A stretch of DNA of 64,000 nucleotides from Rhodospirillales bacterium (lineage in GTDB: Bacteria; Pseudomonadota; Alphaproteobacteria; BOG-932; Roseiterribacteraceae), in NCBI GenBank assembly GCA_003165335.1, contig PLTD01000127.1, forward strand, positions 62,001-126,000. Direction: 5' to 3'. The position numbers and the translations under genes are program-made. The notes below the pieces were generated by a model. That model did not search any database. It had not been told where the DNA came from and saw only the letters and a program-made list of their open reading frames with translations. Numbering within the stretch: position 1 is the first letter of the stretch; each line of letters opens with the position of its first letter. Below, one piece after another: positions 1-64,000 of the stretch.

Positions 1-350
1 TGATCGGCCTCATCAGCAAACACGGCATCCTGATGGTCACCTTCGCCAACGACATGCAGAAGAACGAGCAGTCGGACCGGCGTACGGCGATCCAGCATGC
101 CGCGCAGATCCGGTTGCGCCCCATCCTGATGACGACCGCCGCGATGGTGCTGGGCGTGGTGCCGCTGTTGCTGGCTTCCGGAGCCGGTGCCGCCAGCCGC
201 GTGTCGATCGGCATCGTCATCGCCAGCGGCATGACCATCGGCACGCTGTTTACGTTGTTCGTCCTGCCGGCGGTCTATACCGTGCTGGGCCAGGACCACC
301 GCAAGGCGGCGACTTCTCGCCGGACGCTGGAAATCGCGGCGGTTACCTGA
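1..350 (+). CDS. RND efflux pump inner-membrane subunit, C-terminal end (partial)
   Basis: Only the last ~115 codons are present; the reading frame is open from base 3 and the 5' part lies outside the window. The sequence carries the conserved RND end: a GLISKHGILMV segment, the RLRPILMTT motif and two final hydrophobic helices ending in FVLPAVYTVLG, followed by a short polar tail. In HAE1/MexB-type proton-driven pumps this part forms the last helices of the second membrane half. It is not the same gene as the complete pump at 8441-11539, so the organism carries at least two. Substrate cannot be read from this fragment. Confidence 0.9.
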   Translation, partial: IGLISKHGILMVTFANDMQKNEQSDRRTAIQHAAQIRLRPILMTTAAMVLGVVPLLLASGAGAASRVSIGIVIASGMTIGTLFTLFVLPAVYTVLGQDHRKAATSRRTLEIAAVT

Positions 351-362
351 CAATTTCCGGTA

Positions 363-383
363 GTTGCTCCACGCAACCATTTT
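363..383 (+). terminator. weak hairpin after the RND gene
   Basis: A 5-bp stem (GTTGC / GCAAC) with a 5-base loop is followed by CATTTT, 12 bases after the RND stop codon. It could end the upstream transcript before the aldo/keto reductase gene. The stem is short, so the call is tentative. Confidence 0.3.
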
Positions 384-395
384 GGAACGGTGGCT

Positions 396-1397
<1,002 letters not shown>

Positions 1398-1424
1398 CCG
1401 GCGGAACTAAAGAGGGGGGAGGCG

Positions 1425-1913
1425 ATGGGCAAGAGCATCGAAGAACGGCTCCGCATCATCGAGATCAAGGACGCGGCGGCAATGGCGATGTACCGCTATT
1501 GGCGTTGTCTTGACTATAAATTGTTCGACGAACTGCCCGATGTCTTCACGCAAGATGCCTATGGTGACTGGGGCATGCCGAGCTGGCGCAAAACCGGCCG
1601 CGCCGAAATTTGCGAATGGCTGCATGCAAACGAAAGCCAATCCGATCTCAGGCTCAGCCATTTCGGTCATAATCCGGAAATCTTCGTCATCAACGACAAA
1701 GAGGCGCACGGCATTTTCAAGCTTCAGGACCTGGTGATGGTCGGCGGCATGAAGATCATGGCCGGCTTCGGCCAATATCGGATGGTCTTCGTCGAATGCG
1801 ACGACGGTGTCTGGCGGATCAATCGGTTAAACCTCAATTACGCCTATCGTGAATCCACTCAGCATTTTGTCGACGACAAGATGCTGACGACCACGCCGGA
1901 ACTCAGCCAATAA
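1425..1913 (+). CDS. SnoaL-like (NTF2-fold) protein
   Basis: A 162-aa protein of the NTF2/SnoaL-like alpha+beta barrel fold, used by small hydratases, isomerases and some ring-hydroxylating dioxygenase beta subunits. The family pattern is visible: an N-terminal helix (IEIKDAAAMAMYRYWRCLD), an early acidic VFTQDAYGDWG segment, a central SHFGHNPEIFV strand with His, and a final W-RINRLNLNYAY strand. A strong AGGGGGGAGG lies just upstream of the ATG. First gene of a compact run with the DUF2834 protein, a GST and a second SnoaL protein, which suggests small-molecule catabolism. Exact reaction unknown. Confidence 0.82.
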   Translation: MGKSIEERLRIIEIKDAAAMAMYRYWRCLDYKLFDELPDVFTQDAYGDWGMPSWRKTGRAEICEWLHANESQSDLRLSHFGHNPEIFVINDKEAHGIFKLQDLVMVGGMKIMAGFGQYRMVFVECDDGVWRINRLNLNYAYRESTQHFVDDKMLTTTPELSQ

Positions 1914-1918
1914 AGACC

Positions 1919-2281
1919 ATGTCGGCACCGGCCTTACCGGTGACCAAGCTCCAAATCTTTTGGGGCTTCTGGTCGATCATCGGGCTGGGCGTGGTCGGCT
2001 GGGCATCGCTGCATATAGGCGGTACCGCTGCGATGCTGGACGACCTTTCCCATGGGTGGGGGGCGCTTGCCATCGCGCTGGACCTGCTGTTCGTCGCGAT
2101 CCCGGTTGTGGCGTTCATGGTCATAGAATCACAAAGGCTGGGCATGCGCTGGCCCTGGATCTGGGTGCCGCTCATTCTGCCCCTGCCCGGTGCATTCGTG
2201 ATCCCTCTGTTCTTTCTTTTGCGCGAACGCGCCCTCTTGCGCATAGCATCGCGACAACATTCGGCCAAAGGAAACGCCTGA
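1919..2281 (+). CDS. DUF2834-like small membrane protein
   Basis: A 120-aa protein with about three hydrophobic segments (residues ~12-34, 47-70 and 80-102). The pattern of a second helix followed by a basic turn (ESQRLGMRWPW), then a Pro/Leu-rich third helix ending in FFLLRER, resembles the DUF2834 family of uncharacterised inner-membrane proteins. It starts 5 bases after the upstream SnoaL stop, and its TGA shares one base with the ATG of the GST gene, so translation is probably coupled. Function unknown; the operon suggests a role beside a soluble catabolic enzyme. Confidence 0.7.
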   Translation: MSAPALPVTKLQIFWGFWSIIGLGVVGWASLHIGGTAAMLDDLSHGWGALAIALDLLFVAIPVVAFMVIESQRLGMRWPWIWVPLILPLPGAFVIPLFFLLRERALLRIASRQHSAKGNA

Positions 2282-3003
2282 TGATCGAGCTTCTGGGCAT
2301 GTCGAGCCCGAACGTCCAGAAAATCCAGATCATGCTGGAGGAAACCGCTCTGCCTTATCGGGTCAGGCGGATCGATGTTTGGAAGGGCGAGAATTTCACG
2401 TCCGAGTTCGAGGCGCTGAACCCCAACCGCAAGGTCCCTGTCATCATCGACGACGACGGCCCTGATGGGCAGCCCTGCACCGTATTCGAATCCGGCGCGA
2501 TCCTGATCTATCTGGCGGAAAAGACCGGCCGATTCCTGCCCGCCAACGGGACTGCCCGCTATCAGGTGCTGGAATGGTTGGCCGTGCAAATGTGCGGGGT
2601 CGGGCCGATGTTCGGCCAATATACGCATTTCCGGGTTTTCGCGCCCAAAGGCAACGACTATGCGGAAAGCCGCTATCGTACCCAGGCTGTGCGTCTGTTC
2701 GAGGCGCTGGATCACCGTTTGGGCCAGACCCGCTTCCTCGGTGGCGAGGACTACTCCATTGCCGATATGGCGACCTTTCCCTGGACTCGCGACCGTTCGG
2801 GTAAATGGGGCGGTGATTGGGGCGGCTATAGGAACTTCAACCGCTGGTTTGACGAGGTGTCAGCCCGTCCGGCGGTCAGTCGCATGACTGCCGAGATGGA
2901 CAAGGTTTGGCAGGAAGACCTCGTGTCCATCGGCACTGCATCGGACGAGATCAGGGACCGGCTGTTGGGCCGGGGCGATTTCACCAAGGCACCCTCGCCA
3001 TGA
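2281..3003 (+). CDS. glutathione S-transferase family protein (Nu-class/YfcG-like)
   Basis: Cytosolic GST-fold protein of 240 aa: an N-terminal thioredoxin-like domain (residues ~1-85) with SSPNVQKIQIMLEE, the cis-Pro of KVPVI and the glutathione-binding ESGAI motif, then an all-helical domain with the N-capping SIADMATFPW motif. The N-terminal S-N pattern and the C-terminal domain resemble the disulfide-bond reductases YfcG/YghU. The ATG overlaps the upstream stop by one base, and its own stop overlaps the next ATG (ATGA), so it is firmly embedded in the operon. It is paralogous to the GST at 44227-44922. Confidence 0.9.
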   Translation: MIELLGMSSPNVQKIQIMLEETALPYRVRRIDVWKGENFTSEFEALNPNRKVPVIIDDDGPDGQPCTVFESGAILIYLAEKTGRFLPANGTARYQVLEWLAVQMCGVGPMFGQYTHFRVFAPKGNDYAESRYRTQAVRLFEALDHRLGQTRFLGGEDYSIADMATFPWTRDRSGKWGGDWGGYRNFNRWFDEVSARPAVSRMTAEMDKVWQEDLVSIGTASDEIRDRLLGRGDFTKAPSP

Positions 3004-3551
3004 GTCCCGACGATCCCGTGGTCCGGGACTTGCTGGCGCGTCAAGACCGCAGCGAGTCTAAGGAGGCGATCCGCGATTGCCTCTATCGCTATTGTCGCGG
3101 GATAGACCGGGCTGATGCCGAGATGTTGCGATCGGCCTATTGGCCAGACGCAATCGACGATCATGTGCTGTTCAACGGCAACGCCTACGAGTTCATCGAC
3201 TGGTGCGTCCCATTGCTGGCACAGGTCGAGCACAGCCAGCATATGCTGGGGAATATCCTGATAGAGATCGACGGCAACGAGGCGCGGGTAGAGACCTATT
3301 ACCATGCCTATGAACGGCGGCGGCGCCCCTCAGGCGCGCCTTACGAGATGTTCGTCGGCGGTCGCTATCTCGATCGCTTCGTCCGGAGGGAGTGGGAGTG
3401 GCGAATTCTCCGTCGTACAGTGATGTGGGACTGGTTCCGCCACTTCAAGGACTCCGCGGATCTGGACAAGGGCGTGTTCGGCAGCGGACCTGTCAGGATG
3501 AGCGGCAAATATCCCGACGATCCGTCATATGCGCTGTTCGGGCGGCGCTGA
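3000..3551 (+). CDS. SnoaL-like (NTF2-fold) protein
   Basis: A 183-aa protein of the SnoaL-like 4 family. Visible elements: an N-terminal helix with AIRDCLYRYCRGIDRADAE, the following YWPDAIDDH segment with an Asp/His pair placed as in hydratase/dehydratase members, and later HSQHMLGN and W-RILRRTVMWDWF strands. The 4-base ATGA overlap with the GST stop indicates translational coupling. Together with the first gene of this operon it gives two different NTF2-fold proteins around a membrane protein and a GST. Substrate unknown. Confidence 0.8.
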   Translation: MSPDDPVVRDLLARQDRSESKEAIRDCLYRYCRGIDRADAEMLRSAYWPDAIDDHVLFNGNAYEFIDWCVPLLAQVEHSQHMLGNILIEIDGNEARVETYYHAYERRRRPSGAPYEMFVGGRYLDRFVRREWEWRILRRTVMWDWFRHFKDSADLDKGVFGSGPVRMSGKYPDDPSYALFGRR

Positions 3552-3594
3552 ATTCAGTGTAGTGTGCCGATCAACGATAAACCGGGAGGAAACT

Positions 3595-4278
3595 GTGTTT
3601 CATTTGACGACTAGACCGTTTCTTATTGCATTGGCGCTTACCGCCACGGGCTGTGCTTCGATGCATGCCAACCAGCAGGCTGCTGCGCCGGTTGCTCCGG
3701 CCCCTGTTGCCGCGGCTCCGGCCCCGGCCGCCCAGCCGGCCCCGCCAGTGCGGGTGCGCGGGGCTATTGCAGAACTGACCGACACTTCAATCACGATCAT
3801 CAAAAAGAACGGCGAGAAGCAGGTGGTTCAGCTTCCGGCCAAATATGCCGTGAACGCGCTGGTCAAAGCCAAATTGTCCGACATCAAGCAAGGCGTCTTC
3901 ATCGGAACGACCGCGCGTCCGAAGAAGGACGGTACGCTCGTGGCCGACGAGGTCCATATCTTCCCGGACAGCATGCGCGGCGCGGGCGAAGGCCATTATC
4001 CTTGGGACACCGATGCGGATGCGACCATGACCAATGCTTCGGTCACCGAGATTACTAAGGCGGTCAAGGTCAAGGGAAAGACCCTGACGCTGACCTATAA
4101 GGGCGGAGAAACCAAGGTAACCGTCGTGCCCAAGACCTCGATCGTTATGGTTTCGCCGGGTTCCAAGGCCGATCTCAAGAAGGGCGCGTCCGTCTTCGCG
4201 ATAGCCAGCGTGACGCCGGATGGGGGCCTCAAGACCGGCTTCCTGCTGGTCGGCAGGGGCATTCACCCGCCGATGTGA
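3595..4278 (+). CDS. Ala/Pro-rich probable lipoprotein, DUF5666-like
   Basis: A GTG at 3595 with GGGAGGA eight bases upstream starts a 227-aa exported protein. The signal peptide (residues 1-17) ends in LTATGC, an imperfect lipobox with Cys at +1, followed by a low-complexity linker rich in Ala, Pro and Val (residues ~25-48). The remainder is two beta-rich repeats: RVRGAIAELTDTSITIIKKNGEK and VTEITKAVKVKGKTLTLTYKGG open similar units, each with a K-T/A-K basic stretch, as in DUF5666-type domains. No catalytic motif is seen. It probably sits in the periplasm; function unknown. Confidence 0.75.
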   Translation: MFHLTTRPFLIALALTATGCASMHANQQAAAPVAPAPVAAAPAPAAQPAPPVRVRGAIAELTDTSITIIKKNGEKQVVQLPAKYAVNALVKAKLSDIKQGVFIGTTARPKKDGTLVADEVHIFPDSMRGAGEGHYPWDTDADATMTNASVTEITKAVKVKGKTLTLTYKGGETKVTVVPKTSIVMVSPGSKADLKKGASVFAIASVTPDGGLKTGFLLVGRGIHPPM

Positions 4279-4298
4279 TCTGATTGGGCGAGGGCGGC

Positions 4299-5192
4299 TT
4301 AACCGTTAAAGCTGCCTTCGCCGACAATTACGGATTTACCCCCGACGCGGATCGCCACGACGCGCCCGTCCCCTTTTTCGGCCGACGCGGTGATGAAGCT
4401 CGGCCGTCCGATTTCGGCCCCTTGTTCTACCGTCCAGGTAAAGACGCCATCTCGGTCGGGCAGGCCGGCAGCGAGGCTGGAGGCGAGAATTCCCGCCGCC
4501 GAACCGGTTGCCGGATCTTCGGCTACGCCCACACCAGGCGCCCACATCCTGACCTTGATCGTGCCGCCCGGCGCAAAGTCGCCTGCAAGCGCGTAAATCT
4601 GACGTGTCCAGGCGTCTGGCGGGAAAGCCGTCTCCCACGTGGCAGTATCGAACCGGGCGGCTGCGACTGCGTCTAAATCAGCCAGCGGAATGCAGCAGAA
4701 TCGAATGCCGATTCCGGCCATCCATGGCGCGCGGTGATCCATCCTTTCCTCTCGTAACCCGAGCATATGCGCGAGCGTCTCGCGGGGCAGCGGGCACTCC
4801 CTGATTTCGGCATCGCCAGCCAGCGTCAATTCGGCGAAGCGATGCCCATCCGCGATTCTGGCAGTGACATGCACAGTGCCGACTTCCTCGTCGAACACGA
4901 AGCGGCGCCCAGCGCCGGCTTCCTTGTCCTGCGAAGCGAGAACGACCGCGGTGCCGACATTCGGGTGCCCCGCGAACGGGAGTTCCTCATGCGGCGTGAA
5001 AATCCGTACGCGATGCGTGTGACCGGGCTTGCGCGGCGGCAGGACGAATGTGGTTTCGGAAAAATTCAGTTCGCGCGCATAGGATTGCATCAGCGCATCG
5101 GGAATGCCCTGCGCATCGGGAAACACGGCAAGCTGATTGCCGCCGAAGGGACGGTCGGTGAAGACGTCGACCAGGACAAAGCGATGAGACAT
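4299..5192 (-). CDS. PhzF-family isomerase/epimerase-like protein
   Basis: A 297-aa protein of the PhzF superfamily, two diaminopimelate-epimerase-like halves. PhzF proteins isomerise small hydroxy-acid substrates; most members outside phenazine clusters have no assigned reaction. The catalytic Glu is seen at residue 46 in LNFSETTFV, with the EELPFAGHPNVGTA and ATGSAAG motifs that define the family. The ATG at 5192 is preferred over the in-frame TTG at 5198, because AGGA lies seven bases before it. It follows the DegP-like gene but is separated from it by a strong terminator, and no phenazine genes are nearby. Confidence 0.9.
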   Translation of the reverse strand: MSHRFVLVDVFTDRPFGGNQLAVFPDAQGIPDALMQSYARELNFSETTFVLPPRKPGHTHRVRIFTPHEELPFAGHPNVGTAVVLASQDKEAGAGRRFVFDEEVGTVHVTARIADGHRFAELTLAGDAEIRECPLPRETLAHMLGLREERMDHRAPWMAGIGIRFCCIPLADLDAVAAARFDTATWETAFPPDAWTRQIYALAGDFAPGGTIKVRMWAPGVGVAEDPATGSAAGILASSLAAGLPDRDGVFTWTVEQGAEIGRPSFITASAEKGDGRVVAIRVGGKSVIVGEGSFNG

Positions 5193-5204
5193 GCCCAATC
5201 CTAA

Positions 5205-5238
5205 TAAAAACGCCGCGCCAGGGTAACCCGGCGCGGCG
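5205..5238 (-). terminator. intrinsic terminator of the DegP-like gene
   Basis: GCCGCGCC (5212-5219) pairs with GGCGCGGC (5230-5237); GGG/CCC extend the stem inside, leaving a TAA loop. Read on the minus strand, the hairpin is followed by TTTTTATTAG, the standard Rho-independent layout. It lies 31 bases after the protease stop and directly before the ribosome-binding site of phzF. Confidence 0.9.
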
Positions 5239-5268
5239 GACTTTTATCGGACAAGGCCAAACTCAGGG

Positions 5269-6744
5269 TCAACCGGCATCCTTGGCCAGTGGAATGGCGA
5301 GGAAGATGTTGGTTCCGTCTCGGTTGATCAGAACTGCGACTGCCTTTTTCCCGGCCTTGGTTGCCTTCTTCACGGCGCCCGCTGCATCTGATGGGCTGCT
5401 GACGGGCGTATTATCCACTCGGACAATAAGATCGCCGGTACGTATACCCTGCTGTTCGGCCGGGCTGTCGGGCTTTACGCCGGCGACGACTGCGCCGGTC
5501 GCCGATTCTGATAGGCCGAGTTGCTGGCGGGCGTCCTTGTCCAGCGGCGCCAGATTGAGGCCGAGTCCGCCTGATTCACCCTCTTGCGGTCCCGCATCGC
5601 CGCCGTTTTTGCCGCGCTTCAGCGTTTCGATCGTGACAGAGATGGTCTGTTCCTTCCCGTCGCGCAGAACCTTGGCGGGGACCATCGTGCCGGGCTTGGT
5701 ATTGCCGACCGCAAGCGCCAACTCATGCGTGCTTTTGACCGACTGGTCGCCGAACCCGATGACGACGTCGCCGCTCTTGAGACCAGCCTTCGCGGCCGGT
5801 CCGTCGGCAACGACATCGGCGACGACGACGCCGTTCGTGCTGGAGAGTCCCAGCGCATCTTCCATGTCAGGCGTAACGGCCTGCATCTGAACGCCTAGCC
5901 AGCCGCGAGTCACGGTGCCGCTCTTTTCCAGTTCATCGACGATCGGCTTGGCGATGTTGGAGGGGATCGCGAACCCGATACCGACGCTGCCGCCGCCGTT
6001 GGGCGAATAGATCGCCGTGTTGATGCCGATGACCTTGCCGTCCTCGTTGAAGGTCGGCCCGCCGGAATTGCCCTGATTGATGGGGGCGTCGATCTGCATA
6101 TAGTCGACATAGGCGGAGTGTTCTTCGCTGGGTACATCGCGACCGTTGGCCGAGACGATGCCCGCGGTTACCGTGCCGCCCAGGCCGAAGGGATTGCCGA
6201 CTGAAACCACCCAGTCGCCGACGCGTGCCTTCTGGCTGTCGCCGAACTGGACGCTGGGCAGCGGGTGTCCGGCCTCAACCTTCAGCACGGCGATATCCGC
6301 GACCGAGTCCGTTCCGACGACTTTGGCGTTCAGGGTCGTGCCGTCTTGGAGCGTTACTTTGATATCCTTGCCGTTCTTGACGACGTGATTGTTGGTAACC
6401 ACAAAACCCGACGGGTCGACGATAAAGCCCGAACCGGCAACCTTGACTGGGCCTGAATGGAACTGGCGCATGCCTTGGCCGCCACCGAACCGCCGCATGA
6501 ATTCCTGCATCCCTGGGGGAAGGTGCTGTGGACTATCGTCATCGCTTTCCGCGCTGACGTTCTGTTCGACTTCGGTAGCCGCGATATTGACGACGGCGCC
6601 CTTCACCTGCTCGACCAGCGGTGCAAAGCTCGGGGCGAATTCCGCCGCGGCGTCCTTTGGCAAAGCGCCCATTCCAACGCATAAAGCCAGCACTGCGGTC
6701 GCCGCCAGGGCGTTTGTGCGCGCGCCTTCAATCTTGTGTTTCAC
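5269..6744 (-). CDS. Do/HtrA-family periplasmic serine protease (DegP-like)
   Basis: Periplasmic protease/chaperone of misfolded envelope proteins, 491 aa. It has a signal peptide (residues 1-34, cleavage near DAAAEF), a trypsin-like domain with catalytic His120 (VTNNHVV), Asp150 (DSVADIAVL) and Ser227 (GNSGGP), and two PDZ domains (about 280-370 and 395-490) ending in an RDGTNIFLAI strand. A Gln/Gly/Met-rich loop (residues ~78-98) corresponds to the LA loop of DegP. I use the GTG at 6744 with GGAG upstream; a longer frame would add 40 residues before the signal peptide. It is divergent from the RND operon and has its own terminator. Confidence 0.93.
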   Translation of the reverse strand: MKHKIEGARTNALAATAVLALCVGMGALPKDAAAEFAPSFAPLVEQVKGAVVNIAATEVEQNVSAESDDDSPQHLPPGMQEFMRRFGGGQGMRQFHSGPVKVAGSGFIVDPSGFVVTNNHVVKNGKDIKVTLQDGTTLNAKVVGTDSVADIAVLKVEAGHPLPSVQFGDSQKARVGDWVVSVGNPFGLGGTVTAGIVSANGRDVPSEEHSAYVDYMQIDAPINQGNSGGPTFNEDGKVIGINTAIYSPNGGGSVGIGFAIPSNIAKPIVDELEKSGTVTRGWLGVQMQAVTPDMEDALGLSSTNGVVVADVVADGPAAKAGLKSGDVVIGFGDQSVKSTHELALAVGNTKPGTMVPAKVLRDGKEQTISVTIETLKRGKNGGDAGPQEGESGGLGLNLAPLDKDARQQLGLSESATGAVVAGVKPDSPAEQQGIRTGDLIVRVDNTPVSSPSDAAGAVKKATKAGKKAVAVLINRDGTNIFLAIPLAKDAG

Positions 6745-6818
6745 GATCAACCCACTCCATGTTGTCCGCCGCACTGGTCTGTCCGCAGAGGATCGCCCAG
6801 ATGCGCGGCTTCTGGCGT

Positions 6819-6848
6819 TAAATCGGCGTGCGAAGGCATCTGCGCAAG
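6819..6848 (-). promoter_or_regulatory. possible heat-shock-type promoter for the DegP-like gene
   Basis: On the minus strand CTTGCGC (6848-6842), a 15-base spacer and CCGATTTA (6826-6819) resemble the sigma-32 pattern CTTGAA-N(11-16)-CCCCATNT. It would start transcription about 65 bases before the GTG. The match is partial; support comes mainly from its position and from the known stress control of degP-like genes. Confidence 0.3.
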
Positions 6849-6956
6849 GGAGGCACCCCCGCAAATCAGCATTGCACGGGACGTGCGCAGGGAATCCAAA
6901 GCCACGAAACGGCCTTATTTGCTTGGGAATGTCCGGAAATCGGTCAGGCAGTTCTA

Positions 6957-6981
6957 TTTTTCTTAACGGAGTTGAGAAAAA
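6957..6981. repeat. 11-bp inverted repeat with GGA centre
   Basis: TTTTTCTTAAC (6957-6967), GGA, GTTGAGAAAAA (6971-6981): the arms pair over 11 positions with one G-T. It lies in the divergent DegP/RND intergenic region. It could be a regulator-binding site or a small hairpin; there is no T-tract after it that would suit a terminator for either flanking gene. Confidence 0.6.
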
Positions 6982-7083
6982 ACATCATTCCGGGTTATGC
7001 TGCGTCGCAGCAAACGGTGAAAATGCTTAGACCGCCGTTTGGCATGTTTCATGCCTCTCTTGAGTGTAATGCCGGTCTGCCCC

Positions 7084-7122
7084 TTGCAGTACGTTCAAAA
7101 AGTAAATAATTCACGTAGTGAA
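7084..7122 (+). promoter_or_regulatory. promoter and operator-like palindrome before the RND adaptor gene
   Basis: TTGCAG (7084-7089), 16 bases, then ATAATT (7106-7111) resembles a sigma-70 promoter. The perfect palindrome TTCAC-GTA-GTGAA (7110-7122) overlaps the end of the -10 region and the expected start site, the usual place for a repressor. The ATG follows at 7140 with GAGG upstream. No regulator gene is adjacent. Confidence 0.45.
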
Positions 7123-7139
7123 GCATATTGAGGCACGTT

Positions 7140-8444
7140 ATGTCCGCGCAACTGAAGTCCGTACCACCAGTTACCCTTCGAGACTCAACCCAAAAGCCGC
7201 GCGCGGATTCCATTGGCGCTGTTGCGCGCGGCGTATCGTCTGTTGCTCTCAATCGTTTGGTTCGTGCGCACCGCAGTCGAATCTTCATTGGCGTCGGAGT
7301 TGTGATCGTGGCGATTGCCGCCATCGTGGCGAGTCAGCTTCTGGCGCATAAGCATAGTTTGGCTCCGCCTGCTCCCGTGCAGACCATTTCGGTCGGCCCC
7401 GTTGCCAGGGGGCCGATGCAGCGTTCGCTGGTCGTCAACGGTTCGCTTGCTGCCTGGGATGAATTGCCCGTCGGCGCCGAAGCCGGCGGTTTGGCGATCA
7501 CCCAGGTTGCGGTCGAAGAGGGCGACCGGGTAACCAAAGGGCAGTTGCTGGCGCAGCTGGACGATTCTGTCCTGCGTGCACAGCTGGCCCAGGCTCACGC
7601 GTCGGTCGCCCAGGCGGAGGCCGAATTACGCAAGGCCGAGGCCATGTCCGCGACGGCAACTTCGGATGTGCGCCGTTCGAAGGAGCTTTCGAAGAACGGG
7701 TATATCAGTGGTCAAGCGGCAGAACAGCGCGAAACCGCCCTTGCCGGCGCCGTGGCGGATGTGAATGTCGCCCGCCAAAATCTCGTGACCGCCAAGGCCG
7801 TCGCTGACGAACGGGCGGCCCAGCTTGCCCAGACGGAAATTCGTGCGCCGACCGACGGCATCGTGTCCAAGCGGACCGCCACACTTGGGAATGTCGTTTC
7901 CATCGGCCAGCAGCTTTTTCGGCTGATTCGCGACGGCCGGGTCGAGCTTAGGGCCGAGGTCCCGGAAATGGACCTGCCGCGCCTGAAGCCGGGACAGGTG
8001 GCGACGATTATCGTCAACGATACCGACCCACAGCAGTTTGAAGGAAAGATCCGACTGATTGGTGCGACGGTCGATGCCCAGACGCGTATCGGCATGGTCT
8101 ATATCGCCCTACCGGACGACCCGGTGCTCAAGCCCGGCATGTTTGTCCATGGAGAAATCAAGATCGGCTCGGGTGACGTGTTGCAGATCCCAGAAGAAGG
8201 GCTCGTCTTTAAGGACGGGAAGCCGGCGGTGTTCGTCATCGGAGCGGACGATCGTGCCAAACTGCGCATGGTAGAAACCGGTGCGCGCTTGAATGGGCTT
8301 GTCGAGATCACAGGCGGCGTCTCAGCCGGGGAGCGTATTGCGCTCGCCGGGGCCGGCTATCTCAAGGACAACGACCTGGTGCGGATTGAACAGGCGCTGC
8401 CGCAGCCTGCTGCGCTTCCGTCTCCGGCTGGGGCCGCGCAGTGA
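7140..8444 (+). CDS. RND efflux periplasmic adaptor (membrane fusion protein)
   Basis: Links an inner-membrane RND pump to an outer-membrane channel. The protein (434 aa) has one N-terminal membrane helix (residues ~45-66), a lipoyl-like half motif (VEEGDRVTKGQLLAQLDD), a coiled-coil hairpin rich in Ala/Gln/Glu (~145-215), the second lipoyl half (IRAPTDGIVSKR) and a beta-barrel/membrane-proximal part. GAGG six bases before the ATG at 7140 supports this start over the in-frame TTG at 7128. Its TGA overlaps the GTG of the pump gene (GTGA), so the two subunits are made together. No outer-membrane channel gene is nearby. Confidence 0.93.
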   Translation: MSAQLKSVPPVTLRDSTQKPRADSIGAVARGVSSVALNRLVRAHRSRIFIGVGVVIVAIAAIVASQLLAHKHSLAPPAPVQTISVGPVARGPMQRSLVVNGSLAAWDELPVGAEAGGLAITQVAVEEGDRVTKGQLLAQLDDSVLRAQLAQAHASVAQAEAELRKAEAMSATATSDVRRSKELSKNGYISGQAAEQRETALAGAVADVNVARQNLVTAKAVADERAAQLAQTEIRAPTDGIVSKRTATLGNVVSIGQQLFRLIRDGRVELRAEVPEMDLPRLKPGQVATIIVNDTDPQQFEGKIRLIGATVDAQTRIGMVYIALPDDPVLKPGMFVHGEIKIGSGDVLQIPEEGLVFKDGKPAVFVIGADDRAKLRMVETGARLNGLVEITGGVSAGERIALAGAGYLKDNDLVRIEQALPQPAALPSPAGAAQ

Positions 8445-11400
8445 AATTCAATGTTTCGGCGATCTCGATTCGCCATCCGATTCCGCCGATCGTTCTGTTC
8501 ATATTGCTGACGATTGCCGGGGTTCTGTCGTTTCTCGCGCTCGATGTGACCGATATGCCCGACATCGACGTGCCGATTGTGTCGGTCAATGTCGCGCGTC
8601 CGGGCGCGGCGCCCAGCGAACTCGAAATACAGGTGACGCGAAAGATCGAAGACGCGGTCGCCGGCCTCGGAAATATCGACCATATCCACTCGACCGTCTC
8701 GGACGGAAGCTCAGTAACCACGGTGGAATTTGCCCTGGGAACCAATACCGACCGCGCCCTGAACGATGTGCGCGACGCCGTCGCCAAGATCCGCCAAAAT
8801 CTGCCTCAGGACATCCTTGAGCCGGCGGTACAGCGCGTCAACGTCGCCGGTATGCCGATACTCTACTATAGCGTATTCGCACCGTCGTTGACGACCGAAC
8901 AGCTGTCCTGGCTGATCGACAACGAGGTTTCCCGTGCGATGCTGTCGGTCAAGGGCGTGGCCCTGGTCCAACGGATCGGCGGTGTCGATCGCGAAGTTCG
9001 AATCGAACTGGATCCCCAGCGTCTGATTGCTCTGGGCATCACTGCGGACGCAGTTAACGCACAGCTGGTCGGACTTAATGTCGACATCCCCGGTGGACGC
9101 GGGACAATCGGCGGCGCGGAGCAATCCATCCGCACCTTAGGCAGCGCCCGGACGGTCGATGACCTGCGCAATACCGAAATCGCATTGCCAAGTGGGCGTA
9201 AGGCCCGTCTTTCGGAGCTGGGCAAGGTCATCGACGGTCCCAGCGAACAAAGGCAATTGGCGCGCTATGACGGACAACCGGTGGTGTCGTTCAATATCCA
9301 GCGATCGCCAAATACCAGCGATCTCACCATCGCAGCAGGCGTTTACAAGCAGGTCGATGCCCTGCGTGCGCGCTATCCCGACATCGAATTCAAGCAGATC
9401 TATTCGACGACCGAGTTCACCAAGGAAGCCTATAATGCATCCGTCGATGCGCTGAGCATCGGCGCCTTGCTGGCAATCGTTGTGGTGTTCTGGTTCCTGC
9501 GGGATTGGCGGGCCACGCTGATCTCGGCGGCTGCGATGCCGCTGTCGGCCATTCCGACCTTTGCCGTCATGAAAATGCTGGGCTTTACGCTGAACGGCAT
9601 TTCGATGCTGGCTCTGTCTCTGGTCGTCGGCATCCTGGTGGATGACGCGATCGTCGAGATCGAAAATATCGTTCGCCATATCAGGCAGGGCAAGTCGCCC
9701 TATCAGGCCGCGCTGGAGGCGGCGGACGAGATCGGCCTGGCGGTTATCGCAACCACGGCGACGATTATGGTCGTCTTCCTGCCGGTCAGTTTCATGGGCG
9801 GTGTGCCCGGCCAGTTTTTCCGGCAGTTCGGCATAACGGTTGCGGTTGCCGTCTTCTTCTCACTGCTGGTGGCGCGGCTGATTACGCCGATGATGGCTGC
9901 CTATTTCTTGCAAGCCCATCCGCAGGAGGCACCGCCGCGCTGGCTCGGCTTCTATATTCGGTCGCTGCGCTGGTGCCTTGCCCATCGTGGATTGACGATA
10001 TTGGGCGCGATCGGGATTTTTGCCGCTTCATTGGCACTGATACCGCTAATACCGACGGGGTTTTTCCCTGACGCCGATCAGGGCCAATCGGAGTTGCAGA
10101 TAGAGCTTTCGCCGGGCGCGACGCTGGCCGACAGCAACGGTGTGACCAGCCATATTTCCGATATGCTTCGCACACGTCCCGAGGTGCGCCACGTCCTGGT
10201 GTCGGTGGGCGGGCAAGGCGACATCCGCAAGTCTAACCTTTTCGTCAAACTGGCCCCGCGCAGCGAACGCAAATTGACCCAAAAGCAGTTTGAGACTGCG
10301 ATTCGCCCGGTATTGCTTTCCGTGCCGGGGATTCGTTTCGGGTTCGTCGGCACCGGCTTCGGTGAGAAAGACATTTCGGTGATCTTGTCCGGCGACGATG
10401 GTCCGGCCCTGGAACAGGTGTCGGAACGGCTGCTGAACGAGATTCAGACGATCCCCGAAGTTGTGAACGTCGCCTCTACTGCCAGCCTGCTCCGGCCGGA
10501 AGTGCTGATCAAACCCCTGTTTGACCGGGCGGCGCAGGTCGGCGTGTCGGTTCAGCAGATTGGCCGCGTCGCGATGCTCGCCACACTGGGTGATCTCGAT
10601 CAGAATTTGGCGAAGTTCAATATGGGCGACCGGCAGATTCCCATTCGCGTTCAACTGGACCCCAGCACGCGCAATGACATTGGGACGATCGAAAATTTGC
10701 GGGTAATAACATCTACCGGCGCGTCTGTACCGCTCAAATCGGTCGCCGACGTCAGTCTGGGTGCCGGGCCGGCACAGATCGACCGTTTCGACCGCAGCAG
10801 AAAGATCGCGGTCGAGGGCGACCTGCTGGCGGGCGCCGAAATCGGGCCGGTGCTGGCAAAAATATATGCCTTACCGGTGCTGCAGAATTTACCACCCGAG
10901 GTACATCTGTCGAAATACGGCAATGCCGAGCAGATGGGCGTGCTGCAGCATGATTTCGGCACGGCGCTCGCCGCGTCTCTTCTGCTGATATTCGCCGTGC
11001 TGGTTCTGCTGTTCGGCAATTTCTTTCAGCCGCCGACAATCATGATGGCGTTGCCGCTGTCCATTGGCGGCGCGCTGGTGGCCTTGCTGATTGCCGGAAA
11101 GGCCTTGTCGATGCCATCGATGATCGGCCTGCTGATGTTGATGGGCATCGTCACCAAGAACTCCATCCTGTTGGTCGAATATGCCATCGTCGCGATGCGC
11201 GATCGGGGTTTGGGTCGATCCGAAGCGCTGATCGATGCAGGGCGCAAGCGCGCTCGGCCGATCATTATGACGACGGTCGCTATGATCGCCGGAATGACTC
11301 CGATTGCGGCAGGTCTTGGCGCTGATTCCGATTTCCGGTCGCCGATGGCGATCGCGGTGATCGGCGGTCTGGTTACGTCGACCCTGCTCAGTCTGGTCGT

Positions 11401-11539
11401 GATTCCCGCAGTGTTCACCTATTTCGACGATCTTCAGCTTTGGGTCGTGCCGCGCCTGAAGCGAATGTTGACCATCGATCAAGCGCATGCGCCCAAATCG
11501 GGCGGACCTCATACGCCGGTTCTCCCCGCGGCGGAGTAG
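8441..11539 (+). CDS. RND efflux pump, HAE1-type inner-membrane subunit
   Basis: Proton-driven multidrug-type efflux transporter of 1032 aa with the full RND layout: helix 1 (residues ~12-31), a large periplasmic domain, helices 2-6 (~340-475), a second periplasmic domain and helices 8-12 (~860-1010). Helix 4 carries the proton-relay pair Asp401/Asp402 in GILVDDAIVEIEN. The signature RARPIIMTT and the IGLLMLMGIVTKN segment are present. It starts at a GTG overlapping the adaptor stop codon. A terminator-like hairpin follows. The pair resembles MexGHI/AcrAB-type systems, but the substrate cannot be inferred. Confidence 0.95.
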   Translation: MKFNVSAISIRHPIPPIVLFILLTIAGVLSFLALDVTDMPDIDVPIVSVNVARPGAAPSELEIQVTRKIEDAVAGLGNIDHIHSTVSDGSSVTTVEFALGTNTDRALNDVRDAVAKIRQNLPQDILEPAVQRVNVAGMPILYYSVFAPSLTTEQLSWLIDNEVSRAMLSVKGVALVQRIGGVDREVRIELDPQRLIALGITADAVNAQLVGLNVDIPGGRGTIGGAEQSIRTLGSARTVDDLRNTEIALPSGRKARLSELGKVIDGPSEQRQLARYDGQPVVSFNIQRSPNTSDLTIAAGVYKQVDALRARYPDIEFKQIYSTTEFTKEAYNASVDALSIGALLAIVVVFWFLRDWRATLISAAAMPLSAIPTFAVMKMLGFTLNGISMLALSLVVGILVDDAIVEIENIVRHIRQGKSPYQAALEAADEIGLAVIATTATIMVVFLPVSFMGGVPGQFFRQFGITVAVAVFFSLLVARLITPMMAAYFLQAHPQEAPPRWLGFYIRSLRWCLAHRGLTILGAIGIFAASLALIPLIPTGFFPDADQGQSELQIELSPGATLADSNGVTSHISDMLRTRPEVRHVLVSVGGQGDIRKSNLFVKLAPRSERKLTQKQFETAIRPVLLSVPGIRFGFVGTGFGEKDISVILSGDDGPALEQVSERLLNEIQTIPEVVNVASTASLLRPEVLIKPLFDRAAQVGVSVQQIGRVAMLATLGDLDQNLAKFNMGDRQIPIRVQLDPSTRNDIGTIENLRVITSTGASVPLKSVADVSLGAGPAQIDRFDRSRKIAVEGDLLAGAEIGPVLAKIYALPVLQNLPPEVHLSKYGNAEQMGVLQHDFGTALAASLLLIFAVLVLLFGNFFQPPTIMMALPLSIGGALVALLIAGKALSMPSMIGLLMLMGIVTKNSILLVEYAIVAMRDRGLGRSEALIDAGRKRARPIIMTTVAMIAGMTPIAAGLGADSDFRSPMAIAVIGGLVTSTLLSLVVIPAVFTYFDDLQLWVVPRLKRMLTIDQAHAPKSGGPHTPVLPAAE

Positions 11540-11551
11540 TCCGGTCGTAAT

Positions 11552-11575
11552 CCGCGCCATAGCCTTATGGCGCGG
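11552..11575 (+). terminator. hairpin after the RND operon
   Basis: A perfect 10-bp stem CCGCGCCATA (11552-11561) / TATGGCGCGG (11566-11575) with a GCCT loop starts 12 bases after the pump stop codon. The following CGTTGCTT is only weakly T-rich, so it may act as a transcript-end stabiliser or a weak terminator. Confidence 0.6.
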
Positions 11576-11625
11576 CGTTGCTTAGCATTGCCGAGTCGCA
11601 CGTCTAAGCGGGGAGTGGGTCGCGC

Positions 11626-12282
11626 ATGGATTTCTATACCGTCCTGATTTTTGTCCATGTACTGCTGTTCGCGGGCTGGTTCGGTGGACATTTGGGCGTC
11701 CTGGCTCTGCTGCGTCAGGCGCGATCGTCCCGGCTGGATCCCGAACATCGCGGCTTCACCCTTCGACTGGCGATGCGGCTTGACCGCATTCCGCGCACCG
11801 CCTTCGCTCTGATGCCCGCCGTCGGCCTTACGCTTGCACAAAGCTGGGGCTCTCCCGTCCGCGGCCCCTTCCTGGTTCTGGTTTGGGCGATTACCGCCGT
11901 CTGGGTCGTATTTGTTTGGGCAGTACCGCGCGAATCGGAAACGCCCCGCGCCCAGTTGCTGCGCAAGATCGAGGGGACGCTCATGGTGCTGGGCGGTCTC
12001 GCCTTCATCGCCTATGGCGGTTACCAACTCTATTGGGGTGACCAGCTCACAGGGAAATGGCTGGCGCTCAAGATGGCGCTGTTCGGGCTGGTTCCTTTGC
12101 CCACTTTGGAAATTGGCGAAGGGATGCATCGCCTTAGGCCTGCCCTGGATGAATTGTCGGCCACCCGCCAGCCGATCCCGCGCGAGATCGGGCGGGCGAT
12201 CGATATTGCATCTGTTGCGTCGATCGTTCTCTACGGGCTGCTGATCGCCGCGGCCTTCATCGGGGCGACCAAACCGATCTAA
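11626..12282 (+). CDS. uncharacterised multi-pass membrane protein
   Basis: A 218-aa protein with about five hydrophobic segments (residues ~4-27, 57-75, 82-101, 117-134 and 190-210). The first helix contains FVHVLLFAGWFGG with a His flanked by hydrophobic residues, reminiscent of CopD/DUF2269-type small membrane proteins, but I cannot assign a family firmly. The ATG at 11626 is preceded by GGGGAGTGGG. It stands between the RND operon and the aminotransferase-ftsK operon with ~150 bases on its 3' side. No catalytic motif is recognised. Confidence 0.7.
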   Translation: MDFYTVLIFVHVLLFAGWFGGHLGVLALLRQARSSRLDPEHRGFTLRLAMRLDRIPRTAFALMPAVGLTLAQSWGSPVRGPFLVLVWAITAVWVVFVWAVPRESETPRAQLLRKIEGTLMVLGGLAFIAYGGYQLYWGDQLTGKWLALKMALFGLVPLPTLEIGEGMHRLRPALDELSATRQPIPREIGRAIDIASVASIVLYGLLIAAAFIGATKPI

Positions 12283-12331
12283 ATCACCCGATTTCATATG
12301 AGATCGTAGAAGCCTGGGGTAACCCACTCAG

Positions 12332-12387
12332 GAGTCGATTAGAATCGCGAAGCATGCTTGTGCTGATTCGCGTCTCCGCGTAGAATC
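12332..12387 (+). promoter_or_regulatory. cluster of four GANTC sites before the aminotransferase-ftsK operon
   Basis: GAGTC (12332-12336), GAATC (12342-12346), GATTC (12364-12368) and GAATC (12383-12387) fall within 56 bases, all intergenic, 45-100 bases before the ATG at 12432. A perfect 10-bp palindrome AAGCATGCTT (12350-12359) lies between them. GANTC is the target of the CcrM methyltransferase encoded at 21219-22340. Methylation-dependent regulation (for example through GcrA) is an inference. Confidence 0.55.
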
Positions 12388-12431
12388 CGTTGCTGATTTG
12401 TCCGCGGGACGACCTGAAGGCAGGCTGTGAG

Positions 12432-13646
12432 ATGCTGAACGCTCGGCTGAGCGGAATGACCGACTATCCCTTTACCCGGCTTGCCGGGCTATTGGGAAAG
12501 GTCCCGCCCTATACAGGACGGCTGCCGCTCAATCTTGCGGTCGGCGAGCCGCAATCCCCACCCCCGGCCATGGTCGCCGACACGCTCGCGCGCCACGCGG
12601 ACGAATGGGGTCGATACCCACCCATCGCCGGCACGCCTGAGTTTCGCGCCGCGGTCGCGGGTTGGCTCGGCCGACGCTATAAACTTCCCACCGGGTCGAT
12701 CGACGTCGATCGCGCCATTCTGCCGGTCCAGGGTACCCGCGAGGCACTGTTTCAGATCGCCACGGTGGCCGCGGCCCATAACGGCCGCGACGATGCCGTC
12801 GTCCTGTTTCCCAATACCAGCTATGCCACCTATGCCGCCGCAGGTTATCTAGCCGGGGCCGAGGCGGTCGCGCTGTCCACGCGGCGTGAGAACAGTTTCC
12901 TGCCCTATCTGGATCAGCTCGATCCCGATCTGCTCGATCGTGCCGCTTTGATGTATCTGTGTTCTCCATCCAACCCGGAAGGTGCAGTCGCGGATATCGA
13001 TTATCTGCAAACGGCCATCGCGTTGGCGCGGAGACATAATTTTGTCCTTGCCGTCGATGAATGCTATGCGGAAATCTGGGATGAAGCGCCGCCGCCGGGC
13101 ACGCTTGAGGCCGCTGTTGGGCTCAAGGTCGAAGGCGACGATCCATTCGCCAATATCATCGTTTTCCACAGCCTGTCGAAGCGCTCGAGTGCTGCAGGAT
13201 TGCGCTCCGGCTTTGTCGCCGGCGACAGGCGGATCATCGCCCTGATGCAGCGATTGCGCACCTATTCGTCCAGCGCGCCGCCGCTGCCGATCTTGGCTGC
13301 CTCCGCGGCACTATGGTCGGACGAGGCTCATGCCGCCGAAATTCGCGACAGCTACCGCGCCAAGATCGATCTTGCTGAGACCGCGCTAGAAGGCGCCGTA
13401 GGTTTCTATCGACCCGCAGGCGGATTCTTCCTCTGGCTCGAAGTCGGCGATGGGGAACAGGCAGCGGTTCGCCTGTGGCGCGACGCGGCCATTCGCGTGC
13501 TGCCGGGCGCCTACCTGGGCCGTCCCGATGCGGACGGGGTCAATCCCGGTGACAGATTCATTCGTTTGGCTTTGGTCCACGACAATGCGACGCTCGGTCC
13601 TGCCTTAGGGCGCGTTGCCGAATTGCTTTCAACGGGGGGCCACTGA
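12432..13646 (+). CDS. PLP-dependent class I/II aminotransferase (DapC-like)
   Basis: Fold-type I aminotransferase of 404 aa. Seen: GRYPPIAGTPEFRAAVAGWL near the substrate arm, PNTSYATYAAAG, the CSPSNPEG motif that contacts the cofactor, the DECYAEIW segment (Asp binding the pyridine nitrogen), and the PLP Lys250 in HSLSKRSSAAGLRSGF. In alphaproteobacteria this type is often annotated as N-succinyldiaminopimelate aminotransferase (DapC) of lysine/peptidoglycan synthesis; I infer that role only by resemblance. The ATG at 12432 is chosen because the preceding in-frame stretch is not conserved-looking. It ends 3 bases before ftsK, so both are probably cotranscribed from the GANTC-rich region. 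Confidence 0.85.
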   Translation: MLNARLSGMTDYPFTRLAGLLGKVPPYTGRLPLNLAVGEPQSPPPAMVADTLARHADEWGRYPPIAGTPEFRAAVAGWLGRRYKLPTGSIDVDRAILPVQGTREALFQIATVAAAHNGRDDAVVLFPNTSYATYAAAGYLAGAEAVALSTRRENSFLPYLDQLDPDLLDRAALMYLCSPSNPEGAVADIDYLQTAIALARRHNFVLAVDECYAEIWDEAPPPGTLEAAVGLKVEGDDPFANIIVFHSLSKRSSAAGLRSGFVAGDRRIIALMQRLRTYSSSAPPLPILAASAALWSDEAHAAEIRDSYRAKIDLAETALEGAVGFYRPAGGFFLWLEVGDGEQAAVRLWRDAAIRVLPGAYLGRPDADGVNPGDRFIRLALVHDNATLGPALGRVAELLSTGGH

Positions 13647-13649
13647 TCG

Positions 13650-16046
13650 ATGCCTGCTTCAAGCGCCCGCACATTATCTCGCGGCTTGCCGCAACGCAGC
13701 CGCCCTTCGCGGTTTGCCGGGTTCGTGCCGACCAGCGCGGAGGCGTTTTTCCGCCGCCGACTGACCGAATTGACAGGCCTCGGCCAGATCGCGCTCGCAG
13801 CAGCCCTGATCGCAGCGCTGGTCACTTTCTATGCCGCCGACCCGTCCTGGGATTCGGCCCTGCCGGCGCGCTGGGCCCACCATGCACATAATCTGCTTGG
13901 GCTGCCGGGGTCTTATTTCGCCGATATCTTCATCCAGACGCTGGGCCTGGCGGCTTATCTTTTGCCAGCAGCGATTGCGGTCTGGGGCATGCGCCAATTG
14001 CGTCATCGCCGCAATGCGCCCTTGTGGCGGCGATTGGTTCTGCTGTTTCCCGGGCTGCTGTTCGCCGCTGCGGCCCTGTCCCCGCTGACGCCGTTTCCCG
14101 CGTGGCCGCTGGCCGCCAGCATGGGAGGCAGTGTCGGTCAGGCGATTCTCACTCTAGCCGCTAAAGGCCTGTCGCCCTTCCTCGGGGCCGTTGGCATTTG
14201 GGTCGCCTGGGCGATCGCCACAATTATGGGACTTATTCTGCTGTCGGCGGCGCTCGGAATCAGCTTCTCCGATTGGCGCGCCGGCTTTGCCGCCGTCGCG
14301 GGCGCTTTCAGCTGGCTCGGCAGACGGGTCGGCGCACTCAGGCCCGTTCGCGATGATGATTTGGCCCTTCCGGTTCGACCGAGGTCCGGCCAGCGGCGGC
14401 AGGAACCTGAGCTCGGCGGCAAGGTGACAGTCTTCGCGCCGGCTAAGGATCGCAAGCCGCCGCGCATTACAGCGGGCGCCAGGAAAGCCGAAGCGTCCGA
14501 TTCGCGCCAGCCGGCGCTGAACTTGCCTGAGCCCAGCGACTATATGCTGCCGCCGCATGACTTGCTGCAGGTCGCCCCGGCCGAATCCCGTTCCCCCGAA
14601 TTGAACGAGGATTTTCTGCAGCGCAATGCCGAACTGCTGGCCGGCGTGCTGGCAGACTTCGGTGTGAAGGGCGACATCGTCAATATCCGCCCCGGACCTG
14701 TCGTAACACTCTATGAACTCGAGCCGGCACCGGGCACCAAATCGTCCCGCGTCATCGGCCTTGCCGACGATCTGGCCCGCTCGATGAGCGCGCTGGCCGT
14801 GCGCGTTGCTGTCGTTCCCGGCCGCAATGTCATCGGTATCGAACTCCCGAACCAGAAGCGCGAAACAGTTTATATGCGCGAGATTCTGGAAAACGATAAT
14901 TACCAGGCCGGCCCGATCAAGCTGCCCCTGATTCTGGGTAAGGATATCGGCGGCCTGCCGGTTGTGGCCGATCTGGCGCGCATGCCGCACCTGCTGGTTG
15001 CAGGTACCACCGGCTCGGGCAAATCGGTCGCAATCAACACGATGATTCTGTCGCTGCTCTATCGCTTGCCGCCCGAACGCTGCCGCTTCATCATGGTCGA
15101 CCCCAAGATGCTGGAACTCTCAGTCTATGAGGGTATTCCGCACCTGTTGGCGCCGGTCGTGACCGATCCCCGAAAGGCTGTGGTCGCGCTCAAATGGACA
15201 GTGCGGGAAATGGAAGACCGCTATCGTGCCATGTCGAAGCTCGGCGTGCGCAATGTCGAAGGCTTCAATCAGCGTCTGCGCGAGGCGCGCGAAAACGGCG
15301 AGATGCTGACTCGCAAGGTCCAGACCGGATTCGACGCCGACACCGGCAAACCGGTGTTCGAGGATCAAGCCTTCGACCTGAAGGAACTGCCCTATATCGT
15401 GGTGGTGGTCGACGAGTTCGCCGACCTGATGCTGGTCGCGGGCAAAGACATCGAGGGCGCAATCCAGCGTCTGGCGCAGATGGCGCGCGCCGCCGGCATT
15501 CATCTGATCATGGCTACCCAACGCCCGTCGGTCGATGTCATCACCGGCACTATCAAGGCCAACTTTCCCACCCGAATCAGCTTCCAGGTCACCTCCAAGA
15601 TCGACAGCCGCACTATCCTGGGCGAATCCGGAGCCGAACAGCTTCTGGGTCAGGGCGACATGCTCTATATGGCGGCCGGCGGCAGGGTGACCCGCGTGCA
15701 CGGGCCTTTCGTGCGCGACCAGGAGGTCGAAAAGGTCGTCGCCTATCTCAAGACCCAGGGCGAGCCAGACTATGTCGATGAGGTGACCGAGGACGACGAA
15801 CTGCTCGACGACATGGCTTTGGCCTTGGGCGAAGAGGGCGGCGGGTCGGGCGACGATCTCTATGATCAGGCGGTTGCCTTGGTTGCCCGCGAAGGCAAGG
15901 CCTCGACCAGCTTCGTCCAGCGCCATCTTCAGATCGGCTATAACCGCGCTGCGCGATTGATCGAAAAGATGGAAAAGGAAGGCGTGGTCTCGACCGCCAA
16001 CCATGTCGGCAAACGCGAGGTCCTGGTCGGCAATCACGCGGACTAG
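13650..16046 (+). CDS. ftsK: DNA translocase FtsK
   Basis: Septum-located DNA motor that moves the chromosome terminus during division and activates XerCD. The protein (798 aa) has an N-terminal membrane part with about four helices (residues ~50-220), a linker, and the RecA-like motor: Walker A GTTGSGKS at 452-459 and Walker B VVVVDEFADLM with Asp588/Glu589. The C-terminal gamma winged-helix (about 735-798), which reads the KOPS guide sequence, is visible as VALVAREGKASTSFVQRHL followed by RAARLIEKMEKEGVVS. The linker is short compared with E. coli but typical for alphaproteobacteria. It follows the aminotransferase gene by 3 bases. Confidence 0.96.
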   Translation: MPASSARTLSRGLPQRSRPSRFAGFVPTSAEAFFRRRLTELTGLGQIALAAALIAALVTFYAADPSWDSALPARWAHHAHNLLGLPGSYFADIFIQTLGLAAYLLPAAIAVWGMRQLRHRRNAPLWRRLVLLFPGLLFAAAALSPLTPFPAWPLAASMGGSVGQAILTLAAKGLSPFLGAVGIWVAWAIATIMGLILLSAALGISFSDWRAGFAAVAGAFSWLGRRVGALRPVRDDDLALPVRPRSGQRRQEPELGGKVTVFAPAKDRKPPRITAGARKAEASDSRQPALNLPEPSDYMLPPHDLLQVAPAESRSPELNEDFLQRNAELLAGVLADFGVKGDIVNIRPGPVVTLYELEPAPGTKSSRVIGLADDLARSMSALAVRVAVVPGRNVIGIELPNQKRETVYMREILENDNYQAGPIKLPLILGKDIGGLPVVADLARMPHLLVAGTTGSGKSVAINTMILSLLYRLPPERCRFIMVDPKMLELSVYEGIPHLLAPVVTDPRKAVVALKWTVREMEDRYRAMSKLGVRNVEGFNQRLREARENGEMLTRKVQTGFDADTGKPVFEDQAFDLKELPYIVVVVDEFADLMLVAGKDIEGAIQRLAQMARAAGIHLIMATQRPSVDVITGTIKANFPTRISFQVTSKIDSRTILGESGAEQLLGQGDMLYMAAGGRVTRVHGPFVRDQEVEKVVAYLKTQGEPDYVDEVTEDDELLDDMALALGEEGGGSGDDLYDQAVALVAREGKASTSFVQRHLQIGYNRAARLIEKMEKEGVVSTANHVGKREVLVGNHAD

Positions 16047-16054
16047 GTCGGAAC

Positions 16055-17278
16055 TTGACCGCTCCCGGATCCCGGATTCAGCGATACTTCTCCGGGCTAT
16101 CGCGCAACACCTATCTTCTCGCGTTATCCAGTCTGTTCAGCGACATCTCGACCGAGATGCTCTACCCGGTTTTGCCGGTCTATCTGACGCAAATGCTGCA
16201 CGCGACGGGCGGCGTCATCGGCCTGATCGACGGCTTTGCCCAGGCCACTCAGAATATCGTGCAGGGCTTCTCCGGCACGTTTTCGGACAGGCTGCAACGG
16301 CGCAAATCGGTTGCGCTTGCCGGCTATTTTCTTGCGGCGATCGCAAAGCCGCTGATGGGGTTTTCCACAGTTTGGCAAGGCGTCTTCGGCGCTCGATTGC
16401 TGGATCGGCTTGGCGCCGGAATCCGCTCCGCCCCGCGCGACGCGCTTATCGCGTCCTCAGTTGAGCGAAAGGACAGAGGCAGAGCTTTCGGGCTGGAGGG
16501 TTTCGGCGATAATGCCGGTGCCTTTCTGGGCCCGCTGCTGGCTGTTTCCCTGCTTTATGTGCTGCACATCGGGATGCGCCCCATTTTTTATCTGGCGATC
16601 ATTCCCGGGCTATTGGCGTTTTTTATGGTTCTGCTGGTAAAGGAGCACCCAACAGCGACAAAGGCCGCATCGAAGATCAGTTTCGGGCTGGGACAGTTTC
16701 CGAAAAGCTATTGGCGGTATCTGCTGGTGACCGCCCTATTCGGTATCGGCAACTCCAGCAACGCATTTCTGATTCTGCGGACACGCGAAATCGGCATCCC
16801 GCTGGAAACGACGATTCTGATCTATGCGGCATTCAATCTCGTGGCGGCTTTGATTTCCTACCCGGCAGGGACGTTTTCGGACAGTTGGGGAAGAAAGACG
16901 ATCCTGCTCGCGGCTTTCGTCATCTTCTTGATCGTCTATCTCGGCTTTGCCCTCACTCAAAACGTGCTTCTGATCGGCGCCTTGTTCGTCTTCTACGGGT
17001 TGTATCAAGGGATATTCCGTGCGGTCGGCAAAGCGCTTGCCCTGGACTTTGTGCCGGACCATCTGCGGGCCAGCGGTGTGGGCTGGTACAGCACCACGGT
17101 GGGTCTGCTGCAACTTCTTGCCAGCATCGTCGCAGGAACCCTGTGGGACCGATTGGGACACGTCGCGGTGTTCTATTATGGTGCTGTCTTCGCAACAGTC
17201 GGCAGCATTGCATTGCTTTTGCTTATTCCGGGGGAACCCGATCGCTCCGACCGGGCAACGCAATCGGCACCTAAGTGA
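16055..17278 (+). CDS. MFS transporter
   Basis: A 407-aa major facilitator with 12 predicted helices. The loop 2-3 motif reads GTFSDRLQRRKS and its counterpart in the second half GTFSDSWGRKT, marking the two six-helix halves. The D-x-STEMLYPVLPVYL start of helix 1 is typical of a subfamily of uncharacterised exporters related to multidrug MFS proteins. The start is taken as TTG at 16055, eight bases after the ftsK stop, with a GGTCGGAA upstream; other starts would cut into helix 1. Its TGA overlaps the GTG of the next gene. Substrate unknown. Confidence 0.86.
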   Translation: MTAPGSRIQRYFSGLSRNTYLLALSSLFSDISTEMLYPVLPVYLTQMLHATGGVIGLIDGFAQATQNIVQGFSGTFSDRLQRRKSVALAGYFLAAIAKPLMGFSTVWQGVFGARLLDRLGAGIRSAPRDALIASSVERKDRGRAFGLEGFGDNAGAFLGPLLAVSLLYVLHIGMRPIFYLAIIPGLLAFFMVLLVKEHPTATKAASKISFGLGQFPKSYWRYLLVTALFGIGNSSNAFLILRTREIGIPLETTILIYAAFNLVAALISYPAGTFSDSWGRKTILLAAFVIFLIVYLGFALTQNVLLIGALFVFYGLYQGIFRAVGKALALDFVPDHLRASGVGWYSTTVGLLQLLASIVAGTLWDRLGHVAVFYYGAVFATVGSIALLLLIPGEPDRSDRATQSAPK

Positions 17279-17730
17279 ACCGCGGCAATCCTCCAAAGCC
17301 CGAGGTCATCGGTATCGACCATATCTATATCGCCGTTTCGGATGTGGCGACGTCTGAGGGTTTCTACGACCGACTGATGGGTGTTCTGGGGTTCCGCAAG
17401 AACAGCTTCGACATCGGCCGCGACCACCATATCCAATATTACAATCGCCATTTCGGCTTTGTGTTGAGACCGGCGCGAGGCGGAACGCACGATCCCTATA
17501 GTCCCGGTCTGCATCATCTATGCTTGCGCGTGGATAGCGCCGAGGACGTCGCCGATGCAGCGGCCGGGATCCGGCAGGCGGGCATCGATGTAACAGAGCC
17601 CAAACTCTACCCCGAATATGCGCCGGACTATTGCGCCATATTCCTATCCGACCCCGATGGGGTGCGGCTCGAGATCACGAACTATCGCCAGGAACGACGG
17701 GATCGGCACGATCGGTGGACGGAATCATAG
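17275..17730 (+). CDS. VOC-family (glyoxalase/dioxygenase fold) protein
   Basis: A 151-aa vicinal-oxygen-chelate fold protein with two beta-alpha-beta-beta-beta modules. Putative metal ligands are seen: His in GIDHIYIAV, His in GLHHLCLRV and Glu in VRLEITNY, the glyoxalase I/extradiol dioxygenase-like arrangement. It begins at a GTG overlapping the MFS stop (GTGA), so both are coupled. Its last 56 bases overlap the 3' end of the opposite-strand gene 17675-18163. Members this short are often lyases or thiol-transferase-like resistance proteins; the reaction is not determinable here. Confidence 0.85.
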   Translation: MNRGNPPKPEVIGIDHIYIAVSDVATSEGFYDRLMGVLGFRKNSFDIGRDHHIQYYNRHFGFVLRPARGGTHDPYSPGLHHLCLRVDSAEDVADAAAGIRQAGIDVTEPKLYPEYAPDYCAIFLSDPDGVRLEITNYRQERRDRHDRWTES

Positions 17731-18163
17731 GCGCCGTCACGCCGAATTTATTCAGCAGCGACCGCACCAGCCCAAAGACCGGCTCAAGCACATAGGCCAG
17801 CCGGTGGCTGTACCCGACCTCATAGAGGCCGTGGCTGGTTTCCCAGTTCAAGAGGGTTTCGCGGGCCATTTCGTTGATCATCGCCTCAAGTTCGCGCACT
17901 CGTGTCGCTGCGGCCAGCGTATCGAATTCGATCAGCCTGAAAACGAAATACAGCAGGCTGCAGATGATAAGGAACAGGATGACGCCAGCCGGCGGGAAGG
18001 CCGTATAGACCAGCGTGGTGGCGGCGAGGGTCGCGGGCACGCTGATGACGCAATATTGGTTGAACACCGAGTTTCTCTGCATGATCTCGGTACGCAGCGA
18101 GTTGTACTCAAACAGCAAGGCTTGGACCTTGTCTGTCGTCGACATCGGCGAATGAGCAGTCAT
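17675..18163 (-). CDS. small protein with two membrane helices, function unknown
   Basis: A 162-aa protein: an N-terminal charged helix (VQALLFEYNSLRTEIMQR), a hydrophobic hairpin of two helices (residues ~38-58 and 60-80), a second amphipathic stretch (RVRELEAMINEMARETL) and a polar tail. The EYNSLRTEIMQR pattern next to a two-helix hairpin occurs in many uncharacterised bacterial membrane proteins. The ATG at 18163 has GAGG about ten bases upstream. It converges on the VOC gene and overlaps it by 56 bases. I cannot assign a function. Confidence 0.65.
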   Translation of the reverse strand: MTAHSPMSTTDKVQALLFEYNSLRTEIMQRNSVFNQYCVISVPATLAATTLVYTAFPPAGVILFLIICSLLYFVFRLIEFDTLAAATRVRELEAMINEMARETLLNWETSHGLYEVGYSHRLAYVLEPVFGLVRSLLNKFGVTAPMIPSTDRADPVVPGDSS

Positions 18164-18214
18164 CGGCGCCCCACCTCATCATGGCCAGCGATCAGCTTAC
18201 GGTAACCCCGAATT

Positions 18215-18234
18215 ATGTTGGATCGCAATAACAT
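18215..18234. promoter_or_regulatory. dyad in the divergent intergenic region
   Basis: ATGTT (18215-18219), 10 bases, AACAT (18230-18234) forms a spaced dyad, with GTTG/CAAT extending it imperfectly. It sits in the 154-base gap between the two-helix protein (minus) and the hydrolase (plus) and could be a repressor site. Weak evidence. Confidence 0.25.
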
Positions 18235-18317
18235 CGCTGGGCGAGCCGGCAGGAATATTGCGCGCTTTGCCCCAACTGCTAGGTTGCACAAAGCAGACCG
18301 AAGGAAGGAAACGCCGA

Positions 18318-19292
18318 ATGGCGAACTGGACGCATCGTTACGGGAAAATCAACGGCATCGACATGCATTGGGTTGAGGAGGGCGAGGGGCCGCTCGTCAT
18401 TCTCTGCCATGGTTTCCCCCATCTTTGGTTCAGTTGGCGACACCAGATTGCGGTCATTGCGGCGGCAGGCTGGCGGGTGCTCGCACCCGACATGCGCGGC
18501 ATGGGCCAAACCGAGGCGCCGGCGGACACCAGCCAGTATGACTGCGATCATACGGTCGGCGATCTGATCGGGCTGATGGATCATTACGGAGAAAAGCAGG
18601 CCGTATTCGCCGGTCTCGATTTCGGTGTCTTCGCGGCCTATGACCTCGCCTTCCGTCATCCCGAACGGGTGCGGGCCCTGATCGGGCTGGAGAACCCAGT
18701 GACCCCCCACAACCCCGCTATTTCACCCTTGGACGAATCGCGGGAGATGTCGAAGAAGCATTTCACCCACATCACCTATTTCGAGCCCTACGGCCCCGCC
18801 GACGCAGACCTTGGAAACAACGTGCGGGACTTTCTGACGAAGGTCTATTACGCGCTCTCGGGAGATTATCATCTGCTCGATATGTGGAATCACCCGCCCG
18901 GTACGAGCTATCGCAACGCCTTGCCGCCGAACCCGCCGCCCCTTCCCTGGTATTGGCTGAGCGAGCTGGAGTTGGAGTTTTATATCTCCGAATATAGCCG
19001 CTCCGGCTTCACCGGCGGGCTGAACTGGTATCGCGCGATGGACTTGCGATGGCATCAGCGCAAGCAGTTCGAGGGCAAGAAGAACTCTGCGCCTTTCTTC
19101 TTCATCGGCAGTGAGCACGACGTTGATCTTGAGGGCTTTCACGGCGACGATCCGTTGGGTCAGCTCAAGAACCAATACAGCGACATTCGTGCAGTCGAGA
19201 TGATCGGCCATGCCGGTCATATGGTTCAGATGGAGCGGGCCGAGGAGGTTAACGCCCTGATGCTGAAGTTCCTGGCGACGCTGAAGGCTTAA
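18318..19292 (+). CDS. alpha/beta hydrolase, epoxide-hydrolase-like
   Basis: A 324-aa alpha/beta hydrolase. The oxyanion motif HGFP (31-34), the PDMRGMGQT loop, the nucleophile elbow Asp101 in AGLDFG and a C-terminal His301 in GHAGHMVQMERAEEV follow the epoxide hydrolase/haloalkane dehalogenase plan. A cap region rich in Tyr and Trp (about 150-255) contains SRSGFTGGLNWYR, where epoxide hydrolases place a lid Tyr. The elbow reads LDF instead of the usual HDW, so an epoxide substrate is likely but not certain. AAGGAAGGAA precedes the ATG at 18318. Probably a cytosolic detoxification or catabolic enzyme. Confidence 0.86.
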   Translation: MANWTHRYGKINGIDMHWVEEGEGPLVILCHGFPHLWFSWRHQIAVIAAAGWRVLAPDMRGMGQTEAPADTSQYDCDHTVGDLIGLMDHYGEKQAVFAGLDFGVFAAYDLAFRHPERVRALIGLENPVTPHNPAISPLDESREMSKKHFTHITYFEPYGPADADLGNNVRDFLTKVYYALSGDYHLLDMWNHPPGTSYRNALPPNPPPLPWYWLSELELEFYISEYSRSGFTGGLNWYRAMDLRWHQRKQFEGKKNSAPFFFIGSEHDVDLEGFHGDDPLGQLKNQYSDIRAVEMIGHAGHMVQMERAEEVNALMLKFLATLKA

Positions 19293-19757
19293 CTAACGCC
19301 GGCTGGCCTGCACCGCGCGGCCGAGACTCTCGAGCGCAGCGCGCAACTCGCCGTCGGGAACGGCCTGGGTCAGTTCGACCAGCTGGGATTCCTCGACGGG
19401 GCTCAAGGGGCGCAGATTGGCCATCGGCGGCATGCGCGTCGGCGGACGCTGCACCAGCTTGATCCGCGCCACGGCGCGATAGCCGAAAACGGCGTTTACC
19501 CGCTCGATCAACTGGGGCATCGAATGCTGCACCTCGATGGCACGGGCCGGAACGATATCGATGGTGAGCGTGGCATCCGTGCGCTCGCCGCGCGGGAAGG
19601 CGAGCTTCACCGGCGCCGTCACCTGGCCCAGATCGGCACCAACGATCAGCGGCCAGTCGGTGACCAGCTTTCCATAGCCCAGGCCTTTTTTTCCCAGAGC
19701 TTTGCCGGCGACACCGGGAATCATGCGTGACATATGGCGGGGACCGGACATGGTCAT
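19293..19757 (-). CDS. dciA: DciA-family (DUF721) protein, putative helicase-loading factor
   Basis: A 154-aa DUF721 protein. Members called DciA interact with the replicative helicase DnaB in bacteria lacking DnaC/DnaI. Family marks: an N-terminal KKGLGYGKLVTDWPLIVG stretch (W-P-x-VG) and the IERVNAVFGYRAVARIKLVQRP segment. It is divergent from mutY with only 14 bases between the start codons, an arrangement often seen in alphaproteobacteria. Its stop directly abuts the 3' end of the hydrolase gene. Confidence 0.85.
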   Translation of the reverse strand: MTMSGPRHMSRMIPGVAGKALGKKGLGYGKLVTDWPLIVGADLGQVTAPVKLAFPRGERTDATLTIDIVPARAIEVQHSMPQLIERVNAVFGYRAVARIKLVQRPPTRMPPMANLRPLSPVEESQLVELTQAVPDGELRAALESLGRAVQASRR

Positions 19758-19771
19758 GTTATAGGCTTCTC

Positions 19772-20847
19772 ATGCCTACGACCGCTAGAGCAACGAAGAC
19801 GCAGGATCTCTCAAGCCAGTTATTGGACTGGTACGATCGGCACCGCCGCGTATTGCCTTGGCGCGCGCCTGCGGGGAAGCTGACTGAGCCTTACGCCGTC
19901 TGGCTGTCGGAAATCATGCTTCAACAGACCACCATTGCTGCGGTCATCCCCTATTTCCTGCGTTTCCTGCAACGCTGGCCGTCGGTCGCCGATCTGGCTG
20001 CGGCTCCATTGGACGACGTGCTGACCGAATGGGCGGGCCTGGGCTACTACGCGCGTGCCCGCAATCTGCACGCCTGCGCCAAGGCCGTGGTCGAGCGCCA
20101 CGGCGGCATCTTCCCTGCCGACCGAGAGGCGCTGAAGGCTCTGCCGGGCATCGGCGATTATACCTCCGGCGCGATTGCCGCGATCGCCTTCGATATTCCG
20201 GCTGCTGCTATCGACGGGAATGCCGAACGCGCTCTTTCGCGCCTGTTCGATATCGAAACGCCGATGCCGCTCGCCAAACCCGAACTGCGGCGGATCGGCG
20301 AATCGTTGGTGCCGGCGGATCGGCCGGGTGATTTCGCCCAGGCTCTGATGGACCTGGGGTCGACAGTCTGCACGCCGCGCAAGCCGGGCTGCGTGCTGTG
20401 CCCCTGGCGTGAACCGTGCCGTGCCCTTGCTTTGGGCATCGCCGAGAGCCTGCCGCGCAAGGCTGAGAAAGCCGTCAGGCCTCACCGGGCCGGAACCGCC
20501 TTCTGGGTTGTCGACGACACAGGCGCGGTATTGCTTAGGCGGCGGGCGGAAAAGGGGCTGCTGGGGGGCATGATCGAGGTGCCGTCGACCGAATGGGGGC
20601 CGACGCCGCCTTCGCCATCCGACGCCAGGTCCGCCGCACCGCTGGAAACCGACTGGCGGGTGCTTCCGGGCCAGGTGCGGCATGTCTTTACCCATTTCGA
20701 GCTGACCTTGACCGTCTGGACGGGGAGGGTCTCAGGGCGCGGCGACGCAAAGCTGGGCATGTGGGTAAAACCCGATAAGTTCGGGGACTATGCCCTACCT
20801 AGCCTCATGATGAAGGTCGTGAGACACGCTATGACTAAGGCCGGCTG

Positions 20848-20851
<4 letters not shown>
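19772..20851 (+). CDS. mutY: adenine DNA glycosylase MutY
   Basis: Removes adenine mispaired with 8-oxoguanine. The 359-aa protein has the HhH-GPD domain with catalytic Glu47 (WLSEIMLQQT), the helix-hairpin-helix LPGIGDYTSGAIA and catalytic Asp148 (IDGN). The iron-sulfur loop Cys200-x6-Cys207-x2-Cys210-x5-Cys216 holds the [4Fe-4S] cluster. The C-terminal Nudix-like domain (about 240-350) for 8-oxoG recognition is present (AFWVVDDTGAVLLRRR, VRHVFTHFEL). The ATG at 19772 lies close to the dciA start on the other strand; the 3' end overlaps folB by four bases. Confidence 0.95.
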
Positions 20852-22397
<1,546 letters not shown>

Positions 22398-22399
<2 letters not shown>

Positions 22400-23021
22400 A
22401 GAGGCTTGCCGCAAAGCACTCGCGTACCGGCGCAAAAGAGGTGCGATGATGCGGCGTGGGACCGAATCTTTTCAACGCGTTGCGATGGGCGAGCGTGCCG
22501 TAGCCGACATTCGTGGTCCAGCCATACTCAGGATGGGTTTCGGCCAATTTCTGCATCAGCCGGTCGCGGACCACCTTGGCGACGATCGAGGCAGCGGCGA
22601 TCGACAGGTGAATTCCGTCTCCGCCGATGACCATTCGGCACTGCATAGGCAGGCCGGGGTGTTGATTCCCATCCACCAATGCCAGATCCGGCAATACGGT
22701 CAGACCCGCTACGGCGCGACGCATCGCCAGGAATGAGGCCTGTAGAATATTGATGCTGTCGATCTCGGCGACGCTGGCCTGGCCTACGCCCACCATCGCA
22801 CAGCCGCGAATCTCCAGGTCCAGCCGCTCTCGGGCGCACAGCGTCAGCTTCTTGGAGTCGTCGACTTCGCGTGCCACTGAGCGGGGCAGTTTGCGCGGCA
22901 AAATTACCGCTGCCGCCACGACCGGACCGGCCAGCGGCCCGCGCCCGACCTCGTCGATACCCGCGACGATTCCGGCGAAGGCGCTCTCGAATTGAAAATG
23001 GGGCAGGCGGGACTCGCGCAT
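22398..23021 (-). CDS. rnhB: ribonuclease HII
   Basis: Endonuclease that cuts RNA in RNA-DNA hybrids and at misincorporated ribonucleotides. The 207-aa protein shows the metal-binding Asp23/Glu24 in [13 protein letters not shown], the DDSKKL motif, the LVDGNQ segment with the third Asp, and the [15 protein letters not shown] helix with the last Asp region. An ATG at 23021 is chosen; an in-frame TTG two codons earlier is possible and neither has a strong ribosome-binding site. It precedes ccrM by 57 bases. Confidence 0.93.
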
Positions 23022-23067
23022 AGGCAAAGCTAGCCCAAGGTGGACCGGCGAAAAAGCAAAACATCGA

Positions 23068-24183
23068 TCAGAAAAGCGACAATTGTGCCTTCGCTGGGCT
23101 GCCGCTCCTGAACAAGGTCAGGTTCAGCGCCGGCCTGGGTTTGTCCAGGTGAAGTCGCTTTACCACCAGGGCAAAGCGCTGCTGGAGCAATTGGGCATAG
23201 GGTCCGGTGCCGGTCATGCGGGTGCCGAAGCCGGCCTGGTTCAATTTACCGTCCCGGCATTGGCGAATCAGACTCAGAACCTTGTCCGCGCGGTCGGGGA
23301 AATGACCGCGCAACCATTCTTCGAACAGGGTTTTGATCTCATAGGGCAGGCGTACGATGATCATGCCTGCGCGCTCGGCCCCTGCCTCGGCCGCTGCTTC
23401 CAATATAGATTCCAGCTCATGGCAGGAAAGGCCTGGCACGATCGGCGCGGCCATGACGCTGACCGGCACACCGGCTGACCTCAGCACCCTAATCGTCTCG
23501 ATTCGCTTTTGCGGCGTTGCCGCCCTGGGTTCCATAGTTCGGGACAGTTCGCGGTCCAGCGTTGTGATCGATACGCCGCATCTGACCAGCCCCTTGGCCG
23601 CCATCGGCCCCAATATGTCCAGGTCGCGCTGGATCAGCGCCGATTTGGTCAGAAGCCCGACCGGATGTTCGAATTCGGACAGCACCTGAAGAATGCGGCG
23701 GGTCAACATCTCCGTGCGCTCGACCGGCTGATAGGCATCGGTATTGATGCCCAGTTGAATGACGGCGGGCGTGTAGTTCTTGGCCGACAGTTCCGCGCGC
23801 AGCAATTCCGGCGAGTCGGGCTTGCGAAATATCCGGGTCTCGAAATCCAACCCCGGCGACAAGTTCAAATAGGCGTGGGTCGGCCGGGCAAAACAATAGA
23901 TGCAGCCGTGTTCACAACCCTTATAGGGGTTGATCGAGCGGTCGAAGCCGACATCGGGCGAGTTGTTGCGGGTGATGATCCGCTTGGCCGTGTCGATGCC
24001 CAGGATGGTCTGGGACGGTGCGCTTTCCCATTCGTCGGGTTCGGCGCCGCCCCAGCCGTCGTCAGTCGTTATCCGGTCCGGCGAATCGAACCGCCCGCTC
24101 GGCCGGTTCGAAACTGCTCCCCGGCCCTTGCGCGGAACATCCGGCAGGGCGTCGATCTCAGTTCTGATGCGCAACTCGGCCAT
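23068..24183 (-). CDS. PA0069-family radical SAM protein
   Basis: A 371-aa radical SAM enzyme. The cluster-binding CxxxCxxC motif is Cys90-Cys94-Cys97 in [19 protein letters not shown], a form shared with spore photoproduct lyase-like proteins of the PA0069/Rv2578c family. Downstream [12 protein letters not shown] and a LITKSAL-like strand ([12 protein letters not shown]) are also typical. The reaction catalysed by this family is not established. It lies between pepN (48-base gap) and rnhB (46-base gap) on the same strand, probably read in the same long run. Confidence 0.88.
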
Positions 24184-24231
24184 GGACCGAATATAGCGCG
24201 CAGATCAGAACTTACAATGAACAAATAGAGA

Positions 24232-26883
24232 TTAAGGCGCGAGACTCTTGTTCACGACCTCGAAGATGTCCCGCGACTTCACGCGTCCGGCCAAATCCTT
24301 CAGCACCGCCTCCATCCGGCTGCGCTGCGGTTCGGCGAAGCGCCGCCACTGGCGGATCGGTCCCAGCATGCGGGCGCCGACCTGCGGGTTGGTCGTGTCG
24401 AGATGAGCGACGATATCGGCCAGCAGGCGATATCCTTCGCCCGCCGGGTCGTGAAATCGCGCGAAGTTGCCGTCGGCAAAGCTGCTGATCAGTGCGCGTA
24501 GTCGGTTCGGGTTGCCGGTCGTGAAGTCGGGGTGGCGCATCAGCCGGCGGACATCGCCCAGGGTCTGCGGCCGGTCTGCGCGCGCCTGGACCGAAAACCA
24601 TTTATCCAGGGTCAGCGCATTGTCCTTGTGCCGGTCATAGAAGGCAGCAAGCGCCGCCTCCCGTTCCGGTCCGTCGGTGTCCGCCAGCGCAGCCAGAGCG
24701 CCGATGCGCAGGGTCATGCCTCGGGCAGCATGGAACTGCCGGTCCGCCAGCGCCACGATCTCCGCATCGGGTGCGGCCATCAGCAATCTAAGGGCTGCAT
24801 TGTGCAGGGCACGCCTGCCGATCGCCTCAGCCGACAGGTCGCTCTCGCTGTCCTCGTTACCGGGGCCGGTTCGGTTGTAGACCTCAAGCAAAACCGGGCG
24901 CAGCCGATGGGCGAGCGTCTCGCGGATTGTGTTGGTGACGGACGTCAAGATCGCGACATCGACCGGCGTCGCATATTCGGCCAGCGCCGCGGCATCGGGC
25001 AGCATCAGCATGACCGCGCCCAGGCCGGGGTCCAGCCCACGGTCCTGCAGCATCGTCCGGGTCGCGTCGGTCAACAGGTCGATCAGTTTTGCCGCATCTG
25101 GATGGGCAGGACGCGCCGCGCTGGCGAGCAATGTGCGGATAGCCAGTTCCTGCCCTGAATCCCACCGCGCAACCGGGTCGTCGTCGTGGGCGGCCAGGAA
25201 TGCCAGTTCGGACCCGCCGAGGTCGGTTGTAAGCCGGACCGGCGCTGAAAATCCGCGCAGCAGCGATGGCGTCGGCGCGGCCGGAATATTGTCGAATTCG
25301 AATCGCGCGCTGGCGGTTTTCAGCTCCAGAACTTGTTCGGTCTCACCGTTCGCGCTCAGCGCAAAGGCTTGGCCGTCGGGTCCGATCAGGGCGATGCGGA
25401 TCGGCATATGCAACGGCGCCTTGTCCGGCTGGCCGGGCGTCGGCGCAGTGGTTTGGCTGAGCGTCAGGCTGAATCGCTTCGCCTGGGCGTCATAGCTGCT
25501 GCTCGCGCTCACCAAGGGTGTGCCGGCCTGGCTATACCAGGTACGAAACTGGCCGAGATCGACGCCCGAAGCATCTTGCATCGCCTGAACGAAGTCGTCA
25601 CAGGTGACGGCCTGACCGTCGTGGCGCCCGAAATAGAGATCCATCCCGGCGCGGAACCGAGATGGACCCAGCAGTGTGCGGATCATTCGAATGATTTCCG
25701 CGCCCTTTTCATAGACCGTGGGCGTGTAGAAATTATTGATCTCGATATAGCTGTCCGGGCGGATCGGATGGGCCATCGGCCCCGAATCCTCAGGGAACTG
25801 CGACCGCCGAAGCCTGTCGACTTCGCTGATCCGTTTGACGGCCTCGCCCGATTGGTCGCCGGAAAATTGCTGGTCGCGAAAGACCGTCAGCCCTTCCTTC
25901 AGGCTGAGTTGGAACCAGTCGCGGCAGGTGACGCGGTTGCCGCTCCAATTGTGGAAATATTCATGGGCGATGACGCCTTCGACGCCGGTATAGTCGGCAT
26001 CGGTCGCTGTATCGGGGGTGGTCAGCACATATTTCGTGTTGAAGATATTGAGGCCGGTGTTCTCCATGGCCCCCATATTGAAATCTCCGACGGCGACGAT
26101 ATTGAACACGTCCAGCTGATATTCCCGCCCATAGGTTTGTTCGTCCCAAACCATCGACGCCTTCAGCGAGCGCATCGCATGGTCCAGCTTGTCCAGATCG
26201 GCCGGCGCGGCATAGATGCCCAGCGTCACAGTGCGGCCTGAGGCAGTCACGAATGTATCGTTGATATGCGACAGCTTGCCGGCGACCAGCGCGAATAGAT
26301 AGCTCGATTTCGGGAAGGGGTCGTCCCACACCGCATAGTGGCGGCCCTCCGGCAGATCGCCTGCTTCAATCGGATTGCCGTTCGACAGCAGGACCGGATA
26401 TTCAGCCTTGTCGGCGGCCATCCTGACCGTCATCGGCGCCATCACGTCAGGCCGATCGAAATAATAGGTGATCTTGCGAAAGCCTTCCGGCTCGCACTGG
26501 GTGCAAAAGGAACCGGACGAACGATAGAGCCCGTCCAGCGACGTGTTCGCCGCCGGGTCCAGCCGGGTCACGATCTCCAGCACCGCTTGCTGCCCTACGC
26601 CGGGGATCGTCAGATGCTCTGAGTCGCGCGTGTAACGGGCTTCGTTCAGTATCTTTCCGTCCAGCGCCACCGACACCAGTTCAAGCTTGCGTCCATCGAG
26701 CACCAGCGGGGCCGTTGCGTTGCCGGCGCGTTCCAGCTGGATGCGCGCTTTGACCGTTGTCGCGTGGGGTTCCAGGTCAAAATCGAGGTCGAGACGGCGA
26801 ACGCGAAAATCGGGCGACTGATAATCGCGCCGCTGAATTGTGCGGGGTGTCGCGGCGGGGGCCAGGCTTGCTTGGTCCATCAT
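24232..26883 (-). CDS. pepN: aminopeptidase N (M1 metallopeptidase)
   Basis: Cytosolic zinc aminopeptidase for peptide turnover, 883 aa, the usual length of bacterial PepN. The exopeptidase motif GAMEN is at 271-275 and the zinc site HEYFH at 307-311 with the third ligand Glu330 (LKEGLTVFRDQQF). N-terminal beta domain, catalytic thermolysin-like domain, small beta domain and the long helical C-terminal domain are all present. Two adjacent ATG codons begin the gene, and the first overlaps the thioesterase stop (ATGA), so it is last of the coupled proB-unknown-thioesterase-pepN set. Confidence 0.96.
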   Translation of the reverse strand: MMDQASLAPAATPRTIQRRDYQSPDFRVRRLDLDFDLEPHATTVKARIQLERAGNATAPLVLDGRKLELVSVALDGKILNEARYTRDSEHLTIPGVGQQAVLEIVTRLDPAANTSLDGLYRSSGSFCTQCEPEGFRKITYYFDRPDVMAPMTVRMAADKAEYPVLLSNGNPIEAGDLPEGRHYAVWDDPFPKSSYLFALVAGKLSHINDTFVTASGRTVTLGIYAAPADLDKLDHAMRSLKASMVWDEQTYGREYQLDVFNIVAVGDFNMGAMENTGLNIFNTKYVLTTPDTATDADYTGVEGVIAHEYFHNWSGNRVTCRDWFQLSLKEGLTVFRDQQFSGDQSGEAVKRISEVDRLRRSQFPEDSGPMAHPIRPDSYIEINNFYTPTVYEKGAEIIRMIRTLLGPSRFRAGMDLYFGRHDGQAVTCDDFVQAMQDASGVDLGQFRTWYSQAGTPLVSASSSYDAQAKRFSLTLSQTTAPTPGQPDKAPLHMPIRIALIGPDGQAFALSANGETEQVLELKTASARFEFDNIPAAPTPSLLRGFSAPVRLTTDLGGSELAFLAAHDDDPVARWDSGQELAIRTLLASAARPAHPDAAKLIDLLTDATRTMLQDRGLDPGLGAVMLMLPDAAALAEYATPVDVAILTSVTNTIRETLAHRLRPVLLEVYNRTGPGNEDSESDLSAEAIGRRALHNAALRLLMAAPDAEIVALADRQFHAARGMTLRIGALAALADTDGPEREAALAAFYDRHKDNALTLDKWFSVQARADRPQTLGDVRRLMRHPDFTTGNPNRLRALISSFADGNFARFHDPAGEGYRLLADIVAHLDTTNPQVGARMLGPIRQWRRFAEPQRSRMEAVLKDLAGRVKSRDIFEVVNKSLAP

Positions 26884-27299
26884 AGATATGCCTCCAGCGC
26901 CTGGCGCTCTTCAGCTGTGAAGGGCTTGGACCCTCGTGCTTCGGCATCGAAGCGCACCGCGATCGACTGCGATGTGGAGGCGCACACATCGCCGTCGAAA
27001 ATCGCGCAGGCCAGGGTCAAGGAACTGGTCCCCAACCGGCACAGCCGAACCCCCAGTTTCAGTACCGCCGGAAAGCGGATTTCCTTGCGATAGTCGATTT
27101 CGAGGCGAACCATCGCCATCCCGACCTTGGCCCCGTCGGATAGGCCGCAAGAGGCCATGAAGCTTACCCGCGCGGTCTCAAAATAGGTCGCATAGGCCTT
27201 GTTGTTGACGTGGCCCAGCATGTCGAGGTCGGCAAAGCGCACATGTTCGGTCGCCCAGAAGCGATAGCTCTCAGGGGCGGTCGCGTCGAAATCGCTCAT
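26880..27299 (-). CDS. hot-dog-fold acyl-CoA thioesterase (YbgC/FadM-like)
   Basis: A 139-aa 4HBT-family thioesterase. The signature FADLDMLGHVNNKAYATYFETAR contains the catalytic Asp of this group and the GHVNN turn. It probably hydrolyses acyl-CoA thioesters in the cytosol; chain-length preference is unknown. It overlaps its upstream neighbour and pepN by four bases each (ATGA), which points to one translationally coupled operon. Confidence 0.9.
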   Translation of the reverse strand: MSDFDATAPESYRFWATEHVRFADLDMLGHVNNKAYATYFETARVSFMASCGLSDGAKVGMAMVRLEIDYRKEIRFPAVLKLGVRLCRLGTSSLTLACAIFDGDVCASTSQSIAVRFDAEARGSKPFTAEERQALEAYL

Positions 27300-27810
27300 C
27301 GCTTTTGAATCAGTTGGACGATCGTGATCGGGTCGCCGTTGTCCGAGGCCTGGGCCTGGGCAAGGGTGAAGCTGCGCCCCTCGGGCTGTTTCAGAAGCCA
27401 GGTTCGAAATATCGCCCCGATCTGGTTCGAACTGATGCTGGGTGTACCCAGCCTCTGTTCCAATGCCGCAGCCAACCCATCGAAGGTAAAGCCCGGCTGA
27501 TCGACCAGTTCGAACGCGACCGAGAACAGCGGCATTGCTTCACCGCCATGGGGAAGCGCGCCCACGTCGAAATGCGCCTGGGCATGGCGGATATAGCCGT
27601 CGGTGGAACCGCCATCGGTGTAGAGCACCATGCCGTTTGCTTCGTGGCGGACAAATTTGGTCAGTCTGGCGAAGTCGTCCGGCAGGCTTTCGGCGGTAAT
27701 GGGCTTGGCGCCGGCTTGGACCAAGGCATCGGCGATATCGTCTGTCGGGGCGGCCGACGACACGCCGCCGAATGCCAGCAGCATCGATAATGTCAGGACG
27801 GCCAGAATTC

Positions 27811-27814
<4 letters not shown>
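27296..27814 (-). CDS. exported protein of unknown function
   Basis: A 172-aa protein with a clear signal peptide (residues 1-21, AFGGVSSAA before cleavage). The mature part is a mixed alpha/beta domain with VQAGAKPITAESLPDDF, YTDGGSTDGYIRHAQAHFDV and a C-terminal NGDPITIVQLIQKR. No catalytic pattern or known family was recognised. It is fixed in a translationally coupled chain: its ATG overlaps the proB stop and its stop overlaps the thioesterase ATG, each by four bases. Why an exported protein is coupled to proline and peptide enzymes is unclear. Confidence 0.75.
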
Positions 27815-30065
<2,251 letters not shown>

Positions 30066-30071
30066 AACAGG

Positions 30072-30353
<282 letters not shown>

Positions 30354-30364
30354 GGCTCTCTACC

Positions 30365-30667
30365 TTACGCTGCGGAGATTTCGGTGATGCGCAGGACGGT
30401 AATGTCCTGGCGATGACCGTTCTTGCGGCGATAATTCTGCCGCCGCTTCTTCTTGAAAACGATGATCTTGGGGCCGCGATCCTGGGCCACGACCTCGGCC
30501 GCGACGCTGGCGCCCTGGACCAGCGGCGTGCCGATCTTGTCGCCTACCATCAGAACCTGGTCGAGCGCGATGGTCGAACCGGCTTCGACCTCAAGCTTCT
30601 CGACCTTAATCACGTCGCCGGGGACGACCCGATACTGCTTACCGCCGGTCTTGATGACTGCGAACAT
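30365..30667 (-). CDS. rplU: 50S ribosomal protein L21
   Basis: A 100-aa large-subunit protein. [14 protein letters not shown] at the start and the basic [17 protein letters not shown] segment near the C-terminus identify L21. It is the first gene of the rplU-rpmA-obgE-proB run, with a promoter-like element about 110-140 bases upstream and AGGAT before the ATG. Confidence 0.98.
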
Positions 30668-30778
30668 CGCTTAAATCCTGAAACTGCGCCGGGCCTGACG
30701 AAAATCCGGCAACGGCCTGGGCAAAAAAATAGTCTGGGCCCCCGTCGCCATCAAGCGCCGGTCCCAAGCAAGCCGCGC

Positions 30779-30806
30779 AATCTAACGATTGTTGCGCCGC
30801 TGTCAA
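30779..30806 (-). promoter_or_regulatory. sigma-70-type promoter of rplU
   Basis: On the minus strand TTGACA (30806-30801), 16 bases, TAGATT (30784-30779). The -35 is consensus. It would give a ~100-base leader with a run of seven T's. It also lies just past the stop of the upstream SnoaL gene, where inverted GC-rich arms (GCGCCGC / GCGGCGC) flank the -35. Confidence 0.6.
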
Positions 30807-30841
30807 TGCGCGGCGCTTATTTTCGCAGGTTTGCGGGCGCT

Positions 30842-31360
30842 TCACCCCATCAGCCAGCCCGGCACATTATGGCCGTCGCCCCGGGGTGTCGCACCCATCG
30901 GGAAATTGCCCATGCCCAGAACCTCGGGATTGCCGTCGTACCAGACGGCGGTGCCGATGCGCTTGGTAATGCGCCATCCGTCCTTGGTGCGCACCAGATC
31001 GTCCGTGTACCAGCCGCCGATCATCAGGAAGGGCTTGGGCGCCAGGTCGTTGCGGACATGCTGCGCCAAGAAATAGCAGCGGACATGGGCATGATCGCCT
31101 TCCAGATCGATCACCGGCAGGCCCAGATGATGCTGGGTGGCGCTGAGTGCGCCCAAGGCCGCTCCCGCCATCGCCTTATAGCTGGCGGGCGTCATCTCCC
31201 CCACGCCGCCCAGGATAATCTGCGCTTCGGGTACAAAGACCTGGTCGAACAGAGACATTTCCCGCGTATCGACGGCCAGAACATAGAGGCCCAGAGCCCG
31301 CTGGATGTCCTGAATGTCCAAAAGCCGCTGGACGGCATCGTCGTTCACGCTCGTTGTCAT
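30842..31360 (-). CDS. SnoaL-like (NTF2-fold) protein
   Basis: A 172-aa NTF2-fold protein, the third such gene in the window. It has an N-terminal helix (LLDIQDIQRALGLYVLAVDTRE), the VFVPEAQIILGG strand, a central THHLG-type segment (ATQHHLGLPVIDLEGDHAHV) and GGWYTDDLVRTKDGWRITKR near the end, which is characteristic of SnoaL-like 4 proteins. It stands alone on the minus strand upstream of the ribosomal operon and may share transcripts with it. Substrate unknown. Confidence 0.82.
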   Translation of the reverse strand: MTTSVNDDAVQRLLDIQDIQRALGLYVLAVDTREMSLFDQVFVPEAQIILGGVGEMTPASYKAMAGAALGALSATQHHLGLPVIDLEGDHAHVRCYFLAQHVRNDLAPKPFLMIGGWYTDDLVRTKDGWRITKRIGTAVWYDGNPEVLGMGNFPMGATPRGDGHNVPGWLMG

Positions 31361-31470
31361 GGCCTATATTCCCCTGGGTCTGGCTTGAATCCGATTTTGC
31401 CCGATCCTGGCGCAGGGCGCGCCTCAGATCAATCTCGGATCGCCATCTTCGGCGAACGGGCCTCACCGCC

Positions 31471-31499
31471 TTGCGGTGGCTTGGGCGATTTGCTATGCC
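31471..31499 (+). promoter_or_regulatory. candidate promoter of tRNA-Leu
   Basis: TTGCGGT (31471-31477), 14 bases, GCTATGCC (31492-31499) resembles the alphaproteobacterial housekeeping pattern TTGACGS-N(10-14)-GCTANAWC. The tRNA begins 30 bases downstream of the -10-like element. Confidence 0.4.
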
Positions 31500-31528
31500 C
31501 CCTGCACCTCAGAGCCGGTGGCTCCCGT

Positions 31529-31615
31529 GCGGTCGTGGCGGAACTGGTAGACGCGCAGCGTTGAGGTCGCTGTGGGCTAACCCCCGTGGAAGTTCGAGTC
31601 TTCTCGACCGCACCA
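31529..31615 (+). tRNA. tRNA-Leu (anticodon GAG)
   Basis: An 87-base class II tRNA. The acceptor arm GCGGTCG pairs fully with CGACCGC and is followed by discriminator A and an encoded CCA. The anticodon loop TTGAGGT gives GAG, which reads CTC and CTT leucine codons. A long variable arm (TGGGCTAACCCCCG region) and a T arm with the GTTCGAG loop follow. A small hairpin CTGTCC/GGACAG (31623-31639) lies just downstream without a T-tract. Confidence 0.96.
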
Positions 31616-31677
31616 ATATTCCCTGTCCGAGCCGGACAGAACCCGGAAGCTAAGGCCCCTGAAACTGAAGGTGGTCC

Positions 31678-33090
31678 TTAGTTCTTCCCCTCCTTCCCGA
31701 TCCTGGCGTGCGTGCGGACATAGTTCTGCACCGTCGCCAGGTCGTTGGGCAGTGTCACAATGCGTTCGGGCCGTTCGAACAGATCCGCCATATGCGGCGG
31801 CAGGGCCGGATGAACGCCGGTGGCTTCGGTCACAACCTCAGGAAATTTGGCGGCATGGGCGCAGGCCAGCGCGACGATTGCGGTGTCGTGCGATTCCTTA
31901 GCGCGCGCTGCCGCTTGGACCGCAACCGCACTATGCGGGTCGAGTACATTGCCGGTCTTGGCATAAGTTTGCGCGATCGTCGCCTTCGTTGCCGCATCGT
32001 CGACTGCCGTGCCGGTGAACAGGCTGCTGACTTCGGCGAAAACCGATGGCGTCACGCCGAAGGCGCCGGTCGCCTGGAATTCGGCCAGCTTTGCCTCGAC
32101 GGCGGACCCATCACGGCCCAGAAGCTCGAACAAAAGACGCTCGAAATTGCTCGAGACCTGGATGTCCATGCTGGGGCTATAGGTCGGAACAACCGTTTCC
32201 TTGCGCATTTCAGAGGTGGCGAAAAAGCGCGCGAGAATGTCGTTGCTGTTGGTGCCGACGATCAGCCGCTCGATCGGCAGGCCCATCCGCTTCGCGGCAT
32301 AGGCGGCATAGACATTGCCGAAATTTCCGGTCGGCACGGCAAAGGCGACTTTCCGGTGCGGCGCGCCCAGTGCCACGGCGGCGGCCACGTAATAGACGAT
32401 CTGGGCCATGATCCGCGCCCAGTTGATCGAATTGACCGCTGCCAGCGCGAGCGTCTCGCGGAAATCCGCATCGCCGAACATCGCCTTCACCAGGGCCTGG
32501 CAGTCGTCGAAATTGCCCTCGATGGCGATGGCGTGGACATTGGCGCTGGGCACCGTCGTCATCTGCTTGCGCTGAACGTCCGAGGTGCGACCGGCAGGAT
32601 AAAGGATGAAAATATCGACAGCATCGCGGTCGCGGCAGGCCTCGATCGCGGCCGAACCGGTATCGCCCGACGTCGCGCCGACAACCGTGATCCGCGCCCC
32701 GCGCTTGGCCAGAATATGATCGAACAGCTGCCCTAAAAGCTGAAGCGCCACATCCTTGAAGGCCAGCGTCGGTCCATGGAACAGTTCCAGCAGCCAGGTT
32801 TTCTGATCCAGCTGGATAAGCGGCGTCACCGCCCTGTGGGCGAAGCGGGAATAGGCGTTGCGGACCAGACCGGCAAATTCTTCGCGGCTGATCGAGTCGC
32901 CCAGAAAGGGCAACATGACCTCGACCGCGACCTCTTCGTAAGGCCGGCCGGCGAGGCTCTCCAGAAAGCCGGGGGCAAAGCTCGGCCATACCTCCGGCAC
33001 GAACAGCCCGCCATCGGGCGCGAGACCGGCCAGGAGCACGTCCTCAAAGCTGCGGACACCAGCTTGTCCACGGGTGCTGATATAATTCAT
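31678..33090 (-). CDS. thrC: threonine synthase
   Basis: Converts O-phosphohomoserine to threonine with PLP. The 470-aa protein has the long-form N-terminus (MNYISTRGQAGVRSFEDVLL), the cofactor Lys112 in HGPTLAFKDVALQ, and GATSGDTGSAAIEA plus a later PTGNFGNVYA phosphate-binding segment. Its ATG overlaps the SURF1 gene stop by four bases (ATGA). thrC after the cytochrome oxidase cluster is typical of several alphaproteobacteria and explains its presence among respiratory genes. Confidence 0.96.
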   Translation of the reverse strand: MNYISTRGQAGVRSFEDVLLAGLAPDGGLFVPEVWPSFAPGFLESLAGRPYEEVAVEVMLPFLGDSISREEFAGLVRNAYSRFAHRAVTPLIQLDQKTWLLELFHGPTLAFKDVALQLLGQLFDHILAKRGARITVVGATSGDTGSAAIEACRDRDAVDIFILYPAGRTSDVQRKQMTTVPSANVHAIAIEGNFDDCQALVKAMFGDADFRETLALAAVNSINWARIMAQIVYYVAAAVALGAPHRKVAFAVPTGNFGNVYAAYAAKRMGLPIERLIVGTNSNDILARFFATSEMRKETVVPTYSPSMDIQVSSNFERLLFELLGRDGSAVEAKLAEFQATGAFGVTPSVFAEVSSLFTGTAVDDAATKATIAQTYAKTGNVLDPHSAVAVQAAARAKESHDTAIVALACAHAAKFPEVVTEATGVHPALPPHMADLFERPERIVTLPNDLATVQNYVRTHARIGKEGKN

Positions 33091-33800
33091 TCGTTATCGC
33101 TCGATCGGGGGCGGCTTCGGCTCGACATCAGATAGATGAGGGCCAGCACCGCCGCCATGCTGTACCAGAAAATTGCGTAATTGAGATGCTCGTTGCGCAC
33201 CCCGGTGCCCTCGCTGCCGCCTGTCGCCGCAGGCCAGCCTGCCGCTCCGGTAGGTTTGGCGGTGATATAGACCGGGGCCAGCGGAAGGCCCGCCGCCTTT
33301 GACATGGCGGGGATATCGACGGTGTACCAGATATTGGCCTCGGGCTGGTTCGAAGGCACGAACAGTCCGCCTGGTTCCGGCAGGCGGACCACGCCGTCGA
33401 TCTCAGCTGGGCCGTCGGCGGGGGTGTAGGTCGCAAGCTCGCTGGCATGGTCGAACGGGATAAAGCCGCGGTCGACCAGGATGGCGTCCCCTTCTTGCCT
33501 GATCAGCGGCACCAGAAGGTGAATCCCGGCCTTGCCGTCGTAGGTTCGGCCATAGAGCCAGAGCGCGTGGTCGGCCGCGAAACGCCCGCCGTCATGAACA
33601 TGACGGAAAGCCCAGTCGGGCGGGTTCGATATCTCGACGGGTAGCGCCACTGCGTCGCCGTTCATGCGTGCGGCTATCGTGGCGAGCAGCTCAGTCTTCC
33701 AGGCCAGACGATGGATCTGCCAGGTGCCGAGCGAAATCATGATCGATATCATGACAAGGGCGACGAGGGTGGGCCAGAATCGCGGCCGAAATCCCATCAT
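33087..33800 (-). CDS. SURF1-family cytochrome oxidase assembly protein
   Basis: A 237-aa inner-membrane protein with helices at both ends (residues ~9-26 and ~207-225) and a periplasmic domain between, the SURF1 plan. Marks: SLGTWQIHRLAWK after helix 1, VDRGFIP, and RNEHLNYAIFWYSMAAVLALIYL with the conserved HLxYA-x-x-W helix. It helps insert heme a into subunit I. It lies 64 bases after ctaE; that gap contains a nested hairpin (33806-33832). The gene is coupled to thrC. Confidence 0.93.
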   Translation of the reverse strand: MMGFRPRFWPTLVALVMISIMISLGTWQIHRLAWKTELLATIAARMNGDAVALPVEISNPPDWAFRHVHDGGRFAADHALWLYGRTYDGKAGIHLLVPLIRQEGDAILVDRGFIPFDHASELATYTPADGPAEIDGVVRLPEPGGLFVPSNQPEANIWYTVDIPAMSKAAGLPLAPVYITAKPTGAAGWPAATGGSEGTGVRNEHLNYAIFWYSMAAVLALIYLMSSRSRPRSSDNE

Positions 33801-33864
33801 CCAATGGTCCTAAAGGGCTGTCGCCCGGGACCGCGCAACGCGACCCCGGGGATACCCAGGAACA

Positions 33865-34725
33865 TTAACCGGCGGCGGGCGCTATCGGATTGATCGGCGT
33901 ACCGTGGGGCATGCCGCCCCAGAAATAGATGGCGATGAACAGAAACAGCCATACCACGTCGACGAAATGCCAATACCAAGCGGCAGCCTCGAAGCCGAAA
34001 TGGCTCTTGGGCGTGAATTGCAGCTTGTAGGCGCGCCACAGGCAGACCGACAGGAAGATCGTGCCGACCAGGACGTGGAAGCCGTGGAAGCCGGTCGCCA
34101 TGAAGAAGGTCGAACCAAAAATCCCCTGGCGGAAGCCGAATTCGGCGTGGGTGTATTCCCACAACTGACACATCGTGAAGAAGACGCCGAGGCCGATCGT
34201 AAACCAGAGTGCCTTCTTGGCCTCGTCGTTGCGGCCTTCGATGAAGCAGTGGTGAGCCCAGGTGGCGGTGGTGCCCGACAGAAGTAAGACCATCGTCATC
34301 AGCAAGGGGAAGTGGAACGGATCGACCGGGGTGATGCCGGGCGGGGGCCAGACGCCGTTGATTCCGGCATTGGGAAACAGGCTCTGGCTGAAGAAGGCCC
34401 AGAAGAAGGCGACGAAAAACATCACTTCCGAGGCGATGAACAACGACATGCCGTAACGAAGGCCCAGTTTCACGACCGGACTGTGGGCTTTTTCAACGAC
34501 CGATTCATGGATGACGTCGCGCCACCAGGCGAACATCGTGCCCAGAACGCAGAGAAAGCCGAAGATGAACAGCCAGGGGAAGTGCGCATGCATCAGCAGA
34601 ATCGCACCGACCATCATCGTGCCGGCCGAAAACGCGGCCACAAGCGGCAGCGGACTGGGTTTCAGGAGGTGATAGGGCTGCTTGGGCCCGCCTTCCAGTT
34701 GCACTTCGGTCAGAGCTTCCGACAT
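33865..34725 (-). CDS. ctaE: cytochrome c oxidase subunit III
   Basis: Integral subunit of the aa3-type terminal oxidase, 286 aa with seven helices. Recognised by PYHLLKPSPLPLVAA near the start, FFVAFFWAFFSQSLFP, ATGFHGFHVLVGT and AAAWYWHFVDVVWLFLFI at the end. It follows the Cox11 gene by 43 bases in the oxidase operon. Confidence 0.97.
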   Translation of the reverse strand: MSEALTEVQLEGGPKQPYHLLKPSPLPLVAAFSAGTMMVGAILLMHAHFPWLFIFGFLCVLGTMFAWWRDVIHESVVEKAHSPVVKLGLRYGMSLFIASEVMFFVAFFWAFFSQSLFPNAGINGVWPPPGITPVDPFHFPLLMTMVLLLSGTTATWAHHCFIEGRNDEAKKALWFTIGLGVFFTMCQLWEYTHAEFGFRQGIFGSTFFMATGFHGFHVLVGTIFLSVCLWRAYKLQFTPKSHFGFEAAAWYWHFVDVVWLFLFIAIYFWGGMPHGTPINPIAPAAG

Positions 34726-34768
34726 GTTCGCCTCAAACGAATCTTAGAGAAAAGACTTGGCGCAGACA

Positions 34769-35446
34769 CTATTCGACACGAGGGCTGGCAGCAAGCGCAG
34801 CGGGCATCGATGCCGCGTCAGCGGGCGTTTTCGCCGCAGGTGCGGGCGTATCGGCAGAAACGGATTTGACAATTTCCTGGGTTTCGGCGGCGCGCCCTTC
34901 CGCGCCGACAGCCTTATCCAGGGCCTGACTCTGGGATCTATAGAAAGTGTAGGACAGAGTGATGACGCTGATGTCGTCGAGATTACGATCATCGGCTATG
35001 GCTGGGTCGATATAGAACGCGACCGGAAGATCGGCGGATTCCTGGGGCTTCAGAACCTGCTGCGTGAAGCAGAAACACTGGATCTTGTCGAAATAGAGCC
35101 CGGCTTTATCCGGAGTCACATTATAGACGGCGGTCCCGACGATGGGGGTGGCGCTGCTGTTATGCGCATGGAAGGTCGCCATCCCGGTCTGACCGACCTT
35201 GAGCATTACGCTGCGCTGATTGGGTTTGAACTCCCAAGGCAGGCCGCTGTCGACCGAAGTGTTGAAGCGGATCTCGATTGTTCGGTCGATCGTTTTCTTG
35301 GCTGCGTGTGCGACCCGCTGCGTTGTTCCGCCAAAGCCGGTCGCCTTGCAGAAGATCGAATAGAGCGGCACCGCTGCGAAGGACAGGCCTACCATGCCGA
35401 CCACGACGCCCGCCAAGGCGACCATGACGACGCCATTGCGGCTCAT
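34769..35446 (-). CDS. ctaG: cytochrome c oxidase assembly protein CtaG/Cox11
   Basis: Copper chaperone for the CuB site of subunit I. The 225-aa protein has one N-terminal membrane helix (residues ~7-25) and a periplasmic immunoglobulin-like domain with the copper-binding CFCF motif in DKIQCFCFTQQ, plus PLYSIFCKATGFGG after the helix. A C-terminal Ala-rich extension (about 195-225) goes beyond the conserved domain. The ATG shares one base with the stop of the small coxF gene. Confidence 0.95.
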   Translation of the reverse strand: MSRNGVVMVALAGVVVGMVGLSFAAVPLYSIFCKATGFGGTTQRVAHAAKKTIDRTIEIRFNTSVDSGLPWEFKPNQRSVMLKVGQTGMATFHAHNSSATPIVGTAVYNVTPDKAGLYFDKIQCFCFTQQVLKPQESADLPVAFYIDPAIADDRNLDDISVITLSYTFYRSQSQALDKAVGAEGRAAETQEIVKSVSADTPAPAAKTPADAASMPAALAASPRVE

Positions 35447-35589
35447 TAGTGACCGCCCATCATCTTTACGATCGAGATGACGAAGATCAGGATCACAAAG
35501 GCCATCAAGGCCCCGAATATGGCCCAGTTGCGCAGCTTTTGCCGGCGCAGAGCCTCGGGGTTGAGGCGAATTGGTGTCGGTGTCAGCAC
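35446..35589 (-). CDS. small single-helix oxidase-cluster protein (CoxF-like)
   Basis: A 47-aa frame from GTG (35589-35587) to TAA (35448-35446) between ctaB and ctaG. It has a basic N-terminus (LRRQKLRNWAIFG) and one membrane helix (residues ~20-40) ending in VKMMGGH. GGGGGGA precedes the GTG. It starts four bases after ctaB and its TAA shares a base with the ctaG ATG. Position, size and topology match the small CoxF/CcoQ-like proteins found at this place in alphaproteobacterial oxidase operons. It is easy to miss because of its size. Confidence 0.82.
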   Translation of the reverse strand: MLTPTPIRLNPEALRRQKLRNWAIFGALMAFVILIFVISIVKMMGGH

Positions 35590-35593
35590 AGCT

Positions 35594-36529
35594 CTATCCC
35601 CCCAGGCGGGCGATCAGCCCCGGGCCGGCGTCGATCATCAACAATCCAAAGATCAGAAACAGATACAGGATCGAGAACCCGAACATACGCTTTGCCGAGG
35701 AATCCGTCTCGTCACGAATGACCGCGACGGCGGCGGCGATGAACATCAGCCCGAGCAGTGTGCTGCCAGCCAGATAGATAGGGCCGGCGGCGCCCAGGAA
35801 ATAGGGCGCGACACCGAACGGGAACAGAAGCAGCGTATAGACCAGCATCTGGCGCTTGGTGCTTTTGGGCCCGGCGGTCACAGACATCATCGGGACGCCG
35901 GCCCGGGCGTAGTCCTTGCAACGATAGAGCGACAGCGCCCAGAAATGCGGCGGGGTCCACAGGAAGGTGATCAGGAACAGAGAGATTGCGGTCATGCCGA
36001 CATGGTTCGTCGCCGCGGCCCAGCCGATCATCGGGGGAAATGCGCCCGAAGCGCCGCCGATGACTATATTCTGCGGCGAGCGGCGCTTCAGCCAGATCGT
36101 ATAAACGAAGACGTAGGTAAAGGACGCCGCAGCCAGGATGCCGGCGGACAGCCAGTTGACCGCCAAACCCATCATGCAGATGGAGGCGATCGTGACAATA
36201 ACACCGAAGGCCAGAGCGTTGGACGGCTCGATCAGCCCCAATGGAATAGGACGGGCGCGTGTGCGCTCCATGATCGCGTCGATATCGCGATCGTACCACA
36301 TATTGATCGCACCGGCGCCGCCGGTGGCGAGTGCAATTGCCAGCACCGCAACCGCGGCCAGGATGGGATTGATCGATGTGGGCGCCGCGACCAATCCCGC
36401 CAAGCCCGTAAAGACAACGAGAAACATCACCCTGGGTTTCATCAGGGTGATGTAGTCTCCCGGCAGGGCGTCAGAAAATGACTGCTCCTGCCCGGCCGTG
36501 AGGCCGGGCGAAGCGCTGATATCAACCAT
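35594..36529 (-). CDS. ctaB: protoheme IX farnesyltransferase (heme O synthase)
   Basis: Makes heme O from heme B for the oxidase. The 311-aa UbiA-family membrane protein has about nine helices, the LMKPRVMFLVVFTG start, the prenyl-diphosphate-binding motif NMWYDRDIDAIMERTRARP and a second acidic motif YRCKDYARAGVPM. It follows ctaD by three bases and precedes coxF by four. Confidence 0.96.
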   Translation of the reverse strand: MVDISASPGLTAGQEQSFSDALPGDYITLMKPRVMFLVVFTGLAGLVAAPTSINPILAAVAVLAIALATGGAGAINMWYDRDIDAIMERTRARPIPLGLIEPSNALAFGVIVTIASICMMGLAVNWLSAGILAAASFTYVFVYTIWLKRRSPQNIVIGGASGAFPPMIGWAAATNHVGMTAISLFLITFLWTPPHFWALSLYRCKDYARAGVPMMSVTAGPKSTKRQMLVYTLLLFPFGVAPYFLGAAGPIYLAGSTLLGLMFIAAAVAVIRDETDSSAKRMFGFSILYLFLIFGLLMIDAGPGLIARLGG

Positions 36530-36532
36530 GGA

Positions 36533-38191
<1,659 letters not shown>

Positions 38192-38220
38192 TCAAACTTT
38201 TGATAGTCTTGCCGGTATTG

Positions 38221-39192
38221 CTACCGGCTGGCGGTCACACGTTGATCGGATGCCCCGGCTGGCGGAGCAACTTCAGCCGTCTTGGAAGGCGAATCCATCC
38301 ACTTATAGTCCAATCCAAGCACCTTCTCATTCGCATCGCGCATCTTGTCCTTGGCGGTCGAATGCTGAACCAGATCAGTCCATTGGGCGAACTTCTCCTT
38401 CGAGATCGCATGAACTTCGATCGGCATATAGCCGTGGCGGTCGCCGCAAATCTGCGTGCACTGGCCGTAATAAGTGCCTTCCTTGTCTATCTTCATCCAG
38501 GTTTCGTTAGTGCGGCCCGGAAAAGCAGACTTCTGAACACCCAAGTCGCCGACCAACCAGGAGTGGATAACGTCCGCGCCGTTGATCAGGATCTGGATCG
38601 TGGTGTCGACGGGAACGACCAGAGGATAATCGACCGATAGCAGGCGGATTTGACTGGGTCCGATCTTGTCGTCGGGAATGAGGTTGCTGGAATATTCCTC
38701 GACCTTCTGATCCGGCAGCTCATAATTCCAGTACCACTGATGGCCGGTGATCTTCAAAGTCATCTCAGGCTTTTCGGCCCGATCCATGTAGTAAAGCAGC
38801 TTGAACGATGGAAAGGCGATGACCGCGAGGATCAGCACCGGCACCACGGTCCAGATCACCTCGATGGTGAAATTATGCGTGGTGCGCGTGGGGACCGGAT
38901 TGGCGCTGCGGCGAAAGCGGATCGCCACATAGGCCAAAAGTATGAATACGAAAACCGTGATCGCGGTGATGATGATCAGCAGTTCCTGGTGGAAGCTGGC
39001 CAGCTGTCGGCCGATGACGGTCGCCCCGGAAGGCAGATCCAACTGCCACGGCACCGGGGTGCCGTTACCTTCCCAGGCGAGGGCTGACGAAAGGGGCGCG
39101 CCGGCAATTATACCGGTCAGTGCGGCCATAAAGGCCGCCACGCGCAACTTTGCGAAGCGCAAATTCTTCAATAGGCCAAGCGGACCCATCAT
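38221..39192 (-). CDS. ctaC: cytochrome c oxidase subunit II
   Basis: CuA-bearing subunit that accepts electrons from cytochrome c. It has a signal-like N-terminus, two helices (residues ~65-90 and ~108-128), and a periplasmic cupredoxin domain with the CuA motif CTQICGDRHGYM and the GHQWYWNYE aromatic segment. I choose the ATG pair at 39192/39189 behind GGATGGAA; upstream in-frame ATGs at 39204 and 39219 have weaker signals. The C-terminal tail is rich in Pro, Ala and Ser. First gene of the oxidase cluster, divergent from tldD. Confidence 0.94.
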   Translation of the reverse strand: MMGPLGLLKNLRFAKLRVAAFMAALTGIIAGAPLSSALAWEGNGTPVPWQLDLPSGATVIGRQLASFHQELLIIITAITVFVFILLAYVAIRFRRSANPVPTRTTHNFTIEVIWTVVPVLILAVIAFPSFKLLYYMDRAEKPEMTLKITGHQWYWNYELPDQKVEEYSSNLIPDDKIGPSQIRLLSVDYPLVVPVDTTIQILINGADVIHSWLVGDLGVQKSAFPGRTNETWMKIDKEGTYYGQCTQICGDRHGYMPIEVHAISKEKFAQWTDLVQHSTAKDKMRDANEKVLGLDYKWMDSPSKTAEVAPPAGASDQRVTASR

Positions 39193-39239
39193 TATTCCAT
39201 CCATAGCTAGGCAGGCCATGCTTGGCCGAACGCGTAAGG

Positions 39240-39272
39240 CCCTGTACCCTGGGCCGGCCGCACTCTACAGGG
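39240..39272. repeat. 7-bp inverted repeat between ctaC and tldD
   Basis: CCCTGTA (39240-39246), 19 bases, TACAGGG (39266-39272), lying within the 189-base divergent region that holds the promoters of the oxidase cluster and tldD. It may be a regulator-binding dyad; I did not see Fnr- or Crp-type sites. Confidence 0.35.
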
Positions 39273-39381
39273 CGGTAGACACTAGATACAACCGCCAAGG
39301 CTTAAGGGGGCTGCTGCAAAATCGTCGCAACCTCCCCATGTCAGTCCTATAGCGCATCCGCAAGCCCTCCAGGAAGTCCCG

Positions 39382-40815
39382 ATGACCGCACTCGACCGCA
39401 CCGACTCGATATTTTTTGACAAGGCCGGATTGGATCTGACCAGGGTCGAGGGGATAGCCGCAGAGGCGCTGGCCCATGCCGATGATGGCGAGCTTTTCCT
39501 TGAATACAGCCAGTCCGAGGCCCTCGCCTGGGACGACGGTCGTCTTAAAAGCGCCAGTTTCGATACCAGCCAAGGCTTCGGACTGCGCGCCGTCGTCGGC
39601 GAAATGCAGGGCTATGCCCATGCGGCGGACCTATCCGAACCGGCGCTGCGTCGGGCGGCTGAAACGGTGAAGGCTGTGCAGGCCGGCTATGGCGGAAGCG
39701 TCTCTGCCAGCCCCCCCGGCACGAATCGGCAGCTTTATATCGACGAGAACCCGCTGGGACTCGAGCCGTTCGAGGCCAAGGTTAAGCTGTTGGCCGAGAT
39801 TGATGCTTACGCCCGCGCCAAGGATCCGCGCGTGCGCCAGGTTATGGCCTCGGTCGCCGGCTCCTGGCAGGCCGTGTCGATCATCCGTCCGGACGGCCAC
39901 CGAATGGCCGATATTCGACCGATGGTCAGGCTCAATGTCACGATCATGGTCGGTGAGGGCGATCGCCAGGAAACCGGCAGCTACGGCACCGGCGGCCGGC
40001 GGACCTATGGGGAGTTCTTCGAGACTGGAACATGGCGGCGCGCAGTTGATAATGCACTGCGCGAGGCCTTGGTCAATTTGGATTCAGTGCCGGCGCCTGC
40101 CGGTGAGATGACCGTGGTTCTCGGGCCCGGCTGGCCCGGTGTGATGCTGCATGAGGCAATCGGCCACGGGCTGGAGGGGGATTTCAACCGCAAGAAGACC
40201 TCGGCATTCGCCGGTCTGATGGGCGAACGCGTCGCCGCCCCGGGCGTGACGGTTGTGGATGACGGCACCATCGAAAATCGCCGCGGCTCTCTTACCATCG
40301 ATGATGAAGGAACGCCCAGCAACTGCACCACGCTGATCGAGGACGGCATTCTTGTCGGCTATATGCAAGATCGGCTGAATGCCCGGCTCATGAACATGCG
40401 GCCGACAGGGAACGGGCGGCGCCAAAGCTATGCGCACGCCCCGATGCCCCGCATGACCAATACCTATATGCTGGGCGGCAAGCGCGACCCGGCAGAGATT
40501 CTGGCTTCAGTGAAGAACGGTCTTTACGCCGTGAATTTCGGCGGCGGACAGGTCGATATTACGTCGGGTAAGTATGTATTCAGCATGACTGAGGCCTATC
40601 TGATCGAAAACGGCAAGATCGGTCCGGCCGTAAAAGGGGCGACTCTGATCGGAAATGGTCCGGAAGACCTGAAGAAGATCAGCATGATCGGCAATGATCT
40701 GAAGCTGGACGACGGCGTCGGGACCTGCGGCAAGGACGGGCAGGGTGTCGCGGTCGGCGTCGGTCAGCCGACTCTACGCATGGACGGGATCACCGTTGGC
40801 GGCACCGCCGCCTAA
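39382..40815 (+). CDS. tldD: TldD metalloprotease
   Basis: Subunit of the TldD/TldE (PmbA) protease that degrades unfolded short peptides and matures some modified peptides. The 477-aa protein carries the zinc motif HEAIGH (His257, Glu258, His262) in GVMLHEAIGHGLEGDF, GERVAAPGVTVVDDGT and the C-terminal GTCGKDGQGVAVGVGQPTLR with the third metal ligand Cys. AGGAAG precedes the ATG. The partner tldE is not in the window. Placement next to ctaC is common in alphaproteobacteria. Confidence 0.95.
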   Translation: MTALDRTDSIFFDKAGLDLTRVEGIAAEALAHADDGELFLEYSQSEALAWDDGRLKSASFDTSQGFGLRAVVGEMQGYAHAADLSEPALRRAAETVKAVQAGYGGSVSASPPGTNRQLYIDENPLGLEPFEAKVKLLAEIDAYARAKDPRVRQVMASVAGSWQAVSIIRPDGHRMADIRPMVRLNVTIMVGEGDRQETGSYGTGGRRTYGEFFETGTWRRAVDNALREALVNLDSVPAPAGEMTVVLGPGWPGVMLHEAIGHGLEGDFNRKKTSAFAGLMGERVAAPGVTVVDDGTIENRRGSLTIDDEGTPSNCTTLIEDGILVGYMQDRLNARLMNMRPTGNGRRQSYAHAPMPRMTNTYMLGGKRDPAEILASVKNGLYAVNFGGGQVDITSGKYVFSMTEAYLIENGKIGPAVKGATLIGNGPEDLKKISMIGNDLKLDDGVGTCGKDGQGVAVGVGQPTLRMDGITVGGTAA

Positions 40816-40830
40816 ACCCGCTGAGGCGGA

Positions 40831-41025
40831 TTAAAAATCCCGAAGTCGGGGTTTGCGTTCGAGTCGCGACATCTGTTCGATCTTCTGATCGTAACCCTTG
40901 AACCACTCGTTCCTGGAGTTGATGTCGGATTGAGGAAATGGATTCGTGCTGCGGCCGCGTCCCGAACTTGCGGCTTCCGCGCCTTCCCATTCGGCCTGAG
41001 TGACCATATTTCCGGTTTTTGCCAT
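40831..41025 (-). CDS. Rmf/CrpP-like small protein
   Basis: A 64-aa protein. Its middle EGAEAASSGRGRSTNPFP followed by NEWFKGYDQ resembles the Rmf/CrpP fold, in which a G-x-N-P-[FY] turn is followed by W-x-x-G-[WY]. Rmf proteins dimerise ribosomes in stationary phase; CrpP-type proteins were described from resistance contexts. The ATG has only a weak AAGCAGAT upstream. It converges on tldD with 15 bases between. Family assignment is by motif only; a role in ribosome hibernation is an inference. Confidence 0.62.
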   Translation of the reverse strand: MAKTGNMVTQAEWEGAEAASSGRGRSTNPFPQSDINSRNEWFKGYDQKIEQMSRLERKPRLRDF

Positions 41026-41240
41026 ATCTGCTTATGGCGCGCGCTATGGCCGAAAGCAAGACCCCAGGCTTGGGTTTCGCCACAGAAATCAGCTGTGTTT
41101 TTTGGATCCGCCCAAGAGATGCAGTGGTTACGGCTTCGCCCGGAACATACCTCCGAATCGCCCCTTTTTTGACATTATCGGTCCCCAACTCTGAGTCCGA
41201 GGGGGCTCGTTTAGCCCCGGTAAGAGAATTGGAGGCAGTG

Positions 41241-41543
41241 ATGCTCTCGTCGAATAAAAAGGGTTTTGGTTTACACGTCACGCTCGGCGCTCTCGCACTT
41301 GGTGTAGCTCTGGCAGGTGCCTCGGCGGCACCAGCCAAGGCGGATGGCTGGCACCATGTAGGGCATGATCGCGGCCGGGCGCACGGCTGGTACGGCCCGC
41401 GCTTCGGTCTAGGCTTCGGCGTTTATCCGCCGGCCTATTATTACCCGCCGAGCCCGAAGGTCTATTATCCGCCAGCCTATTACGCCCCGACCTATTATGG
41501 TCCGGCCTACGGCGGACTGAACGTCACGATCCCGATTCGGTAA
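41241..41543 (+). CDS. small secreted Tyr/Pro/Gly-rich protein
   Basis: A 100-aa protein with a signal peptide (residues 1-34, cleavage near APAKA-DG). The mature part is low-complexity: a His/Arg/Gly segment (WHHVGHDRGRAHGWYGPR) followed by repeated PPAYY / YYPP / YYAPTYYGPAY units. Such proteins are common in alphaproteobacterial envelopes but have no known function. TTGGAGG precedes the ATG at 41241. A 6-bp hairpin GGGGCT/AGCCCC (41202-41218) in the leader may affect translation. A strong terminator follows. Confidence 0.75.
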   Translation: MLSSNKKGFGLHVTLGALALGVALAGASAAPAKADGWHHVGHDRGRAHGWYGPRFGLGFGVYPPAYYYPPSPKVYYPPAYYAPTYYGPAYGGLNVTIPIR

Positions 41544-41566
41544 CTCGAGACGGCTGAGTGCAAACG

Positions 41567-41598
41567 AAAGCGGCGCCCTCGGGCGCCGCTTTTTATTT
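41567..41598 (+). terminator. intrinsic terminator after the Tyr/Pro-rich protein gene
   Basis: AAAGCGGCGCCC (41567-41578), TC, GGGCGCCGCTTT (41581-41592), followed by TTATTT. It is a 12-bp perfect stem with a T-tract. It may also serve the opposite-strand DUF4174 gene, whose stop lies 30 bases away. Confidence 0.93.
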
Positions 41599-41627
41599 AC
41601 CGATAATTCGGATCGGATTGCCGATTC

Positions 41628-42083
41628 CTATTTCGTATCCAGGGCCGATTTTGGTTTGGGCATATCGGCCGCGCGACTCAAGATTTGGTGCGGGTCGGTC
41701 GGTTCGCTCCAGCGCTTTTTCTCCCACCCGTCGTCACCGACCAGCACCACACGAAAGCCGGTGTCATCGACATGGTAATGCTTACGCAACTCGCCGCCCG
41801 AAACGGTTTTCATGTCCGGCGGAGGCAGTTTCACCATATGGTCGCCGATAACATAGACGACATCGACATCTTCCGATTCGACCTCGCCGATATCGCGCTC
41901 CAGCTGCTGGTACTGGTCGATGAGCGATTTGTTGTTTTCGTCCGGCGCAAACACGAGAAGCATGCGGCCGCGTTGTGGGCCATCCCCATGTTTTTGGGCG
42001 ATGGCGCTGCCGGCTATCGCCGTCGCCAGCGCAAATGACAAGATGCCGAGACCGGCGGTTCGATTGAATTTCGAAAGTATCAT
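41628..42083 (-). CDS. exported DUF4174-domain protein
   Basis: A 151-aa protein with a signal peptide (residues 1-29, GSAIA-QK). The mature part RMLLVFAPDENNKSLIDQYQQLERDI, DVVYVIGD and FRVVLVGDDGWEKKRW follows the DUF4174 pattern, a small thioredoxin-like domain without visible active-site cysteines. It probably acts in the periplasm; function unknown. It lies 12 bases downstream of ppk2 and may be cotranscribed. Confidence 0.83.
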   Translation of the reverse strand: MILSKFNRTAGLGILSFALATAIAGSAIAQKHGDGPQRGRMLLVFAPDENNKSLIDQYQQLERDIGEVESEDVDVVYVIGDHMVKLPPPDMKTVSGGELRKHYHVDDTGFRVVLVGDDGWEKKRWSEPTDPHQILSRAADMPKPKSALDTK

Positions 42084-42095
42084 GATGCAGTTTCC

Positions 42096-42908
42096 CTACG
42101 GGGCGATCATTCCATTATGCAGGTAAGACTCGTCATAGGCGAAGACGATATTCGGGTTCGGCGTTAATAGTGCCTCATCGGGATCGGGATAACCCAGCCG
42201 CACAAGAAGATCGCGAATCAGATTGAGCCGCGCCTGGCGCTTGTCGTCGGCGCGAACGACGATCCAGGGCGAGAGCATGCTGTGGGTGCGTGCGAACATG
42301 GCGTTTCGCGCGCGGCTATAGTCCTTCCAATGCTTCGTGGCCTGCGCGTCGATCGGGCTGATTTTCCATTGTTTGAGGGGGCTGTCGCGGCGTGCCTTCA
42401 GCCGCTTTTTCTGCTCGTCCCGGCCAATATCGAGATAATATTTGACTACAGCGATGCCGGAACTGCTCAGCAATGCCTCCAGGTCCACGACCGCGGTCAT
42501 GAATTCCTCGTATTGCGCGTCGGTACAAAACCCCATCACATGCTCGACACCCGCGCGATTATACCAGCTGCGATTGAACAGGACCAATTCCTGGGCAGCG
42601 GGCAGATGGGCGATATAGCGTTCGAAATACCATTGGCTTGCTTGACGGTCGGACGGTTTCGGCAGGGCGACGACACGCGTTTCACGCGGGCTCAGATGCT
42701 TGGTAATGCGTTTGATCGCGCCATCTTTCCCCCCCGCGTCGCGACCTTCGAGGATGATCAGAATCTTCCGGCCCAGATTGATTACGTCCCTCTGCAGTTT
42801 GACCAGCTCGATCTGCAGCTTGATCAACATTTTTTTGTAATCGTCATGACCGATCTCAGGGATCGCCGGGATCGGCAGACGGGGCGGGGGCGTTAGTTTC
42901 TTCGACAT
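42096..42908 (-). CDS. ppk2: polyphosphate kinase 2
   Basis: Transfers phosphate between polyphosphate and nucleotides. The 270-aa one-domain PPK2 has Walker A GRDAGGKD (55-62), the Walker B-like DIGRDEQKKRLKARRDSPLKQWK region with lid residues, and VLFNRSWYNRAGVEHVMGF. Length and motifs fit class I/III single-domain enzymes. It is transcribed towards the DUF4174 gene and away from a short tandem repeat upstream. Confidence 0.94.
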   Translation of the reverse strand: MSKKLTPPPRLPIPAIPEIGHDDYKKMLIKLQIELVKLQRDVINLGRKILIILEGRDAGGKDGAIKRITKHLSPRETRVVALPKPSDRQASQWYFERYIAHLPAAQELVLFNRSWYNRAGVEHVMGFCTDAQYEEFMTAVVDLEALLSSSGIAVVKYYLDIGRDEQKKRLKARRDSPLKQWKISPIDAQATKHWKDYSRARNAMFARTHSMLSPWIVVRADDKRQARLNLIRDLLVRLGYPDPDEALLTPNPNIVFAYDESYLHNGMIAP

Positions 42909-43003
42909 GCGGGCTCATCTATCCGTTCAACCGCCAAGAGATTGCGGCGGAAGCCTCTCCAACACCAGTCTAATTATATCTTCCGACCCGGCGCTGGGGA
43001 AGC

Positions 43004-43034
43004 GAGGGGGCCTGTGAGGGGGCCTGTGAGGGGG
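43004..43034. repeat. 12-base tandem repeat, 2.6 copies
   Basis: GAGGGGGCCTGT occurs at 43004-43015 and 43016-43027, followed by a partial GAGGGGG at 43028-43034. It lies in the ~200-base gap between ppk2 (minus) and the acidic protein gene (plus). Confidence 0.9.
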
Positions 43035-43111
43035 TGCTTCAGAAGGTTGACGTAGGCGGTACAGGCATGAGATGGAAAACCAACTCGAACATAAAGGAAA
43101 GTTGTCGTGAA

Positions 43112-43384
43112 GTGAGCACGATAGCCGAAAATTGGAAGCTGATTTTCTTCGCCGAAGGCGACGACGCCGCCGAATATCTCGACCTTCTGGATGAAGAGGA
43201 CGAGGCATCGGTCATCGATCAGATCGTCGGCGGAAAATTGGACGAGATCGAAGACGACGACATCGCCGAACCGGACGAAGAAGACGATATGTTCGAGCAC
43301 GAAGATGGCTATGTCCTCGTCTATAGCCGGCAGTTGGAACGGCTTTGGCTCTATGAGCTGACCGACCTTGAAGATCCGTTCTAA
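43112..43384 (+). CDS. small acidic protein of unknown function
   Basis: A GTG at 43112 with AAAGGAAAG upstream gives a 90-aa protein; in-frame starts at 43067 (ATG) and 43034 are alternatives. It begins with AENWKLIFFAEGDDAAEYL and then becomes very acidic (DLLDEEDEA, DEIEDDDIAEPDEEDDMFEHED), ending in VLVYSRQLERLWLYELTDLED. There is no signal peptide or membrane segment. It converges on the FAH gene with a four-base overlap. Function unknown; the charge suggests a nucleic-acid mimic or a metal/protein-binding role, which is speculation. Confidence 0.6.
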   Translation: MSTIAENWKLIFFAEGDDAAEYLDLLDEEDEASVIDQIVGGKLDEIEDDDIAEPDEEDDMFEHEDGYVLVYSRQLERLWLYELTDLEDPF

Positions 43385-44223
43385 TCGGCGATCAGACGTG
43401 CTTCCTGGACGCCGAGTCCTTCGACGCAAAGCCTGACAATGTTTCCGGGCTGCAGGAACTTCGGCGGCTTCTGACCCATGCCTACGCCGGGCGGCGTGCC
43501 GGTGGCGATAATGTCGCCGGTGCGCAGTGTGAAGAGCTGACTCAAATAGCTGATCAGAAAGGCGACCCCGAATATCATCGTGCCGGTGTTGCCGTCCTGG
43601 AAGCGTTTGCCGTCTACCTCCAGCCACAGGTTGAGGTTTTGCGGATCCGCAACCTCGTCCGCAGTCACCAACCAAGGGCCGATGGGGCCGAAAGTGTCGC
43701 AGGCCTTACCCTTGACCCATTGCCCGGTGCCTTCGCTCTGGAACGCGCGCTCCGAGACGTCGTTGATGGTGCAATAGGCTGCGACGTGGTTTAGCGCCTC
43801 GGCTTGGGTGACATATTTCGCCGGCTGGCCGATGATGACGCCGAGTTCGACTTCCCAGTCGGTCTTGGCCGATCCGCGCGGAATGCGGATATCGTCGTTG
43901 GGGCCGACGATACAGTGTGTCCCCTTCATAAAAAGGATCGGCTCGCGTGGCGGTTTTGCGCCGATTTCCGCCGCATGGTCCGAATAATTGAGGCCGATGG
44001 CGAGAAATGCGCCCGGCTTGGCGATCGGCGGCCCAAGGCGGGGCTTGCCCCGCACCGCGGGCAGGGTGGCCGGGTCGATAAGCGTCAAGCGGGACAGGCT
44101 GTCGGCAGCAAGCGACGTGGGGTCGATATCCGGGATGGCGCCCGACAGGTCGCGGATAATGCCATCGCGGTCAAGAAGCCCGGGCTTTTCGAAGCCGGGT
44201 GGGCCGTAACGCAAAAGTTTCAT
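43381..44223 (-). CDS. fumarylacetoacetate hydrolase family protein
   Basis: A 280-aa FAH-fold enzyme that cleaves or hydrates beta-diketo-type ring-cleavage products. Metal-binding acids are visible: the Glu pair in KTDWEVELGVIIG and the Asp in GYC/TINDVSERAFQ, plus GDIIATGTPPGVGMG. It is close to 2-hydroxyhepta-2,4-diene-1,7-dioate isomerase or fumarylpyruvate hydrolase types. It follows the GST gene by three bases, and FAH+GST pairs often act together in maleylpyruvate/gentisate or homogentisate degradation; the exact pathway is not shown here. Confidence 0.9.
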   Translation of the reverse strand: MKLLRYGPPGFEKPGLLDRDGIIRDLSGAIPDIDPTSLAADSLSRLTLIDPATLPAVRGKPRLGPPIAKPGAFLAIGLNYSDHAAEIGAKPPREPILFMKGTHCIVGPNDDIRIPRGSAKTDWEVELGVIIGQPAKYVTQAEALNHVAAYCTINDVSERAFQSEGTGQWVKGKACDTFGPIGPWLVTADEVADPQNLNLWLEVDGKRFQDGNTGTMIFGVAFLISYLSQLFTLRTGDIIATGTPPGVGMGQKPPKFLQPGNIVRLCVEGLGVQEARLIAD

Positions 44224-44226
44224 CGG

Positions 44227-44922
44227 TCAGCGCTTCTCGAACTGTTTTTTGCCATACAAAATCTCACGAGTCTTCTCATCCATCTTTTCCGGCGGCGGCG
44301 CCTGCCTGTCCTTCAACAGCGCCATGCCGCGCTGGACGCCGGGGCCGGCCGCCATGGTTGCCTGCCAGCGCACCACATTCGGAAAATCGTCAACCGGAAT
44401 TTCCAACCAGGGTGCGGCCAGAGTCCAGGGATAGGACATCATATCGGCGATCGTATATTTTCCGGTGATGAATTCCTTGTCGGCAAGCTGCTTGTCCAGT
44501 ACGCCGAAAAGCCGCTTCGATTCGTTGGTATAGCGTTCGATCGCGTATGGAATCTTTTCCGGAGCGGCCCGCTTGAAGTGGCCTGCCTGCCCCAACATGG
44601 GCCCCAAACCACCCATCTGCCACATGACCCATTCGGCTGCCTTATAGCGCGCGTGCGGCTCCAGCGGCCAGAACTGGCCGGTCTTCTCGGCCAGATACAT
44701 CACAATCGCACCCGATTCGAAAATCGACAACGGGCCGCCGATGGCATCGTGGTCGACGATCGCCGGCATCCGGTTATTGGGGCTGATCTTCAGAAACGAC
44801 GGCTCGAATTGCTCTCCCGCACCGATATTTACCGGCACGACATTATAAGGCAGCCCAGTCTCCTCCAGCATGATCGAAACCTTATAGGCATTGGGCGTGG
44901 GCCAGGCGTAGAGATCGATCAT
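44227..44922 (-). CDS. glutathione S-transferase family protein (Nu-class/YfcG-like)
   Basis: A 231-aa GST with an N-terminal thioredoxin-like domain (TPNAYKVSIMLEE, NRMPAI cis-Pro, ESGAIVMYL glutathione motif) and helical C-terminal domain with TIADMMSYPW. Similar to the GST at 2281-3003, with which it shares IMLEET, the ESGAI and LAEKTG segments, so they are paralogues. It may act as a glutathione-dependent disulfide reductase or isomerise ring-cleavage products ahead of the adjacent FAH protein. Confidence 0.91.
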   Translation of the reverse strand: MIDLYAWPTPNAYKVSIMLEETGLPYNVVPVNIGAGEQFEPSFLKISPNNRMPAIVDHDAIGGPLSIFESGAIVMYLAEKTGQFWPLEPHARYKAAEWVMWQMGGLGPMLGQAGHFKRAAPEKIPYAIERYTNESKRLFGVLDKQLADKEFITGKYTIADMMSYPWTLAAPWLEIPVDDFPNVVRWQATMAAGPGVQRGMALLKDRQAPPPEKMDEKTREILYGKKQFEKR

Positions 44923-45086
44923 CGAAGACTCCGGGTTCTGTTAGGGCCACGCGTTTATGTAGGCAGCACAATGTGCATCGACTAGTCTAGAAGTTAAGAC
45001 TGCTTCGCGGCGCGAACGCCGGCGCAGTCGATCGGTTGCAACCCGACCGAAAAATTCTTGGGAAATGTCCAGTCAGAGGGAAATTC

Positions 45087-45338
45087 ATGAGGCAATTGAA
45101 ATTCGCAGCAGTGGTCGCCGTCATTGTGCTGGCCGGCTGCAATTCTGTCGGCGTCTTCCCCGCGCAGAACGGAAAGCCGTGGAACGACGTCGACGAGAAC
45201 GGCGTACCGCTGGGCAAAGGCGGGGCCGAATGCAAATATCAGGCTAAGGCCAGTTCCGCGGCCGTCACCGGGATCGCTCAGCAGGCGGATGTTGCCGGCG
45301 ATCTCTATGAACAATGCATGCGCCGCCGCGGTTACTGA
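45087..45338 (+). CDS. small lipoprotein
   Basis: An 83-aa protein with a clear lipobox VLAGC (Cys18) after a short signal sequence. The mature part NGKPWNDVDENGVPLGKGGAECKYQAKASSA contains further Cys residues and ends in LYEQCMRRRGY, a typical pattern of small alphaproteobacterial envelope lipoproteins. AGAGGGAAA precedes the ATG. Its end overlaps the MFS gene on the other strand by seven bases. Function unknown. Confidence 0.8.
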   Translation: MRQLKFAAVVAVIVLAGCNSVGVFPAQNGKPWNDVDENGVPLGKGGAECKYQAKASSAAVTGIAQQADVAGDLYEQCMRRRGY

Positions 45339-46690
45339 GCGAGTTTCTCCAGCAAGGGCTTCCTGCCGAACCAGAAGGCGACGGCGCCCAAGGTCGGAAA
45401 GATCGCCGCCACCAAGGCCAGCGAGTAGCCGACCATATTGTCGTCGTGGAAAATATGGGTGGTGGCGAAGCCGATGGCGCTGGGACCGAATGCGAAGCCG
45501 ACAAAGGCGGCAACGGCCAGGAACAGCGACGAGATCAGTCCACGCATACGCACCGGTGTCAGGATTTGTAGCGCCGCCGCCACGATTCCGATGATTGTAT
45601 TTGAGAAGGCAAGGCTGATCGCGATCAGCGGGAAGCAGATCCAGGGTGACGTCGATGACGACCCTACGGCGCCGGTGACGGCGAACGCGAGGCAATAGCC
45701 GACCGATACCAGATAATGCCCGTCGGGCCGTCCGCGCGCCACGAGACGATCGGAGAGCCATCCGGCGAAAAGACCGCCGCCGATGCCGAAAACAAGGGTC
45801 GAGATGCCAAGGAACATGCTGGCCTGCCCGACGGTCAGTCCGTAAACGCGTTCAAGAAACGTCGGATACCAAGCGTTGCAGCCATAGCCGTACATCGCCA
45901 GCAGCCCCATGCCCATGAACAGTCCGGCATAGGCACGGATGTTGGCTCCAAAGAATAACAGCGCCTCCCCGATTGTCGGCTTGTTTTCCGCCTCAACGGT
46001 GGACACGTGCCGTTTGGGTTCGGCAACGACGAAGATCGCCAGCAAAGCCAGCAGCAGACCAGGAAGGCCGATTGTCAGAAAGACGGTCTGCCAGGGCCGC
46101 GTCATGCCGATCACAGGAATGTCGATCGAACCGATCGCTGCGATCGCGGTTACGACCTGTCCGCCGATGACCAGCGCCAAACCCGAGCCGATCGGAATGC
46201 CCAGGCCGTAGAGCGACAGCGCCCTACCGAGCTTGTCCTTCGGGAAGATGTCGCTGATCAACGAATAGGAAGCCGGCGACAGCGTCGCCTCGCCGATCCC
46301 GACACCGATGCGCGTCAAGAAAAGCGAGGAAAAGGAGGTGGTGAGTCCACAGGCCGCAGTCAGCAGCGACCAGGCGGTGACGCCGATAACGATGACGCCC
46401 TTACGCGACCAACGATCGACGAGGACGCCGATCGGCAGGCCCGCGATCGAGTAGGTGCCGACGAAAGCCAAACCGGTCAGCAACCCGTATTGGAAATCGT
46501 CTATCTTGAAGTCGGAGCGGATGGGTTTGACCAGAAGGGCGAGAATCTGCCGGTCGATAAAGCTGGAGGTATAGAGCACCATCAGGAAAACGACGGTCAG
46601 CCAGGAATAAAGCAAATTGGGCCGGGCCGAATCGTTCACCACGATTTCCGGCGTAACTGCCTCTGGCGGTAATTCTGTCGCAAACGTCAT
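45332..46690 (-). CDS. MFS transporter (spinster-like)
   Basis: A 452-aa transporter with 12 helices. SFIDRQILALLVKPI in helix 1, GVLVDRWSRKGVI in loop 2-3 and RIGVGIGEATLSPASYSLISD in helix 4-5 are typical of the spinster-like branch of the major facilitator superfamily, common in sphingomonads. The ATG at 46690 has GGAGGA seven bases upstream and is preferred over the GTG two codons earlier. Downstream neighbours on the same strand are FAH and GST, but a divergent lipoprotein gene separates them. Substrate unknown, possibly an organic acid or aromatic compound. Confidence 0.9.
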   Translation of the reverse strand: MTFATELPPEAVTPEIVVNDSARPNLLYSWLTVVFLMVLYTSSFIDRQILALLVKPIRSDFKIDDFQYGLLTGLAFVGTYSIAGLPIGVLVDRWSRKGVIVIGVTAWSLLTAACGLTTSFSSLFLTRIGVGIGEATLSPASYSLISDIFPKDKLGRALSLYGLGIPIGSGLALVIGGQVVTAIAAIGSIDIPVIGMTRPWQTVFLTIGLPGLLLALLAIFVVAEPKRHVSTVEAENKPTIGEALLFFGANIRAYAGLFMGMGLLAMYGYGCNAWYPTFLERVYGLTVGQASMFLGISTLVFGIGGGLFAGWLSDRLVARGRPDGHYLVSVGYCLAFAVTGAVGSSSTSPWICFPLIAISLAFSNTIIGIVAAALQILTPVRMRGLISSLFLAVAAFVGFAFGPSAIGFATTHIFHDDNMVGYSLALVAAIFPTLGAVAFWFGRKPLLEKLAQ

Positions 46691-46848
46691 TCCCACTCCT
46701 CCGGGCTCAACCGGTGATTGCTGCGAGATCGCTTCTGCTCGGCGATCTTGGGTGTTGAGCCCGGCGCAACCTAGTCATGTCGGGGGATACCCGGCAAGCG
46801 GATTTCGTCCCGGTTCGCAGACTGATTTGTAGCTTTTACCGGTGCCGA

Positions 46849-47631
46849 TCAGGTGATAACGCGCAGCTCTACCGGCGGCATGTCGTCCACTTCGAAGACC
46901 AGGACATCGCCCGCCACCGGAAACTGCGTTTCGATGATGCTTCCGGTAATCACCGGCTGTCCGGCCTTCAGGCTCTTGCCGCGCTTGCCCAGATGGCCGA
47001 TCAGCCAGACCATGACATGGAGCGGATTGCCGCCCATCGTCTCGCGCGTCGTGCCTTCCTTGGTGACCTTGCCGTTGACCTTCAGCCGCCCGGCCCGGTT
47101 CTCCAACACCAGGTCGACCGGCCCCGGCGGGCCGATGACGATGCCGCCGTTCCAGCTATTGTCGGAAACGAGGGATCTGGCATCGAGCCTGGTCAGATCG
47201 GCGCCGCGGTCCTCGACCAGCTCATAGGCACAATGGATCGAGCGCAAATTGCGGCGGACATCGTCGATTGTGCATTCGCCCGCCATATCGCGGTCCAGCA
47301 CGACGCAGATTTCCGTTTCCATGCTGAAGCGCACATAGTCGGACAGGTGGACCGTGTAGGGCGACTGGTGGATGCGGTTGCTTAAGACCTGACCGGCGCA
47401 GGGATGGTCGATCTTCAGCCAGTCGCGCGTCGATTTGGAGGTCAGGGCGATCTTGTAGCCGCCGACCTCGGTTCCCTGCGTCTGGCAGAGCAGAGCCACA
47501 TAGGCGTCCTGCACGTCGTTGGCGTCGTCCAGCGTCGGGACCCGTTCGGGGAAATTGGCGAAGGTTTCCTTCCGCGCGTGCTGCCCCAGCAAATCATGTG
47601 CGATTGCTTGGACTTCGGCCTTGCTGAGCAT
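46849..47631 (-). CDS. 2-keto-4-pentenoate hydratase/2-oxohepta-3-ene-1,7-dioate hydratase family protein
   Basis: A 260-aa protein of the MhpD-like hydratase/decarboxylase family, the FAH-fold group acting on meta-cleavage products. Marks: VGGYKIALTSKSTRDWL, FSMETEICVVLDRDM with the metal-binding Glu pair, the AYELVEDRGADL segment and NGGIVIGPP. The ATG at 47631 with GGAAGGAAG upstream is chosen over a longer frame. It is divergent from the SDR gene. Together with FAH, GST and SDR it hints at an aromatic or cyclic compound pathway that is not complete in the window. Confidence 0.85.
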   Translation of the reverse strand: MLSKAEVQAIAHDLLGQHARKETFANFPERVPTLDDANDVQDAYVALLCQTQGTEVGGYKIALTSKSTRDWLKIDHPCAGQVLSNRIHQSPYTVHLSDYVRFSMETEICVVLDRDMAGECTIDDVRRNLRSIHCAYELVEDRGADLTRLDARSLVSDNSWNGGIVIGPPGPVDLVLENRAGRLKVNGKVTKEGTTRETMGGNPLHVMVWLIGHLGKRGKSLKAGQPVITGSIIETQFPVAGDVLVFEVDDMPPVELRVIT

Positions 47632-47735
47632 CTGCTTCCTTCCCCGTATATAATGGCGTGCTATTTCAACTGGCGCGCCGTGCATCAACAATGTCATCGT
47701 CGGCCGGGTCGGACAAGCGGCTAGGGGAGGGAACT

Positions 47736-48524
47736 TTGGATCTGGGATTGAACGGTAAAGTCGCACTGGTTTGCGCCTCGAGCCACGGGCTGGGTTTCGC
47801 GACCGCGCATCGTTTGGCGCGCGAAGGTGCGTCGGTTGTCGTCTGCGGCCGAGACGCCATGGCTGTCGACGCGGCGCGGCAGCGCATCGAGGCCGACGGC
47901 GGCAAGGTGCTGGGCATTCCCGTCAATCTCTCCGACGCGGCCGAACGCGTCAGGCTGGTCAAGGAAATCGAAGCGGGCCTTGGGCCCATCGATATTTGCG
48001 TGCTGAATACCGGCGGCCCGCCGGTGGGCACTTTCGAAACGCTGACCCTCGACCAATGGCGGGATGCCTATGACCTGCTGGTGCAGTCTGTCGTGCATCT
48101 CGCCCAACTGGTGCTGCCCGGCATGGCTGAGCGCAAATGGGGCCGCGTGCTGGCAGTGACCTCCTTCGTTGCGCGGGAGCCCGCGAACTTGATGGTGTTG
48201 TCCAACAGCCTGCGCGCCTCGGTGAACGGCCTGATGCGAACGCTCGCCAATGAATACGGGCCGCACGGCGTCACCGTGAACAGCATTCTGCCAGGCTATA
48301 TCCTGACCGACCGGATGCAAAAAGTCGTCCGTGCCCAGGCGGAAGCCCGAGGTCTGCCGCCGGATCAGGCGCTGGATCCCATCGCCAACAACGCAGCGCT
48401 GAGAAGGGTGGGCCAGCCCGACGAGTTCGGCAATCTGGCCGCGTTCCTGGTCAGCGAAGCCGCCAGCTATGTGACGGGGACCGCCATCACGATCGATGGC
48501 GGTCTGTCACGCGGAGTCTATTGA
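47736..48524 (+). CDS. short-chain dehydrogenase/reductase with atypical active site
   Basis: A 262-aa SDR: the cofactor loop ASSHGLGFA replaces the usual TGxxxGxG, then CGRD (NADP-type), LNTGG (NNAG equivalent) and a C-terminal ASYVTGTAITIDGGLSRG. In the active-site window the catalytic Ser (VTSF) is followed 13 residues later by Ser (LSNSLRASVNG) where Tyr is expected, and Arg where Lys is expected. The start is a TTG at 47736 behind AGGGGAGGGAA. It ends four bases before the 3' end of the Coq4-like gene. Reaction unknown. Confidence 0.85.
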   Translation: MDLGLNGKVALVCASSHGLGFATAHRLAREGASVVVCGRDAMAVDAARQRIEADGGKVLGIPVNLSDAAERVRLVKEIEAGLGPIDICVLNTGGPPVGTFETLTLDQWRDAYDLLVQSVVHLAQLVLPGMAERKWGRVLAVTSFVAREPANLMVLSNSLRASVNGLMRTLANEYGPHGVTVNSILPGYILTDRMQKVVRAQAEARGLPPDQALDPIANNAALRRVGQPDEFGNLAAFLVSEAASYVTGTAITIDGGLSRGVY

Positions 48525-48527
48525 CGG

Positions 48528-49400
48528 CTATTCCGCAGCCATCGCCATGGCGGCATGTTCCGGGCGCGGGTCTTCGCTGACCGTGGTGGTCCAGCGCCAG
48601 GTGCCTGACGGAATGGTCGGGGTGATGCCGTATTCGGCCCGGATATCGCTGATCTGCGTGTTCACCAGGTCGCGATAGGGCAGCATCATCAGCGGCATTT
48701 TCCAGTTTCGGCCCTGTTCGGCGCCGAAATCCTCGGCATCCAGCTCGATCTTGAAACATTCGGGATAAAACAGCCCGCTCTTCATGGTCGTCTTGGCTTT
48801 CAGGTAACTCCCGACCCGGTTGAAGAACGCCGCCAATTCGGGCCGGAAATATCGGTAATAGGCGCGCGTGTTGGCCGCCAGCAGCGCGATTTCGCCGGCA
48901 TGGTCGGTTTCAAAGCTGGTGATCAGATGCTCCATGTCGTGCGTCAGCGCGCGCTGTTTCAGGTAGAAATCGAATTCGGTCTCGATCTTCATGCCCTGGA
49001 AGAACAGGTCCATGTTGTAGCCGCTGTTGGCCATAAAGTCGTAGATCACCGAGCCCAGAGTGCCCGGGGCGCAATCCTTGACTTCCTCGACCTTGAAATC
49101 CGCAAATTGCCGTCGTTTCAGCCACGCCCTGAACTCTGGCAGCCGCTGCTTTTCCTCCTCGAACAGGCGCAGAATTTCTGCGTGGTTTTCCAGCCGGTGC
49201 AGAATCTGCGCGACTTCGGGAATGAAGGCGGTGTTCGGCATGTCGGGGCCGTTCCGGCGCAGCATCTCCTGCGCGATCAACTGGCGCAGCGCAGGGTCGT
49301 TCAGATAGGGCGAGGACGAAACCAGCGTTGAACTGTCGGTCGTGATCTTCTTGATCGAGCCGTTGAAATAATCGAAGTCTGCCTGGCTGACTTCCACCAT
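48528..49400 (-). CDS. Coq4-family protein
   Basis: A 290-aa protein with the Coq4 metal-binding motif HDxxHx11E: His154-Asp155-x2-His158 and Glu170 in LTHDMEHLITSFETDHAGE. It has the helical Coq4 core (SVIYDFMANSGYNMDLFF, PYRDLVNTQISDIRAEYGI) with an N-terminal extension of ~30 residues. Eukaryotic Coq4 acts in coenzyme Q synthesis; a ring-decarboxylation role has been proposed. Bacterial homologues are often outside ubi operons, as here. GGAGGAG precedes the ATG. A promoter and a large operator-like dyad are directly upstream. Its real substrate in this genome is unknown. Confidence 0.85.
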   Translation of the reverse strand: MVEVSQADFDYFNGSIKKITTDSSTLVSSSPYLNDPALRQLIAQEMLRRNGPDMPNTAFIPEVAQILHRLENHAEILRLFEEEKQRLPEFRAWLKRRQFADFKVEEVKDCAPGTLGSVIYDFMANSGYNMDLFFQGMKIETEFDFYLKQRALTHDMEHLITSFETDHAGEIALLAANTRAYYRYFRPELAAFFNRVGSYLKAKTTMKSGLFYPECFKIELDAEDFGAEQGRNWKMPLMMLPYRDLVNTQISDIRAEYGITPTIPSGTWRWTTTVSEDPRPEHAAMAMAAE

Positions 49401-49454
49401 GATCGTCTCCTCCGGTTGCGCGCTCCCGGCGAAGTGCCGTCGAGTGCGTTAACT

Positions 49455-49485
49455 TTACATATGTCTAGATTATAGACGAATGTAA
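49455..49485 (-). promoter_or_regulatory. 31-base interrupted palindrome over the -10 box of the Coq4-like gene
   Basis: TTACAT (49455-49460), AT, GTCTA (49463-49467), GATTA, TAGAC (49473-49477), GA, ATGTAA (49480-49485): arms match at 11 of 13 positions. On the minus strand the centre reads TATAAT (49474-49469), a perfect -10 box about 70 bases before the ATG at 49400. The size and symmetry fit a TetR- or GntR-type repressor operator. No regulator of this kind is adjacent. Confidence 0.7.
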
Positions 49486-49513
49486 GGCAATCGAGCCGGG
49501 TGCGACATGATGG

Positions 49514-52500
49514 TTAAGCTGCCACCGCCTCCACCGGTGCTTTGTACCGCGCCATCAGCTCAGCTTCCTTTGCCTTAGCAGTCACAACGCTAGCCGCTTT
49601 GACCGGACCGTAACCGCGGATCTGGTCGGGGATACCCGCCAGCGCCACCGACAAGGCATGGTTGGCGGGAGTCAGGCCTGCCGTCAGTTCGTCGACCAGC
49701 GCTTCATACTCGGCGATCAGCCGGCGTTCGGTCTTGCGGTCTTCGCTATGGCCGAAGAAGTCGAAGTGCGTGCCGCGCAGACCCTTCATCGCCGCCAGCA
49801 ACTTGAAGAGGCTCATCGCCCAGGGACCGAATTTGCGTTTCTTCGGTCGGCCGGTAACCGGGTCGGGCTTGTTCAGGATTGGCGGGGCAAGGTGAAACTC
49901 CAAGGAAAGCTTACCCTCGAATTCCTTCTCGATCGCCGCTCCGAAACTGCCGTCGGTATAAAGACGCGCCACCTCGTACTCGTCTTTATAGGCGAGCAGC
50001 TTGAAATAGTTGCGCGCTACCGCACCGGCCAGGCTGTTGAAGCCGGGCGTCTTAGCAGACTCTGCAGCGCGAACCCGTTCGACCAATGTGCGATAGCGCT
50101 CGGCATAGGCTGAGTTCTGATAAGCGGTGAGGAAGTCGGCGCGTCGGGTAATCGCCTCGTCCAGGGTCTCGATTGGTTTGGCCTGCGGCTTCAATTCGGC
50201 CTCGGCTGCGACCAGATCAGGCTCCTGGGCCGCCAACCGGCCCCAGGCAAAGGCGCGCTTGTTGGCATCGACTGCCGCGCCGTTCAGTTCGATCGCCCGC
50301 AGCATCGCCTCGGCCGTGACGGGCACGAGCCCACGCTGCCAGGCGAAGCCCAGTATCATCATATTGGCGTAGATCGCATCGCCCAGCAGGCGCGTTGCGG
50401 CCGAATGGGCATCGAACTCGGCAACCTCGCGCGCCGCGGACTTAAGCAAGCGTCGGATGTCGGCGATATCATATTCTGTATCGCGGTTCTGGACGAACTC
50501 TGCCGTCGGGGCGATTGCGCTGTTCATTACGGTCACGGTGCGGTCGCTGCCGCCCGCCCGCAGCGCCAGCGGCGTTTCACCGACGATCGGGTCGGCGACC
50601 AACAAAAGGTCGGCCATCGCCGTGCCGATACGCGAACCGTTAATGGCCTGCGAGCCGTCGTTGATCCGCATATGCGACAGCACGGCGCCGCCTTTCTGCG
50701 CCAGCCCAGTCATGTCCAACGAAGAGAAACCGTTTCCGTCCAGATGTGCCGCCATGCCCAGTATTGCAGCCAGTGCGGTAATTCCGGTGCCGCCGATTCC
50801 GGCGATCAGAATATTATAGGGCTCGACGCCCAGCGCCGGCAGGTCGGGGACCGGCAACGGCCGGGTTGTCGGGTCCAGCTTGGCCTTCAGCTTGCGCGGC
50901 TTGCCGCCATGCACGGTGACGAAGCTGGGGCAAAAGCCGTTTACGCAGGAAAAATCCTTGTTGCAGGACGATTGGTCAATGTGCCGTTTGCGGCCGAATT
51001 CGGTGTCCACCGGCTCGACCGACAGGCAGTTGGATTGGGTGCTGCAGTCGCCGCAGCCCTCGCACACGGACTGGTTGATAAAGACCCGCTGATCGGGGTC
51101 GGGAAAGGTATGGCGCTTGCGGCGGCGGCGCTTTTCCGCCGCGCAGGTCTGATCATAGATGATGGAGGTGACGCCTTCGATGTCGCGCAACTCACGCTGG
51201 ACCGCGTCCATCCGCTCACGATGTTCGACTGTGACGCCGGGCGCCAATCCGCTGCCGGCGTCGTATTTCTCCGGCTGGTCGGTGACCACGACGATCTTGC
51301 CGACTCCTTCGTCGGCCAATTGCCGGCTCAGCATGGGCACCGTCAACGTGCCGTCGACATGCTGTCCCCCGGTCATCGCCACGGCATCGTTGAACAGCAG
51401 CTTGTAGGTAATGTTGGCCTTTGCGGCGACCGCGAAACGAATCGCCAGCAGGCCGGAATGGAAATAGGTGCCGTCACCCAAGTTGGTGAATATATGCGGC
51501 GTCGTAACGAAAGGAGCTTCGCCGATCCAGGTCGTACCTTCGCCGCCCATTTGAGTAAATGTGTCGGTGTTGCGGTCCGGCATCGTCCAGGTAACCAGAT
51601 AATGGCAGCCGATGCCGCCGGCTGCGCGGCTGCCCTCGGGAAGTTTGGTCGATGTATTGTGCGGGCAGCCGGAGCAGAAATAAGGCAGGCGCTCGTTCTT
51701 GGCGATCAGAGTCTTTAATATGTCGTCGTTGAACTGCAGCCGCTCCAGCCGCGTACGGATCTGTTCCTCCAGGGACTCTTCGCGCGGCAAGCAATAGGCG
51801 ATGGCACGTGCGATTTCCGCAGTCGAAAGATCGCCGACGGAGGGCAGCATCGGTTTGCCCTCGCGGTCGTGCTTACCGACGATACGCGGCCAATGGCCGC
51901 CCGGCAGTCCGTAGAGCACGTCGCGCAACTGCCGCTCCATCAGTTCGCGCTTTTCCTCGATGACCAAGACCTGCTCCAGGCCGCGGGCGAAGTTACGCGC
52001 GCCTTCCGGTTCGATCGGCGCCGTCATGCCGACCTTGTACAAGCGAATTCCGTGCTCCGCCGGGTCGGTGATGCCCAGATCGTGCAGCGCCTGAATGACG
52101 TCGAGATAGGATTTTCCGGCAGTCATGATGCCCAGTCGGGCATTCGGCGGGTTGCTGACGATTCGGTCGATGGGGTTGGCACGAGCAAACGCCAGCGCCG
52201 CCGGCACCCGAAACTCCCGTAGCAGGCGTTCCTTTTCCAGCGCTCGCATGCCGAGCCGGATATGCAGCCCACCTGGCGGCATCTCGAAGTCGGTCGGCAG
52301 AACGATATGCGGCTCGCCTGGGCGCAGATCCACTGTCGCGGTGGAGTCCATAGTGTCCGACAGGGCTTTTAGACCTACCCAAAGGCCGGCGAATCGCGAC
52401 ATAGCCCAACCGTAAAGGCCGAACTCGAGCACTTCCTGGATGCTGGCGGGGTTAAGAACCGGTATTTCGAGGTCCAGCAGTGCGAATTCGCTCTGACCGG

Positions 52501-52966
52501 CCAAAGTCGAAGATTTTGCGGCATGATCGTCGCCGGCCACAAGCAGCACGCCGCCATGCTTGGCCGTGCCGTCCGAATTGGCATGGCGGAACGCGTCGCC
52601 CGAACGGTCGACGCCTGGAGCCTTGCCGTACCATAGGCCGAAGACGCCATCGTAGCGCGCGTCGCCGTGCAAGCCGGCCTGTTGGCTGCCCCAGACCGCC
52701 GTTGCCGCCACCTCTTCATTCACGCCCGGCTTAAAGACGATATTTTCCGAATCGAGAAACTTCTGAGCGTTCCAAAGCTGTTGGTCGAAGCCGCCGAGCG
52801 GCGACCCGCGATAGCCGGAGATGAAACCCGCGGTATTGAGGCCGGCGGCGCGGTCGCGTGCCTTTTGCAGCAAAGGCAGTCGGACCAGAGCCTGCGTGCC
52901 CGTCATCATCACGCGTCCGGACGCGGCGGTATATTTATCGTCTAAAGCGACATCGCGCAGCGCCAT
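49514..52966 (-). CDS. fused indolepyruvate:ferredoxin oxidoreductase family protein
   Basis: An 1150-aa single-chain 2-oxoacid oxidoreductase (IorA-IorB fusion) that oxidatively decarboxylates aryl- or branched 2-oxo acids to acyl-CoA with ferredoxin as acceptor. N-terminal pyrimidine-type domain with the substrate/TPP loop FISGYRGSPLGGFD, central TPP-binding domain with NLGDGTYFHSGLLAIR and FNDAVAMTGGQ, a ferredoxin-like segment near residues 630-690 with VCEGCGDC and CNKDFSCVNGFCPSF cysteines, and a C-terminal gamma-type domain (GIGGTGITALAAILGMA). The ATG at 52966 is used; a GTG precedes it directly. The divergent Lrp-type regulator probably controls it. Confidence 0.95.
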   Translation of the reverse strand: MALRDVALDDKYTAASGRVMMTGTQALVRLPLLQKARDRAAGLNTAGFISGYRGSPLGGFDQQLWNAQKFLDSENIVFKPGVNEEVAATAVWGSQQAGLHGDARYDGVFGLWYGKAPGVDRSGDAFRHANSDGTAKHGGVLLVAGDDHAAKSSTLAGQSEFALLDLEIPVLNPASIQEVLEFGLYGWAMSRFAGLWVGLKALSDTMDSTATVDLRPGEPHIVLPTDFEMPPGGLHIRLGMRALEKERLLREFRVPAALAFARANPIDRIVSNPPNARLGIMTAGKSYLDVIQALHDLGITDPAEHGIRLYKVGMTAPIEPEGARNFARGLEQVLVIEEKRELMERQLRDVLYGLPGGHWPRIVGKHDREGKPMLPSVGDLSTAEIARAIAYCLPREESLEEQIRTRLERLQFNDDILKTLIAKNERLPYFCSGCPHNTSTKLPEGSRAAGGIGCHYLVTWTMPDRNTDTFTQMGGEGTTWIGEAPFVTTPHIFTNLGDGTYFHSGLLAIRFAVAAKANITYKLLFNDAVAMTGGQHVDGTLTVPMLSRQLADEGVGKIVVVTDQPEKYDAGSGLAPGVTVEHRERMDAVQRELRDIEGVTSIIYDQTCAAEKRRRRKRHTFPDPDQRVFINQSVCEGCGDCSTQSNCLSVEPVDTEFGRKRHIDQSSCNKDFSCVNGFCPSFVTVHGGKPRKLKAKLDPTTRPLPVPDLPALGVEPYNILIAGIGGTGITALAAILGMAAHLDGNGFSSLDMTGLAQKGGAVLSHMRINDGSQAINGSRIGTAMADLLLVADPIVGETPLALRAGGSDRTVTVMNSAIAPTAEFVQNRDTEYDIADIRRLLKSAAREVAEFDAHSAATRLLGDAIYANMMILGFAWQRGLVPVTAEAMLRAIELNGAAVDANKRAFAWGRLAAQEPDLVAAEAELKPQAKPIETLDEAITRRADFLTAYQNSAYAERYRTLVERVRAAESAKTPGFNSLAGAVARNYFKLLAYKDEYEVARLYTDGSFGAAIEKEFEGKLSLEFHLAPPILNKPDPVTGRPKKRKFGPWAMSLFKLLAAMKGLRGTHFDFFGHSEDRKTERRLIAEYEALVDELTAGLTPANHALSVALAGIPDQIRGYGPVKAASVVTAKAKEAELMARYKAPVEAVAA

Positions 52967-53101
52967 CACGCAGGCCTCCCAAACGGTTGTCTTACATAAT
53001 ATATGCTCAGCCTATTGAAGAATCTCGTCAAAATGGGTCGGGGGCTCTAACTATGTTGGAGAATCTATCGAATATTGATCAAGTTTCTGGTATGATAATC
53101 C
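52967..53101. promoter_or_regulatory. divergent regulatory region between the oxidoreductase and the Lrp-type regulator
   Basis: The 135-base AT-rich gap holds a repeated AGAATCT (53019-53025 and 53060-53066, 41 bases apart, close to four helical turns) and the palindrome TTGATCAA (53075-53082), all plausible contacts of a multimeric Lrp/AsnC protein. On the minus strand a TTGACG (53031-53026) could be the -35 for the oxidoreductase. TATGAT (53091-53096) is a possible -10 for the regulator only six bases before its ATG, which has no clear ribosome-binding site. Confidence 0.4.
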
Positions 53102-53572
53102 ATGCAACTCGATAATTTCGATAAGAAGATACTGGAACGGCTGCAAAAAGATGCAACCGTTGCTGTGGCGGCGTTGGCGGAACAGGTCGGCTTATCTCAG
53201 TCCACCTGCTGGAGGCGGATCAGCCTCTTGGAGCAGGCCGGGATTATCGGACCGCGTGTGGCGATTTTGAATGCCAAGGCATTGGGCCTCGAAGTGACGG
53301 TATTTGCCAATATCAAACTCTCGGCCCACGGACGACGCTCCCTCAATGAGTTCGAGGAGGCAATCGCCGTCTGCCCCGAAGTTGTGGAGTGCTACACTAT
53401 GAGCGGCGAGATGGATTTTCTCTTGCGGATCGTTTCGCGCGATATCGAATCCTATGAACGGTTTCTGCGCCAAACCTTGCTGCAGATGCCTTCAGTCCAG
53501 GAGGTCCATTCCCATATCGCGCTCAGCCAGGTGAAACAGACGACGGCCTTGCCGATTGCCGCTGTCCGATGA
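53102..53572 (+). CDS. Lrp/AsnC-family transcriptional regulator
   Basis: A 156-aa regulator with an N-terminal winged HTH (residues ~4-60: DKKILERLQKDATVAVAALAEQVGLSQSTCWRRI) and a C-terminal RAM ligand-binding domain (ECYTMSGEMDFLLRIVSRDIESYERF). Such proteins sense amino acids and form octamers. It is divergent from the 2-oxoacid oxidoreductase and therefore is its most likely regulator, fitting a role in aromatic or branched amino acid breakdown. Its stop overlaps the ATG of the L,D-transpeptidase gene by four bases. Confidence 0.93.
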   Translation: MQLDNFDKKILERLQKDATVAVAALAEQVGLSQSTCWRRISLLEQAGIIGPRVAILNAKALGLEVTVFANIKLSAHGRRSLNEFEEAIAVCPEVVECYTMSGEMDFLLRIVSRDIESYERFLRQTLLQMPSVQEVHSHIALSQVKQTTALPIAAVR

Positions 53573-54072
53573 TCGACCGGATCACAGTCTCGGGCGGCAC
53601 CCTCACCTGGTCCGGCGGACAGGTTCGAGCCGCCATCGGCAAGGGCGGCCTCAAGGCGGACAAACGAGAGGGAGACGGCGCGACCCCGGTCGGTATTTTT
53701 GCGCTGAGGACCCTGTGGTACCGCGCGGATCGAGTCGGGCTCCCCGCGACGATGCTGGAACGGTTTTCGATCAGCCAGAGTGCAGGTTGGTGCGACGATG
53801 CTTCCGATCCCGGCTACAACAAACCGGTGCGCCTGCCCTCTAAAGCGCGGCACGAGCGTCTGTGGCGCGAAGATGGGCTTTACGATCTGATCGTGCCGTT
53901 GGGCTATAACGACGATCCTGCTGTCCCAGGTTTGGGCAGCGCCATCTTCTTGCATTGCGCCAGGCCGGATTACGGCCCGACCGAGGGGTGCGTCGCGGTC
54001 GCTCGCGCCGATCTTCTCGTCCTGTTGCCCAGCTGTGGACCGGCGACCCGCATCGACATACGGCCAGGGTGA
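53569..54072 (+). CDS. L,D-transpeptidase family (YkuD-type) protein
   Basis: A 167-aa protein with a YkuD-like catalytic segment His129-x11-Cys141 in FLHCARPDYGPTEGCVAVARAD and the typical KREGDGATPVG start of this branch. There is no recognisable signal peptide, as is common for this short L,D-transpeptidase-like group (DUF-type YkuD variants). The ATG overlaps the Lrp gene stop by four bases. YkuD proteins cross-link peptidoglycan; for the short cytosolic-looking members the role is uncertain. It converges on the PEP-CTERM gene with 13 bases between. Confidence 0.85.
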   Translation: MIDRITVSGGTLTWSGGQVRAAIGKGGLKADKREGDGATPVGIFALRTLWYRADRVGLPATMLERFSISQSAGWCDDASDPGYNKPVRLPSKARHERLWREDGLYDLIVPLGYNDDPAVPGLGSAIFLHCARPDYGPTEGCVAVARADLLVLLPSCGPATRIDIRPG

Positions 54073-54085
54073 AAAGCTTCTATGA

Positions 54086-54784
54086 TCAAGAGGCGGCGCT
54101 TGAAGAATCAGCCCCATTGATATCGCTGGCCTCGCGATTCGACCGGAAAAGCGTGGGTGCGCCTGCGCGCACCCGGCGCAGCAGCGCCAGACCGATAAGA
54201 CCACTGCCCAAGATCGTTAAGGTAGCCGGCTCCGGTACGCTTTGAGCATAGACTGTGTTTGCGGCGATGTTCCCTGTGCCACCCGCCGGACCGATAACGT
54301 CGGACGAGAAATAATAGCCACCCGCGTTGGCGACGAAGTCGCTGATTTTAATCCCCGTCGAATCGACGACGCTGAAGGTAAGCGGACCGGGATTGGCGTT
54401 GCTCGAGCCCGGACCGCAGCCTGGGCAGTCGATGACATAGCCGAAATTGCCATAGGGCGTGTTCGACGCCCCATCGTCTGAGGCAATAAAAATATTGCTC
54501 AATGACGGCGGAATGCCGATGGCGATAGCTGTCTCCAGATCGAGGTTGAATGCGAAGGCGTTGTGCGACCCGCTGGTCGAAATGAAGTCGGTATTCGCGG
54601 CCAGCGCAACGGTAACGTCGACCTCGTTGGCACCGTTCTGGGTCAAGGTCACCGTACCCAATGTTCCGGTTCCGATGCTCGGGCTCGAGATCAGGGTGAA
54701 GGATGCCGTATCATAGGCCTGTGCGCTTGCCAGAGACACGAAAATGGCCGCGACTGCGATCGATAATTTAAGAATTTGCTTCAT
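54086..54784 (-). CDS. PEP-CTERM domain protein
   Basis: A 232-aa exported protein: signal peptide (residues 1-23, ASAQA-YD), a beta-rich, Gly/Asn/Ser-rich body with a DCPGCGPG turn, and a PEP-CTERM sorting signal: VPEP at 183-186, hydrophobic helix 188-202, and basic LLRRVRA at 201-207. In bacteria with exosortase this signal is cut and the protein is linked to the extracellular polysaccharide matrix. Unusually, 26 polar residues follow the basic cluster. A consensus sigma-54 promoter precedes it. No exosortase gene is in the window. Confidence 0.85.
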   Translation of the reverse strand: MKQILKLSIAVAAIFVSLASAQAYDTASFTLISSPSIGTGTLGTVTLTQNGANEVDVTVALAANTDFISTSGSHNAFAFNLDLETAIAIGIPPSLSNIFIASDDGASNTPYGNFGYVIDCPGCGPGSSNANPGPLTFSVVDSTGIKISDFVANAGGYYFSSDVIGPAGGTGNIAANTVYAQSVPEPATLTILGSGLIGLALLRRVRAGAPTLFRSNREASDINGADSSSAAS

Positions 54785-54826
54785 TTGCGCTCTCGGGATG
54801 CATCGGTGTTCGATTGCCTCCCCAAC

Positions 54827-54842
54827 AGCAAAACCCGTGCCA
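54827..54842 (-). promoter_or_regulatory. sigma-54 promoter of the PEP-CTERM gene
   Basis: On the minus strand TGGCACGGGTTTTGCT matches the sigma-54 consensus TGGCACG-N4-TTGCW at every defined position, with -24 GG and -12 GC spaced correctly. Transcription would begin about 32 bases before the ATG. Several exosortase systems control PEP-CTERM genes through sigma-54 and the PrsK-PrsR two-component pair, which fits. Confidence 0.85.
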
Positions 54843-54879
54843 AGCGGTAGCGCCCTGAAAAATCAATAAAAGTTTAGTA

Positions 54880-54941
54880 TGTTTGACTGAAACAACGCGA
54901 AAGCCTCGCAAAAAGCCAGGGTGGCCGTCGCATTTTGCGAC
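54880..54941 (-). promoter_or_regulatory. dyads upstream of the sigma-54 promoter, possible enhancer sites
   Basis: GTCGCA-TTT-TGCGAC (54927-54941) is a perfect 15-base dyad about 112-126 bases upstream of the predicted start site, the usual distance for an NtrC-family activator. A second dyad TGTTT-N5-AAACA (54880-54894) lies nearer. The CGCAAAA half-site recurs nearby (around 54907 and 54962). Confidence 0.55.
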
Positions 54942-54977
54942 TGACCATGCGGGATCCCGACCGCAAAATGGCTCAGT

Positions 54978-55150
54978 GCTCTCCGAAAATCGCCGTTCCT
55001 ACCCTTACATGGGTGGCACCGGCAGCGATGGCGGCGGGATAATCGCCGCTCATCCCCTGGTTCAGAATCGGCAAATGGTGAGCCTTTGCCAAGGCAGCCA
55101 TTTCATTGAAATAGGGCGTCGGGTCCTGCCGGCCGGCGGGATGCACATCA
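54978..55150 (-). pseudogene. duplicated 3' fragment of yggS (copy A)
   Basis: This 173-base segment matches 56105-56278 inside the intact yggS with three substitutions and one single-base deletion (about 98% identity). It encodes the last ~57 residues (PTPYFNEMAALAKAHHL to VGTAIFGE), has a different stop, and its frame breaks at the deletion. There is no start region, so it is a non-functional remnant. With copy B it forms a direct repeat around the Sel1 gene. Confidence 0.9.
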
Positions 55151-55320
55151 TTTTGGCGGCGTGATCGACATTCCTTATAGTTAATTGGTATTGCCAACGG
55201 CTTGATTGGGATCACTGCCTGTCCTTGCCGGTCAGGGAACTCCCTGCCTGTGGCAGGTTTGTCCGGCCGATTCGAACTGCTGACCGCATCACATTCAATG
55301 CAACTCTTGTCGAGGGCGCT
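55151..55320. other. non-coding gap between the yggS fragment and the Sel1 gene
   Basis: 170 bases downstream of the yggS fragment. A 6-bp hairpin CCTGCC-TGT-GGCAGG (55243-55257) is visible. No coding frame is convincing; the promoter of the Sel1 gene must lie here. Confidence 0.5.
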
Positions 55321-56103
55321 ATGAAGTTTTCAGTGATCGCGGTCATTACGACACTGCTATTGGCCGGTTGTATCGCTCAACCGTCACCCCAACCACAACT
55401 GCAACCGATGCGGCTTGCCTGTCCCGACGGCGGAGCCGCTCAACTCTCTGCCGGAATAGCGGCTTACAACAGTCGCGACCTGCAGGCCGCTTTTCGTAAT
55501 CTGCGGACATCGGCGGATTGCGGCAATCAGGATGCACAGGTGAACCTGGGATACATCTATGCGCGCGGCGAAGTTGGCGGTCAGCCCAATCAGCAGGAGG
55601 CTCTTCACCTATACAAACTGTCGGCTGCTCAGGGAAACGGCGAAGGCATGAATGCTATCGGATACAAATATCAGTTTGGCACCGGCGTTGCGCCGGATAT
55701 AGGCACGGCAGTGCGTTGGTATTGTAAGGCGGTCGCAAAAGGCAACGGTAGGGCGCTGAACAATCTTGCGATCCTTTACGATCATGGAATAGGTGTCCCG
55801 CAAAATAGTGATGCCGCCCGGGATTTGTGGCGACAAGCGGGTGAACACGGCCATTCGAACGGCTTTTTTAATTTGGGGCTCAGCTACATCCAAGGGCCAG
55901 GCAAGCTTGACCCCAAACAAGGGGAGCAGTTTCTGATTCAGGCAGCACGGGCTGGGAACATGCCGGCACAAGTCGCCCTACGCCGTAGCGGTTACAAGGA
56001 GCCGCTGCCTCCGTCCGTGGACGAAAGTCGTGCCATGGTGATCCAGCCCGTGAATCCGTCCCCGGGTCATGCTCCTGTCTGCGACGGCGCGCTTATCAGT
56101 TAG
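55321..56103 (+). CDS. Sel1-repeat lipoprotein
   Basis: A 260-aa lipoprotein: lipobox LLAGC (Cys17), a Pro/Gln linker (residues 19-30), then four to five Sel1/TPR-like repeats of ~36 residues (AQVNLGYIYARGEVGGQPNQ, GMNAIGYKYQFGTGVAPDIG, ALNNLAILYDHGIGVPQNSD, GFFNLGLSYIQGPGKLDPKQ) and a Pro-rich tail. Sel1 proteins are scaffolds for protein complexes. GC content is lower than in neighbours: I counted 30/60 and 32/60 in two 60-base lines. It lies between two direct copies of the yggS 3' end and its stop overlaps the yggS stop, so it may be recently acquired. Confidence 0.86.
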   Translation: MKFSVIAVITTLLLAGCIAQPSPQPQLQPMRLACPDGGAAQLSAGIAAYNSRDLQAAFRNLRTSADCGNQDAQVNLGYIYARGEVGGQPNQQEALHLYKLSAAQGNGEGMNAIGYKYQFGTGVAPDIGTAVRWYCKAVAKGNGRALNNLAILYDHGIGVPQNSDAARDLWRQAGEHGHSNGFFNLGLSYIQGPGKLDPKQGEQFLIQAARAGNMPAQVALRRSGYKEPLPPSVDESRAMVIQPVNPSPGHAPVCDGALIS

Positions 56104-56795
56104 CGCTCTCCGAAAATCGCCGTTCCTACCCTTACATGGGTGGCACCCGCAGCGATGGCGGCGGGATAATCGCCGCTCATCCCCTGACTCAGAATCGGCA
56201 AATGGTGAGCCTTTGCCAAGGCAGCCATTTCATTGAAATAGGGCGTCGGGTCCTGCCCGGCCGGCGGGATGCACATCAGACCGACGATCGGCAGGCCATA
56301 ATCGTCCCGTGACAGGGTCAGCAGCGCACTTAGGTTCTCGGGAGCGACGCCGGCCTTCTGCGACTCGTTGCCGATATTCACCTGGATATAACACTGCGGA
56401 TGGCGGCCGGAGCGTTGCATCTCCTCTGCCAGTTTCTCAGCCAGCTTGGGCCGGTCAACTGTTTCGATGACATCGAACAAGGCTACCGCGTCTTTGACCT
56501 TATTGGTTTGCAGCGGCCCGATAAGATGCAGGACCAAGTCGGGAAACTCCGCCCGCAACTGCGGAAATTTCGATGCCGCTTCCTGGACACGATTTTCGCC
56601 GAAAATCCTCTGGCCTGCCGACAGTGCCTGCCGGACGGCGTCGATGCTGTGGTTTTTGCTGACCGCCACCAGCGCGACGGAATGCGGATCGCGACCGATT
56701 GCCTTGGCCGCCTCGACGATTTTTTCCCGCACTTCCTTTAGATGGGTGACGGTGGCGTCGGCGGCAGATTCCGTGGCAAGATCGTTTCTATCCAT
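56100..56795 (-). CDS. yggS: YggS-family PLP homeostasis protein
   Basis: A 231-aa PLP-binding protein (PLPBP) that buffers pyridoxal phosphate and affects amino-acid pools; it has no known catalysis. It has the alanine-racemase-like barrel, with PLP Lys in VALVAVSKNHS and later MQRSGRHPQCYIQVNIGNESQKAG and LMCIPP, SQGMSGDYPAAIAAGATHVRVGTAIFGER at the end. The start codon overlaps the start codon of the divergent porin gene on the other strand. Its 3' part is duplicated upstream of the Sel1 gene. Confidence 0.94.
   Translation of the reverse strand: MDRNDLATESAADATVTHLKEVREKIVEAAKAIGRDPHSVALVAVSKNHSIDAVRQALSAGQRIFGENRVQEAASKFPQLRAEFPDLVLHLIGPLQTNKVKDAVALFDVIETVDRPKLAEKLAEEMQRSGRHPQCYIQVNIGNESQKAGVAPENLSALLTLSRDDYGLPIVGLMCIPPAGQDPTPYFNEMAALAKAHHLPILSQGMSGDYPAAIAAGATHVRVGTAIFGER
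56105..56278. repeat. direct repeat copy B (3' end of intact yggS)
   Basis: 174 bases identical to 54978-55150 except for three substitutions and one indel. Both copies have the same orientation, 954 bases apart. No terminal inverted repeats, integrase or transposase are seen near either copy. Confidence 0.9.
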
Positions 56796-57873
56796 GGTTG
56801 CACTCTATAACGATTTCAGCCGCTTTAGTCTGCGCGGCCTCCACTGGCTTTCGCTATTTGCCGCTCTGGTTCCGTCTGCCGCTTATTCTGCCGATATCGA
56901 CACCAGTCTGGGCGGCTTCGTCAAATTCCAATCCGCGTTCCTTGATCCCGCGCGCCCACCGATCGGCAGCGACGGGGCGCGGCTGGACGGCGAGGCCCAT
57001 GTGGAGATCCAGGCGCAGACGGACACCGGTGTAACCTATGGCGGTCGGCTGCAATTGCTGCGTGCGGCCAAGGCCGGTGACAACGGCAGTTTCGCCGATA
57101 TCGGCTGGGCATGGGGCGAGTTTCGGCTCGGCGACTATGGCGGCGCGGCTCGGGAACTGACCGTGTCTGCGCCGACCATTGGCATCGGTCAGATCGGTGG
57201 CGATTTGGACCGATTCGGTGCACCGTCGGCGCTGTTGGCGCCTTATGCGCTGAATAACGACGATTCGGCCAAGCTGACCTATCTATCCCCGGCTGTTCTG
57301 GGATTTCGTCTGGGCATATCCTACACGCCTGAACTGACCGGTGGGGGGATCGAGTTGGTATCCGAACCGCACGTCGCGGGCATCGATCGGCATCGCAACG
57401 TGGCGGAGATTGCGCTGGGTTCGACCCGGGATGTCGGGGCGGTCACGGTGACAACCGGAGCATCCGCCGTCTTCGGGGATAGTGTGCCAGGGTCCCATCT
57501 GCACGATCTGGCGGGCGGCTCGGCCGGCGTTAAGGCTGCCTGGAACGGTTTTACCGTTGGCGGCGGCTTTGTCTATGACGGCGCCGGCACTTTGCCATTG
57601 GACGGGCGGCCGGGTCATGTCGATGTCGATAGCATCGTCAGCGAATTCAATCTGGGCGCCACCTACGATCTAGACCGCTGGTCGTTCGGTGTTTCGTGGG
57701 CGCATGACTATCGAAAAGCGCAGGCATCCACCGATCTTGTTTCCGCAGGCTTAACCTACCGGATCGTGAGAGGACTGACGGTCGGGGCGGATTTGGCGCA
57801 TTTCTCGAGGCCCGCAGGACTGGGCAATGCCCAGACGAGCGCGCTGTTGGCCGAGACCGCGATCCATTTTTAG
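56794..57873 (+). CDS. Gram-negative porin
   Basis: A 359-aa outer-membrane beta-barrel: signal peptide (residues 1-32, SAAYS-AD), a first strand DTSLGGFVKFQSAFLD, many amphipathic strands, GEFRLGDYGGAARELTV near a loop typical of alphaproteobacterial porins, and a C-terminal LLAETAIHF ending in Phe, the BAM recognition signal. The ATG at 56794 is one base off the yggS start on the other strand (the sequence is CCATGG). Its stop overlaps the LolA gene by four bases. It forms a diffusion channel; selectivity unknown. Confidence 0.85.
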   Translation: MVALYNDFSRFSLRGLHWLSLFAALVPSAAYSADIDTSLGGFVKFQSAFLDPARPPIGSDGARLDGEAHVEIQAQTDTGVTYGGRLQLLRAAKAGDNGSFADIGWAWGEFRLGDYGGAARELTVSAPTIGIGQIGGDLDRFGAPSALLAPYALNNDDSAKLTYLSPAVLGFRLGISYTPELTGGGIELVSEPHVAGIDRHRNVAEIALGSTRDVGAVTVTTGASAVFGDSVPGSHLHDLAGGSAGVKAAWNGFTVGGGFVYDGAGTLPLDGRPGHVDVDSIVSEFNLGATYDLDRWSFGVSWAHDYRKAQASTDLVSAGLTYRIVRGLTVGADLAHFSRPAGLGNAQTSALLAETAIHF

Positions 57874-58511
57874 CGGTGGCGCTTCCCGCCGTTCGGGTCC
57901 TGAAATTTGAATAGACCCGGGTCCAGCGTCGCGCCGAACGTCCAGTCGGAAAAGCTGACGTCCGTGATTTGCCCCTGGCCATCGATAAGTCGCCATCCGC
58001 GCAATTCGAGCGGAGAATCCGAAAAGGCGACCGTCACCGTACCGTCGGCATCTTTTTGGGCCTGTGTCAGCGTTACCCGGATAACGCCTGCCGTGTGCTC
58101 GAACGCCGTCACGCGCACGCCGTCAGTCAGCGAAATCTTCGGCCTTAAGAGGAAATCGAGCGGTGTCGACCCAATCGGCAGATTGGACGCCTCCTTTTGC
58201 TGGGCATCCCAAAAGATAACGTAATCGCCGTCCGCGATCAGAAGATTGCCCTTGGGCTGCGTGTACTCGAACCGAAGCTTGCTGGGACGGCTAAGATAGA
58301 AGATACCACGCGTCGGGTTCCCGTCGGGTCCGACGAATGTGAAGTTCGCCTGTGCGGTGGTCAGACCGTTCAAATAGCCTTCTATGCGGGTAAGATCGGC
58401 GGCCTGACCGGCTGTGACGGCCTGCGGTCCGGCTTGCGCCTGTGCATGGCTCGGTCCCCCGAATGTTATCGCGAAAACAATAAGAGCTGGGACGATTTGA
58501 TTGAACTTCAT
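57870..58511 (-). CDS. lolA: LolA-like outer-membrane lipoprotein carrier
   Basis: Periplasmic carrier of lipoproteins to the outer membrane. The 213-aa protein has a signal peptide (residues 1-25, SHAQA-QA) and the LolA barrel: RIEGYLNGLTTAQANFTF, GIFYLSRPSKLRFEYTQPKG and LLIADGDYVIFWDAQQKE. The ATG at 58511 is used because the preceding stretch does not look like a signal peptide. It converges on the porin with a four-base overlap. LolB is not seen nearby. Confidence 0.87.
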   Translation of the reverse strand: MKFNQIVPALIVFAITFGGPSHAQAQAGPQAVTAGQAADLTRIEGYLNGLTTAQANFTFVGPDGNPTRGIFYLSRPSKLRFEYTQPKGNLLIADGDYVIFWDAQQKEASNLPIGSTPLDFLLRPKISLTDGVRVTAFEHTAGVIRVTLTQAQKDADGTVTVAFSDSPLELRGWRLIDGQGQITDVSFSDWTFGATLDPGLFKFQDPNGGKRHR

Positions 58512-58812
58512 GCCGTATCTATCGGTCACGATGGTGGCAATACAAGGGCGAAACGAGGAGCGGGCTCTCAACGAACTTGCAGCCGGTACGGGTAAAATAT
58601 ATCTAAAACTGTCGATATTTTTAACACCCGGAGTGATCCGGTTCGCGAGAAATAGCGTAAAGCCATTTGTTACAGTGCTTTAGTTAAAGTGGCATCGCCT
58701 TTGCATCTAAGTTCGAGGCGGCGATTTAAGCTTAGTGTTTGATCGACCGACTGAATTTGGACTGTCGCCGGCGACCAGCTGGCAGCGGGTCGATGTCGTT
58801 GAGGGTGAGCGA
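58512..58812. other. 301-base divergent intergenic region (lolA / MaoC)
   Basis: AT-rich gap with the promoters of both genes. AAAATAT (58594-58600) and ATATTTT (58615-58621) form an inverted repeat with a 14-base centre. An in-frame extension of the MaoC gene back to a GTG at 58735 is open but lacks a ribosome-binding site, so I treat it as leader. No other coding frame is convincing. Confidence 0.5.
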
Positions 58813-59298
58813 ATGACCGGTACAAAGATGGCGCACTCCACAGTGATTCCCTGGAAGGGCGCCAAGCCGAGGGACACGAAGGCCACGATGACTGTCGGAG
58901 ACAGTTTTTCCAAAAGCGTGCGGTTCGATGCCAATAGCATCGCCTCATTTGCGCTTTTGACCGGCGATACCAACCCTCTTCATCACGACGCGGTCTATGC
59001 CCGGCAAAGCAGGTTTGGCGGAATTATCGCGTCCGGCAGCCATGTCACTGCCTTGCTCACCGGAATGGTCGCGGGCCATTTTGCCGATAAGGGCATGAAT
59101 GTCGGCCTCGATTTTTCGTTTCGCTTCCAGGCCCCGATTCGTCTCGACGATGTCATACAGATGCGCTGGACCATGACAGGCCGGATGCCGAAAATGTCGC
59201 TCAAGGGCGATATCGTCACTTTGGAGGGCGAGGCTGTTCGCTCAGATGGGATCGTCGCCGTATCAAGCACAGCGCACGTCCTTCTGCTCGGCTCCTGA
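58813..59298 (+). CDS. MaoC-family (R)-specific hydratase-like protein
   Basis: A 161-aa hot-dog-fold protein. The hydratase signature with catalytic Asp52 and His57 reads LTGDTNPLHHDAVYARQSRFGG, the pattern of PhaJ/(R)-enoyl-CoA hydratases. GAGGGTGAG precedes the ATG at 58813. It may supply (R)-3-hydroxyacyl-CoA for polyhydroxyalkanoate or fatty-acid use. It is followed after 200 bases by the dsbA-smc operon. Confidence 0.9.
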   Translation: MTGTKMAHSTVIPWKGAKPRDTKATMTVGDSFSKSVRFDANSIASFALLTGDTNPLHHDAVYARQSRFGGIIASGSHVTALLTGMVAGHFADKGMNVGLDFSFRFQAPIRLDDVIQMRWTMTGRMPKMSLKGDIVTLEGEAVRSDGIVAVSSTAHVLLLGS

Positions 59299-59423
59299 CG
59301 CACTTCTAAGGCGTCTAACGCCATCGGAAATCTTCATCGATCATATTTGATGGCCGTGGCCATCTGATCGCCTTGCATTCCTGCCACCCTGGTCGGTATC
59401 GTCGCGCGACGGCCCGAAATCGA

Positions 59424-59439
59424 GATTCGCTCAAGAATC
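59424..59439 (+). promoter_or_regulatory. GANTC pair before dsbA-smc
   Basis: GATTC (59424-59428) and GAATC (59435-59439), 11 bases apart, form an inverted pair (GATTC-N6-GAATC) in the 201-base gap before the dsbA-like gene, 61 bases upstream of its ATG. They are potential CcrM sites controlling the operon that includes smc. Confidence 0.4.
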
Positions 59440-59499
59440 GGCGTTCGGGCTCCATGGTCGCGCGCCAGGCCGCGTGCACCGCCGGGGAGTGACATAGCC

Positions 59500-60120
59500 A
59501 TGAATCGCATCGTTTCAGCCATAATGTTTGCAGCGCTCGCGCTTTGCACTGCGCCGAAAGCCTTCGCGGCTGACGCGCCTGCCGATCCGCGCATGGCAGA
59601 ACATGCGCTGGGCAACCCGAAGGCCCCGGTGCGGATCGACGAATATTATTCTCTGGATTGTCCGCACTGTGCGGCCTTCGTGGTCGAAACCCTGCCGCAG
59701 CTTACATCAGACTTTATCGACAAGGGTAAGGTCTACCTCGTCTTGCATGATTTCCCGCTGCACGAGATGGCGCTTCGGGCCACAATGTTGGCGCGTTGCG
59801 CCCCGCCGGAGCGCTTCTTTCCAATGGTCGATACGCTGTTCCACGTTCAACGCGGCTGGCTTCTTCAGACCGAGGGGGCATCGATGGACGCCCTGAAGCA
59901 GCAGGCGAAGTTCGCCGGGCTGACCGACAGCCAGATAGACAGTTGCCTGAACGACAGGGGTCTTGAGGATGCAATTCTTGCGGAACGGCTCGACGCTGAA
60001 AAATCCGTGCAGATCGAGGCAACCCCAACCTTCATCTTCAACCAGAACAATTCGGATCGGATCGTTTCTGCTGCGCCGTTCGATACGTTTAAAGACAAGA
60101 TCAACTCGCTGCTGAAATAG
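59500..60120 (+). CDS. DsbA-family thiol oxidoreductase
   Basis: A 206-aa periplasmic thioredoxin-fold protein with a signal peptide (residues 1-23, AFA-AD) and the active-site CPHC (Cys54-Cys57) in YYSLDCPHCAAFV; a cis-Pro is in EATPTF. The inserted helical domain (about 85-155) fits DsbA/DsbG-like proteins such as those before smc in many alphaproteobacteria. It lies 28 bases before smc, consistent with one operon. Confidence 0.92.
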   Translation: MNRIVSAIMFAALALCTAPKAFAADAPADPRMAEHALGNPKAPVRIDEYYSLDCPHCAAFVVETLPQLTSDFIDKGKVYLVLHDFPLHEMALRATMLARCAPPERFFPMVDTLFHVQRGWLLQTEGASMDALKQQAKFAGLTDSQIDSCLNDRGLEDAILAERLDAEKSVQIEATPTFIFNQNNSDRIVSAAPFDTFKDKINSLLK

Positions 60121-60148
60121 CCGCAACAGATTGCGGCAAGGTCCCCAC

Positions 60149-63100
60149 GTGCAATTCACGCGTCTTCGCCTCGCGGGCTTCAAATCTTTCGTAGATCCGA
60201 TCGATCTCGAAATAGCCCCGGGCATGACCGGAATCGTCGGGCCCAACGGCTGCGGCAAGTCAAATCTTGTCGAGGCCCTACGCTGGGTCATGGGCGAGAC
60301 CTCGGCCCGGCGCATGCGCGGCGGCGATATGGAAGACGTCATTTTCGGCGGAACCACGACCCGGCCCGCACGCAATATCGCCGAAGTCACGCTGGTTGCC
60401 CTTGACGAGGACGGCTCGCTTCCAGCCGGCGTGACACGCCTGTCAGGCCCGGGCGAGTTCGAGATCGCTCGACGGATCGAGCGTGGCCAGGGGTCGGACT
60501 ATCGGGTCAGCGGCCGGCCGGCACGGGCGCGCGATGTCCAGACTTTATTCGCCGACGCCGCCAGTGGTTCGTCGTCACCCGCATTGGTCAGCCAAGGGCG
60601 GGTATCGGGCCTGATCAACGCCAAGCCGACAGAACGCCGTCAGGTGCTGGAAGACGCCGCAGGCATTTCCGGGCTGCACGCGCGGCGGCACGAGGCCGAA
60701 CTCAAGCTGCGGGCGGCCGAAACCAATCTAGAACGGTTGGACGATGTTCTGGGCACGATGCAGACTCAGCTGGCGGGGCTGAAAAAGCAGGCACGCCAGG
60801 CAATCCGCTACCGGGAGCTCAGCGAAGAGATCAGGCGGGCCGACGCCATGCTGCTCGCTCTGCGCTGGCAGACGTTACTGAGCCGCGCAAGCGACACGCG
60901 AAATCATTTTACACAGGCCGATAATGCCGTCCGTGAGGCAATGCTGGACGTGGCACAGGCGACGACACGCAATTCCGAGTGCGCCGCGGCCATGCCGCCG
61001 TTGCGCAAGGAAGAGGCGGCCCTGGCGCATGCCTATTCGACCGTTATAGCCAGACGGGACACGTTGATCGCCGAGGAACGCCAGCTTGCCGCGGCGGTGG
61101 CCGAAGCAGACCAACAGGCCCGCCAACTGGCGGCGGATCATGCCCACGAAAACCGCCAGCAGTCCGAGGCCCAATCCGTGGAGGCAAGGCTGGCAGCGGA
61201 AGCCGAAAGCCTGGCCGATCAGGCAAAGGGCCATCCTGCGCGGCGAGACGCGGCGCAGAGTGACCTGGCACAGGCGCGCGCGAAGGTTTCCGAATTCGAC
61301 GCCGCGCTCGCCAAACTGACTGAAAGCGTTGCCACCGCCGAGGCCGAATCTGCATCGCTCGGTCGACAAAAACGCGATCTGGAGCAGCGACTGGCGACCT
61401 TGGAACGCCGCATCGCCGACGAAAAGCGCAGGCTCGATTCCTTGCCGGCAGACCAGGCCGATGCAGATGCGATCGCCAATGCCGCTGCGGCGCAGGCACT
61501 CGCCGAAAAATCCGCGGCCGCAGCGCGGGAAAATCTGACACTCGCCGAAAAGCGCCGCTTCGACTCCGAGGGCGCAGTCGCGACAGCACGCACTGCAGAG
61601 CGTCAGGCGTCAGGTGAGGCAACCCGCCTTGCCGCCGAGCAAAAGGCGCTTGCGGGTCTGCTGAAAAGCACGTCGGCCGGGAACTTTCCTCCGGTGCTTG
61701 ACCAGATGCGCGTCGCGCGGGGCTATGAAACCGCCCTCGCAGTTGCGCTGGCGGACGGGCTGGAGGCTGCTCTCGATCCGGATGCGCCGACCCATTGGCG
61801 CGGCGAAGCGCCGACTGGAACGGACGCGGCTCAATTCCCGCCGGATATCGAGCCGCTTGCTCCTAGAATTACCGCACCGAAGGCGCTGTCCTGGGCCTTG
61901 GCCCATATCGGGCTGGTCAAGGATGATGCAACCGGCGACCGGCTGGCAGCCACTCTAAAGCCGGGACAGATATTGGTTACACGCCAGGGGGCATTGTGGC
62001 GCTGGGACGGTCTGGTTCGGCGGCCCGGTGCGGTATCGCCGGCCGCAGCACGCCTCGAACAGCGCAACCGGCTTGAGCAGGTCGAACGCGAATTCGCCGA
62101 GGCCGATCAGGCGTCGAAGGCCGCGAGCGGAAATCTTTCGGCCGCGGAAGCGGCTTTGGCTTCAGCTTCCGCGGCCGAGAAAGACGCTCGTGGCGCGGTC
62201 ATGGCCGTGACGGCGGCGCTCGAACGCGCGCGCGGCGATCACGCCCAACGTAAACGCGAAGCCGAATCGCGCGCCGTGACGCGCCAGGCGCTTGCCGGGT
62301 CGCTCGGCCTGGCTGAGACCGACAGGTCCGGTGTCGTGTCAGCGATGGCTGCTTTGACGGAAAATCTCAAATTACTGCCTGACTCGGCGGACGCGCGCCG
62401 CGAGTTGGAGGTTCTAAGGGCCAATCTCTCGTCAGAGCGCAACCGCCTTGGCCTGTGTCTGGCCGCGGTTGAACAGCTTGGGCGCGAAGATTCGGCGCGC
62501 AATACGCGTTTGGCCACGATCGCCGGAGAACGGCAGGAATGGCGGGATCGCGCCGGTCGGGCATCGGTGCGCGTGGCCGAACTCGGGCAACGTGAATCAG
62601 TATTGAGTACAGCACGCGCACGTTTGGCCGAGGAGCCGGCCCGCCTTGCGACCGCGCGCGAGAAAATCCTGTCCGAGTTGGAGATCGCCGAAAAGGCGCG
62701 TGCCCAAGCGTCTGACCGTGTCGTGGCCGGAGAAGCGGCCCAGCAGGCGAGCGAACGTGCATTACGCCTCGCCGAATCCGGCCTTGCCGATATGCGCGAG
62801 GCGCGTGTGCGGGCCGAGGCCGCAGTCGCAGCGGTGATTGAAGAAATGGAACAGCTGAAACAGCGTGCCGTCGAGAGGCTGGGCGATGTGGCGCCGGCAA
62901 GCATCGATTTGACCATGCTGGCGGGGCTCGCCGGATTGGCGCCGGACAAACTGCCTGAGCCTGCCTCGGCAGAGGCGCGCCATGCCAAACTGACCCGGGA
63001 TCGCGACTCGATCGGTCCGGTCAACCTGCGCGCCGAAATGGAAGTCGCCGAGCTGGACGGCGAAATTACCCGCATGACGAGCGAGCGAGACGACCTTATC

Positions 63101-63634
63101 GCCGCCATCGCCAGGCTGCGGCAAGCTGTCCATGGTCTGAACCGCGAGGCGCGGGAAAGACTGCTTGCGTCGTTCGGCACCATCGATGCGCATTTCCGCC
63201 GACTGTTCGAAAGATTGTTCGGCGGCGGTTCGGCGGAACTGAGACTGACCGAGGCCGACGACCCGTTAGACGCCGGGCTCGAAATCCTCGCCAGCCCGCC
63301 CGGAAAAAAACTTCAGCAATTGTCTTTGCTATCGGGCGGTGAACAGGCCCTGACGGCTATCGCGCTGATTTTCGCCATGTTTTTGACCAACCCGTCGCCG
63401 GTTTGCGTTCTCGACGAGGTCGATGCGCCGCTGGACGATGCCAATGTCGATCGTTTTTGCGCCCTGGTGCAGGAGATCGCGCGGGATGTCGGCACGCGAT
63501 TCCTGATCATTACGCACCATCGTTTGACCATGGCGCGGATGGATCGCCTCTATGGTGTTACAATGGCGGAGCGCGGCATTTCGCAACTGGTATCGGTCGA
63601 TTTGCGCCGCGCAGACGCCCTTACGGCCGCATAG
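60149..63634 (+). CDS. smc: chromosome segregation protein SMC
   Basis: ATPase that compacts and aligns the chromosome, 1161 aa. Walker A GPNGCGKS (31-38), long Ala/Glu/Arg-rich coiled coils (about 165-500 and 660-990) around a hinge near residues 510-620, the ABC signature LLSGGEQ with Ser1062, and Walker B VCVLDEVDAP with Asp1089/Glu1090. The GTG at 60149 (VQFTRLRLAGFKSFVDP) is used; a TTG six codons earlier is less likely. Partner genes scpA/scpB are not in the window. The dsbA-like gene lies directly upstream. Confidence 0.97.
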   Translation: MQFTRLRLAGFKSFVDPIDLEIAPGMTGIVGPNGCGKSNLVEALRWVMGETSARRMRGGDMEDVIFGGTTTRPARNIAEVTLVALDEDGSLPAGVTRLSGPGEFEIARRIERGQGSDYRVSGRPARARDVQTLFADAASGSSSPALVSQGRVSGLINAKPTERRQVLEDAAGISGLHARRHEAELKLRAAETNLERLDDVLGTMQTQLAGLKKQARQAIRYRELSEEIRRADAMLLALRWQTLLSRASDTRNHFTQADNAVREAMLDVAQATTRNSECAAAMPPLRKEEAALAHAYSTVIARRDTLIAEERQLAAAVAEADQQARQLAADHAHENRQQSEAQSVEARLAAEAESLADQAKGHPARRDAAQSDLAQARAKVSEFDAALAKLTESVATAEAESASLGRQKRDLEQRLATLERRIADEKRRLDSLPADQADADAIANAAAAQALAEKSAAAARENLTLAEKRRFDSEGAVATARTAERQASGEATRLAAEQKALAGLLKSTSAGNFPPVLDQMRVARGYETALAVALADGLEAALDPDAPTHWRGEAPTGTDAAQFPPDIEPLAPRITAPKALSWALAHIGLVKDDATGDRLAATLKPGQILVTRQGALWRWDGLVRRPGAVSPAAARLEQRNRLEQVEREFAEADQASKAASGNLSAAEAALASASAAEKDARGAVMAVTAALERARGDHAQRKREAESRAVTRQALAGSLGLAETDRSGVVSAMAALTENLKLLPDSADARRELEVLRANLSSERNRLGLCLAAVEQLGREDSARNTRLATIAGERQEWRDRAGRASVRVAELGQRESVLSTARARLAEEPARLATAREKILSELEIAEKARAQASDRVVAGEAAQQASERALRLAESGLADMREARVRAEAAVAAVIEEMEQLKQRAVERLGDVAPASIDLTMLAGLAGLAPDKLPEPASAEARHAKLTRDRDSIGPVNLRAEMEVAELDGEITRMTSERDDLIAAIARLRQAVHGLNREARERLLASFGTIDAHFRRLFERLFGGGSAELRLTEADDPLDAGLEILASPPGKKLQQLSLLSGGEQALTAIALIFAMFLTNPSPVCVLDEVDAPLDDANVDRFCALVQEIARDVGTRFLIITHHRLTMARMDRLYGVTMAERGISQLVSVDLRRADALTAA

Positions 63635-63670
63635 CGACACCGGAATGACCCCCAAATCCGGGAAACCGGC

Positions 63671-63699
63671 TTGACAGGAATTGATGCCGCTCATACGGT
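63671..63699 (+). promoter_or_regulatory. sigma-70-type promoter before atpI
   Basis: TTGACA (63671-63676), 17 bases, TACGGT (63694-63699). Consensus -35, weak -10 (TA...T). It is 37 bases after the smc stop and 67-95 bases before the atpI ATG, and would be the promoter of the ATP synthase F0 operon beginning there. Confidence 0.5.
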
Positions 63700-63710
63700 C
63701 GCGCCGCTTT

Positions 63711-63738
63711 CAGCGCCGAGGGGTGCTGAGGGTTTTTT
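63711..63738 (+). terminator. terminator-like hairpin between smc and atpI
   Basis: CAGCGCC (63711-63717), GAGG loop, GGTGCTG (63722-63728), AGGG, then TTTTTT (63733-63738). It can end the smc transcript. It also lies just past the promoter at 63671-63699, so a transcript from that promoter would meet it at once. Confidence 0.65.
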
Positions 63739-63765
63739 GGCTGCGCTTTCAAGAAAGATGCGCCG

Positions 63766-64000
63766 ATGAACCCGAACGACCTCGAGAATCGAATCGCTCA
63801 GGCTCGCGCCAGGGCTGATCGCCATGGTCCGGCATCTTCGGATGGCGGCGCGGACCCGGGGATCGAGAGTGCGATGAGTTTCGGATTGCGCGCCGGAGCG
63901 CAGTTCGTATCGGCAGTTCTGCTGGGCGGAGGACTTGGGTGGGCGATCGATCGCTGGCTCGGGACCAAACCGTTCGGAATGCTGATCCTGATGGTGCTGA
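63766..64000 (+). CDS. atpI: AtpI-like ATP synthase accessory protein (partial)
   Basis: The first 78 codons of a gene running off the window. It has a polar N-terminal stretch (MNPNDLENRIAQARARADRH, then Gly/Asp-rich) and then a hydrophobic helical hairpin (AGAQFVSAVLLGGGLGWAIDRWLGTKPFGMLILMVL), which is the AtpI/AtpZ pattern found at the start of alphaproteobacterial F0 operons, with the conserved G-x-x-x-G and DRWLGTKP. Downstream atpB, atpE and atpF would be expected outside the window. Confidence 0.88.
   Translation, partial: MNPNDLENRIAQARARADRHGPASSDGGADPGIESAMSFGLRAGAQFVSAVLLGGGLGWAIDRWLGTKPFGMLILMVL

Follow-up and report, generated by a model that had tools for sequence, protein, structure and literature searches.

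Organization of the locus

The window, by which we mean the whole stretch of 64,000 nucleotides that was analysed, contains a locus with the gene order lrp, ldt (L,D-transpeptidase), a PEP-CTERM gene, a copy of the yggS 3' end, a Sel1-repeat gene and the intact yggS (Table 1). The PEP-CTERM gene is probably a single-gene unit. Its 232-residue ORF matches PF07589 with 26.2 bits (curated cut-off 20.7) and TIGR02595 with a score of 18 (curated cut-off 16), and the product shows the PEP motif, the hydrophobic stretch and the C-terminal basic cluster, together with a stretch judged by eye to be a signal peptide. The last 26 residues (54086-54166) extend past the matched sorting segment, which is atypical and differs from the homologs; this end of the protein lies near an insertion boundary. 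With 57.7%, the G+C content of the gene is similar to that of the other PEP-CTERM genes in the genome (57-59%).

Table 1. Positions of the features discussed in the text, counted from the first letter of the window.
Feature	Position	Strand	Basis
PEP-CTERM protein, 232 aa, with N-terminal signal-peptide-like stretch	54086..54784	-	ORF list; PF07589 and TIGR02595 over cut-off
PEP-CTERM sorting segment VPEPATLTILGSGLIGLALLRRVRA, residues 182-206	54167..54241	-	PF07589 residues 182-204; TIGR02595 residues 183-206
Sigma-54 -24/-12 promoter element TGGCACGGGTTTTGCT	54827..54842	-	exact TGGCACN5TTGCW match; 13 in genome vs 4 for control
RNA-foldable stretch, nested hairpins ending UUUUUG, terminator-like, contains the dyad	54907..54974	-	immediately behind the yggS fragment's stop codon
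Perfect dyad GTCGCATTTTGCGAC (GTCGCA-TTT-TGCGAC)	54927..54941	.	unique in genome; chance-level inverted repeat; enhancer role unsupported
Partial second yggS 3' end with a one-base deletion	54975..55150	-	97% identical to 56102-56278 (self-BLAST)
Block of PEP-CTERM gene, promoter, yggS fragment and Sel1-repeat gene	54073..56099	.	absent in congener G002

Between the convergent ldt and yggS genes there are approximately 2 kb in this genome. The lrp, ldt, yggS and porin-like genes of the congener G002 are collinear with those of the window (69-87% protein identity), and its ldt and yggS stop codons overlap, with zero nucleotides in between. The two stops nearly touch in G005, while G003 and G004 carry approximately 2.0 kb and 0.45 kb of other genes at this place, and none of these intervening genes matches the window PEP-CTERM protein. 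The block from 54073 to 56099, which is missing from all four of these relatives, is therefore most simply regarded as an insertion in this lineage. The yggS 3' end occurs here as a direct repeat of 177 bp, with 97% identity between its copies (54975-55150 and 56102-56278). The two copies flank the Sel1-repeat gene (55321-56103), which is lipoprotein-like, and together these parts form a small insertion structure of an unusual kind.

No ortholog of the PEP-CTERM protein was found by a protein search in 96 relatives, by a profile search in 398 genomes (the two sets overlap slightly and together comprise about 490 genomes) or in plasmids. Its closest homologs, two proteins with 43% and 39% identity, are encoded on GTDB contigs of a betaproteobacterial MAG and a Terriglobia MAG, and neither has a sigma-54-like site upstream. 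The PEP-CTERM gene is thus specific to this lineage.

The sigma-54 promoter element

An exact sigma-54 -24/-12 element, TGGCACGGGTTTTGCT, lies on the minus strand at 54842-54827. It is intergenic, has the same orientation as the PEP-CTERM gene, contains the GG-N10-GC core within TGGCACG-N4-TTGCW and ends 42 nt before the ATG at 54784. With the GC of the element at -13/-12, the predicted transcription start would fall at approximately 54816. According to a pattern search, TGGCACGGGTTTTGCT is the sole exact TGGCACN5TTGCW match in the window, and a promoter scan found no sigma-70-like promoter upstream of the PEP-CTERM gene.

In the draft assembly (5.19 Mb, 265 contigs) the pattern has 13 exact matches, compared with 4 for the reversed-pattern control. 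The control gives a chance rate of about 4e-7 matches per position, which for one given 200-nt upstream region and the correct strand amounts to a chance of about 1e-4. Because so few matches are expected, we do not regard TGGCACGGGTTTTGCT as a product of chance. Exact sites precede two PEP-CTERM genes, namely the window gene and a gene on contig C213. Other perfect sites precede a P-II-like gene and a PrkA-like kinase gene, whose identities were judged from their translations; P-II genes are familiar sigma-54 targets. All 13 exact sites (L002-L014) are located on the minus strand of their own contigs (control, 2/2), a bias that is probably due to chance (about 2e-4, two-sided).

Sorting and control genes of the genome

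The genome encodes one RpoN (TIGR02395, 424.9 bits, cut-off 277.35). The genes prsK, prsR and prsT, which score over the cut-offs of TIGR02916, TIGR02915 and TIGR02917, respectively, are adjacent on one strand and belong to the run epsB2-prsK-prsR-prsT on contig C50. Exosortase A (XrtA; TIGR03109, 280 bits, cut-off 208) is encoded on contig C144, in a run that includes the XrtA-associated exopolysaccharide families for export, chain length, kinase, ATPase and deacetylase. Twelve PEP-CTERM ORFs exceed the Pfam cut-off in the genome, and a thirteenth was recovered via its operator. The AAA+ activator domain is covered by only four of the proteins that match the PrsR model, namely PrsR, two encoded on C204 and one encoded on C109. 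To judge from their neighbours and domain layout, the other three would be NtrC, whose gene adjoins that of an NtrB-like kinase, NtrX, and PspF, whose gene has a pspA-like neighbour. Because the draft assembly is 95.6% complete, a further sigma-54 activator could be missing from it.

The canonical PrsR operator

An alignment of the sequences upstream of the other PEP-CTERM genes with sigma-54 sites gave a shared box, GTCNGAANNNTTTACA. It has four exact copies in the genome, every one of them (4/4) before a PEP-CTERM gene, and a copy with one mismatch stands before a fifth. At these five genes the gaps between the box and the sigma-54-like site are 61, 62, 62, 62 and 64 nt. Haft et al. described in 2006 a motif 1 ending in TTTACA, a spacer with a mean of 62.8 nt and a sigma-54 motif 2 (PMC1569441), and the five boxes with their sigma-54 sites reproduce all three. 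A sixth PEP-CTERM gene (L019) has a looser version of the box, as seen in TGTAAACAATATTTACA and TGGCGTTATTATTGCA. This gene lies on contig C42; its operator, TGTAAA-CAATA-TTTACA (L019, approximately 791-876), is symmetrical and is followed approximately 50 nt further on by a weak sigma-54 site.

The window gene lacks this arrangement. No PrsR box within one mismatch of the genome consensus is present upstream of it, no canonical box occurs elsewhere in the window, and the motif 1 of Haft et al., which ends in TTTACA and stands about 63 nt in front of a sigma-54 site, is absent. In the 300 nt upstream of the gene the best score of a position weight matrix for the box is 5.7, compared with a 95th percentile of 5.72 for random 300-nt sequences; the five boxes reach 25-32, although this comparison is lenient because the matrix was built from those boxes.

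A first-pass annotation of this DNA had placed the sigma-54 consensus site, with the correct letters and coordinates, before a stand-alone PEP-CTERM gene, and the family models confirm the gene with scores over their curated cut-offs. It had further supposed that the exosortase and the regulator lie elsewhere in the genome, and it had suggested a search for further sigma-54 sites before PEP-CTERM genes. The genome search recovered XrtA, PrsK, PrsR, PrsT and RpoN, and such sites were found as an exact match on C213 and, together with a box, as sigma-54-like sites at five genes.

Proposed activation of the promoter and possible roles of the dyad

On the basis of the sequence, the sigma-54 promoter is probably functional and of the known PEP-CTERM type. 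RpoN polymerase would bind at 54842-54827, be opened by an enhancer-binding protein and start transcription near 54816; the PEP-CTERM protein would then be exported by Sec and have its tail processed by exosortase A, which is encoded on another contig. Which protein could open the promoter? PrsR, driven by PrsK, is the best candidate: the gene encodes a PEP-CTERM protein, and the genome yielded no more than four sigma-54 activators (PrsR and the NtrC-like, NtrX-like and PspF-like proteins). We propose this assignment tentatively; PrsR would then act via a site that strongly departs from the canonical operator.

The perfect 15-base dyad upstream of the promoter, which the first-pass annotation had taken for the activator site, is indeed present, but taken alone it is no better than chance expectation. 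When the 201-nt upstream region is shuffled by dinucleotides, 36% of the shuffled sequences contain a perfect inverted repeat that has a loop of at most 10 and arms of at least 6, and 23% contain one with a loop of at most 5. Most likely the dyad is not a dedicated enhancer: it would be a palindrome that arose by chance or would belong to a structure that ends transcription behind the yggS fragment, and chance or a terminator-like function explains it no less well than an enhancer function.

It is possible, if somewhat doubtful, that the dyad belongs to an end structure of yggS that has been left behind the yggS fragment. The dyad starts approximately 32 nt past the stop codon of this fragment, and as minus-strand RNA it folds as the central part of a longer hairpin extended by a G-U pair (GGUC...GGCC), around which an outer stem begins at the stop codon and ends in UUUUUG. 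However, the folding excess is modest: the stretch 54907-54974 folds with -27.6 kcal/mol (z -1.8), and a slightly longer piece with -33.4 kcal/mol (z -2.0). Moreover, the U run does not directly follow the stem of the dyad, a terminator scan gives a different, weaker hairpin, and the congener has no such sequence after yggS.

Because the gene is lineage-specific, the promoter may have been imported or may lie idle. In that case gene and sigma-54 site would have been transferred together, and the promoter would now be a relic that is not activated, the operator of the resident PrsR being missing. The absence of the gene in the congener and three further relatives, the occurrence of its nearest homologs in distant MAGs of other groups and the lack of a PrsR box are consistent with this, but the sigma-54 match is still perfect and the ORF intact, which argues against long disuse, and the G+C content does not set the gene apart from the other PEP-CTERM genes. 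We consider such a relic unlikely.

It appears improbable that the dyad serves PrsR or another NtrC-type activator as an enhancer and marks the operator of the regulon. Its perfect 6+3+6 symmetry and its place speak in favor: the 112-126 nt that the first-pass annotation had given as its distance upstream of the start hold when counted from the predicted transcription start, with the centre near -118 in the usual enhancer position, but not from the ATG, which is 143-157 nt away. Compared with the canonical boxes, it lies approximately 22 bp, or two helical turns, farther from the promoter. On the other hand, the operator of the regulon is GTCNGAANNNTTTACA, which the window gene does not have, and the dyad has one exact copy in the genome; an operator would be expected to recur upstream of co-regulated sigma-54 genes, but no other PEP-CTERM or sigma-54 gene was found to have it. 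Genome-wide there are 22 sites with one mismatch, compared with 16 for the control (the pattern is palindromic and was counted on each strand). Of the 22 sites, 13 were examined, and at none of these does a strong sigma-54 site lie within approximately 185 nt. These counts led us to reject the dyad as a genome-wide operator. We also rejected it as a degenerate PrsR box, from which it differs at 5 of the 11 defined bases and in its spacing to the sigma-54 site (84 nt vs 61-64 nt). A possible second copy of the dyad, CGCAAAATGCGAC near the PEP-CTERM gene of L024, spans an ATG after a ribosome-binding-like GGAG and was taken as a coincidence.

There is a slight chance that the PEP-CTERM gene, newly acquired, came under sigma-54 control via its strong promoter and that the GTCGCA dyad serves as a non-canonical operator, recognized by another activator or by a PrsR of altered specificity; if true, one matrix-protein gene would be controlled separately from the set. 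Finally, it is very improbable that the sigma-54 match is fortuitous and the gene transcribed otherwise: chance alone would give approximately 4 of the 13 exact matches of the genome, and several of the 13 appear to lie inside genes, but the expectation for this upstream region is far lower, the match has the right strand and distance before a PEP-CTERM gene, the genome has a complete sigma-54 and PrsKR system, and no sigma-70-like promoter was found.

Comparison with known systems

This type of regulation is already known; it was published in 2006 and later tested experimentally. Haft et al. reported the regulon in 13 proteobacterial species including Rhodospirillum rubrum, with a mean distance of 71 nt (range 23-221) from the sigma-54 site to the start codon (PMC1569441). 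For pepA, a PEP-CTERM gene of Aquincola tertiaricarbonis RN12, RpoN1 dependence and the start site were shown experimentally (PMC9850573). The view of the first-pass annotation that such a regulon is little described is therefore largely wrong for Proteobacteria generally.

What the present analysis adds is a draft genome for which the collection contains few close relatives and which carries a complete XrtA/PrsKRT system and at least five canonical promoters composed of PrsR box and sigma-54 site. It also indicates that a textbook sigma-54 promoter can stand before a lineage-specific PEP-CTERM gene even where the usual operator is missing. The locus is a neat test case for the promoter requirements of PrsR, and the general picture is unchanged.

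The window gene differs from the PEP-CTERM/EpsH regulon (PMC1569441) in that it has no motif 1; instead, a dyad unrelated to this motif lies 84 nt in front of its sigma-54 site. It also differs from pepA of A. tertiaricarbonis, which adjoins prsT and for which an enhancer of the published type was reported (PMC9850573), whereas the window gene stands alone and such an enhancer is absent. With pepA it shares the PEP-CTERM product, the TGGCAC -24 element and a genome containing prsK-prsR, prsT and epsB2. As in the PEP-CTERM/EpsH regulon (PMC1569441), a single-gene PEP-CTERM unit lies behind an upstream sigma-54 site (42 nt here), PrsK, PrsR, PrsT and the exosortase are encoded in the same genome, and five other PEP-CTERM genes carry the motif ending in TTTACA approximately 62 nt before their sigma-54 site.
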